Assembly (NCBI GenBank): GCA_018240635.1
Contig: JAFEFJ010000008.1
Span: forward strand, 1 to 36,413
Reading direction: 5' to 3'
DNA length: 36,413 nucleotides
Source: Pseudomonadota bacterium
Lineage (GTDB): Bacteria > Pseudomonadota > Alphaproteobacteria > Acetobacterales > Acetobacteraceae
Part shown: one piece after another, positions 1 to 36,413 of the stretch
How positions within the stretch are numbered: the stretch's first letter is position 1
How the letters are laid out: the number at the start of each line of letters is the position of its first letter
Translations under genes and position numbers: made by a program
Notes under the pieces: model-generated
Database searches by the model: none
Told to the model about the DNA's origin: nothing
The model's input: the letters and a program-made list of their open reading frames with translations, nothing else

Positions 1-714
1 CTCGGCCTCGATCGCGTGCATCACGAAGCGGATGGAGTTGACGTTCTTCACCTCGCAGCGCGTGCGGAACCCCTCGCCCGGCTTGCGGACGGAAACGTTC
101 ACGTCGGCGCGCATGGAGCCTTCCTCCATGTTGCCGTCGCAGGTGCCGAGATAGCGCAGGATGCTGCGCAGCTTGCGCAGATAGGCGCCCGCTTCCTCCG
201 GGCTGCGCATGTCGGGCTCGCTGACGATCTCCATCAGCGCGACGCCGGAACGGTTCAGGTCGATATAGGATTTCGTCGCGTGCTGGTCGTGCAGCGACTT
301 GCCGGCGTCCTGTTCCAGATGCAGGCGCGTGACGCCGATCTGCCGCGTGGAGCCGTCCTGCAGCTCGATCAGGATGGTTCCCTTGCCGACGATCGGATGC
401 TCGTACTGGCTGATCTGATAGCCGGCGGGCAGATCGGCGTAGAAGTAGTTCTTGCGGTCGAAACGGCTGACCAGGTTGATCTGCGCTTCGAGTCCGAGAC
501 CCGTGCGCACGGCCTGCGCGACGCATTCGCGGTTGATGACCGGCAGCATCCCCGGGAAGCCCGCATCGACGAAGCTGACCTGCGAGTTGGGCGGCGCGCC
601 GAATTCGGTCGCGGCACCGCTGAACAGCTTCGACTTGCTGATGACCTGGGCGTGGACTTCGAGGCCGATGACGACTTCCCAGGCCCCGGTCGATCCTTCG
701 ATGGTGTAGCTCAT
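1..714 (-). CDS. gatB: Aspartyl/glutamyl-tRNA(Asn/Gln) amidotransferase subunit B, N-terminal half (cut by window edge)
   Basis: Subunit B of the GatCAB amidotransferase, which converts Glu-tRNA(Gln) (and often Asp-tRNA(Asn)) to the amidated form in the cytoplasm. GatB binds the mischarged tRNA and activates the carboxylate. The first 238 residues are present; the family is usually about 480-500 residues, so the C-terminal half lies beyond base 1. Visible family segments are [10 protein letters not shown] near the start, the [17 protein letters not shown] stretch, [11 protein letters not shown] (the family HxEEDxGK region) and [10 protein letters not shown]. The ATG at 714-712 starts 3 bases after the gatA stop, so translation is probably coupled. 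The gene is last in gatC-gatA-gatB. The family call is secure. Confidence 0.97.
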
Positions 715-717
715 GGC

Positions 718-2199
718 TCAGTGCCCCGCGCGGACGCTGGGAAGGGCGGAGAAACCGGCCGCACGCTCGATCGCGGCGGCGACCGAGAAGACGGTCTCCT
801 CGTCGAACGGCTTGCCGATCACCTGCAACCCGAGCGGCAGCCCGTTGGCGTCGAGGCCCGCGGGCACCGACATGCCCGGCACGCCCGCCATGTTGGCGGG
901 CACCGTGAACACGTCGTTCAGGTACATCTTGATCGGATCGTCCATGTTCTCGCCCTGCGCGAAGGCGGCCGAGGGCGCGGTGGGCGTCAGCAGCGCATCG
1001 ACCTTGCCGAAGGCGTCCGTGAAGTCCTTCAGGATCAGCGCGCGGACCTTCTGCGCCCGCAGATAGTATGCGTCGTAATACCCGGCCGACAGAACGTAGG
1101 TGCCGATCAGGATGCGCCGCCGCACCTCCGCGCCGAAGCCGGCCGCGCGTGTGCGCTCGTAGAGGTCGCGCAGATCCTCGCCGTCCTCGCGCAGGCCGAA
1201 GCGCACGCCGTCGTAGCGCGCGAGGTTGGACGAGGCTTCGGCGGGTGCGACGATGTAGTAGGCGGCGAGGCCGTATTTCGTGTGCGGCAGCGACACGTCC
1301 ACGATTTCGGCGCCCTGGTCGCGCAGCCAGTCGAGCCCCTGGCGCCAGAGCAGCTCGATCTCCTCCGGCATCCCGTCCATGCGGTACTCGCGCGGCACGC
1401 CGATGCGCAGCCCCTTCACCGGGCGCTTGCAGGCGGCTTCGAAATCCGGAACCGGAACGTCGGCGCTGGTTGAGTCCATCGGGTCGAAGCCGGCCATCGA
1501 GCGCAGCAGGATCGCGCAGTCCTGCACGGTGCGGCCGAACGGGCCGGGATGGTCGAGCGAGGAAGCGAAGGCGACGACGCCCCAGCGGCTGCACCGGCCG
1601 TAGGTGGGCTTGATGCCGGCGATGCCGCAGAACGAGGCCGGCTGGCGGATCGACCCGCCGGTGTCCGTCCCCGTCGCGCCGAGCGCGAGACGTGCCGCGA
1701 CCGCCGCCGCCGAGCCGCCGGAGGAGCCGCCCGGCACCAGCACGGCCGCATAATCCTGCCGTCGCTTCCATGGGTTCTCCACCGGGCCGAAGGCGGAGGC
1801 CATGTTGGACGAGCCCATGGCGAACTCGTCCATGTTCGCCTTGCCCAGGAACACCGCGCCGTCGCGCAGCAGATTGGCGCTGACGGTGCTTTCGTAGGGC
1901 GGAACGAACGGCTCCAGGATGCGGCTGCCGGCGGTGGTGCGCACGCCTTCGGTGCAGAACAGGTCCTTGATCGCGAGCGGGATGCCGGCGAGCGGGCCGG
2001 CCTTGCCCTCGGCCAGCGCGGCGTCCGCCGCCGCCGCCTGGCGCAGCGCCTGGTCGGCGGTGACGGTGACATAGGCGTTGAGGCGCGGGTTGAGCGCCTC
2101 GATCGCCGCGAGATGGGCTTCCGCGAGGTTGCGCGCGGTCACGTCGCCGGCGCGCAGCGCGTCGCGCGCCTCCGCCAGCGTCAGATCGGTCAACATCAT
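718..2199 (-). CDS. gatA: Aspartyl/glutamyl-tRNA(Asn/Gln) amidotransferase subunit A
   Basis: Amidase-signature glutaminase of GatCAB. It releases ammonia from glutamine and channels it to GatB. The protein is 493 aa, normal for the family. The Ser-cisSer-Lys triad is visible: Lys78 in AIKDLF, the cis-Ser at about 159 in PGGSSGGS, and the nucleophile Ser183 in [10 protein letters not shown]. The start overlaps the gatC stop as ATGA; two ATG codons stand in tandem (2199 and 2196), and the first is chosen because of this overlap. gatB follows after 3 bases. The organism therefore probably makes Gln-tRNA(Gln) and/or Asn-tRNA(Asn) indirectly, as most alphaproteobacteria do. No anomaly seen. Confidence 0.98.
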
Positions 2200-2483
2200 T
2201 CCACCACTTTCGGCACGGCGTAGAAGTCGCCGGCCCTGTCGGGCGCGTTCATCAGCACCCGGTCCACGTAACCGCCGTCGGTGACCGCGTCCTCGCGCAT
2301 GCGCAGCGCCATGCTGGCGGCGCCGGTCAGCGGCTCCACGGCGGAGACATCCACCTCCTGCAACTGCTCGATCCAGCCCAGGATGCCGTTCAGCTCCTGT
2401 TGCAGTGTCGCGACCTCGGCCTCCGCCACGCGGATCCGCGCGAGATTGGCGATGCGGCGAACGGTCGCGGCGTCGAGCGACAT
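2196..2483 (-). CDS. gatC: Aspartyl/glutamyl-tRNA(Asn/Gln) amidotransferase subunit C
   Basis: Small belt subunit that wraps around GatA and stabilises the GatA-GatB complex. It is 95 aa from the ATG at 2483. The family N-terminus [17 protein letters not shown] is visible, with the central [22 protein letters not shown]. An ATG three codons upstream (2492) would add MLP, but it has only 2 bases after the AAGGA purine run, so I prefer 2483, which also matches the usual GatC N-terminus. The stop overlaps gatA by 4 bases. The gene is first of gatCAB and lies 51 bp from the divergent ruvX. A TATAAT-like box sits just before the start, so a leaderless message is possible. Confidence 0.95.
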
Positions 2484-2491
2484 GGGCAGCA

Positions 2492-2497
2492 TTATCC
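2492..2497 (-). promoter_or_regulatory. Candidate -10 box of gatCAB, possibly leaderless
   Basis: GATAAT (5 of 6 to TATAAT) lies on the minus strand with 7 bases before the gatC ATG at 2483, so transcription would begin at or next to the A of the start codon. No convincing -35 stands 16-18 bases upstream (the sequence there is CCGCCG-like). The same bases include the AAGGA that could act as a ribosome site, so the two readings compete. Inference only. Confidence 0.3.
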
Positions 2498-2534
2498 TTG
2501 TTGGGAGGGTGAGCGGCGGACCATAACGGGGCCG

Positions 2535-3002
2535 ATGCCCTTGTTCAACTTGACCGATCTGCGCGCCCTGCTGGGGCGAGAGGAGCGCCTGATCGGTCTC
2601 GATCCAGGCGCCAAGACCATTGGCGTCGCGCTGTCGGACGTGCGCCTGACGCTGGCGAGCCCCTACGGGAGCCTCAAGCGCGGCAAGCTGTCGGCCAACG
2701 CTGCCGAGATCGCGGCGATCGCGCGCAAGGAGGGCGCGGGCGGGCTGGTGGTGGGGCTGCCGCTGTCGATGGACGGCACCGTGGGACCGGCGGCGCAGGC
2801 GGCGCGCGACTGGACGCTGGCGCTGTCGGACGCGACGGGCCTGCCCGCCGCGCTGTGGGACGAGCGGCTGTCCAGCGCCGCGGTCAACCGCTTCCTGATC
2901 GGCGAGGCCGACCTGAGCCGCCGCAAGCGCGCGGAGGCCGTGGACCGCGCCGCCGCCGCCTGGATGCTCCAGGCGGCGCTCGACGCGAGCCGGACGGCCT
3001 GA
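2535..3002 (+). CDS. ruvX: Putative pre-16S rRNA nuclease / Holliday junction resolvase-like YqgF
   Basis: RNase H-fold nuclease of the YqgF/RuvX family. In E. coli it is linked to maturation of the 5' end of 16S rRNA; the older name is Holliday junction resolvase-like. It is 155 aa, normal length. Visible are the first acidic strand [17 protein letters not shown] (residues 19-35), the glycine-rich [15 protein letters not shown], and WDERLSS followed later by the C-terminal acidic helix [13 protein letters not shown]. The start is the ATG at 2535; a longer reading from 2400 would run back through the opposite gatC gene and is rejected. The gene is divergent from gatC and convergent with the phosphatase pseudogene 9 bp downstream. 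Confidence 0.93.
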
Positions 3003-3011
3003 CCCGGAGGC

Positions 3012-4828
3012 TCAGGGACGGACCGGGTCCGCCGGCAGCCCCAGCGTGCGGCCCGGATAGCCCGCCGCGTCGAAGTAGGGCGTCCGGCCGACCATCTGCA
3101 TCCGGACCACGGTCACATGGCCCGCCTTGTCAGGCTCGGAGCGGACGGTGCGGACCTGCACCGCCGGCATCGCGCCGTTCGGCATCGCCTCGGTCAGCGG
3201 GCGGCCCACCAGACGGCCCTTTTCCTTGATCCGCAGCCCGAGGATCTGGGCGATGGTCTTGCCGAGATCCGCATTGCTCGCCGGGGCCTGATCGACGAAG
3301 TGCTGGCGGAAATCGGGGCCGATCGCGCCCATGATGTTGCGGGTATCGGCGCGGGAGAAGCTGCCGTGCATCCCCTGCCCCTGCTGCAGGCCGGTGTCCG
3401 CGACCTCGACGCCGCAGGTGGTGGGATCGGCGCAGCCGGTCGTGAAGGTGCGGAAGTTCACCGCGATTGCCGGCATGGGCGTCACCGCCGAGCCGTTCAG
3501 CGCGATCGCCGACAGCGGCAGCGTGCCCGGGATCGGCCCGAGCTTGTCATCGACGAACAGGCCGCTCACGTAGTCCTGCGCCGACAGCACCTGAACCACC
3601 TTGGCAGCCAGCGCCTTGTCGCCGCCCGGCAGGTAGACGAGGTCCGACCCGCCGTTGGAGGCCACGACCACCTGCGGATGCGCCGGATCGTTGCCGATCA
3701 GGCCGTTGCCGCGCGAGGGATAGGCGTCGGCGGCGACGGGCGCCGACTTCGCGTCCGGATCGAACAGGCCCATGCCGAGCCCGTGCGCCAGATCGAGCGC
3801 GACGAAGCCGGGCGGCAGAAGCTTCTCCGGCACGTCCTTGTAGCTCTGCGACGCCGCCCAGCTCGTGGCGCTCTCCTTCGAGATCGTGGAGAACCCGTGG
3901 CCCGACGTGACGATAACGTCCGTCGTGCCGCTCAGGCCGAGCTGCTTCACCGCCGCAAGCACGCTGGCGAGGTCGTTGTCGGCGTTGCGGATCGCGGCGA
4001 GCGTGGTCGGCCCGTCGATGCCCGGGGTCAGCCGGAGGAGGCTGTCGCCCTGATTGTGCTGCGTGCCGTCGGGATCGCGCGACCACAGCACCATCGCGAA
4101 GGGCTTGCCGCGCTCCTTGAACCACGGCAGCACCACCTTCGTCGCGACGTCGGTGAAGTACGCCTGCTGCGTCACGTTGGCGACAGAGGTGCCGGGCGTC
4201 GTAGCGTTGCCGGCCTTGGCGTTGTCGCCGCGCGTGGGCGCCTGCACGGGCAGGTTCGCCGCGGCGAGCCGGCGCTGCATTTCGTCCGACAGCGGAATGC
4301 CGCCCGACCGGCCCGTGCTGTCATCGACGACGACGGTGTGCTGGCCGGTCCGCTCCGTGTGATCGAAGATCAGCGCGGGGCCGACCTTGCCGATCGTCGC
4401 GGTCGAAAGCCCGGCCTCGCGCGCCGCGCGCAGGATCGTTTCCTCGTTCAGATAGTTGCCGGCGAAATGCTCGTCCACGTCGCCGAGCACCGGGTCGCTT
4501 TCGAGGAACGGCGTCAGGCTCGCCCGGCGCCCGGGACCGGAAAGCCGGTGTAGATCGTATTGCTGAAATCGCCGGTGTCGCCGAGCAGGTGACCGGTCGC
4601 CATGCCCGAGGCATTTGCCGTGGTAAAGGTGGGGAACAGCGAATGGGAGTTCGCGAAGCGCACCCCACCCGCGAGCACGCCCGCCATGGCGGGCGCGTTG
4701 GCCGGGGTCGCCATGCCGGGCCGCATGCCGTCGGCGACGAACAGGATGACGTTGTGGGGCTCGGCCCGAGCGCCCGCCGCAGCGGTCATCGCGCACAGAG
4801 CCGCAGCGGCGGCAAGCAAACGTCGCAT
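3012..4828 (-). pseudogene. Secreted alkaline-phosphatase-superfamily phosphodiesterase/nucleotide pyrophosphatase, frameshifted
   Basis: The gene would encode an exported metal-dependent phosphatase or phosphodiesterase of about 605 aa. Translation from the ATG at 4828 (GAGGA 8 bases upstream) gives a signal peptide (MRRLLAAAAALCAM...ARA), the metal site LFVADGM (Asp33) and the nucleophile region LFPTFTTANAS (probably Thr69). It then stops at 4514 after 104 codons. The family sequence resumes in another frame at ASLTPFLESDPVLGD and runs to 3012. One extra G in the GCCGGGCGAGCC run near 4525 would join the frames as PVPGAGASLTPFLE. The metal motif normally TSDHG or TADHG reads TSGHGFS, so the Asp ligand is missing as well (GGC in place of GAC or GAT). 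WSRDPDGTQH and the late GMHGSFS motif remain. It could be a sequencing error plus a real substitution, but two lesions favour a decayed gene. Confidence 0.8.
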
Positions 4829-4967
4829 CAAGGGAATCCTCAGGGCAGGTGACAAAAGACACCACGCCTTTAGCGCGCCGCCACCGGGCCAAGTATCACC
4901 GAACGATGACAGCCGCGGCGGCGCCTTCCCTGCCCCGCCCGGCGGGCGCGCCCGAACTTCCACGCCA

Positions 4968-4987
4968 CGGCCCGCGCGGGCGGGCCG
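4968..4987 (-). terminator. GC-rich hairpin downstream of degP
   Basis: A perfect 8-bp inverted repeat CGGCCCGC/GCGGGCCG with a 4-base loop lies 13 bases past the degP stop. A second, shorter one (CGCCC/GGGCG) is at 4936-4948. Neither has a T-run, so if these end the hflK-hflC-degP transcript they would do so weakly or with Rho. Confidence 0.3.
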
Positions 4988-4999
4988 CGGCGGCGGACC

Positions 5000-6550
5000 C
5001 TAGCCCGGCTGCTTGTCCTTGTCCGCGGTCAGCGACAGCGGCACCCAGCGCAGGCCGTCCTGGCTCTGGATCAGCATGAGAACGGATTTGCGGCTCTGCT
5101 TGCGCTGCGCCTCGACGCGGCTCTGCACGTCGGCGGGGCTGGAGACCGGCTGCTGCTGCACCTCCACGACCACGTCGCCGGGCTTGAGGCCACGTTCGGC
5201 CGCCGGGCTGTTGGGCGCGACATCGGTGATCACGACGCCCTTCTGATCGGCGCCGAGCTGGAACTTGTCGCGCATGTCCTGCCCGATGGGCGCGAGCTTC
5301 AGGCCGAGGCCGGAAATCTCGGTGGGCTTCTGCTGGTCGGGCTTGCCGGCGGGCGACGCGGAGGCGAGCTGCTGCTTGTCGTCCGGCTTCTCGGCCAGCG
5401 TGGCCTGCACGGTCACTTCCTTGCCGTCGCGCCACAGCAGCACCGGCACGGTCTGTCCGACCGGCGAGTCGGCGACGATGCGCGGCAGGTTGTGCATCTC
5501 CTTCACGTCCTGATTATTGAACTTCAGGATGATGTCGCCGTTGCGGATCTTCGCCTTGTCGGCGGGGCCGCCATCGTTGACGCCCGCCACCATCGCTCCG
5601 GACGGGTCGTGCAGGCCCAGGCTCTCGGCGATATCGGGCGTGACCTGCTGGATGCGAACGCCGAGCCAGCCGCGCCGCGGATGGCCGTACTGCTTGAGCT
5701 GATCGACGACCACCCTCGCCATGTTCGACGGGATCGAGAAGCCGATGCCGATCGACCCGCCGGAGGGCGAGTAGATCGCCGTGTTGATGCCGATCACCTC
5801 GCCGTCCATGTTGAACAGCGGGCCGCCGGAGTTGCCGCGGTTGATCGCGGCGTCGGTCTGGATGAAGTCGTCATAGGGGCCCTGCCGGATGTCGCGGCCG
5901 CGCGCCGATACGATGCCCGCGGTGACGGTGCCGCCGAGGCCGAACGGGTTGCCGATCGCGACCACCCAGTCGCCCACCCGCTCCTTGTCGCTGTCGCCGA
6001 AGGGGACGAAGGGCAACGGCTTGTCGGAGCTGACCTTCAGAAGCGCGATGTCGCCGGTCTCGTCGCGGCCGACGATGGTGGCTTTCAGCGTGCGGTTGTC
6101 CTGCAGCGTGACGGTGACCTCATCGGCGCCGTCGATGACATGGTTGTTCGTTACCACGTAGCCGGCGGGATCGATGATGAATCCCGAGCCCAGGCTTTGC
6201 ATCCGCCGTTCGGGCGCGGGGGACGGGCCGGGCGACGGCCCCTGCCCCTGGCCCCGCCCGCCGGGGCGGTTGCGGTCGAGGAAATCCTTGAAAAACTGCT
6301 CGAACGGCGAGCCGGGCGGGAACAGCGGCATTTCGGGCCCGCCGGCGCGCGCGTCCACGTGGGACGAGGACGCGACGTTCACCACCGCCGGCAGCAGTTT
6401 CGCGGCGAGGTCGGCGAAGCTGTTGGGCCCGGTCTGCGCGGCGGCAAGCGACGCGGCCGAAGCGGCACCAGGCAGCGCGAGGGGCGCGCCCAGGAGAAGA
6501 GCCGCCGCCAGCGCGGCGGCCGGACGGAAGCGGAGGCGCGAAACCTGCAT
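5000..6550 (-). CDS. degP: Do/DegP-type periplasmic serine endoprotease (HtrA family)
   Basis: Periplasmic trypsin-like protease/chaperone that degrades misfolded envelope proteins. It is 516 aa. The order is: signal peptide (about residues 1-32, AALAAALLLGAPLALPGAASA), a Gly/Pro-rich linker at about 94-115, the protease domain with His137 (VTNNHVID), Asp167 (TGDIAL) and Ser241 (RGNSGGP), then PDZ1 (about 290-385) and PDZ2 (about 412-505). This is the DegP/DegQ two-PDZ plan. The ATG at 6550 is followed at once by the signal peptide. The gene lies 104 bp after hflC in the order hflK-hflC-degP, common in alphaproteobacteria. The gap contains a possible own promoter and strong palindromes, so expression may be partly independent of hflKC. 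Confidence 0.96.
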   Translation of the reverse strand: MQVSRLRFRPAAALAAALLLGAPLALPGAASAASLAAAQTGPNSFADLAAKLLPAVVNVASSSHVDARAGGPEMPLFPPGSPFEQFFKDFLDRNRPGGRGQGQGPSPGPSPAPERRMQSLGSGFIIDPAGYVVTNNHVIDGADEVTVTLQDNRTLKATIVGRDETGDIALLKVSSDKPLPFVPFGDSDKERVGDWVVAIGNPFGLGGTVTAGIVSARGRDIRQGPYDDFIQTDAAINRGNSGGPLFNMDGEVIGINTAIYSPSGGSIGIGFSIPSNMARVVVDQLKQYGHPRRGWLGVRIQQVTPDIAESLGLHDPSGAMVAGVNDGGPADKAKIRNGDIILKFNNQDVKEMHNLPRIVADSPVGQTVPVLLWRDGKEVTVQATLAEKPDDKQQLASASPAGKPDQQKPTEISGLGLKLAPIGQDMRDKFQLGADQKGVVITDVAPNSPAAERGLKPGDVVVEVQQQPVSSPADVQSRVEAQRKQSRKSVLMLIQSQDGLRWVPLSLTADKDKQPG

Positions 6551-6576
6551 AGTCTATGATCCCACGGGTGTGTCTC

Positions 6577-6605
6577 GATATGGTCCGGGCTCCGCCGGGG
6601 CGCAA
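6577..6605 (-). promoter_or_regulatory. Candidate sigma70-type promoter of degP
   Basis: TTGCGC (6605-6600) and CATATC (6582-6577) are spaced by 17 bases on the minus strand, which would start transcription about 20 bases before the degP ATG. Both boxes match the consensus only partly. I saw no clear sigmaE-type GGAAC motif here. Confidence 0.35.
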
Positions 6606-6609
6606 CCGA

Positions 6610-6636
6610 CCCCGCCGCGCGGGGCCGGCCGGCCCC
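6610..6636. repeat. Overlapping GC palindromes between hflC and degP
   Basis: GGGGCCGGCCGGCCCC at 6621-6636 is a perfect 16-base palindrome. It overlaps CCCCGC-CGC-GCGGGG at 6610-6624, so the two hairpins exclude each other in RNA. They lie 18-45 bases after the hflC stop and could slow or process the transcript between hflC and degP. No T-run follows. Confidence 0.4.
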
Positions 6637-6654
6637 AACGGCGTCCTCTCCGGG

Positions 6655-7536
6655 TCAGGGCCCCGCCGGCACGGGCGGAGTGGAAAGGTAGCGCAAAAAC
6701 GGCGTGTCGGGGGTCAACACGAGTTTGGCGTTGCCGCCCGCGAAGGCGTCCCGGTAGGCCGACAGCGTGCGCCAGGCGGTGAAGAAGTTGGCGTCCTGCC
6801 CGTAGGCGTCGGCATAGAGCTTGGTCGCCTGCGCCTCGCCCTCGCCGCGCAGCTTGTCGGCGGTCGCCCGCGCCTCCGCCAGAAGCACCGTGCGCTCCCG
6901 TTCGGCGTTGGCGCGGATGCGCTGCGACGCCTCCGCGCCCTCGGCGCGGGCCTGCGCCGCGACGCGCTGCCGCTCGGACTGCATCCGGCTGAGGATCGCC
7001 TGCGTGTTCTCCTCCGGCAGGTCGGCGCGGCGGATTCGCACGTCCTCCACCTGCACGCCGAAGCCCGCCATCTCGCGGTTCACCTGCTGGCGGATGGTGG
7101 TCATGATGTGCGTGCGGTCCGCCGAGAGCACGTCGAGCAGCGTGTTGCTGCCGAGCACGCGGCGCAGCGACGACGAGACGATGGAGTTGAGGCGGCTGCG
7201 GATGCCGTCCGGGATCGGCCCGATCGCCTGGTAGAACAGCAGCGGATCGACGATGCGGAACATCGTGAAGCTGTCCACGATCAGGCGGCGCTGATCGCCA
7301 AGGATCACCTCCTGCCCCGCGGTTTCCACCAGCAGCAGCCGCCGGTCGAAGGTCAGCACGTGCTGGATGAAGAACGGCAGCTTCGCGTGCAGCCCCGGCT
7401 CCGAGATGACGCGGACCGGCTTGCCGAACTGCGTGATGAGCACCTGCTGCGTCTGCTGAACGGTGAACAGCGAGGACATGGCCAGGAGGACCGCGACCAC
7501 CAGGACGGCGGCGGCGATGATCGGCGCGCGCCTCAT
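6655..7536 (-). CDS. hflC: Protease modulator HflC (SPFH/Band 7 protein)
   Basis: Inner-membrane SPFH protein that forms a large periplasmic cage with HflK around the FtsH protease and modulates its access to membrane substrates. It is 293 aa. One N-terminal membrane segment (about residues 5-23, PIIAAAVLVVAVLLAMSSLF) is followed by the Band 7 domain (VQQTQQVLITQFGKPVR onward) and a charged, coiled-coil-prone helix rich in Ala/Glu/Arg (about 165-235). The start overlaps the hflK stop as ATGA, so synthesis is coupled for a paired complex. degP follows 104 bp later, which groups membrane and periplasmic protein quality control in one cluster. Confidence 0.96.
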   Translation of the reverse strand: MRRAPIIAAAVLVVAVLLAMSSLFTVQQTQQVLITQFGKPVRVISEPGLHAKLPFFIQHVLTFDRRLLLVETAGQEVILGDQRRLIVDSFTMFRIVDPLLFYQAIGPIPDGIRSRLNSIVSSSLRRVLGSNTLLDVLSADRTHIMTTIRQQVNREMAGFGVQVEDVRIRRADLPEENTQAILSRMQSERQRVAAQARAEGAEASQRIRANAERERTVLLAEARATADKLRGEGEAQATKLYADAYGQDANFFTAWRTLSAYRDAFAGGNAKLVLTPDTPFLRYLSTPPVPAGP

Positions 7537-8774
7537 TTCGCACCTCCCTGGGCGGCAGCCGCCGCGGGCGCGGCGGGCGGCGCTGCCGGTCCCGGTTTCG
7601 GCAGATCGTTCAGCGGCAGGAACGGCAGCAGGCCGCGCATCTTGTCATCCAGGACGACGGTGCCGGAGCGCGCGAGCACGTCCTGCATGGTGTCGATGTA
7701 CATGCGCTCCAGCGTGATCGCCTTGGCCGCCTTGTAGGCCGCGAGCACGCTGAGGAAGCGCTGGGTCTGGCCGGTTGCCTCGGCGACGGCGGCCGTCTTC
7801 GCGCCCTCGGCCTCGGCGACGATCCGCGCCGCCTCGCCGCGCGCGCGGGGCACGATGTCGTTGCGGTACGACTCCGCCTCGTTGCGAAGCCTCTCGGCGT
7901 CCGTGTTGGCGCGCTGCACGTCGCGGAAGCTTTCCACGACCGCCTCGGGCGGATCGACCTTCTGAAGCTGCACCTGCGTGATCTCCACGCCGGCCTTGTA
8001 CTGGTCGAGGATCGACTGCGTTTCCTTGAGCACGTCGGCTTCGATGGCGGCGCGCAGCTGCGTCAGCGCCGGCTGGATGGGCGTGCGGCCGATCACCTCG
8101 CGCATCACGCTCTCGGCGACGGCCTTCACCACGATGTCGGGGTCGCGGACGTTGAACAGGTAGGCGACGCCGTCGCGGATGCGCCAGAACACGGTGAAGT
8201 TGATGTCGATGATGTTCTCGTCGCCGGTGAGCATCAGGCTCTCCTCCGGCACGTAGCGCACCGCGCGGTCGCGCGACGGGATCTCGCCGCCCGCCGAGCG
8301 GTAGCCGATCTCGGTGCGGTTGATGCGGGTGACGGCGAGCAGTTGCACGCTCTCGATCGGCCAGGGCAGGTGGTAGTTCAGGCCGGGCAGCGTGCTGCGG
8401 TTGTAGGCGCCGAAGCGCATCACGAGGCCCTGCTGGTCGGGCTGCACGTGGTAGATGCCGCTGGCGAGCCAGAGCACCGCGAGCGCGATGGCGAGCAGGC
8501 CGAGCCCGCGCCCGCCTGAGGCGCCGCCGCTGGGGAGCAGCCGGCGCACCATCGCCTGCAGGCGCGCGATGAGCTGGTCGAGATCGGGAATCTGGCCGCC
8601 GCCGCCGCCACGCCCGGGTCCCCACGGCCCGCGCGGCGGCGGGCCGCCCCTGCCTCCGCCCCCGCCTCCCGGACCGCCGCTTTGACCACCCCCCTGGCCG
8701 CCGCCGCCGGAGCCGCCGCCGGGCGTTCCTCCGGAGGGGCCCCACGGGCTGGGCCCGCCACTGTTCCAAGGCAT
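7533..8774 (-). CDS. hflK: FtsH protease activity modulator HflK
   Basis: Partner of HflC in the FtsH-regulating SPFH cage of the inner membrane. It is 413 aa. A very glycine-rich N-terminus (about residues 5-60, with runs such as GGSGGGGQGGG) is followed by a membrane segment (about 91-108, LGLLAIALAVLWLASGIY). The SPFH domain starts at VQPDQQGLVMRFG, then comes a long Ala/Glu/Arg helix, and the C-terminus is Ala/Pro-rich. A glycine-rich cytoplasmic tail is usual in proteobacterial HflK. The ATG at 8774 has AGGAG 9 bases upstream. It is the first gene of hflK-hflC-degP and divergent from mrp. Confidence 0.96.
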   Translation of the reverse strand: MPWNSGGPSPWGPSGGTPGGGSGGGGQGGGQSGGPGGGGGGRGGPPPRGPWGPGRGGGGGQIPDLDQLIARLQAMVRRLLPSGGASGGRGLGLLAIALAVLWLASGIYHVQPDQQGLVMRFGAYNRSTLPGLNYHLPWPIESVQLLAVTRINRTEIGYRSAGGEIPSRDRAVRYVPEESLMLTGDENIIDINFTVFWRIRDGVAYLFNVRDPDIVVKAVAESVMREVIGRTPIQPALTQLRAAIEADVLKETQSILDQYKAGVEITQVQLQKVDPPEAVVESFRDVQRANTDAERLRNEAESYRNDIVPRARGEAARIVAEAEGAKTAAVAEATGQTQRFLSVLAAYKAAKAITLERMYIDTMQDVLARSGTVVLDDKMRGLLPFLPLNDLPKPGPAAPPAAPAAAAAQGGAK

Positions 8775-8804
8775 GCGGCTTTGCGCTCCTGCGTGTTCCG
8801 GATT

Positions 8805-8820
8805 CCCCGCCAGGGCGGGG
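8805..8820 (-). other. Hairpin in the predicted hflK leader
   Basis: CCCCGC-CAGG-GCGGGG forms a 6-bp (optionally 7-bp) stem about 30 bases before the hflK ATG, inside the leader predicted from the upstream promoter. It may be only a by-product of high G+C. No known riboswitch is recognised. Confidence 0.3.
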
Positions 8821-8885
8821 CGTTGGCGTCGTGCGGACCATGCGCCATATGGTGTCGGGCGGCGGCCCCCGCGCGAGGCGGCTGC

Positions 8886-8913
8886 ATAATCACTACCGCA
8901 CGGAGCAATGCAA
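8886..8913 (-). promoter_or_regulatory. Candidate promoter of hflK-hflC(-degP)
   Basis: TTGCAT (8913-8908), 16 bases, then GATTAT (8891-8886) on the minus strand form the best sigma70-like pair in the hflK-mrp gap. The start would be near 8879, leaving a leader of about 105 bases. It sits directly against the mrp start, so the two genes may interfere at initiation. Confidence 0.4.
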
Positions 8914-8917
8914 GCCG

Positions 8918-10144
8918 ATGGTTTTTGGTCGCTTCAGGTCGTCCGCATCGGCCTCCGGAGGTGCCGCCGGGGGAGCGTCCGGCCCGACGCCGCCCACCAT
9001 CGACACGCTGCGGGACGCGCTGCGCGGCATCGCCGATCCGGCATCGGGGCGCGACATCGTGAGCGCCGGGCTGGTGGACGGGCTGGAGGTGAAGGGCGGG
9101 CTGGTGCAGGTGGCGCTGATCACCGACCGCGCCCATGCCGAGGCGATGGAGCCCGTGCGCCGCGCCGCCGAGGCGGCGCTGGCGGCGGTGCCGGGGGTGG
9201 TCAACGCAACCGCGGTGCTGACCGGCCACCGGTCCGGCGGCCCACAGCAGGCCGCGCCACAGCCGGCGGCGCACCAGCATCAGCATGCGCATGGCGGCGC
9301 CCCGGCAGGCGGCCCGGCGGCGCAGGGCGGGGGCGGCAAGGCGCCGCTGCTGCTGCCGGAGGTGAAGCACATCGTCGCCATCGCCTCCGGCAAGGGCGGC
9401 GTCGGCAAGTCCACGCTGGCGGTGAACCTCGCGGTCGCGCTGGCGCGGCAGGGCCATGCGGTCGGCCTGCTCGACGCCGACATCTACGGGCCGAGCCTGC
9501 CCCGGATGCTGGGGGTTGCGCGCAAGCCCGAGGTGGTGGGCGGTCGGATGCTGCCGCTGCCGGCATGGGGGCTGCACGCGATGTCGATCGGCTTCCTGGT
9601 CGAGGAGGAGACGCCGATGATCTGGCGCGGCCCGATGGTGATGGGCGCGCTGGAGCAGATGATGGGCCAGGTGGAGTGGGGACCGCTGGACATACTGGTG
9701 GTGGACATGCCGCCCGGCACGGGCGATGCGCAGCTGACGATGGCGCAGCGTGTGTCGCTGGCGGGCGCGGTGATCGTCTCCACCCCGCAGGACATCGCGC
9801 TGATCGACGCACGCCGCGGCGTGCGGATGTTCGAGCGGGTGAAGGTGCCGGTGCTCGGGCTGGTGGAGAACATGTCGTATTTCTGCTGCCCGAACTGCGG
9901 CCACCGGTCGGACGTGTTCGGCCATGGCGGCGCGCGGCTGGAGAGCCAGCGCCTGGGCACGCCGTTCCTGGGCGAGGTGCCGCTGCTGCTCGATATCCGC
10001 ACGAGCGCCGACGCGGGCACGCCCATCGTGGCGGCCGAGCCGGACGGCCCGGCGGCGGCGGCCTACTCCGCCATCGCCTCGGCGCTGTGGGACAGGCTTG
10101 TGGGGCGCCGGCCGACGGCGGCGCCGCGCATCGTCATCGAGTAG
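8918..10144 (+). CDS. mrp: Mrp/ApbC/NBP35-family iron-sulfur cluster carrier ATPase
   Basis: P-loop ATPase that binds and delivers Fe-S clusters to apoproteins in the cytoplasm. It is 408 aa from the ATG at 8918. An N-terminal MIP18/DUF59 domain (about residues 27-102) is joined by a low-complexity linker with HQHQHAH (about 119-125) to the ParA-like ATPase. This has the deviant Walker A SGKGGVGKST (157-166), LLDADIYGPS, VVDMPPGTGD and the cluster-binding CPNC (Cys324, Cys327). In-frame starts upstream (GTG 8831, ATG 8840, ATG 8849) would add low-quality residues over the hflK promoter; GGAG 12 bases upstream supports 8918, though not strongly. The 3' end overlaps the convergent gene by 11 bp. 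Complex I, encoded in this window, is a likely client class, by inference. Confidence 0.95.
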   Translation: MVFGRFRSSASASGGAAGGASGPTPPTIDTLRDALRGIADPASGRDIVSAGLVDGLEVKGGLVQVALITDRAHAEAMEPVRRAAEAALAAVPGVVNATAVLTGHRSGGPQQAAPQPAAHQHQHAHGGAPAGGPAAQGGGGKAPLLLPEVKHIVAIASGKGGVGKSTLAVNLAVALARQGHAVGLLDADIYGPSLPRMLGVARKPEVVGGRMLPLPAWGLHAMSIGFLVEEETPMIWRGPMVMGALEQMMGQVEWGPLDILVVDMPPGTGDAQLTMAQRVSLAGAVIVSTPQDIALIDARRGVRMFERVKVPVLGLVENMSYFCCPNCGHRSDVFGHGGARLESQRLGTPFLGEVPLLLDIRTSADAGTPIVAAEPDGPAAAAYSAIASALWDRLVGRRPTAAPRIVIE

Positions 10145-10838
10145 CCGGCCACGCGACCGGGTGGGCGAAGTAGCGGATCGCGCCGCCTTCGCCGCCTTGC
10201 TCCCACGCGCCGGGATGATGACGGAAGCCCGCGGCGACCACGGTGGAAACCGCGTTGTTGGAACCCGCCTGGGCTTCCTGCGGACCGTCGCGGTCAAGCT
10301 CCGCCTGCGTCTTCTCGCTGGGGCGCAGCACCGCGATATGGCCCGGACGGTGCGGATCGGGATTCTGGAACACGGCGACGACGAACTCGCCCCGGTTGGC
10401 CGCCGCCTGCGCATCGCGCGGCGTGGCGAGCGGCTGCCAGCCGTCGGCGCGGCCTGTTTCCCCCTGAAGCCACGCCATCTGCGCGTTGGCGAGAAGGCTC
10501 TGGCTGTGTTCGGGCGGCCGGAGCAGATAGATGCCGGCGCGTTCGGCCATCGCGGCGGCGTAGGCGCTGCAATGCGTGTTGTGCTTCGTGCCGCCGGGCC
10601 GCGCGGGGTCCGGCTCGCCGGTCTGCCAGACGATGTGGGTGGCGCGCCGCCAGAGGTGATCGACGCCGGACGAATCGAGCAGCGCCGCGAGACGCTGCCC
10701 GGCCTGGGTGACCGGGCCGCAGCAGGGCGTGTTCGACGGTTCGGCGCGCGCCGGGCCAGCCACGGAGACGGCAAGGCCCAGCGCGAGAGCCACGCCCGCG
10801 GCGCGCGCGGATTTGGTGAGGATGGCTTGGAATGTCAT
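10134..10838 (-). CDS. Uncharacterised exported protein with a Cys/His hydrolase-like pattern
   Basis: I do not recognise a named family. It is 234 aa from the ATG at 10838, beginning with a signal peptide (about residues 1-32, AAGVALALGLAVSVAGPARA) followed by a Cys pair (39-40). The pattern resembles papain-fold cell-wall amidases of the NlpC/P60 or CHAP type: a Cys at the start of a helix (THCSAYAAAMAERAG, Cys90), a His on a strand (RPGHIAVLRP, His167) and then a polar residue near 187-195 (QEAQAGSNN). The Trp-rich early part and ANRGEFVVAVFQNP fit such a fold. A periplasmic peptidoglycan or peptide amidase is a guess. A longer reading from 10949 would cross the intergenic region and place residues before the signal peptide, so it is rejected. 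Divergent from the aminotransferase. Confidence 0.75.
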   Translation of the reverse strand: MTFQAILTKSARAAGVALALGLAVSVAGPARAEPSNTPCCGPVTQAGQRLAALLDSSGVDHLWRRATHIVWQTGEPDPARPGGTKHNTHCSAYAAAMAERAGIYLLRPPEHSQSLLANAQMAWLQGETGRADGWQPLATPRDAQAAANRGEFVVAVFQNPDPHRPGHIAVLRPSEKTQAELDRDGPQEAQAGSNNAVSTVVAAGFRHHPGAWEQGGEGGAIRYFAHPVAWPATR

Positions 10839-10993
10839 GGTGCCAGGACCGTAGCTGAGACGTGTTACCGGTCTGTGTCGGCGCCGGGGTTTCGCCCCCG
10901 CCCAGGCCCGGTTAGAGTGTATGCAGAATACGATGCCGTGCCCCGGCACGATCCCAGGGCGTCGTTTCCCTTCTTCATCCGCGAGAGGCAGTC

Positions 10994-12406
10994 ATGACCC
11001 CGCCCCCTCCCTCCTTCGGCGCAAACTCCGCCGCCGCACGCGACATCGCCAACGTCATCCATCCCTACACCGACCTGGTGGCGCACCAGGAGATCGGCCC
11101 CATCGTCATCGAGCGCGGCAAGGGCGTGCGGGTGTGGGACGACACCGGCAAGGAATACATCGAGAGCGTCGCCGGGCTGTGGTGCGCCTCGCTCGGCTTC
11201 GACAACGAGCGCCTGGCGCAGGCCGCGCTGACGCAGATGCGCAAGCTGCCATTCTACCACAGCTTCACCGCGAAATCGCATGAGCCCGCCATTGACCTGG
11301 CGGAGATGCTGATCGCGCGCGCGCCGGTGCCGATGAGCAAGGTGTTCTTCGCCAACTCCGGCTCCGAGGCGAACGACACCGCGATCAAGATGGTCTGGTA
11401 CTTCAACAACGCGCTCGGCCGTCCGACGAAGAAGAAGATCATCGGCCGCATCAAGGGCTATCACGGCATCACGCTGGCCGCCGCGTCGCTGACCGGACTG
11501 CCCGCGAACCACAAGGCGTTCGACGTGCCGCTGCCCGGCTTCATCCACACGATGACGCCGCACCACTACCACGGCGCGCTGCCCGGCGAGTCGGAAGAGG
11601 ATTTCGCCACCCGCTGTGCCGATGAGCTTGAGAAGCTGATCCTGAAGGAAGGGCCCGACACGGTGGCCGCGATGTGGGCCGAGCCCGTGATGGGCGCGGG
11701 CGGCGTGATCGTTCCGCCGCGCACCTACTACGAGAAGATCCAGGCGGTTCTGAAGAAGTACGACGTGCTGTTCGTCGCCGACGAGGTGATCTGCGGCTTC
11801 TGGCGCACCGGCAACTACTGGGGCAGCCAGACGCTGGGTCTGAAGCCCGACATCCTGACCTGCGCGAAGGCGCTGTCCTCGTCCTACCTGCCGATCAGCG
11901 CGGTGATGGTGAACGAGCGCGTCTTCCAGGGCCTGGCGAAGCAGAGCCACGAGATCGGCACCTTCGGACACGGCTACACCTATTCCGGCCATCCGGTGCC
12001 CGCCGCCGTCGCGATCGAGACGCTGAAGATCTACGACGAGATGGACATGGGCGCGCACATCGCGTCGGTCGGGCCGCACATGCAGTCCGAGCTGAAGCGC
12101 CGCTTCGCCGACCATCCGCTGGTGGGCGAGGTGCGCGGCGTGGGCCTGGTCGCCGCCTGCGAGCTGGTGGCGAACAAGGAGACGCACGCGAACTTCGATC
12201 CGGCGGCGAAGGTGGGCGCGCGGCTGACCAAGCTGTGCGAGGCGAACGGCGTGATCGCGCGCACGCTGCCCGGCGACGTGCTGGCGTTTAGCCCGCCGCT
12301 GATCATCAGCAAGGCCGAGATCGACGAGATGCTCGACCGCGTCAGCAAGGCGCTCGACGAGCTGACGGTGCAGCTTCGCCGCGAGCAGATCGCCGTCGTC
12401 AGCTAG
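10994..12406 (+). CDS. PLP-dependent class III aminotransferase (omega-transaminase-like)
   Basis: Cytoplasmic fold-type I PLP enzyme that moves an amino group from an amine or omega-amino acid to a keto acid such as pyruvate. It is 470 aa, normal for the family. Visible are the substrate-pocket LWCASLGF (about 62-69), the phosphate-binding NSGSEAND (121-128), the GYHG motif (155-158), the PLP-ring Asp263 in FVADEVICGFWRTG, the Schiff-base Lys292 in TCAKALSSSYLP, and GHGYTYSGHP. The sequence looks most like the beta-alanine/putrescine:pyruvate or amine:pyruvate group; the substrate cannot be fixed from sequence. The ATG at 10994 follows GAGAGG. The gene stands alone with no obvious pathway partner; the next gene is convergent 16 bp away. 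Confidence 0.93.
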   Translation: MTPPPPSFGANSAAARDIANVIHPYTDLVAHQEIGPIVIERGKGVRVWDDTGKEYIESVAGLWCASLGFDNERLAQAALTQMRKLPFYHSFTAKSHEPAIDLAEMLIARAPVPMSKVFFANSGSEANDTAIKMVWYFNNALGRPTKKKIIGRIKGYHGITLAAASLTGLPANHKAFDVPLPGFIHTMTPHHYHGALPGESEEDFATRCADELEKLILKEGPDTVAAMWAEPVMGAGGVIVPPRTYYEKIQAVLKKYDVLFVADEVICGFWRTGNYWGSQTLGLKPDILTCAKALSSSYLPISAVMVNERVFQGLAKQSHEIGTFGHGYTYSGHPVPAAVAIETLKIYDEMDMGAHIASVGPHMQSELKRRFADHPLVGEVRGVGLVAACELVANKETHANFDPAAKVGARLTKLCEANGVIARTLPGDVLAFSPPLIISKAEIDEMLDRVSKALDELTVQLRREQIAVVS

Positions 12407-12422
12407 GGTCCAAGAAAGCCGA

Positions 12423-13307
12423 TCATCGCCGGGCGTCCAGCAGCAGGACCCCGGCGAGTTCGACCGACACCAGACCGTATTCGTACGATGACCAGAACTG
12501 CACGGCCGCGTCGGCAAAGCCGGCGCGACGGCAGCGCTCGATGATGTCCCAGCCGGGAACCTGAAAGACCAGAGATCCCGCCTCGGGATCCGCAGGATTG
12601 CCGTGATAGTCCGGCGCGGCGAGGTGCGTGATGCCCTCCGGCCCCAGCACCGCCTTCACTTCGGTCTTTGCGTTGTATTCGCGAAACGGAGAGGTCGCGA
12701 CTATGCGCCCGCCCGGACGCAGGACGCGCGCCCACTCGGCAAGCGCCGCGTCCAGATCGGAGACGTGCTCCAGCACGTCGCCACTCAGTACGATGTCGAA
12801 GCAGGCATCGGGCCAGGTGCAGCGCGTGATGTCCTGAAACGGGATGGGAAACAGCGCGGCGCGGGCGGCGTCGCTGTCGGCGTATTCCGTGCCCACGTAC
12901 TTCGGGAACAATCCGTGCAGGAACAGCGCGAAAGGCGTCACCGCCTCGTGGCCCCAGATCGTGACGCGATGGCGGTCACCCGCCAGCGGATGCTCGATGA
13001 AGGTTTCGAGCATGGCGCGCTGACGCGCCGAGAAGCCGGCGGCAAGAAAGGATTCGCGCGGGTCCTCGCCAGCACAGACGACATCCAACGCGGGCACATG
13101 ACCGAGCAGACGGATGAGGACGCCGTTCCGGCATCCATATTCGACGATGCCCCGGATGGCGGCGGGATCGGCCATGTCCGGCCGTTGCGCGAGAAACGAT
13201 TGCCACGCCCCGATGGAGCGGAACCACTCCCGGTGATCGGGAGGCGGCGCGGCGGAAGTGTCCGGCGCCTCCGCCGGAGCGTTGGCTTGCCGCCGGCGCA
13301 GCCACAT
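12423..13307 (-). CDS. SAM-dependent class I methyltransferase (Methyltransf_11-like)
   Basis: Likely cytoplasmic methyltransferase of unknown substrate, 294 aa. It has a poorly conserved lead of about 50 residues, then motif I-like IVEYGCRNGVLIRLLG. The diagnostic pair is FDIVLSGDVLEHVSDLDAALAEWARVLRPGGRIVATSPF, shown here only as landmarks LSGDVLEHV and LRPGGRI. The motif I glycines are degenerate (EYGCRNG instead of DxGxGxG), and a long segment of about 95 residues separates it from the acidic strand. This is unlike the compact family and like some methyltransferases in surface-glycan loci. No glycan genes are near. It is convergent with the aminotransferase and lies 10 bp past its own neighbour ispB's stop, so it is upstream of no clear operon partner. 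Confidence 0.85.
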   Translation of the reverse strand: MWLRRRQANAPAEAPDTSAAPPPDHREWFRSIGAWQSFLAQRPDMADPAAIRGIVEYGCRNGVLIRLLGHVPALDVVCAGEDPRESFLAAGFSARQRAMLETFIEHPLAGDRHRVTIWGHEAVTPFALFLHGLFPKYVGTEYADSDAARAALFPIPFQDITRCTWPDACFDIVLSGDVLEHVSDLDAALAEWARVLRPGGRIVATSPFREYNAKTEVKAVLGPEGITHLAAPDYHGNPADPEAGSLVFQVPGWDIIERCRRAGFADAAVQFWSSYEYGLVSVELAGVLLLDARR

Positions 13308-13317
13308 CCGCGCCGAC

Positions 13318-14409
13318 CTAGCGCGCCCGTTGCAGGGTGTAATCGGCGACGCCGATGAGCGCGCGGCGCAGCGGGCTGTCGGGGAACGGCGCGAGCGCCG
13401 CCTGGGCGGATGCGGCGAAGGCGGCGGCGCGGGACAGTGTGGCCTCGATGGCGCCGCATTGCGCCATCAGGCGGAGCGCGTGGTCGAGATCGTCCTCGCG
13501 CTGCTCCGATTCCTCGATCGTGCGGCGCCAGAAGGCGCGGTCCGCGGCGCTGCCGGCGTGGAAGGCGGCGAGCACGGGCAGCGTGATCTTGCCCTCGCGG
13601 AAGTCGTCGCCGACGGTCTTGCCCAGCACCGCCTGGTCGGCGGCGTAATCGAGCGCGTCGTCCACCAGCTGGAACGCCATGCCGATATTGCTGCCGTACT
13701 CGGCGAGCGCCCGCTCCTCCTCCTCCGGGCGGCCGGCAAGCACCGCGCCGACCTGGCAGGCGGCGACGAACAGCGCGGCGGTCTTGCCCCGGATCACGTC
13801 CAGATAGCGGCTTTCGGAGGTGGAGAGGTCGTTCTGGGTGGCGAGCTGCAGCACCTCGCCCTCGGCGATGGTGGCCGCCGCGCGCGAGAGGATCGCGAGC
13901 ACGCGGAGCGAGCCGTCCTGCACCATCAGCTCGAAGGCGCGGGCGAACAGGAAATCGCCCACCAGCACCGACGCCTTGTTGCCGAACACGGCGTTGGCCG
14001 AGGCCATGCCGCGGCGGAGCGTGCTTTCGTCCACCACGTCGTCGTGCAGCAGCGTGGCGGTGTGGATGAACTCGACGCAGGCGGCAAGGCGGACATGCCG
14101 CGCGCCGCCCGCTTCCGGCCCCGATGCGCGCGGGTAGCCGCACATCCGCGCCGAAGCGAGCGTGAGCAGCGGGCGCAGCCGCTTGCCGCCGGCGGCGACG
14201 ATATGCGCGGCAAGCTGCGGGATCAGCGCCACGTCGCTGTCCATGCGCGCGACGATCTCGCGGTTGCAGGCCTGCATGTCGTCGTGCAGCAGGCCGAGCA
14301 GCGCGGTCAGCGCGTCTTCGCTTCCGGGCGCGTCACTTCCGGGCGCATTCGGGCGATGGCCGGTGGAGGCGCCGGCTTTAGGCGAGGCGACGCTGGCAAG
14401 TGCCCCCAA
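13318..14409 (-). CDS. ispB: Trans-polyprenyl diphosphate synthase (quinone side chain)
   Basis: Elongates farnesyl or geranyl diphosphate with isopentenyl diphosphate to make the ubiquinone side chain. It is 363 aa from a TTG at 14409. Both aspartate-rich motifs are present: DDVVD (123-127) and DDALD (250-254), along with GGKRLRP (74-80). I chose the TTG because GGGGAG stands 5 bases upstream and a good promoter (TTGACC-18-TATGGT) would start transcription about 33 bases before it. The reading frame stays open to 14991, but that stretch runs back through the opposite DUF2007 and methyltransferase genes. Chain length (C50 is expected in sphingomonads) cannot be read from the sequence. Confidence 0.92.
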   Translation of the reverse strand: MGALASVASPKAGASTGHRPNAPGSDAPGSEDALTALLGLLHDDMQACNREIVARMDSDVALIPQLAAHIVAAGGKRLRPLLTLASARMCGYPRASGPEAGGARHVRLAACVEFIHTATLLHDDVVDESTLRRGMASANAVFGNKASVLVGDFLFARAFELMVQDGSLRVLAILSRAAATIAEGEVLQLATQNDLSTSESRYLDVIRGKTAALFVAACQVGAVLAGRPEEEERALAEYGSNIGMAFQLVDDALDYAADQAVLGKTVGDDFREGKITLPVLAAFHAGSAADRAFWRRTIEESEQREDDLDHALRLMAQCGAIEATLSRAAAFAASAQAALAPFPDSPLRRALIGVADYTLQRAR

Positions 14410-14448
14410 AACGGGCTCCCCGGACTTGATTGCTGGACTGAGCGCGGC

Positions 14449-14478
14449 ACCATATCGGCGCGCTCGAAACAGGGTCAA
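14449..14478 (-). promoter_or_regulatory. Candidate promoter of ispB
   Basis: TTGACC (14478-14473), 18 bases, TATGGT (14454-14449) on the minus strand. This is the strongest -35 seen in the window. It predicts a start near 14442 and supports the TTG start codon at 14409 over any longer N-terminus. Confidence 0.5.
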
Positions 14479-14534
14479 GCCGACCGCCTTCCCGCCTTGA
14501 GCAGAAACCGGCCCGCAAGCAGGGGAACCGCGTG

Positions 14535-14741
14535 ATGCGCACCATCGCGACATCGAACGATCCCGTGCGGCTGAGCTTCCTGGTGGCGCTGCTGGCCGAT
14601 GCCGGGATCGGCGCGCGCATCCTCGACCAGCATATGTCGATCGCCGAGGGCAGCGCGGGGGCGATCCCGCGCCGCGTGGTGGTGGCGCCCGAGGACGAGG
14701 CGCGCGCCAAGCGAGTGCTGGCCGAGGCGGGCGAAGCCTGA
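14535..14741 (+). CDS. DUF2007 family small protein
   Basis: It is 68 aa, the usual size for DUF2007, sometimes named putative signal-transducing protein; the function is unknown. The sequence shows the family plan: MRTIATSNDPVRLSFLVALLADAGI (first strand and helix), a middle DQHMS segment, then PRRVVVAPEDEARAKRVLAEAG. It is a small alpha/beta fold with no signal peptide or membrane segment. The ATG at 14535 has AGGGGA 8 bases upstream; a GTG one codon earlier is possible. It is followed after 5 bases by a TrmN6-like methyltransferase and then a GNAT gene, so the three probably form one transcript. It is divergent from ispB. Confidence 0.85.
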   Translation: MRTIATSNDPVRLSFLVALLADAGIGARILDQHMSIAEGSAGAIPRRVVVAPEDEARAKRVLAEAGEA

Positions 14742-14746
14742 GCGCG

Positions 14747-15481
14747 GTGGAGACGACCGAGGGGGCGCTGCTGGGCGGGCGGGTGCCGTACCGGCAGCCG
14801 GCGGCCGGGTTCCGCAGCGGGATCGAGCCGGTGCTGCTGGCCGCCGCGATTCCCGCGCGGCGGGGCGAGCGCGTGCTGGAGGCGGGCACCGGCGCGGGGG
14901 CGGCGCTGCTGTGCCTGACGGCGCGGGTGGCCGGGCTGCTTGCCGTGGGGATCGAGCGGGACTCGGCGCTCGCGGCGCTGGCGGCGCACAACCTGGCGGC
15001 AGCGGGGCAGCTGGGCGCTCACGCGGTGGTCGCGGACGCGGCGGCGCTGCCGCTCGGGCCGGTGTTCGACCATGCCTTGGGCAACCCGCCCTATCACGCC
15101 GGAGGCGGCACGCCCTCGCCCGATCCGGCGCGCCGGGTGGCCAAGGAGGCCGATGCCGCCCTGTTCGCTCGCTGGACGGCGGCGATGGCGGGGGCGCTGC
15201 GGCACCGGGGCACGCTGACGCTGATCCTGCCCGCCGCCGCCGCCCCCGCCGCGATGGCTGCGATGGCCGCGAGCGGCTGCGCGGCGGACATGCTGTTTCC
15301 GTTCTGGCCGATGGAAGGCCGCCCGGCGAAACTCGTGCTGCTGCGCGGCGCGAAGGGCGGGCGCTCGCCGTTCCGGGTGCTGCCGGGGCTGGTGCTGCAC
15401 GCGGCGGACGGCGCGTTCACCGCGCCGGCGCAGGCGATCCTGCGCGGCGAGGCCGACCTGACCGACGCGCTGCGCCGATGA
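14747..15481 (+). CDS. TrmN6-like tRNA1(Val) (adenine37-N6)-methyltransferase family protein
   Basis: Class I SAM methyltransferase, 244 aa from a GTG at 14747; no in-frame ATG is nearby. The N-terminal LLGGRVPYRQPAAGFRSGIEPVLLAA stretch (about residues 8-33) is the YfiC/TrmN6 hallmark: landmarks are GRVPYRQP and GFRSGIE. Motif I is VLEAGTGAGAALL (43-55), the acidic strand is VGIERD (67-72), and the amino-methylating motif IV is NPPY (113-116). NPPY points to an exocyclic amine of adenine, which fits tRNA A37 N6-methylation. The C-terminus FPFWPMEGRPAKLVLLR also fits the family. It starts 5 bases after DUF2007. The family is firm; the exact tRNA target is inference. Confidence 0.88.
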   Translation: METTEGALLGGRVPYRQPAAGFRSGIEPVLLAAAIPARRGERVLEAGTGAGAALLCLTARVAGLLAVGIERDSALAALAAHNLAAAGQLGAHAVVADAAALPLGPVFDHALGNPPYHAGGGTPSPDPARRVAKEADAALFARWTAAMAGALRHRGTLTLILPAAAAPAAMAAMAASGCAADMLFPFWPMEGRPAKLVLLRGAKGGRSPFRVLPGLVLHAADGAFTAPAQAILRGEADLTDALRR

Positions 15482-15509
15482 CAGGCCGGACACGGAGAGA
15501 CGCCCGCCG

Positions 15510-16043
15510 ATGATCGAGACGCCGCGCCTGATCCTGCGCCCCTGGCGACCCGAGGACCTGCCGGTCTTCGCCGAGCAGAACGCCGATCCGGAGACGATGC
15601 GCTTCTATCCCGCGCCGCTGACGCGCGAGCAGAGCGACGCCTATGCCGCACGCCATATCCGACACATGGCGGAGCACGGTTTCGCCAAATGGGCCGTCGA
15701 GGCGCCGGGCGTCGCGCCCTTCATCGGCGCGACGGGGCTCGCCTGGGTGTCGTTCGAGGCCGATTTCGCGCCCGCGGTGGAGATCGGCTGGCGGTTCAAC
15801 CGGCGCTACTGGGGAAGCGGCTACGCGACCGAGGCGGCGGCCGCCGCCATCGCGGATGGTTTCAATCGCATCGGCCTGCGCGAGATCGTGGCGCTGACGG
15901 CGCTGCCCAACACGCCGTCGATCCGCGTGATGGAGCGGCTGGGCATGACGCGGGCGCAGGAGTTCGACCATCCGAACGTGCCCGCGGAGACCGGGCTGAA
16001 GCGGCACGTGCTCTACCGGCTGGCGCGGCCCGACGCGAGTTGA
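15510..16043 (+). CDS. GNAT family N-acetyltransferase (RimJ/RimL type)
   Basis: Cytoplasmic acetyl-CoA-dependent acetyltransferase, 177 aa. The start is typical, TPRLILRPWRPEDLPVF. The middle strand is VEIGWRFNRRYWGSGYATEAA, where the Gln/Arg-x-x-Gly-x-Gly/Ala CoA loop appears as RRYWGSGYA, and IREIVALT-type and NTPSIRVMERLGM segments follow. This is the Acetyltransf_3 subfamily that acetylates N-terminal residues of ribosomal proteins or small molecules; the substrate is unknown. The ATG at 15510 has GGAGAG about 9 bases upstream and 28 bases after the methyltransferase stop. It is convergent with dnaE, whose stop is 7 bp away. Confidence 0.92.
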   Translation: MIETPRLILRPWRPEDLPVFAEQNADPETMRFYPAPLTREQSDAYAARHIRHMAEHGFAKWAVEAPGVAPFIGATGLAWVSFEADFAPAVEIGWRFNRRYWGSGYATEAAAAAIADGFNRIGLREIVALTALPNTPSIRVMERLGMTRAQEFDHPNVPAETGLKRHVLYRLARPDAS

Positions 16044-16050
16044 GCGGCGG

Positions 16051-19000
16051 TCAGACGTCTTCGACGCGGGCGACGCCGGGCAGCACCTTCATCGCCTGCA
16101 CGAGCCGCGGCGAGACGCTGTAGCCGCCGGGCAGCGCGATCTCCACGCTGCGCGCGGTATCGACGCGCGGGACGAGGACCACCCTGCCCTTCCCCCGGCC
16201 CTCGCGGTCGAGCAGCGCGCGGATATGCGGCACGGCCTCGGTGCGTTCGAGCCAGATGCGCATGCCCACCGTCGCGCCCGCCGCCGCTTCGTCGAGCGGC
16301 TGCACGTCCTGCGCGGTGATGCGCACGCTCTCGCCCTCCACCTTCAGGTCGGCGGTGACGAGGACCACGTTGCCGTTGGCGATGAGGTCGCGCCGGCGCG
16401 ACAGCACCTCGCTGAACAGCGTCACCTCGACCGAGCCGGTGGCGTCGGAGATGCGCGCCCAGCACATCCGGCTGCCGGTGCGGGTGATGCGGTCCTTGGT
16501 CGCGACGATGCTGCCCGCGAGCTTGAGGCGCGAGACGCCGGACTGCGCGCGCGCCTCGACGTGCGCGCAGCCGACGACGCCCAACTGGCGCAGCGCGACG
16601 GCGTAGGAATCGAGCGGATGCGCGGTGAGATGGAAGCCGATCGCATCCGACTCGAACGCCAACCGGTCGAGCAGCGCCCAGTCGGGCTGATCGGGGATGC
16701 GCAGCGCCTCCGGCTGTTCCGCGCCGCCGCCGAACAGGCCGATCTGGCCGCTGTCGCGCTCCTCCGCCACCGTCTGCGCGCGGCGCAGGATCAGGTCGGC
16801 GGCGCCGAACAGCTTGGCGCGGTTGTTGTCGATGCTGTCGAAGGCGCCCGCGCGCACGAGGTTTTCGATCTGCATCCGGTTCATCTGCCGCGGGTCGATG
16901 CGCGCGGCGAAATCCGCCATGTCGGCGAAGGGGCGTTCGCCGCGCGTCGCGACGAGCGCCTGCATCGCGGCGACGCCGACCTTCTTCACCGCGGCCAGCG
17001 CGTAGCGGATCGCGAGCTTGCCGTCGGCCATACGCTCCACGGAGAAGTCCGCGCCGGAGCGGTTGATGTCGGGCGGAAGCACCTTGATGCCGGCGCGCTC
17101 GGCTTCCTGCTTCAGCGCGGCGAGGCGGTCGGTGTTGTTGATCGCGAGGCTCATGCAGGCCGCGATGAACACTTCCGGGTGGTTCGCCTTCATCCAGGCG
17201 GTGTGATAGGCGACCAGCGCGTAGGCGGCGGCGTGCGATTTGTTGAAGCCGTAGTCGGCGAACTTCGCCATCAGGTCGAAGACCTCGGCGGCCTTCGCGG
17301 GATCGACGCCGCGCTCGATGGCGCCCTTGACGAAGATGTCGCGCTGCGCGTCCATCTCGGCGCGGATCTTCTTGCCCATCGCGCGGCGCAGCAGATCCGC
17401 GCCGCCCAGGCTGTAGCCCGCCATCTTCTGCGCGATCTGCAGAACCTGCTCCTGGTAGACCATGATGCCGTAGGTCTCTTCCAGGATCTCGTGCAGCCAG
17501 GGATGCGGCGCCTCCCACGCCTCGCCGTGCTTGCGGCGGCAGTAGTCGGGGATGTTCGCCATCGGGCCGGGACGGTAGAGCGCGCCGAGCGCGATCAAAT
17601 CCTCGAACCGGTCGGGGCGCATCTGGCGCAGGGCATCGCGCATGCCCTGGCCTTCGAACTGGAACACCCCGCCCGCATCGCCGCGCGCCAGCATCTCGTA
17701 GGTGCGCTTGTCTTCGAGCGGCAGGCGCTTGAGATCGACTTCGACCCCAAGGCCGCGCAGCATCACGACCGCCCGCTCCAGGATGGTCAGCGTCGTGAGG
17801 CCGAGGAAGTCGAACTTCACCAGCCCCGCCTGCTCGACATGCTTCATCGAGTATTGCGTGACGAGGAAGTCCGAGCGCGGATCGCGGTAGAGCGGGACCA
17901 GCTCCATCAGCGGGCGGTCGCCGATGACGACGCCCGCGGCATGGGTGCTGGCGTGGCGGTAGAGGCCTTCGAGCTGCAACGCGATTTCGAGCAGGCGGCG
18001 GATGCTCTCGTCTTCCTCGCGCATCGCGATCAGGCGCGGCTCCCCGTCGATCGCCTGTTGCAGCGTGACGGGCTTGGCGGGGTTGTTGGGGATCAGCTCG
18101 GCGACGCGGTTCACCTGCCCGAACGGCAGGCCGAGCACGCGGCCCACGTCGCGCACCGCGGCGCGCGCCTGCAACTTTCCGAAGGTGATGATCTGCGCGA
18201 CGCGGTCCTCGCCGTATTCGCGGCGGACGTAGTCGATCACGCGGTCGCGGCCTTCCTGGCAGAAGTCGATGTCGAAATCCGGCATCGACACGCGCTCGGG
18301 GTTCAGGAAGCGCTCGAACAGCAGGTTGAATTGCAGCGGGTCGAGATCGGTGATCGTCAGCGCCCAGGCGACCACCGAGCCCGCGCCGGAGCCGCGGCCC
18401 GGCCCGACCGGGATGCCCTCGGCCTTCGCCCACTGGATGAAGTCCGCGACGATCAGGAAGTAGCCGGGGAAGCCCATCGCGGCGATGACCGACAGCTCGT
18501 AGTCGAGCCGTTCGCGGTAGCGCGCCGCGGTTTCGGCATCGGCGCCGGCGGCTTCCATGCGGAGTTGCAGCCCTTCGACTGCCATCGCGCGGAGCGTCTC
18601 CTCCTCGGATGCGCCCTCGCGCACCTTGGGGCAGACCGGCAGCAGCGGCTTGCGCGCCTCGGCCATCACCGCGCAGCGGCGCGCGATGGCGAGCGTGTTG
18701 TCGCAGGCTTCCGGCAGGTCGGCGAACAGCGCGCGCATCTCGGCGGCGGGCTTGAACCAGTGTTCGGGCGTGACGCGGCGGCGGTCGCGCTCGGACAGCA
18801 GGCGGCCCTCGGCGATGCAGAGCAGCGCGTCGTGCGCCTCGTACATGCCGGGGGTGGCGAAGAAGCAGTCGTTGGTGGCGGCGAGCGGGATGCCGGCGGC
18901 GTCCGCGAGCGCGATCAGGCCGGGCTCGACCGCGCGCTCGACCGGCAGGCCGTGGCGCTGGAGTTCCATCACGCAGCGGCCGGGGAATGCCTCCGCGAAG

Positions 19001-19473
19001 GCGGACAGGAGCCATTCGGCGTCCGGGCGCTGGCCTTCGGCGAGCAGGCGGCCGAGCGGGCCGGCGGGGCCGCCCGTGAGCAGGATCAGCCCCTCGGCAT
19101 GGGCGGCGAGGGTTTCGAGCGCGTGCTGCGGGCGGAGCGAGGGATCGGTGTCGAGGAAGCCGCGCGAGGACAGGCGCTGGAGATTTGCGAGGCCGGCGGC
19201 GTCCTGCGCCAGCAGCACGATCTGGTCGGGCGGCATCCGCGGGTTGTCCCGCCGCGTAAGGCCGATCTGGCAGCCGATGATCGGCTGGATGCCCTTGCCG
19301 GTGCAGGCCTGGCTGAACTCCAGAGCGCCGAACATGTTGGCGGTGTCGGTGATGGCGACCGCGGGCATCCCCGCCTCCCGCGCGAGTGCGGCGATCTTGT
19401 CGGCTTTGATTGCGCCTTCGCTGAGCGAATAGGACGAGTGGACGCGCAGATGGACGAAATCGGCGTGCGGCAT
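16051..19473 (-). CDS. dnaE: DNA polymerase III subunit alpha (replicative DnaE1)
   Basis: Catalytic subunit of the chromosomal replicase. It is 1140 aa. The order is PHP domain (1-270), palm/thumb/fingers, tandem HhH (around IRYALAAVKKVG), OB-fold and C-terminal tau-binding region. The catalytic aspartates match E. coli numbering: Asp401 and Asp403 in PDFDIDF, Asp555 in VKFDFLG. PGRGSGAGSVV is also present. The PHP motif reads HLRVHSSYS, with Arg where active PHP exonucleases have the first His of HxH. As in E. coli, proofreading should therefore come from a separate DnaQ. The ATG at 19473 is preceded by CCCCCC with no ribosome site, and a -10-like TACATT lies 6 bases upstream, so the message may be leaderless. 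Confidence 0.98.
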   Translation of the reverse strand: MPHADFVHLRVHSSYSLSEGAIKADKIAALAREAGMPAVAITDTANMFGALEFSQACTGKGIQPIIGCQIGLTRRDNPRMPPDQIVLLAQDAAGLANLQRLSSRGFLDTDPSLRPQHALETLAAHAEGLILLTGGPAGPLGRLLAEGQRPDAEWLLSAFAEAFPGRCVMELQRHGLPVERAVEPGLIALADAAGIPLAATNDCFFATPGMYEAHDALLCIAEGRLLSERDRRRVTPEHWFKPAAEMRALFADLPEACDNTLAIARRCAVMAEARKPLLPVCPKVREGASEEETLRAMAVEGLQLRMEAAGADAETAARYRERLDYELSVIAAMGFPGYFLIVADFIQWAKAEGIPVGPGRGSGAGSVVAWALTITDLDPLQFNLLFERFLNPERVSMPDFDIDFCQEGRDRVIDYVRREYGEDRVAQIITFGKLQARAAVRDVGRVLGLPFGQVNRVAELIPNNPAKPVTLQQAIDGEPRLIAMREEDESIRRLLEIALQLEGLYRHASTHAAGVVIGDRPLMELVPLYRDPRSDFLVTQYSMKHVEQAGLVKFDFLGLTTLTILERAVVMLRGLGVEVDLKRLPLEDKRTYEMLARGDAGGVFQFEGQGMRDALRQMRPDRFEDLIALGALYRPGPMANIPDYCRRKHGEAWEAPHPWLHEILEETYGIMVYQEQVLQIAQKMAGYSLGGADLLRRAMGKKIRAEMDAQRDIFVKGAIERGVDPAKAAEVFDLMAKFADYGFNKSHAAAYALVAYHTAWMKANHPEVFIAACMSLAINNTDRLAALKQEAERAGIKVLPPDINRSGADFSVERMADGKLAIRYALAAVKKVGVAAMQALVATRGERPFADMADFAARIDPRQMNRMQIENLVRAGAFDSIDNNRAKLFGAADLILRRAQTVAEERDSGQIGLFGGGAEQPEALRIPDQPDWALLDRLAFESDAIGFHLTAHPLDSYAVALRQLGVVGCAHVEARAQSGVSRLKLAGSIVATKDRITRTGSRMCWARISDATGSVEVTLFSEVLSRRRDLIANGNVVLVTADLKVEGESVRITAQDVQPLDEAAAGATVGMRIWLERTEAVPHIRALLDREGRGKGRVVLVPRVDTARSVEIALPGGYSVSPRLVQAMKVLPGVARVEDV

Positions 19474-19479
19474 GGGGGG

Positions 19480-19508
19480 AATGTAGGGGGCACGGCGAGT
19501 CTCGGGAA
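19480..19508 (-). promoter_or_regulatory. Candidate promoter of dnaE giving a leaderless transcript
   Basis: TTCCCG (19508-19503), 17 bases, TACATT (19485-19480) on the minus strand. Only CCCCCC separates the -10 from the ATG at 19473, so the predicted start is the A of the start codon. The -35 is weak (3 of 6). No Shine-Dalgarno sequence exists for this gene. Confidence 0.4.
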
Positions 19509-19572
19509 CGGCGAATGCGTTGGTCGCTATGGGTTGCGCAGGCAGGCCATCCGCGCCGGGTTTATCGCAGGC

Positions 19573-20592
19573 TCAGTCGTCCATCGTCAGCACGACGCGG
19601 AAGCGCGCCTTGCCGCTCATCATGTGGTCGTACGCTTCCTGCGCGCGCGCGAGTGGGTAGATCTCGTTCATCGGCGCGATGCCGTGCAGTTCGCTGAAGG
19701 CCAGCGTGTCCTCGGAGTCGGCGGAGGTGCCGGAATACCAGCCGCGGACGGAGGCGCTTTTCAGCAGCAGGTCGAGCGAATTGACCGTCAGGTCGCCGAC
19801 CGCGCCGATCACCATCATGGTGCCGTTCGGGCCGAGCCCGCCGGCGATGGCCTGCATCGCGGGCGCGCTGGTGACGGTGGCGATGATCGCCTTCGCGCCG
19901 CCCATCGCCTGCAACGCGGCGGCGGGATCGCCAGCGTCGCTGTCGATGTAGTCGTGCGCGCCCAGGCTGCGGGCCAGCGCTTCCTTGTCCCGCCCGCGGT
20001 TGACCGCGACGGTGCGGAAGCCCTGCTTGGCGGCGAACTGGATGCCGAGATGGCCAAGCCCGCCGACGCCGTGGACGGCCACCAGATCGCCCGGCCCAGC
20101 GCCGGAATTGCGCAGCGCGTTGAAGGTGGTGATGCCGGCGCACATCAGCGGCGCCGACTGCACGGAATCGAGCGATGCCGGCACGCGCGCGACGGCGGAC
20201 GTATGGGCGAGCACGTGCGTCGCGTAGCCGCCGTCGCGCGACAGGCCGGTGGCGCCCTGGACGTTCTCGCAGGCGAAGGCCGCGCCGCGGCGGCAGTGGC
20301 GGCAATAGCCGCAGTAGCCGGGCGACCAGCCCACGCCGACGCGCGTGCCGACGGTCCAGCCGGACACGTCCGGCCCGATCGCGTCGATCAGGCCGATCGC
20401 CTCATGACCGGGCACCAGCGGATACGGCAGGCCGGGCAGCAGGCCCTGCACGCTGAGGGAATCGCTGTGGCAGACGCCGCAGGCCTGCACGCGGATGCGC
20501 ACCTCGTGCGGTCCGGGCTCGGGGATGTCGCGCTCGACGCGCTGGAACCGCCCGCCGGGCTCGGGAATCGCCATCGCCACCATCTTCGGCAT
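19573..20592 (-). CDS. Zinc-dependent alcohol dehydrogenase (MDR superfamily)
   Basis: Medium-chain NAD(P)-dependent alcohol/aldehyde oxidoreductase, cytoplasmic, 339 aa. Catalytic zinc ligands are Cys41 (GVCHSD), His63-Glu64 (PGHEAIG) and Cys151 (PLMCAG). The structural zinc site is complete as Cys94, Cys97, Cys100 and Cys108 (YCGYCRHC and FAC). The nucleotide loop is VHGVGGLGHLG (173-183), and an Arg after the second strand (VAVNRG) may allow NADP. It resembles the AdhP/AdhA-type group; the substrate is unknown. The ATG at 20592 has AGGAGA 7 bases upstream. It sits upstream of dnaE by 99 bp and downstream of lolD by 82 bp, with no shared pathway evident, so it is probably its own unit. Confidence 0.94.
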   Translation of the reverse strand: MPKMVAMAIPEPGGRFQRVERDIPEPGPHEVRIRVQACGVCHSDSLSVQGLLPGLPYPLVPGHEAIGLIDAIGPDVSGWTVGTRVGVGWSPGYCGYCRHCRRGAAFACENVQGATGLSRDGGYATHVLAHTSAVARVPASLDSVQSAPLMCAGITTFNALRNSGAGPGDLVAVHGVGGLGHLGIQFAAKQGFRTVAVNRGRDKEALARSLGAHDYIDSDAGDPAAALQAMGGAKAIIATVTSAPAMQAIAGGLGPNGTMMVIGAVGDLTVNSLDLLLKSASVRGWYSGTSADSEDTLAFSELHGIAPMNEIYPLARAQEAYDHMMSGKARFRVVLTMDD

Positions 20593-20674
20593 CCGCGCTC
20601 TCCTGTGTCCGTGGCGGGCGAAGGATGCGATTCATCGGGCGGCCCCGCCACCCGGCGATTCGACCGGGGGCGGA

Positions 20675-21367
20675 TTAAAGCGCGACCACCCTGCCCTCCC
20701 GCAGCGTCACGATGCGGTCCATGCGGGCGGCGAGGTCGGGATTGTGGGTCGCGATCAGCGCGGCGACGCCCTGGCCGCGCACGACCGAGAGCAGTTCGGC
20801 GAACACCGTTGCCGACGTCGTGACATCGAGATTGCCGGTGGGCTCGTCGGCGAGCAGCACGGCGGGCTGGTTGGCGAGCGCGCGGGCGATCGCGACGCGC
20901 TGCTGCTCGCCGCCCGAGAGCTTGCCGGGCAGATGGCCGGCCCGCTCGGCGAGGCCGAACATCGCGAGCAGCGCGGCTGCCCGCTCGCGCGCGGCGGCGC
21001 GCGGCTTGCCGGCGATGAGCTGCGGCAGGATCACGTTCTCCAGCGCCGAGAATTCGCCGAGCAGGTGATGGAACTGATAGACGAAGCCGATCTCGTCGCG
21101 GCGGATCAGTGTGCGTTCGGCATCGCTCAGCGCGCCCGCGTCGCGGCCCTGCACGATCACCGAGCCGCCGTCTGGCGGCTCCAGCAGTCCCGCGAGGTGC
21201 AGCAGCGTCGATTTGCCGACGCCCGAGGGGGCGACGAGCGCCACGATCTCGCCCCGCCGCAGCGACAGATCGACGCCGCGCAGCACCGGCAGCTCGGTCT
21301 CGCCGCTACGGTAGGTGCGGCGCACGCCGCGCATCTGGAGCGCATCGCCCATCGGCGCGTCATTCAT
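20675..21367 (-). CDS. lolD: Lipoprotein-releasing ABC transporter ATP-binding protein LolD
   Basis: ATPase that powers extraction of outer-membrane lipoproteins from the inner membrane. It is 230 aa from the ATG at 21367. That codon overlaps the lolC end by 8 bases and has GGAGG 9-10 bases upstream; a second ATG at 21352 is possible. Visible are the Walker [11 protein letters not shown] (45-54), Q-loop in [10 protein letters not shown], signature [15 protein letters not shown], Walker [13 protein letters not shown] and the H-loop ATHN. The family sequence YQFHHLL, which matches the LolD consensus, separates it from MacB. The first Walker A glycine is Ala, which I believe is common in alphaproteobacterial LolD. 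It forms an operon proS-lolC-lolD. Confidence 0.96.
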
Positions 21368-22610
21368 GGCGCAGCGCCTCCACCGGATCGGTGCGCGCGG
21401 CGCGCCAGCTCGGGTAGAGCGTGGCAAGCAGCGAGAGCGCGAGCGCCATCGCCACGACCTGCAGCACCTCGTGCCAGTCGAGCTTCGCGGGGAGGTGCGT
21501 GAGGTAATAGACCTCGGGGTTGAAGACCTGCGTGCCGGTGGCGGCTTCGACCCAGTGCTGGATGGTTTCGATATTCCAACAGAACAGCACGCCGATCACG
21601 GTGCCCACCAGCGTGCCGGTGACGCCGACGGAGGCACCGCACATCAGGAAGATGCGCATGATCGCGCCGCGCGAGGCGCCGATGGTGCGCAGCACCGCGA
21701 TGTCGCGCGTCTTGTCCTTCACCATCATGATGAGGCTGGAGATCACGTTGAACGCCGCGACCAGGATGATCAGCGTCAGGATCAGGAACATCACGTTCTG
21801 CTCGACCGTGACGGCGGCGAAGAAGCTGTTGTTGCTCTGCGTCCAGTCGATGACGGAGACCGGCATTCCGCCGAGTGCGGCGTAGATCGCGCGCCGCGCC
21901 GCGCCGACAGCGTCGGGGTCGCTGACCATCACCTCGATCTGGCTTGCCTCATCCGGCTTCTGGAAGAACACCTGCGCCGCCTGCAACGGCAGGAAGACGT
22001 AGGCGGTGTCGTATTCGTTCATGCCCACCTGGAAGATCGCGACGATCTTGTAGGCGCGGACGCGGGGGACGGTGCCGAAGGCGGTGGCCGCGCCCTGCGG
22101 GGAGACGAGCGTGATGCTGCTGCCGACGGCGAGGCCGAAGCGGCGGGCGAGTCCGACGCCGATGGCGACGGCGTCGTCGCCCTGGAAATTGTCGAGCGAG
22201 CCCGCGACGATATGGTCGCTCACTGATTTCAGCGTGCGCAGGTCGGCCTGCCGGATGCCGCGCACATAGCCGCCCGAGGAATTGCCGCGGTCGTCGGTGA
22301 GAAGCACCTGCCCGTCCACCACGGGGATCGCGGCAGTGACGCCCGGCACGCCCTTGATGCGCGCGACGACGTGATCGAAGTTCTCGATCGGGCCGGCCGC
22401 GCCATAGACGCCGAGATGGCCGTTGAAGCCGAGGATGCGCGAGAGGAGATCGACCTTGAAGCCGCCCATCACGCTCATGACGATGATGAGCGTGGCGACG
22501 CCCAGCGCGATGCCGATCAGCGAGAATCCGGCGATGACCGAGACGAAGCGTTCGCCGCGGCGCGAGCGCAGGTAGCGCCCGGCGACCGCGCGCTCGAATC
22601 TGTCGAACAT
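21360..22610 (-). CDS. lolC: Lipoprotein-releasing ABC transporter permease, LolC/LolE family
   Basis: Inner-membrane permease that hands mature outer-membrane lipoproteins to LolA. It is 416 aa. One N-terminal membrane helix (about residues 24-45, [22 protein letters not shown]) is followed by a large periplasmic domain to about residue 265. Three C-terminal helices of the FtsX domain come next ([19 protein letters not shown], the region near [15 protein letters not shown], and [18 protein letters not shown]). Conserved family motifs are [10 protein letters not shown] near the start and [14 protein letters not shown] before the second helix of the set. Only one permease gene is present, which fits alphaproteobacteria using a single LolC-type homodimer instead of LolC plus LolE. 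It starts 10 bp after proS. Confidence 0.95.
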
Positions 22611-22620
22611 TGCGACGGCT

Positions 22621-23931
22621 TCAGGCCAGGCGCGACAGCACGCTTTCGGCGGAAACTTCCGTCCGTTCCCCGGTGGCGCGGCGCTTGAGCTCCACCGTGC
22701 CGGCGGCCGCGCCGCGGGGCCCGACGACGATCTGCCAGGGATGGCCCATCAGGTCGGCATCGGCGAACTTCACGCCCGCGCGCTCGTCGCGGTCGTCGTA
22801 GAGCACATTCGGCGCGAGCGCGTCGTAGAGGCGTTCGCAGGTCGCATCGCACGCCGCATCGCCCATCTTCAGGTTCAGGATGGCGGCGCGGAACGGCGCG
22901 ATGGAGTCGGGCCAGATGATGCCGGCGGCATCGTGGCTCGCCTCGATCACCGCGCCCACGAGGCGGGAGACGCCGATCCCGTAGCTGCCCATTTCGAGAT
23001 GCACCTGCTTGCCGTCCGGCCCCGCGACGGCGGCGTTCATCGCCTTGCTGTACTTGGTGCCGAAATAGAAGATGTGGCCGACCTCGATGCCGCGCCCCTC
23101 CCGCCTGCGGTCGGCGGCGAGCCGCTCGTAGGCGGCCGCGTCGTGCTTCTCGTCGGATGCGGCGTAGTGCGAGGTCATCATGCCGAAGAACTTCTCCAGA
23201 TCCTCGGCCGAGGCGTGGCTGAACGCGTCCGACGTGTAGTCGATCTCCTCGAACGCGGCGTCGTACCACACCTGGCTTTCGCCTGTGGGGGCCAGGATGA
23301 TGAATTCGTGGCTCAGGTCGCCTCCGATCGGACCGCTGTCCGCCGCCATCGGGATCGCCTTCAGGCCGAGGCGCTGGAAGGTGCGCATGTAGGCCAGCAT
23401 CATCTTGCGGTAGCTGACGACGGCGCCCGCGTAGTCGAGGTCGAAGCTGTAGGCATCCTTCATCAGGAATTCGCGCCCGCGCATCACGCCGAAGCGGGGG
23501 CGCACCTCGTCGCGGAACTTCCATTGGATATGATAGAGAATCTGCGGCACCTCGCGGTAGCTGCGCAGCGACTGGCGGACGATGTCGGTGATCATCTCCT
23601 CGTTGGTCGGCCCGAACAGCAGGTCGCGGTCATGGCGGTCGCGGATGCGCAGCATCTCCTTGCCGTAGTCCTCGTAGCGGCCGCTTTCGCGCCAGAGATC
23701 GGCCGACTGGATGGTGGGCATCAGCAGTTCCTGTGCGCCCGCCGCGTCCTGCTCCTCGCGCACGATGCGCTCGATGTTCTTGAGCACGCGGAAGCCCGCG
23801 GGCAGCCAGGCGTAGATGCCGGCGGCGGTCTGCCGCACCAGCCCCGCGCGGAGCATCAGCCGGTGGGAGGCGATCTGCGCCTCGGCCGGGGTTTCCTTCA
23901 GGGTCGGCAGCAGGCTGCGTGACAGGCGCAT
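22621..23931 (-). CDS. proS: Proline--tRNA ligase, short alphaproteobacterial type
   Basis: Class II aminoacyl-tRNA synthetase charging tRNA(Pro), 436 aa. The N-terminus [22 protein letters not shown] leads to motif 1 and PAGFRVL. Motif 2 is [21 protein letters not shown] (landmarks [10 protein letters not shown] and REFLMKD), and motif 3 is [18 protein letters not shown]-terminal anticodon-binding domain ends at SVLSRLA. E. coli-type ProRS is about 570 aa because of an inserted editing domain. Here the space between motifs 2 and 3 is too short for it, as known for alphaproteobacteria, so misformed Ala-tRNA(Pro) should be cleared by a free-standing ProXp-ala-type protein encoded elsewhere. 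It is first of proS-lolC-lolD. Confidence 0.97.
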
Positions 23932-23975
23932 CGGTTCGGTTTTCCAGCGTGGGATCGGGCGTTCGGGAGGGCGCG

Positions 23976-24004
23976 ACCCTAGAGCATTTGCCCGGCGGCG
24001 GAAA
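23976..24004 (-). promoter_or_regulatory. Candidate promoter of proS-lolC-lolD
   Basis: TTTCCG (24004-23999), 17 bases, TAGGGT (23981-23976) on the minus strand, giving a start near 23969 and a leader of about 38 bases. The boxes are weak matches. The ATG at 23931 has only GGAAAA as a distant ribosome site. Confidence 0.35.
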
Positions 24005-24045
24005 CGTGCGGAGGCGCCGGAGAGCGGGATGCGGGGCGGACAGAT

Positions 24046-24060
24046 TGCTGCGTTGCAGCA
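24046..24060. promoter_or_regulatory. PhaR-type palindrome (CTGC-N3-GCAG)
   Basis: TGCTGC-GTT-GCAGCA is a perfect 6-bp inverted repeat with a 3-base spacer. It contains CTGC-N3-GCAG, the operator form reported for the polyhydroxyalkanoate regulator PhaR in Paracoccus. It lies about 40 bases upstream of the candidate proS -35. No phasin or PHA gene is in this window, so its target is unclear; chance occurrence is possible. Confidence 0.35.
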
Positions 24061-24075
24061 GGAAGCCGCGCAATA

Positions 24076-24113
24076 AAATCGCGCGATAGCGCAATCATGC
24101 GCATGAAATCGCG
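24076..24113. repeat. Phased short repeats around a palindrome, upstream of proS
   Basis: AAATCGCG occurs at 24076-24083 and again at 24106-24113, exactly 30 bases apart, which is about three helical turns. The palindrome CATGCGCATG lies at 24096-24105, directly before the second copy. The stretch is more A+T-rich than its surroundings. It looks like a protein-binding cluster, but I cannot name the protein. Confidence 0.35.
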
Positions 24114-24135
24114 TGACTTCGGAATCGAGATCGTC

Positions 24136-24175
24136 AATAAAGAAAAGGCCCGCGCGCCTCTAGGCGCAGCGGGCC
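24136..24175 (-). terminator. Intrinsic terminator, minus strand
   Basis: On the minus strand the stem pairs GGCCCGC with GCGGGCC and GGCGC with GCGCC (12 bp, one bulged T), with a TAGA loop, followed directly by TTTTCTTTATT. This is the clearest Rho-independent terminator in the window. It would end the candidate small RNA or any read-through from the nuo-to-DUF1467 run before proS. Confidence 0.85.
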
Positions 24176-24247
24176 AAGTTTGGGGAGGAAACGCCAGTCA
24201 CACGGCAGGTCGAGGAGCAGTCCTCTTCCTGACCAGGATGATGGCTC
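24136..24247 (-). ncRNA. Candidate small RNA with an anti-Shine-Dalgarno hairpin loop
   Basis: Read on the minus strand, three hairpins follow in order. First, 24231-24206: CAGG-AA-GAGGA, loop CTGC, TCCTC-GA-CCTG. Second, 24192-24178: GTTT, loop CCTCCCC, AAAC, which exposes a sequence complementary to ribosome sites such as GGGGAGG. Third, a strong intrinsic terminator at 24175-24147 with TTTTCTTTATT. CU-rich loops that block ribosome sites, followed by a terminator, are the known layout of several alphaproteobacterial trans-acting small RNAs. A weak promoter predicts a start near 24247, so the RNA would be about 110 bases. No open reading frame explains this stretch. The 5' end is uncertain; it could instead be the tail of the DUF1467 message. 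Confidence 0.45.
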
Positions 24248-24254
24248 GGCACCG

Positions 24255-24283
24255 GTAATCGGTCCATCGAAAAACAGCGTCGA
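24255..24283 (-). promoter_or_regulatory. Weak candidate promoter of the small RNA
   Basis: TCGACG (24283-24278), 17 bases, GATTAC (24260-24255) on the minus strand. It matches the -35 at 4 of 6 and the -10 at 3 of 6. Its value is its place: between the hairpin at 24290-24318 and the small-RNA candidate. Confidence 0.25.
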
Positions 24284-24289
24284 TTGCTG

Positions 24290-24318
24290 GCAAAATGCGC
24301 CCTCTGGGCGCATTTTGC
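24290..24318. terminator. Symmetric (bidirectional) intrinsic terminator after DUF1467
   Basis: GCAAAATGCGCCC, a 3-base loop and GGGCGCATTTTGC form a perfect 13-bp stem. The A-run on one side and T-run on the other allow termination in both directions. On the minus strand it lies 43 bases past the DUF1467 stop and probably ends that transcript. Confidence 0.75.
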
Positions 24319-24361
24319 TTATTTCCGCGTCAGGACGGCGCGTTTCGCGGCAGCCCAGCGC

Positions 24362-24622
24362 CTATTGGTCAGGCATCGCCCAATAGCCGTGGCGGAAGCT
24401 GATCCAGTCGCTCGTGATCAGCAGGTAGGCGCCTCCCCAGACCACTGCGGCAACCAGAGTCGTCGCGATCACTTTGCGGAGCAGAAGCGGACGCTGCGGC
24501 GCGCCGCGCCAGCCGGTCTGCGAGTCCGCTTCCGACACGGGGCGCGTGCCGAAGGGCAGCACCGCGAACAGCACCGTCCACCAGATGAGGATGTAGAGGA
24601 CGACGCCGGTGAACCAGTTCAT
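24362..24622 (-). CDS. DUF1467 family small membrane protein
   Basis: Small integral membrane protein of unknown function, 86 aa, typical for DUF1467. There are two membrane segments, about residues 6-24 (GVVLYILIWWTVLFAVLPF) and 50-70 (KVIATTLVAAVVWGGAYLLIT). Between them is the family stretch PFGTRPVSEADSQTGWRGAP (positions 23-42), rich in polar residues. The ATG at 24622 lacks a clear ribosome site, and a REP-like palindrome begins 7 bases upstream. It follows RNase J on the same strand by 107 bp. In alphaproteobacteria this family is often found between RNase J and proS, as here; the reason is not known to me. Confidence 0.88.
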   Translation of the reverse strand: MNWFTGVVLYILIWWTVLFAVLPFGTRPVSEADSQTGWRGAPQRPLLLRKVIATTLVAAVVWGGAYLLITSDWISFRHGYWAMPDQ

Positions 24623-24628
24623 GGGCGG

Positions 24629-24689
24629 CCATCCACGGCTTCGGCGCGGGTTGGAAGGAAGTCGTGGATGGTCGCCCTTCGGCGACCAT
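24629..24689. repeat. REP-like double palindrome between RNase J and DUF1467
   Basis: Two linked inverted repeats. CCATCCACGGCTTC (24629-24642) pairs with GAAGTCGTGGATGG (24658-24671) at 13 of 14 positions. ATGGTCGCC-CTTC-GGCGACCAT (24668-24689) is a perfect 9-bp stem. On the minus strand the flanks read CGTCAT, stem, then ATCCACG, the frame of dispersed REP elements in many alphaproteobacterial genomes. Two inverted ATCCACG ends suggest a REP pair (REPIN-like). No other copy is evident in this window. Confidence 0.5.
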
Positions 24690-24729
24690 GACGAAGTGAG
24701 AGGATCGGGGTGAACAAGAGGCTGCCGCG

Positions 24730-26376
24730 TCAGACCCGCAGCAGGTGAACGTCCACGAGGGGGCGTTTCTGCAGGCGCTTGCCGATGGCGCGGCGGAGCG
24801 CGGCGCGGGCGGCATCTGGGAGTGCCGCGTCGTCCCGGCGGAGCGCGACGGGCAGGTCGGCGACGGCGGCGGTGAAGTCGGCGGCGACGCGGTCCGATTC
24901 GGGATCGTCGGGCGCGAACAGGCCGGGCGCGCTGACGCGGGCGGTGCCCTGCACCCTGCCGGCCTCGTCCACCGCGAGGCTCGCCAGCACCAAGCCGTTG
25001 TGCAGCATCCGCTTGCGCGCGGCGAACACCTCGCCGTCGAGCGGCACGAGGCGGCTGCCGTCCACCGCGAGGCGTCCGACGGGCGCGCTGTCCACCACCT
25101 CGGCGCTGCCGGGGGCGAGGCTCAGCATGTCGCCGTCCTCCAGCAGGATCGGCTGCGCGCCGGCTTCGCTCGCGAGTGCCGCGTGGGCCGACAGATGGCG
25201 CCATTCGCCGTGCACCGGGACCGAGTAGCGGGGCCGGACGAGACGGTAGAGCCTGCGCAACTCGTCCCGCGCCGGATGGCCGGAGACGTGAACGAAATGG
25301 TCCTCGTCGGTCATCACGCGGACGCCGCGGCGGACGAGGTTGTCCTGCATCGCGTGGATCGCCCGCTCGTTGCCGGGGATGACACGGCTGCTGAACACCA
25401 CCGTATCGCCCTCCCCCAGCACGATGTTCGGATGCGTGTCCATCGCGACGCGGGCGAGCGCCGAGCGCGGCTCGCCCTGGCTGCCGGTGATGAGGATGAG
25501 GAGGTTGTCGTCGGGGATCGAGCCGGCCTCGTCCTCCGGCACGAACTCCGGTACCTGCTTGAGGTAGCCGCATTCGCGCGCGGCGGCTTCTAGGTTGCGC
25601 AGGCTGCGGCCGACCAACGCGACACTGCGGCCGACTTGCTGGGCGGCGAGCGCGATGGTCTCAACACGGGCGACGTTGCTCGCGAAGCAGGTCATGGCCA
25701 CGCGGCCGGTCAGGCCGCGCAGCAGCGCCGGCAGGCTGCGCCGCACCTCGGCCTCGGAGCCGGAATGGCCTTCGACCATCGCGTTGGTGGAATCGCAGAC
25801 CAGCGCCAGCACGCCGGCGTCGCCCAGCGCCTTGAGCGCCGCCTCGTCCGTCACCGGGCCGACCAGGGGCTCGGGATCGAGCTTCCAATCGCCGGTATGG
25901 ACCACGACGCCGTGGGGCGTGGCGATGACCAGCGCCTGCGCCTCGGGGATGGAGTGGGCGACAGGGATGAAGCGCAGCGCGAAGGGCGCGAGATCGATCG
26001 TGCCGCCGGGGCGGACGACGGTGATCTTGACCTGGCCGAGCAGCCCCGCCTCGTTCAGCTTGCGGCGCAGGACGGTGGCGGCGAAGGGCGTGGCGTAGAC
26101 CGGGCAGCGCAGGCGCGGCCACAGCCAGGCGACGGCGCCGATATGGTCCTCGTGCGCGTGGGTAATCACCAGGCCCACCAGCCGGTCCCGCCGGTCGGCG
26201 ATGAAGCCGGGGTCCGGGACCATCACATCGACCTCGGGGTGCGCGGCGCCGCCGAAGCCGATGCCGCAATCCACCGCCAGCCACTTACCGTCGCAACGGT
26301 AGAGGTTGAGGTTCATGCCGATTTCGCCCGTCCCGCCCAGCGGCAGGAAGGTCAGCTCGCCGATTTCCGCGTCCAT
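24730..26376 (-). CDS. rnj: Ribonuclease J (metallo-beta-lactamase/beta-CASP nuclease)
   Basis: Zinc-dependent 5'-to-3' exoribonuclease and endonuclease for RNA turnover and rRNA maturation in the cytoplasm, 548 aa. The N-terminus ELTFLPLGGTGEIGMNLNLY is diagnostic (landmark GGTGEIGMN, 14-22). The zinc motif is HAHEDHIGA with His73, His75, Asp77 and His78. The HTGDWK motif and VSGHPARDEL follow, with VPVHGEWRHLSAHA near residue 390. The C-terminal domain ends at LLRV. It is 31 bp after coaX in the same run; GAGGA lies directly before the ATG at 26376. Alphaproteobacteria carry RNase J as well as RNase E. Confidence 0.96.
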   Translation of the reverse strand: MDAEIGELTFLPLGGTGEIGMNLNLYRCDGKWLAVDCGIGFGGAAHPEVDVMVPDPGFIADRRDRLVGLVITHAHEDHIGAVAWLWPRLRCPVYATPFAATVLRRKLNEAGLLGQVKITVVRPGGTIDLAPFALRFIPVAHSIPEAQALVIATPHGVVVHTGDWKLDPEPLVGPVTDEAALKALGDAGVLALVCDSTNAMVEGHSGSEAEVRRSLPALLRGLTGRVAMTCFASNVARVETIALAAQQVGRSVALVGRSLRNLEAAARECGYLKQVPEFVPEDEAGSIPDDNLLILITGSQGEPRSALARVAMDTHPNIVLGEGDTVVFSSRVIPGNERAIHAMQDNLVRRGVRVMTDEDHFVHVSGHPARDELRRLYRLVRPRYSVPVHGEWRHLSAHAALASEAGAQPILLEDGDMLSLAPGSAEVVDSAPVGRLAVDGSRLVPLDGEVFAARKRMLHNGLVLASLAVDEAGRVQGTARVSAPGLFAPDDPESDRVAADFTAAVADLPVALRRDDAALPDAARAALRRAIGKRLQKRPLVDVHLLRV

Positions 26377-26407
26377 TCCTCGGCTTTCGTCGTCCTGATG
26401 CTTCGTC

Positions 26408-27217
26408 TCAGTCGTTTTCGATAAGGCGCGTGCGGTCGCGCGGCAGGACCGGCGCCGGATTGCGTTCGGCGAGCAGGCGGAGCCCGTCGAGCGTGAGATC
26501 GGGGTCGATCTGCTCGATCATGGTGGTGCCTTCGGCGAAGAGCGGCGCGAGGCCGCCGGTGGCGACCACCTTGAGCGGCTTGCCGTGCTCGGCGCGGATG
26601 CGGGTGATGAGCCCTTCGACGAGACCGACATAGCCCCAGTACACGCCCGATTGCATGGCGGGCACGGTAGAGCGACCGATCACCGCCTGCGGCCGGCCGA
26701 TGCCGATGCGCGGCAGGCGGGCCGCGGCCTTGTGCAGCGCCTCGATCGAAAGATTGATGCCGGGCGCGATCACGCCGCCGACGTAGCCGCCATCGTCGTC
26801 CACGACATCGAATGTGGTGGCGGTGCCGAAATCCACCACCACGAGCGGACCGCCGAAGCGGCGATGCGCGGCGAGCGCGTTGAGCAGGCGGTCGGCGCCG
26901 ACCTCGTCCGGCCTGTCGACGCGGATCGGGAAGCCCCAGTCGAGCGTGGCGCGCGCGACCAGTGGCTCGGAGGCGAACCAGTCGCGGCAGAGGCGGCGCA
27001 GGTGATACAGCGCGGCGGGCACCACGGTGCCGATGACGCTGCGCGTGATGTCCGTCGGTTTCAGGCGGGAATGCTGCAGCAGCGTGAGCAGCCAGACGGC
27101 GTACTCGTCGGACGTGCGCTGATCGTCGGTGGCGATGCGCCAGATGCCGCGCCAGCCTTTCCCGTCATGCACCGCGCACACCACGTTGGTGTTGCCGGCA
27201 TCGATCACCAGGAGCAT
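26408..27217 (-). CDS. coaX: Type III pantothenate kinase
   Basis: Phosphorylates pantothenate, the first step of coenzyme A synthesis, in the cytoplasm. It is 269 aa. The ASKHA-fold phosphate loop is LVIDAGNTN (3-11). The substrate motif [11 protein letters not shown] (about 107-117) and the second phosphate loop [13 protein letters not shown] are present, as are the conserved Asp residues and the C-terminal ATGGLAPLF. CoaX enzymes need a monovalent cation and are not inhibited by CoA. The ATG at 27217 follows birA by 20 bp. The birA-coaX pair is known from many genomes, and both serve acyl/carboxyl cofactor metabolism. Confidence 0.96.
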
Positions 27218-27237
27218 CGGACGACACCCCGCATCGC

Positions 27238-27993
27238 TTATCCTTCGGGCCTGTTCCCGGATGACAGCAGCACTTCCCCGGTCGAGAATGCTTCGACGCG
27301 CCCGCCGGTGGCGAGCAGCAGCGCGCCATCCTCGGCAAGGCCCGCGAAGCTGCCGCCGATAACCCGTCCATTATAGGAAAGTCGCAGCGCCGTGCCCACG
27401 GTCTGGGCGCGGGCGAGCCACGCGGCGCGCACGGGGCCGAGCCCTTCGGCCATGCGCACCGACCGCCAATTCGCGAGGCGGTCGAGCAGCGCCTCCGCCA
27501 CGTCCCGGGGTGCGGGCGGCGGTGCGGCTTCCGCGAGGCAGGCCGCCTGCCGGTCCGGCAGGTCCGGCGCGTGCGCGAGGTTGATGCCGCAGCCCATCAC
27601 GAGCCAGTCGAACGTGCCATCCGGCTTCGCCTGCGCATCGAGCCGCACGCCCGCGAGCTTGCGTCCGTCCAGCAGCACGTCGTTCGGCCATTTCAGGACG
27701 AGCCGCGCGGGATCGGGAACGAAGCCCGACACCGCCTCGATCATTCCGAGCGCCGCGATCAGCGCCCAGCCGCCGCCATCGGCGAGCGTGCCCGCGGGGC
27801 GCAGGAGGACCGAGAGGTAGAGATTGCCCTCGGGCGACTCCCAGCCGCGCCCGCGGCTGCCGCGGCCCGCGGTCTGGCGAAGCGCCATGACGGCGAGCCC
27901 CTCGGGCTCGCCTTCCGCGGCGAGGCGCGTGCAGAGCTCGGAGGTGGAGGGAAGGCTCGGGTGGACGGCAAGGCGCCAGAAGCCTGGCGTCAC
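27238..27993 (-). CDS. birA: Biotin--[acetyl-CoA-carboxylase] ligase, short form without DNA-binding domain
   Basis: Attaches biotin through biotinyl-AMP to the carrier protein of acetyl-CoA carboxylase, cytoplasmic. It is 251 aa from a GTG at 27993 that overlaps the nuoN stop by 4 bases (GTGA) and follows a GAGGG. Visible are the adenylate loop GRGSRGRGW (43-51), the catalytic KWPNDVLL (101-108) with GRKLAGV, and MGCGINLAH. The C-terminal SH3-like domain is about 205-251 ([18 protein letters not shown]). There is no N-terminal helix-turn-helix, so this is a class I ligase that should not act as a repressor of biotin genes. Confidence 0.94.
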
Positions 27994-29426
27994 CCGAACA
28001 GGACCCTCGCCGCCGCCTCGGCCGCGCCGACGAAGGGCGCGGGGAAGATGAAGAACAGCAGGGTGAATAGGCCGGTCGATGCCGCGACGAAGGAGAGCGA
28101 GGCGCCGCGCTTGTCGAAGGCGGGCTGCGCCTCGTCGAAATACATGATCTTCACGACGCGCAGGTAGTAGTAGGCGCCCACCACGCTGGTCAGCACGCCG
28201 ATGACGGCGAGCGTCCAGAGGCCGGCCTGCACGGCGGCAAGGAAGACGTACAGCTTGCCGAAGAAGCCCGAGAGCGGCGGGATGCCGGCCATGCTGAACA
28301 TGAAGGCGGCCATCGCCAGCGCGAGCCCGGGATCGGTGCGCGCGAGGCCGGCGAGATCGGAGATGTTCTCCACCTGACGCCCCTGCCGCCGCATCGCGAT
28401 GATGCAGGCGAAGGTGCCGAGATTCATGAACACGTAGACGACCAGATAGACCAGCACGCCGCGCACGCCGGCATGGGTGCCGGCGGCGAGCCCGATCAGC
28501 GCGTAGCCCATGTGGCCGATCGAGGAATAGGCCATCAGTCGTTTGATGTTGTTCTGCCCGATCGCGGCGAGCGAGCCGAGCAGCATCGAGGCGATGGACA
28601 CGAGCACGATCAGCAACTGCCAGTGCGGCAGCAGGTGGCCGAACGGTCCGATCATCACGCGCAGGATCAGCGCCATCGCCGCGACCTTGGGCGCGGTGCC
28701 GAACAGCGCCGTGACCGGCGTGGGCGCGCCTTCGTAGACGTCTGGCGTCCACATGTGGAAGGGCACGGCGGACACCTTGAAAGCGAGGCCCGCGAGGATG
28801 AACACGAGGCCCACGACGAGCCCGGCCGAGGCGTGCGCCGGGCTGGCGAGGATGCGCGCGATCTGCGCGAAATCCATCGTGCCGGAGAAGCCGTAGGCGA
28901 GCGAGATGCCGTAGAGCAGCAGGCCGGAGGCCAGCGCGCCGAGGACGAAGTATTTCAGCCCGGCTTCCGAGGAACGCAGCGTGTCGCGCGCGAAGGCGGC
29001 GAGCACGTAGAGCGCGAGCGATTGCAGCTCCAACCCCAGATAGAGCGTCATGAGGTTGGTGGCCGAGGCCATCACCATCATGCCGGTGGTGGCGAGCAGC
29101 ACCAGGACCGGATACTCGAACCGCGCCAGCCCCTCGCGCTCGTTGTAGTCGAGCGACAATAGCAGCGCGAAGGCCGAGCCCGACAGGATCAGCAGCTTCA
29201 CGAAGGCGCTGAAGGCATCGGCGGTGAACTGGCCGCCGAAGCCCGCGCCGGTCTGCCCGCCGATCACCAGCACGCCGGTCAGCAGCAGCGCGCCGAGCGA
29301 GAGCATGGTGCAGAGGAAGGTGGCGTCCTGCCTGCGCAGCACGCCGAAGATCAGGATCGCCATGGCGCAGAGCGCCAGCGCGATCTCGGGGACGGCAACG
29401 GTCCAGTTCATCGCGGCCGCTTCCAT
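27990..29426 (-). CDS. nuoN: NADH-quinone oxidoreductase subunit N
   Basis: Antiporter-like proton-pumping subunit in the membrane arm of complex I, 478 aa from the ATG at 29426. There are about 14 membrane segments. Family landmarks are LYLGLELQSLALYVLA (functional Glu), LAGLAFKVSAVPFHMWTPDVYEGAPTP (landmark KVSAVPFHMW), IGQNNIKRLMAYSSIGHMGY and AGIPPLSGFFGK. The ATG shares one base with the nuoM stop (TGATG); an ATG five codons later (29411, MNWTV) has a better-placed GGAAG and is a possible true start. It is the last nuo gene, followed by birA with a 4-base overlap. Confidence 0.97.
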   Translation of the reverse strand: MEAAAMNWTVAVPEIALALCAMAILIFGVLRRQDATFLCTMLSLGALLLTGVLVIGGQTGAGFGGQFTADAFSAFVKLLILSGSAFALLLSLDYNEREGLARFEYPVLVLLATTGMMVMASATNLMTLYLGLELQSLALYVLAAFARDTLRSSEAGLKYFVLGALASGLLLYGISLAYGFSGTMDFAQIARILASPAHASAGLVVGLVFILAGLAFKVSAVPFHMWTPDVYEGAPTPVTALFGTAPKVAAMALILRVMIGPFGHLLPHWQLLIVLVSIASMLLGSLAAIGQNNIKRLMAYSSIGHMGYALIGLAAGTHAGVRGVLVYLVVYVFMNLGTFACIIAMRRQGRQVENISDLAGLARTDPGLALAMAAFMFSMAGIPPLSGFFGKLYVFLAAVQAGLWTLAVIGVLTSVVGAYYYLRVVKIMYFDEAQPAFDKRGASLSFVAASTGLFTLLFFIFPAPFVGAAEAAARVLFG

Positions 29427-30946
29427 CAGTGCACCGCCTGCGCGAACTTCACGGCGCTGGTGAGCGCCGCGGTGTGGTGCTGGACCATTGCGGCGACGGA
29501 GGCGTCGAAGAACCCGGTGAAGCTCGATGGGTAGATGCCCATCCAGAGCGTGAGCAGGATCAGCGGCGCGAAGACCGCCCATTCCCGCGGCGACATGTCG
29601 AGGATCGATTTCAGGTCGTCGCGCGTGATGCTGCCGAAGACCACCCGGCGGTAGAGCCACAGCATGTAGGCGGCGCCCAGGATCATGCCCATGCCGCCGA
29701 GCAGCGCGAGCCAGAAGCTGACCTGGAGCGAGCCGACGATCACCAGGAACTCGCCGACGAAGCCGGAGGTACCGGGCAGCCCGATCGAGGCCATGGTGAA
29801 GACCATGAACGTCAGCGCGTAGCGCGGCATCCGGTCGGCGAGGCCGCCGTAGCGCGCGATCTCGCGCGTGTGCATCCGGTCGTAGATGACACCAACGCAG
29901 AGGAACAACGCGCCCGAGACGACGCCGTGCGAGAGCATCTGGAACATCGCGCCCTGGATGCCCTGCACGTTGAAGGTGAAGATGCCGATGGTGACGACGC
30001 CCATATGGGCGACCGAGGAATAGGCGATCAGCTTCTTCATGTCCTCCTGCGCGAGCGCGACGAGGGAGGTGTAGATCACCGCGATCACCGACAGGCCGAA
30101 GATGATCGGCGCGAAGCTCTGCGAGGCGATGGGCAGCATCGGCACGGAGAAGCGCAGGAACCCGTAGGCGCCCATCTTCAGCAGCACGCCCGCCAGGATG
30201 ACCGAGCCCGCGGTCGGCGCCTCCACATGCGCGTCGGGCAGCCAGGTGTGGACCGGCCACATCGGCACCTTGACCGCGAAGGATGCGAGGAAGGCGAGGA
30301 ACAGCCAGGTCTGCATCGAGGCCGGGAAGGCGGTGCGCAGCAGCGTCGGGATGTCGGTGGTGCCGGCGACGAACCACATCGTCAGCAGCGCCAGCAGCAT
30401 CAGCACCGAGCCGGTCAGCGTGTAGAGGAAGAACTTGAACGACGCATAGACGCGCCGCGGGCCGCCCCAGACGCCGATGATGAGGAACATCGGGATCAGC
30501 ACGCCCTCGAAGAACACGTAGAAGACGACGAAATCGAGGGCGCAGAACATGCCCACCATCATCGTCTCGAGGATGAGGAAGGCGAGCATGAACTCCCGCA
30601 CGCGCGTGTGGATCGCCTCCCACGCCGAGAGGATGCAGATCGGCGTCAGCAGCGTGGAGAGCAGCACGAACAGCACCGAGATGCCGTCCACGCCCATGCG
30701 GTAGCCGACGCCGAATTCCGGCAGCCAGGCGACGCTTTCGTTGAACTGGAAACCGGCCTCGCCGGGGTCGAACCTGAACCACAGGATCAGCGACAGCACG
30801 AATACGATCAGGCTGGTCCAGAGCGCGGTCCAGCGCGCGTTGGAGGCGACGGTCTCCTCGTCGCCGCGCACCGACATGATGACGATGCAGCCGACCATCG
30901 GCAGCCAGGTGATAAGCGACAGGATGGGGAAGCCGGCGGCGTTCAT
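29426..30946 (-). CDS. nuoM: NADH-quinone oxidoreductase subunit M
   Basis: Antiporter-like subunit of the complex I membrane arm, 506 aa, about 14 membrane segments. Landmarks are [21 protein letters not shown] (Glu in helix 5), [26 protein letters not shown] (landmark [16 protein letters not shown], Lys in helix 7), [16 protein letters not shown] and [13 protein letters not shown]. The His-rich half-channel motif VHTWLPDAH is conserved in NuoM. The ATG at 30946 comes 4 bases after the nuoL stop, and the stop overlaps nuoN. No anomaly. Confidence 0.97.
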
Positions 30947-30950
30947 CGCG

Positions 30951-32882
30951 TCACCCGAACATCAGGAAGATGGTGAGCAGCGCCACGACGCCGATCAGCA
31001 TGACGAAGGCATAGAGCGCGAGCGAGCCGGTCTGCAGCTTCACCGCCTGGCGCGAGCCGTCGGCGGCGAGCGAGGCGACGCCGTTGGGCATCCCGTCGAT
31101 GATGCCGGCATCGCCCACCTGCCACAGCCCGCGCGCAAGCTTGATGGCGGGCTGCACGAACAGCCAGTTGTACAGCTCGTCGAAATACCACTTGTTCAGC
31201 AGGAAGCGGTACACGGCGGGGAAGCGCGCCGCCATCGCCGCCGGGATGCCCGGCTGGAACATGTACCACCAATAGGCCATCGCGATGCCCGCGAGGCCGA
31301 CCAGCAGGGGCAGCAGCCCCACCCAGCCGGGCAGTTCCTCCATCGCGTGCAGCACGTGGTTGTCCGGCCCGTTGAAGATGCTGAGGCCCCAGTATTCCGG
31401 CCAGTATTCGCCGATGAAGTCGGGCTTCAGCAGGAAGCCCGCGACCAGCGCGCCGACGGCCAGCACCATCAGCGGGCCGGTCATCACCAGCGGGCTTTCG
31501 TGGACATGCGCCATGACGTGCTTGTCGGCGCGCGGCGCGCCGTGGAACGTCATGATCAGCAGGCGCCAGGAATAGAAGGCGGTCAGGAAGGCGGCGAGGA
31601 CGCCGCAGATCCAGCCGTAGTAGCCGACGCCGCCGGCGGCGTAGGCGGCTTCCAGGATCGCGTCCTTCGAGTAGTAGCCGGCGAAGGGGAAGATGCCCGC
31701 AAGCGCCAGGCTGCCCGCCCACATCACGGTGTAGGTGATCGGGATCTTCCTCCAGATCCCGCCCATCCGGCGCATGTCCTGCTCGTCGGACATCGCGTGG
31801 ATGACGGAGCCGGCCGAGAGGAACAGCAGCGCCTTGAAGAAGGCGTGCGTGATGAGGTGGAAGATCGACACCTGGTACGCGCCGACGCCGGCGGCGACGA
31901 ACATGTAGCCGAGCTGCGAACAGGTGGAGTAGGCGATCACCCGCTTGATGTCGGTCTGGGTGCAGCCGATCGTCGCCGCGAACAGCGCCGTGGTGCCGCC
32001 GATGATGGTGACGAAGGCGAGCGCGGTCGGCGCGAATTCCATCAGCGGCGACATGCGCGCCATCAGGAACACGCCCGCCGTGACCATCGTGGCGGCATGG
32101 ATCAGCGCCGAGACGGGCGTGGGGCCTTCCATCGCGTCCGGCAGCCAGACATGCAGCCCGATCTGCGCCGACTTGCCCATCGCGCCGATGAACAGCAGGA
32201 AGCCGATCACCTCGAAGGCCGGGAAGGACGTGCCGAACAGGTCGTAGGTGTCGGCCTGATGCAGGCCGATGCTGGCGAAGATCGAGGGGAACTCGATCGA
32301 GTTGAACTTGAAGAACACCAGCGCGATGCCGACCGCGAACGCGAGGTCGCCGATGCGGTTGACGATCATCGCCTTGATGGCGGCGGCGCAGGCGCTGGGG
32401 CGGTCGTACCAGTAGCCGATCAGCAGGTAGGAGCAGAGGCCCACGCCTTCCCAGCCGAAGAAGAGCTGCAGCAGGTTGTCCGCCGTCACCAGCATCAGCA
32501 TCGAGAAGGTGAACAGCGAGAGATAGGCGAAGAAGCGGTATTTCGGCCGGTGCTCGTGGCCCATGTAGCCCACGGAATAGACGTGGATCAGCATGGCGAC
32601 GAAGCTGACCATGCCGACCATCGTGGCCGAGAGCGCGTCGTAGCGCAGCGCCCAATCCACGTGGAAGCGGCCGACATCGATCCAGGTGCCGAGCGAGACC
32701 ACGCCCGACGGCGCGGTGTCGAAGGCGACCAGCATGAACAGCGCGAGCGGGCCGCAGATGGCGGCGATCACCATGCCGATGATGGCGGCGGCCTGCGCGG
32801 CGCGGTCGCCGATGAACGGGCCGAGCAGGCCCGCGATCAGGCTGCCGAACAACGGCGCGAAGACGGCGATGGCGTAGATCAT
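30951..32882 (-). CDS. nuoL: NADH-quinone oxidoreductase subunit L
   Basis: Largest, distal antiporter-like subunit of complex I, 643 aa, about 16 membrane segments with the long amphipathic lateral helix near the C-terminus. Landmarks are [19 protein letters not shown] (functional Glu), [21 protein letters not shown] (Lys in GKSAQ), [19 protein letters not shown] and [19 protein letters not shown]. The sequence is full length. The ATG at 32882 follows nuoK by 34 bp, and nuoM starts 4 bases after the stop. Confidence 0.98.
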
Positions 32883-32916
32883 GTGCGACGAACCATTCCG
32901 GAGGCCACGGCCTGTC

Positions 32917-33237
32917 TCAGCCCTTCATCAGGTTCACGTCCTCGACCTGGATCGAGCCGCGGTTGCGGAAATAGATCACCACGATGGCCAGCCCGATCGC
33001 CGCCTCGGCGGCGGCGACGGTGAGGACGAACATCGCGAACACCTGCCCCGTGAGGTCGCCGAGCGCGCCCGAGAAGGCGACGAGGTTCAGGTTGACCGCG
33101 AGCAGGATCAGCTCGACCGACATCAGGATGACGATGACGTTCTTGCGGTTGAGGAAGATGCCGAACACGCCGAGCACCAGCAGGATGGCGCTGACGGTGA
33201 GGAAGTGGCCGAGGCCGATCTGCATCGTTCCCCCCAT
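32917..33237 (-). CDS. nuoK: NADH-quinone oxidoreductase subunit K
   Basis: Small three-helix membrane subunit of complex I, 106 aa from the ATG at 33237. Landmarks are [43 protein letters not shown] (conserved Glu of helix 2) and [20 protein letters not shown] (Glu of helix 3), ending VEDVNLMKG. The chosen ATG shares a base with the nuoJ stop (TGATG) and has GGAGG 7 bases upstream. Most homologues begin near IGLGHFL, which would correspond to the ATG at 33225 (102 aa), so the first four residues are in doubt. Confidence 0.95.
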
Positions 33238-33998
33238 CACCGCGCCTCCGGCGCATGGTGGCCGCTGCCGCCATGCGCGCCGCCGCCATGCGCGGCATCC
33301 ACGGGATCGGCGTGCGGATCGTCCGCGTGGGGATCGTTGTCCGCCGGCTCCAAGTCCGCCGTCGCCGGTAATGGCCGGTAGATGCCGAGCGTGCCGATGC
33401 CCGCGCCGATCCCGGCCTCGACCATTTCCAGCGTCGCCGCGGCCGAGCGTTCGGTCTGCACGCGGATGACCTGATGGCGCGAGGTCTTGCGGTCGCGCAG
33501 TGTGAGCACGATGGCGCCGATCATCGCGACCAGCAGCACGAGACCGGCCGCCTGGAACAGGAAGACGTATTTCGTATAGATCACCTCGGCCAGCGCCGCG
33601 GTGTTGGTGGCGGCGGCGGGCGCCGCGCCGAGGCTGAGGTGTAGCGCCTCGGGCGCGACCTGCCAGCCGGTGACGACCAGCAGCAGCTCGATCGCGAGCA
33701 CGCCGCCGATGGCCGCGCCGACCGGCATGTAGCGCTGATAGCCGCTGCGCAGCTCGGCGAAGTTCACGTCGAGCATCATCACGACGAACAGGAACAGCAC
33801 GGCGACCGCGCCCACGTAGACGATGACCAGGATCATCGCCAGAAACTCGGCACCCGCGATCAGGAACAGGGCGGCCGCGTTGAAGAACGCGAGGATGAGG
33901 AACAGCACCGAGTGGACCGGGTTGCGCGCCGTGACCACCATGGCCGCCGAGGCCAGCAGGATCAGCGCGAAGGCGTAGAAGGCGATCGCGACGATCAT
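33237..33998 (-). CDS. nuoJ: NADH-quinone oxidoreductase subunit J with a His/Asp-rich C-terminal tail
   Basis: Five-helix membrane subunit of complex I, 253 aa. The conserved core runs from [17 protein letters not shown] through [22 protein letters not shown] and [20 protein letters not shown] to the fifth helix, [23 protein letters not shown] (near residue 165). After the core comes a tail of about 80 residues with [13 protein letters not shown] and then a low-complexity end holding six His and several Asp ([19 protein letters not shown]). The core length fits the family; the tail is longer than I expect and may bind metal or be disordered. ATGA overlaps join it to nuoI upstream. Confidence 0.95.
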
Positions 33999-34483
33999 CG
34001 GTAGGGCGCGTCCATTTCCAGCCGCTTCGCGAGTTCCGGCTCCCAGCGGTCGCCGTTCGCGAGCAGCTTTTCCTTGTTGTACATCAGCTCCTCGCGCGTC
34101 TCGGTGGCGAACTCGAAGTTCGGCCCTTCGACGATGGCATCCACCGGGCAGGCTTCCTCGCACAGGCCGCAGTAGATGCACTTCGTCATGTCGATGTCGT
34201 AGCGCGTGGTGCGGCGCGAGCCGTCGTCGCGCGGCTCGGCCTCGATGGTGATGGCCTGCGCCGGGCAGATCGCCTCGCACAGCTTGCAGGCGATGCAGCG
34301 TTCCTCGCCGTTCGGATAGCGGCGCAGCGCGTGCTCGCCCTTGAAGCGGACGCTGATCGGCCCCTTTTCGTAGGGGTAGTTGATCGTCGCCTTGGGCTTG
34401 AAGAAGTAGCGCAGCGTCAGCGCCATGCCGGAGGCAAGCTCGCCCAGCAGCAGGCTGCGCGCGGTGCGGTCCAGGAATGCCAT
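33995..34483 (-). CDS. nuoI: NADH-quinone oxidoreductase subunit I
   Basis: Peripheral-arm subunit of complex I carrying two [4Fe-4S] clusters (N6a and N6b) that pass electrons toward the quinone. It is 162 aa, normal. The two ferredoxin motifs are [12 protein letters not shown] and [12 protein letters not shown], each followed by the expected partner-cluster Cys-Pro. The N-terminus [19 protein letters not shown] and the C-terminus [17 protein letters not shown] match the family. AAGGAGA lies 8 bases before the ATG at 34483. Its start overlaps nothing, but its stop overlaps nuoJ by 4 bases. The 83-base gap from nuoH is the largest among the nuo genes here. Confidence 0.97.
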
Positions 34484-34486
34484 GCG

Positions 34487-34570
34487 TCAGGTCTCCTTGC
34501 CCGCTCCGGCAGCGGCATAGGCTTCCGAAACGCGCCGATCAAGCCGGGTCGTCTGAGACGGCCGTGTCAC
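34487..34570 (-). CDS. Possible 27-codon leader ORF filling the nuoH-nuoI gap
   Basis: A GTG at 34570 overlaps the nuoH stop as GTGA and opens a frame of 27 codons ([12 protein letters not shown] ... G-K-E-T) that stops 3 bases before the nuoI ATG. Its position is exactly that of a translationally coupled gene, and the nuoI ribosome site lies inside its last codons. An open frame of this size is likely by chance at this G+C, so I hold it only as a possibility. The sequence matches no family I know. Confidence 0.2.
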
Positions 34571-35586
34571 GTTCCCGCTCCCGGCAGCCAGCCGAAGATC
34601 ATCAGCACGCCCGCCGTGAGAACGAGCCAGATCATCGAGAACGGCAGGAACACCTTCCAGCCGAGCCGCATGAGCTGGTCGTAGCGATAGCGCGGGAAGG
34701 TGGCGCGGACCCACAGGAAGATGAACAGGCAGAAGCAGATCTTCAGGATGAACCAGATCGGGCCCGGCACCCAGGTGAACGGCTCGATCCCGAAGGGCGC
34801 GAGCCAGCCGCCCAGGAACAGGATCGTGGTCATCGCGCTCATGAGGATCATGTTCGCGTATTCGCCGAGGAAGAAGAGCGCGAAGCTCATCGCGCTGTAT
34901 TCCACGAAGAACCCGGCCACGATCTCGCTTTCGCCTTCTGGCAGGTCGAAGGGCGAGCGGTTGGTTTCGGCGAGCGTCGAGATGAAGAAGATGATGAACA
35001 TCGGGAACAGCGGCAGGCAGAACCAGACATGCCGCTGCGCGAGCACGATGTCGGTCAGGTTCAGGCTGCCCACGCAGACCAGCACCGTGACGATCACGAA
35101 GCCCATCGAGATTTCGTAGGACACCATCTGCGCCGCGCTGCGCAGCGCGCCCAGGAAGGCGTATTTCGAGTTGCTCGCCCAGCCGGCGATGATGATGCCG
35201 TAGACGCCGAGCGAGCTGATCGCGAACAGGTAGAGCACGCCCACGTTGATGTCGGCGATCGCCCAGCCCTCGTTCACCGGGATCACCGCCCAGGCGAGCA
35301 CCGCGAGCGAGAAGGTCAGCATGGGCGCCATCAGGAACAACAGGCGGTTGGCGCCCGTCGGGATGATGGTTTCCTTCATCAGCATCTTGAGCGCGTCGGC
35401 GAAGGGCTGCGCCAGCCCGAACGGCCCGACCACGTTCGGCCCCTTGCGGAGCTGGATCGCGGCCAGGACCTTGCGCTCGGCGTAGGTGAGGTAGGCGACG
35501 CCGATCAAGAGCGGGATCAGCAGCGCGAGCGTCTGCAGCAGCACCAGCACGAGATGGCCGAAGCCGGTGGCGAAGAAAGCCTCCAT
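34567..35586 (-). CDS. nuoH: NADH-quinone oxidoreductase subunit H
   Basis: Membrane subunit that joins the two arms of complex I and forms much of the quinone chamber. It is 339 aa with eight membrane segments. Landmarks are [18 protein letters not shown] (landmark [15 protein letters not shown]), the acidic first loop with [16 protein letters not shown], and the family signature [19 protein letters not shown] with the conserved Glu cluster. The C-terminal [11 protein letters not shown] is also conserved. The ATG at 35586 comes 4 bases after the nuoG stop. Full length, no anomaly. Confidence 0.98.
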
Positions 35587-35590
35587 CGTC

Positions 35591-36413
35591 CTACTCCGCC
35601 GCCATCGGGGCGGCGAGCGGCGCCCCTTGCACCGCGGAGCACTCGGCCATGGTGGGGCTGGCGCGGCTGATCGGGTCGGTGCGGTAGTAGTCCGTCACCG
35701 CCGGGGCGAAGGGCGCGTCGGACACCGCCTGCGGATCGCCCGCGGGGCCGCTGTGATCGCCCGCGCCGAAGCGCGGCAGGAAGCCGACGCGGCCGAAGAC
35801 CGGGCTTGCCTGCTCCAGCCGCGCGCGCAGCGCCGGCAGGTCGTCGTAGGGCAGCGGGCGGCCGATGGTTTCGCTGAAGGCGCGCAGGATCTTCCAGTCC
35901 TCCCGCGCCTCGCCCGGCGGATGCGTCGCCGCGAAGCCGCGCTGCACGCGGCCCTCGGTGTTGACGTAGGTGCCGCTTTTCTCGGTGTAGGCGGCGCCCG
36001 GCAGGATCACGTCGGCGCGGGCGGCGCCCCGGTCGCCGTGGTGGCCCTGGTAGACGACGAAGCAGCCCGGCTGGATGGCGTCGGTGTCGAACTCGTCGGC
36101 GCCGAGCAGCCAGAGCAGATCGACGCCGCCCGCCAGCATCTCGTCCATCGCCTTGCCGCCCTGGCCCGGCAGGAAGCCGAGATCGAGCGCGCCCACGCGG
36201 GCGGCGGCGGTGTGCAGCACGTTGAAGCCGTGCCAGTCCGGCAGCAGCGCGCCGACCTCGGCCGCGAGGCGCCAGGCGGCGGCGAGCACCGCCGCGCCGT
36301 CCGGGCGTGCCAGAGCCCCCTGCCCCAGCACGATCATCGGCTTCTTCGCGGCCCGCAGCGTATCGCCGAAGGCGCCGAGGGAGGCGAGTGCCGCCGGGCC
36401 CTCGCCCAGGTGC
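35591..36413 (-). CDS. nuoG: NADH-quinone oxidoreductase subunit G, C-terminal part (cut by window edge)
   Basis: Large Fe-S subunit of the complex I peripheral arm. Only the last 273 residues lie in the window; the N-terminal cluster-binding half is past base 36413. The part seen belongs to the molybdopterin-oxidoreductase-like fold: [79 protein letters not shown] (landmarks [15 protein letters not shown] and [12 protein letters not shown]) and [11 protein letters not shown]. The stop at 35591 is 4 bases before nuoH. The ATG at 36337 is internal, not the start. Confidence 0.96.

Follow-up and report, generated by a model that had tools for sequence, protein, structure and literature searches.

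The window, by which we mean the whole stretch of DNA analysed here, comprises 36,413 nucleotides of a contig from a member of the Acetobacteraceae. On its minus strand, the interval between a DUF1467 gene and proS holds a series of elements that read, in the order of that strand, as a 13-bp palindrome, TGGACC, 17 bases, CATCAT, a 5′ hairpin, a small GCCG/TGGC stem, a CU-rich stretch that we refer to as the seed, AAACTT and a terminator (Table 1). An imperfect 5′ hairpin, a CCTCCCC run and a strong terminator had been picked out here in the initial annotation, and all three are indeed present on the minus strand. Judged from its sequence, this element beside proS is a genuine and strongly conserved small RNA (sRNA) gene of the alpha-r8 (SuhB/MmgR) family.

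Table 1. Features of the sRNA locus and its neighbours, in the order of the minus strand
Feature	Position	Strand	Basis or remark
DUF1467 gene (PF07330), conserved upstream neighbour	24362..24622	-	
13-bp palindrome between the DUF1467 gene and the sRNA, likely terminator of the former	24290..24318	-	-22.8 kcal/mol, z -6.7
-35-like element TGGACC	24261..24266	-	17-nt spacer to the -10-like element
-10-like element CATCAT (in relatives CATCAT/AATCAT/CATTAT)	24238..24243	-	predicted start at about 24230
Predicted sRNA transcript, alpha-r8 (suhB/MmgR) type, about 88-92 nt	24142..24231	-	RF00519 match, orthologues, fold
5′ hairpin CAGGAAGAGG...CCTCGACCTG, full sequence CAGGAAGAGGACTGCTCCTCGACCTG	24206..24231	-	compensatory changes in orthologues
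Lineage signature CTGCCGTGTGACTGGCGTTTCCTCCC, which takes in the small GCCG/TGGC stem of RF00519	24183..24208	-	near-invariant in 64 orthologues
Seed UUUCCUCCCC (DNA reading TTTCCTCCCC), predicted unpaired	24182..24191	-	alpha-r8 10-mer UUUCCUCCCU except for C as the final base
Intrinsic terminator stem-loop, 12 pairs	24147..24175	-	stem kept in relatives with base changes
Terminator U-rich tract, a possible anchor for Hfq	24138..24146	-	sequence; putative Hfq role from PMC12559287 and PMC6563040
proS, prolyl-tRNA synthetase, conserved downstream neighbour	22621..23931	-	

The palindrome (24318-24290) is terminator-like, which agrees with the earlier proposal of a separate terminator upstream of the RNA. 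The -35-like element that follows it is a weak sigma-70 match; TGGAC stands at the equivalent place in 41 of the 68 orthologous loci that form our synteny set, 17-18 bases from a -10-like element, and other sequences are found instead in part of the proS-linked family. These conserved promoter elements and their spacing place the 5′ end near position 24230, the terminator sets the 3′ end, and the transcript would thus be close to 88-92 nt long. An RNA of about 110 bases had been proposed for positions 24136-24247, and the sRNA does lie inside this interval, but with a start near 24230 the part from 24247 to 24232 would be promoter and not transcript. At the other end, the terminator stem is followed by a TTTTCTTT tail (24175-24138, minus strand) and lies directly 3′ of the core, a position that is itself an alpha-r8 feature. 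Its description as the best intrinsic terminator of the window was too generous, since the stem is strong, yet a simple scan puts other sites higher.

This arrangement bears on whether the RNA could instead be a processed fragment of the 3′UTR of the DUF1467 mRNA, with no transcript of its own. DUF1467 lies directly upstream in 57 of the 68 loci, always in the orientation of the sRNA, as such an origin would predict, but a terminator-like palindrome and a conserved promoter with its -35 and -10 elements at the right spacing intervene, and 11 of the 68 loci keep the sRNA where DUF1467 was not detected; we therefore regard an origin from this 3′UTR as very unlikely. The downstream gene raises a different possibility, namely that the element acts in cis as a proS leader, in the manner of an attenuator or riboswitch, its terminator stopping or allowing transcription between the promoter and proS. 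The co-oriented proS is found downstream in 62 of the 68 loci, most often at 170-300 nt; however, its distance varies from 77 to 1280 nt and exceeds 1.1 kb in seven loci, which makes a leader highly improbable. Members of the same RNA family also stand alone beside an N-formylglutamate amidohydrolase (FGase) gene and elsewhere in the same genomes, no antiterminator that could replace the very stable terminator appears in the predicted folds, and the invariant part is an unpaired anti-Shine-Dalgarno (anti-SD) seed.

Of 299 genomes from the same family, 215 contain DNA homologous to the sRNA, and conservation was assessed in a set of 64 non-redundant orthologues. In these CTGCCGTGTGACTGGCGTTTCCTCCC-AAACTTGG is almost invariant and a near-invariant block of about 35 nt runs from CTG.CGTGTGACTGG through GTTTCCTCCC.AAACTTGG, with core columns that are mostly 97-100% conserved as against a mean of 42% in the upstream flank. 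The pattern is the opposite of one in which the terminator alone is kept while loop and stems drift: CCTCCC is invariant in the 64 orthologues and it is the terminator sequence that varies. A conserved peptide was considered as an explanation and is unlikely, because the hairpin loop and the terminator, in otherwise invariant DNA, accept indels of any length.

The signature CTGCCGTGTGACTGGCGTTTCCTCCC also defines the host range. Scanning one genome per species gave exact matches in at least 118 stretches, the named cultured carriers being Roseomonas and the genera split off from it, Belnapia, Acidocella, Acidiphilium, Elioraea, Acidisphaera, Rhodovarius and similar Acetobacteraceae. Among 200 genomes of the order it occurs in 85, as a single copy each and all within the same family, and it is absent, at up to three mismatches, from all 380 genomes scanned that represent other families of the class. 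The sphingomonad setting assumed at the outset thus gives way to the Acetobacteraceae. A search of plasmids for the element returned no match. Twelve genomes were picked because the homologue search had given no copy or a very weak one, and 11 of them (L310-L320) have neither DUF1467 nor the sRNA ahead of proS. In these 11, DUF1467 and the proS-linked sRNA seem to have been gained or lost together. In the twelfth, at locus L309, DUF1467 is present and a decayed copy lies about 316 nt upstream of proS, with the core GGCGTTTCCTCCCCAAACCTGG kept and the invariant CTGCCGTGTGACTGGC lost.

The 116-nt stretch folds with a minimum free energy (MFE) of -54.5 kcal/mol (z = -4.2), which none of 200 shuffles equalled, and the predicted transcript from 24230 to 24142 gives z = -3.45. 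When pairing was anchored across the 64 orthologues, the 5′ hairpin showed compensatory changes at 7 of its 10 pair positions and a paired fraction of 0.906, compared with 0.854 (maximum 0.876) in 500 arm shuffles. This hairpin is therefore kept through pairing and not through sequence, and the terminator likewise keeps its stem while bases change. RNAalifold, run on a MAFFT alignment, missed the hairpin because its loops were misaligned there, and it was the anchored pairing that recovered it. The seed, which reads UUUCCUCCCC in this strain and UUUCCUCCCU in most orthologues, has a predicted unpaired probability of 0.69-0.99 per base in the full RNA, as expected of the unpaired core of alpha-r8 RNAs. 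It had been drawn as the loop of a GTTT-CCTCCCC-AAAC hairpin, a structure that the folds do not bear out, as the segment folded by itself yields an MFE of 0 and the full-RNA fold leaves most seed bases unpaired. The four proposed GTTT/AAAC pairs are essentially invariant across orthologues, so that covariation cannot support this stem. In these models the most likely state of the seed is single-stranded, like that of Caulobacter SisA, and not a 4-bp hairpin.

No Rfam family matches the window sequence at its gathering score. At a relaxed threshold the top match is RF00519 suhB (38.4 bits, E 1.2e-6, positions 24213-24132 against model positions 1-77), the family of the 'makes more granules regulator', MmgR, otherwise alpha-r8. 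The window copy falls 2.6 bits below the RF00519 gathering score (41 bits, a curated cut-off for inclusion and not a biological trait), and for this reason family membership rests on the orthologues: 14 of the 19 proS-linked orthologues tested reach at least 41 bits (41.1-54.5 bits), and several of those tested are 86-92% identical to the window sequence. Linkage to FGase, usual in species with a single copy though not required of siblings, is absent at the proS-linked window copy. Models of the AbcR type (alpha-r15) gave no match to the window sequence at E up to 10, and the Betaproteobacteria toxic small RNA (RF02278) scored 19.3 bits against a threshold of 50.

A canonical alpha-r8 copy is present in the same genome (L113:1881-1953, plus strand, contig C297; RF00519 55.8 bits) and adjoins an FGase gene (PF05013, E 3e-76), the canonical neighbour of alpha-r8 RNAs (PMC12559287), which makes the window copy the second sibling, linked to proS. 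The C297 copy has a 5′ hairpin of its own and a possible TTGCGG-17-TAGATT promoter. A TTCTTGGACGTTTCCTCCCTAAACT block is common to the FGase-linked copies of many relatives and CTGCCGTGTGACTGGCGTTTCCTCCC to the proS-linked ones; the two are long-separated siblings with the same seed.

The proposal of an independent sRNA with a CU-rich anti-SD seed is thus strongly supported, because the sequence is conserved far above its surroundings, the 5′ stem covaries, a conserved promoter and terminator of its own are present and a known family is matched. Overall, the element is very probably a trans-acting alpha-r8 (RF00519) sRNA of about 90 nt, an Acetobacteraceae-specific, proS-linked sibling that acts as an anti-SD repressor. 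It represents no new type of sRNA but an already described family, here at a locus specific to its lineage.

Its mode of action can be outlined by analogy. The promoter and terminator would yield an RNA of about 90 nt in which the 5′ hairpin and the small second stem leave the seed UUUCCUCCCC unpaired, while the terminator with its U tail would serve to bind Hfq. The seed, to which AAACUUGG adds further bases 3′ and GGCG further bases 5′, may then pair with Shine-Dalgarno regions and block translation, and its targets are probably numerous mRNAs for nutrient uptake and carbon use. In Caulobacter, SisA is bound by Hfq and represses many mRNAs, its UUUCCUCCCU core pairing upstream of start codons, and for one target the pairing has been shown with point mutations on both sides (PMC12559287); SuhB of Sphingopyxis represses thnR translation with Hfq (PMC6563040). 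Because the window RNA exposes the same core as SisA does, Hfq-assisted pairing that blocks translation, as in these two RNAs, would most likely be its mode too, and the suggestion that it represses many ribosome sites is plausible.

Targets were sought in the same genome by sequence patterns. There are 23 GGGGAGGA-N2-9-ATG sites compared with 2 in a reversed control, and 18 of the 23 stand ahead of open frames with at least 75 aa; the genes behind GGGGAGGA sites include those for solute-binding proteins, a branched-chain amino acid permease, an iron permease, ilvD and a sugar kinase. Such sites are common because they are ordinary ribosome sites, and seed complementarity alone therefore identifies no targets. 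The best predicted target came to light because the RNA model weakly matched the antisense strand of its leader: this is the leader GGCCAAGTTCAGGGAGGAAACACCATCATG of an MFS transporter (PF07690; L336, C208:3121-3146, plus strand), in which 21 of 24 positions are complementary to the sRNA, a match that extends well past the ribosome site. Pairing is predicted at -41.6 kcal/mol with the window core and -36.8 kcal/mol with the C297 sibling. With GGGAGGAA fixed, at least 13 matches among the other 16 positions would be expected with a probability of 4e-6 to 1.5e-5, for a pairing window chosen post hoc. Extended across the Acetobacteraceae, the search for conserved targets returned mostly the antisense strand of other alpha-r8 copies and left a few leaders of transporters or solute-binding proteins, and no one gene was retained from genus to genus.

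Alpha-r8 RNAs are known partners of the sponge CrfA (PMC12559287), and the window RNA might accordingly be thought of as a sponge or decoy and not as a repressor that pairs with mRNAs. Its polarity makes this exceedingly unlikely, as it is CU-rich like SisA whereas CrfA is GA-rich. The near-complementary sites for the extended core in the same genome are the two sRNA loci themselves and one further site, which is an mRNA leader, and a search of this genome revealed no sponge-like RNA.

Set beside its relatives, the RNA agrees with RF00519 suhB/MmgR, as in Sinorhizobium meliloti, in a covariance match over the whole model, the GGCGUUUcCUCCC core followed by A.ACUU, the small stem before the seed and the terminator. 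It differs in being proS-linked and not FGase-linked, in an extra conserved 5′ hairpin upstream of the model, in an Acetobacteraceae-specific CTGCCGTGTGACTGGC block and, in this strain, in the C and not U that ends the 10-mer. With SisA-D of Caulobacter crescentus it shares the unpaired UUUCCUCCC(U) seed, the terminator and the occurrence of several siblings per genome at separate loci, one of them beside FGase, although the loci differ and no CrfA-like sponge was found in the window genome; within SisA-D, Hfq binding and targets have been shown for SisA only (PMC12559287). SuhB of Sphingopyxis granuli bears the same name and represses translation by Hfq-dependent pairing with an mRNA 5′ leader, but is 61 nt long and comes from another bacterial order; the comparison concerns name and mode (PMC6563040). 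AbcR1/2 (alpha-r15) and NfeR1 also use CU-rich anti-SD motifs on transporter mRNAs (PMC8844928), but belong to another family and carry their seeds in a hairpin loop (CUCCUCCC) and between stems.

The one feature unexplained by the known seed mechanism is the frozen CTGCCGTGTGACTGGC, the 16 nt before the seed, which in proS-linked copies is as frozen as the seed itself. This would suggest a second contact, with a protein or a dedicated partner RNA, or through a much longer obligatory pairing with one specific, conserved target. We tentatively consider, as a reading that is more doubtful than probable, that the proS-linked RNAs form a distinct alpha-r8 subfamily confined to the Acetobacteraceae, in which CTGCCGTGTGACTGGC makes a second contact absent from other alpha-r8 RNAs and labour is divided with the FGase-linked sibling. 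Our literature searches yielded no paper on an alpha-r8 RNA in the Acetobacteraceae. The family comprises bacteria of acid mines, soil and water and the wider relatives of acetic acid bacteria, and the fixed, easily recognised locus offers a testable entry to how this family controls nutrient uptake after transcription. With two siblings in one genome whose invariant 5′ parts differ, it also becomes possible to ask whether duplicated anti-SD sRNAs share or divide their targets, a question left open by the Caulobacter SisA-D paper (PMC12559287).

Two further elements were observed. In one relative, tandem alpha-r8 copies lie about 250 bases apart (L048, contig C4 of G098). In the window genome itself, a third RF00519-like element (L114, C310:6921-7000, minus strand) scores 27.2 bits, below the cut-off; it reads ATATTCCTCCCCCGAAAACTCATGG, has a strong GC terminator and its T run after it and TTGACG and TAGATC before it, and is possibly another anti-SD sRNA of a different type.
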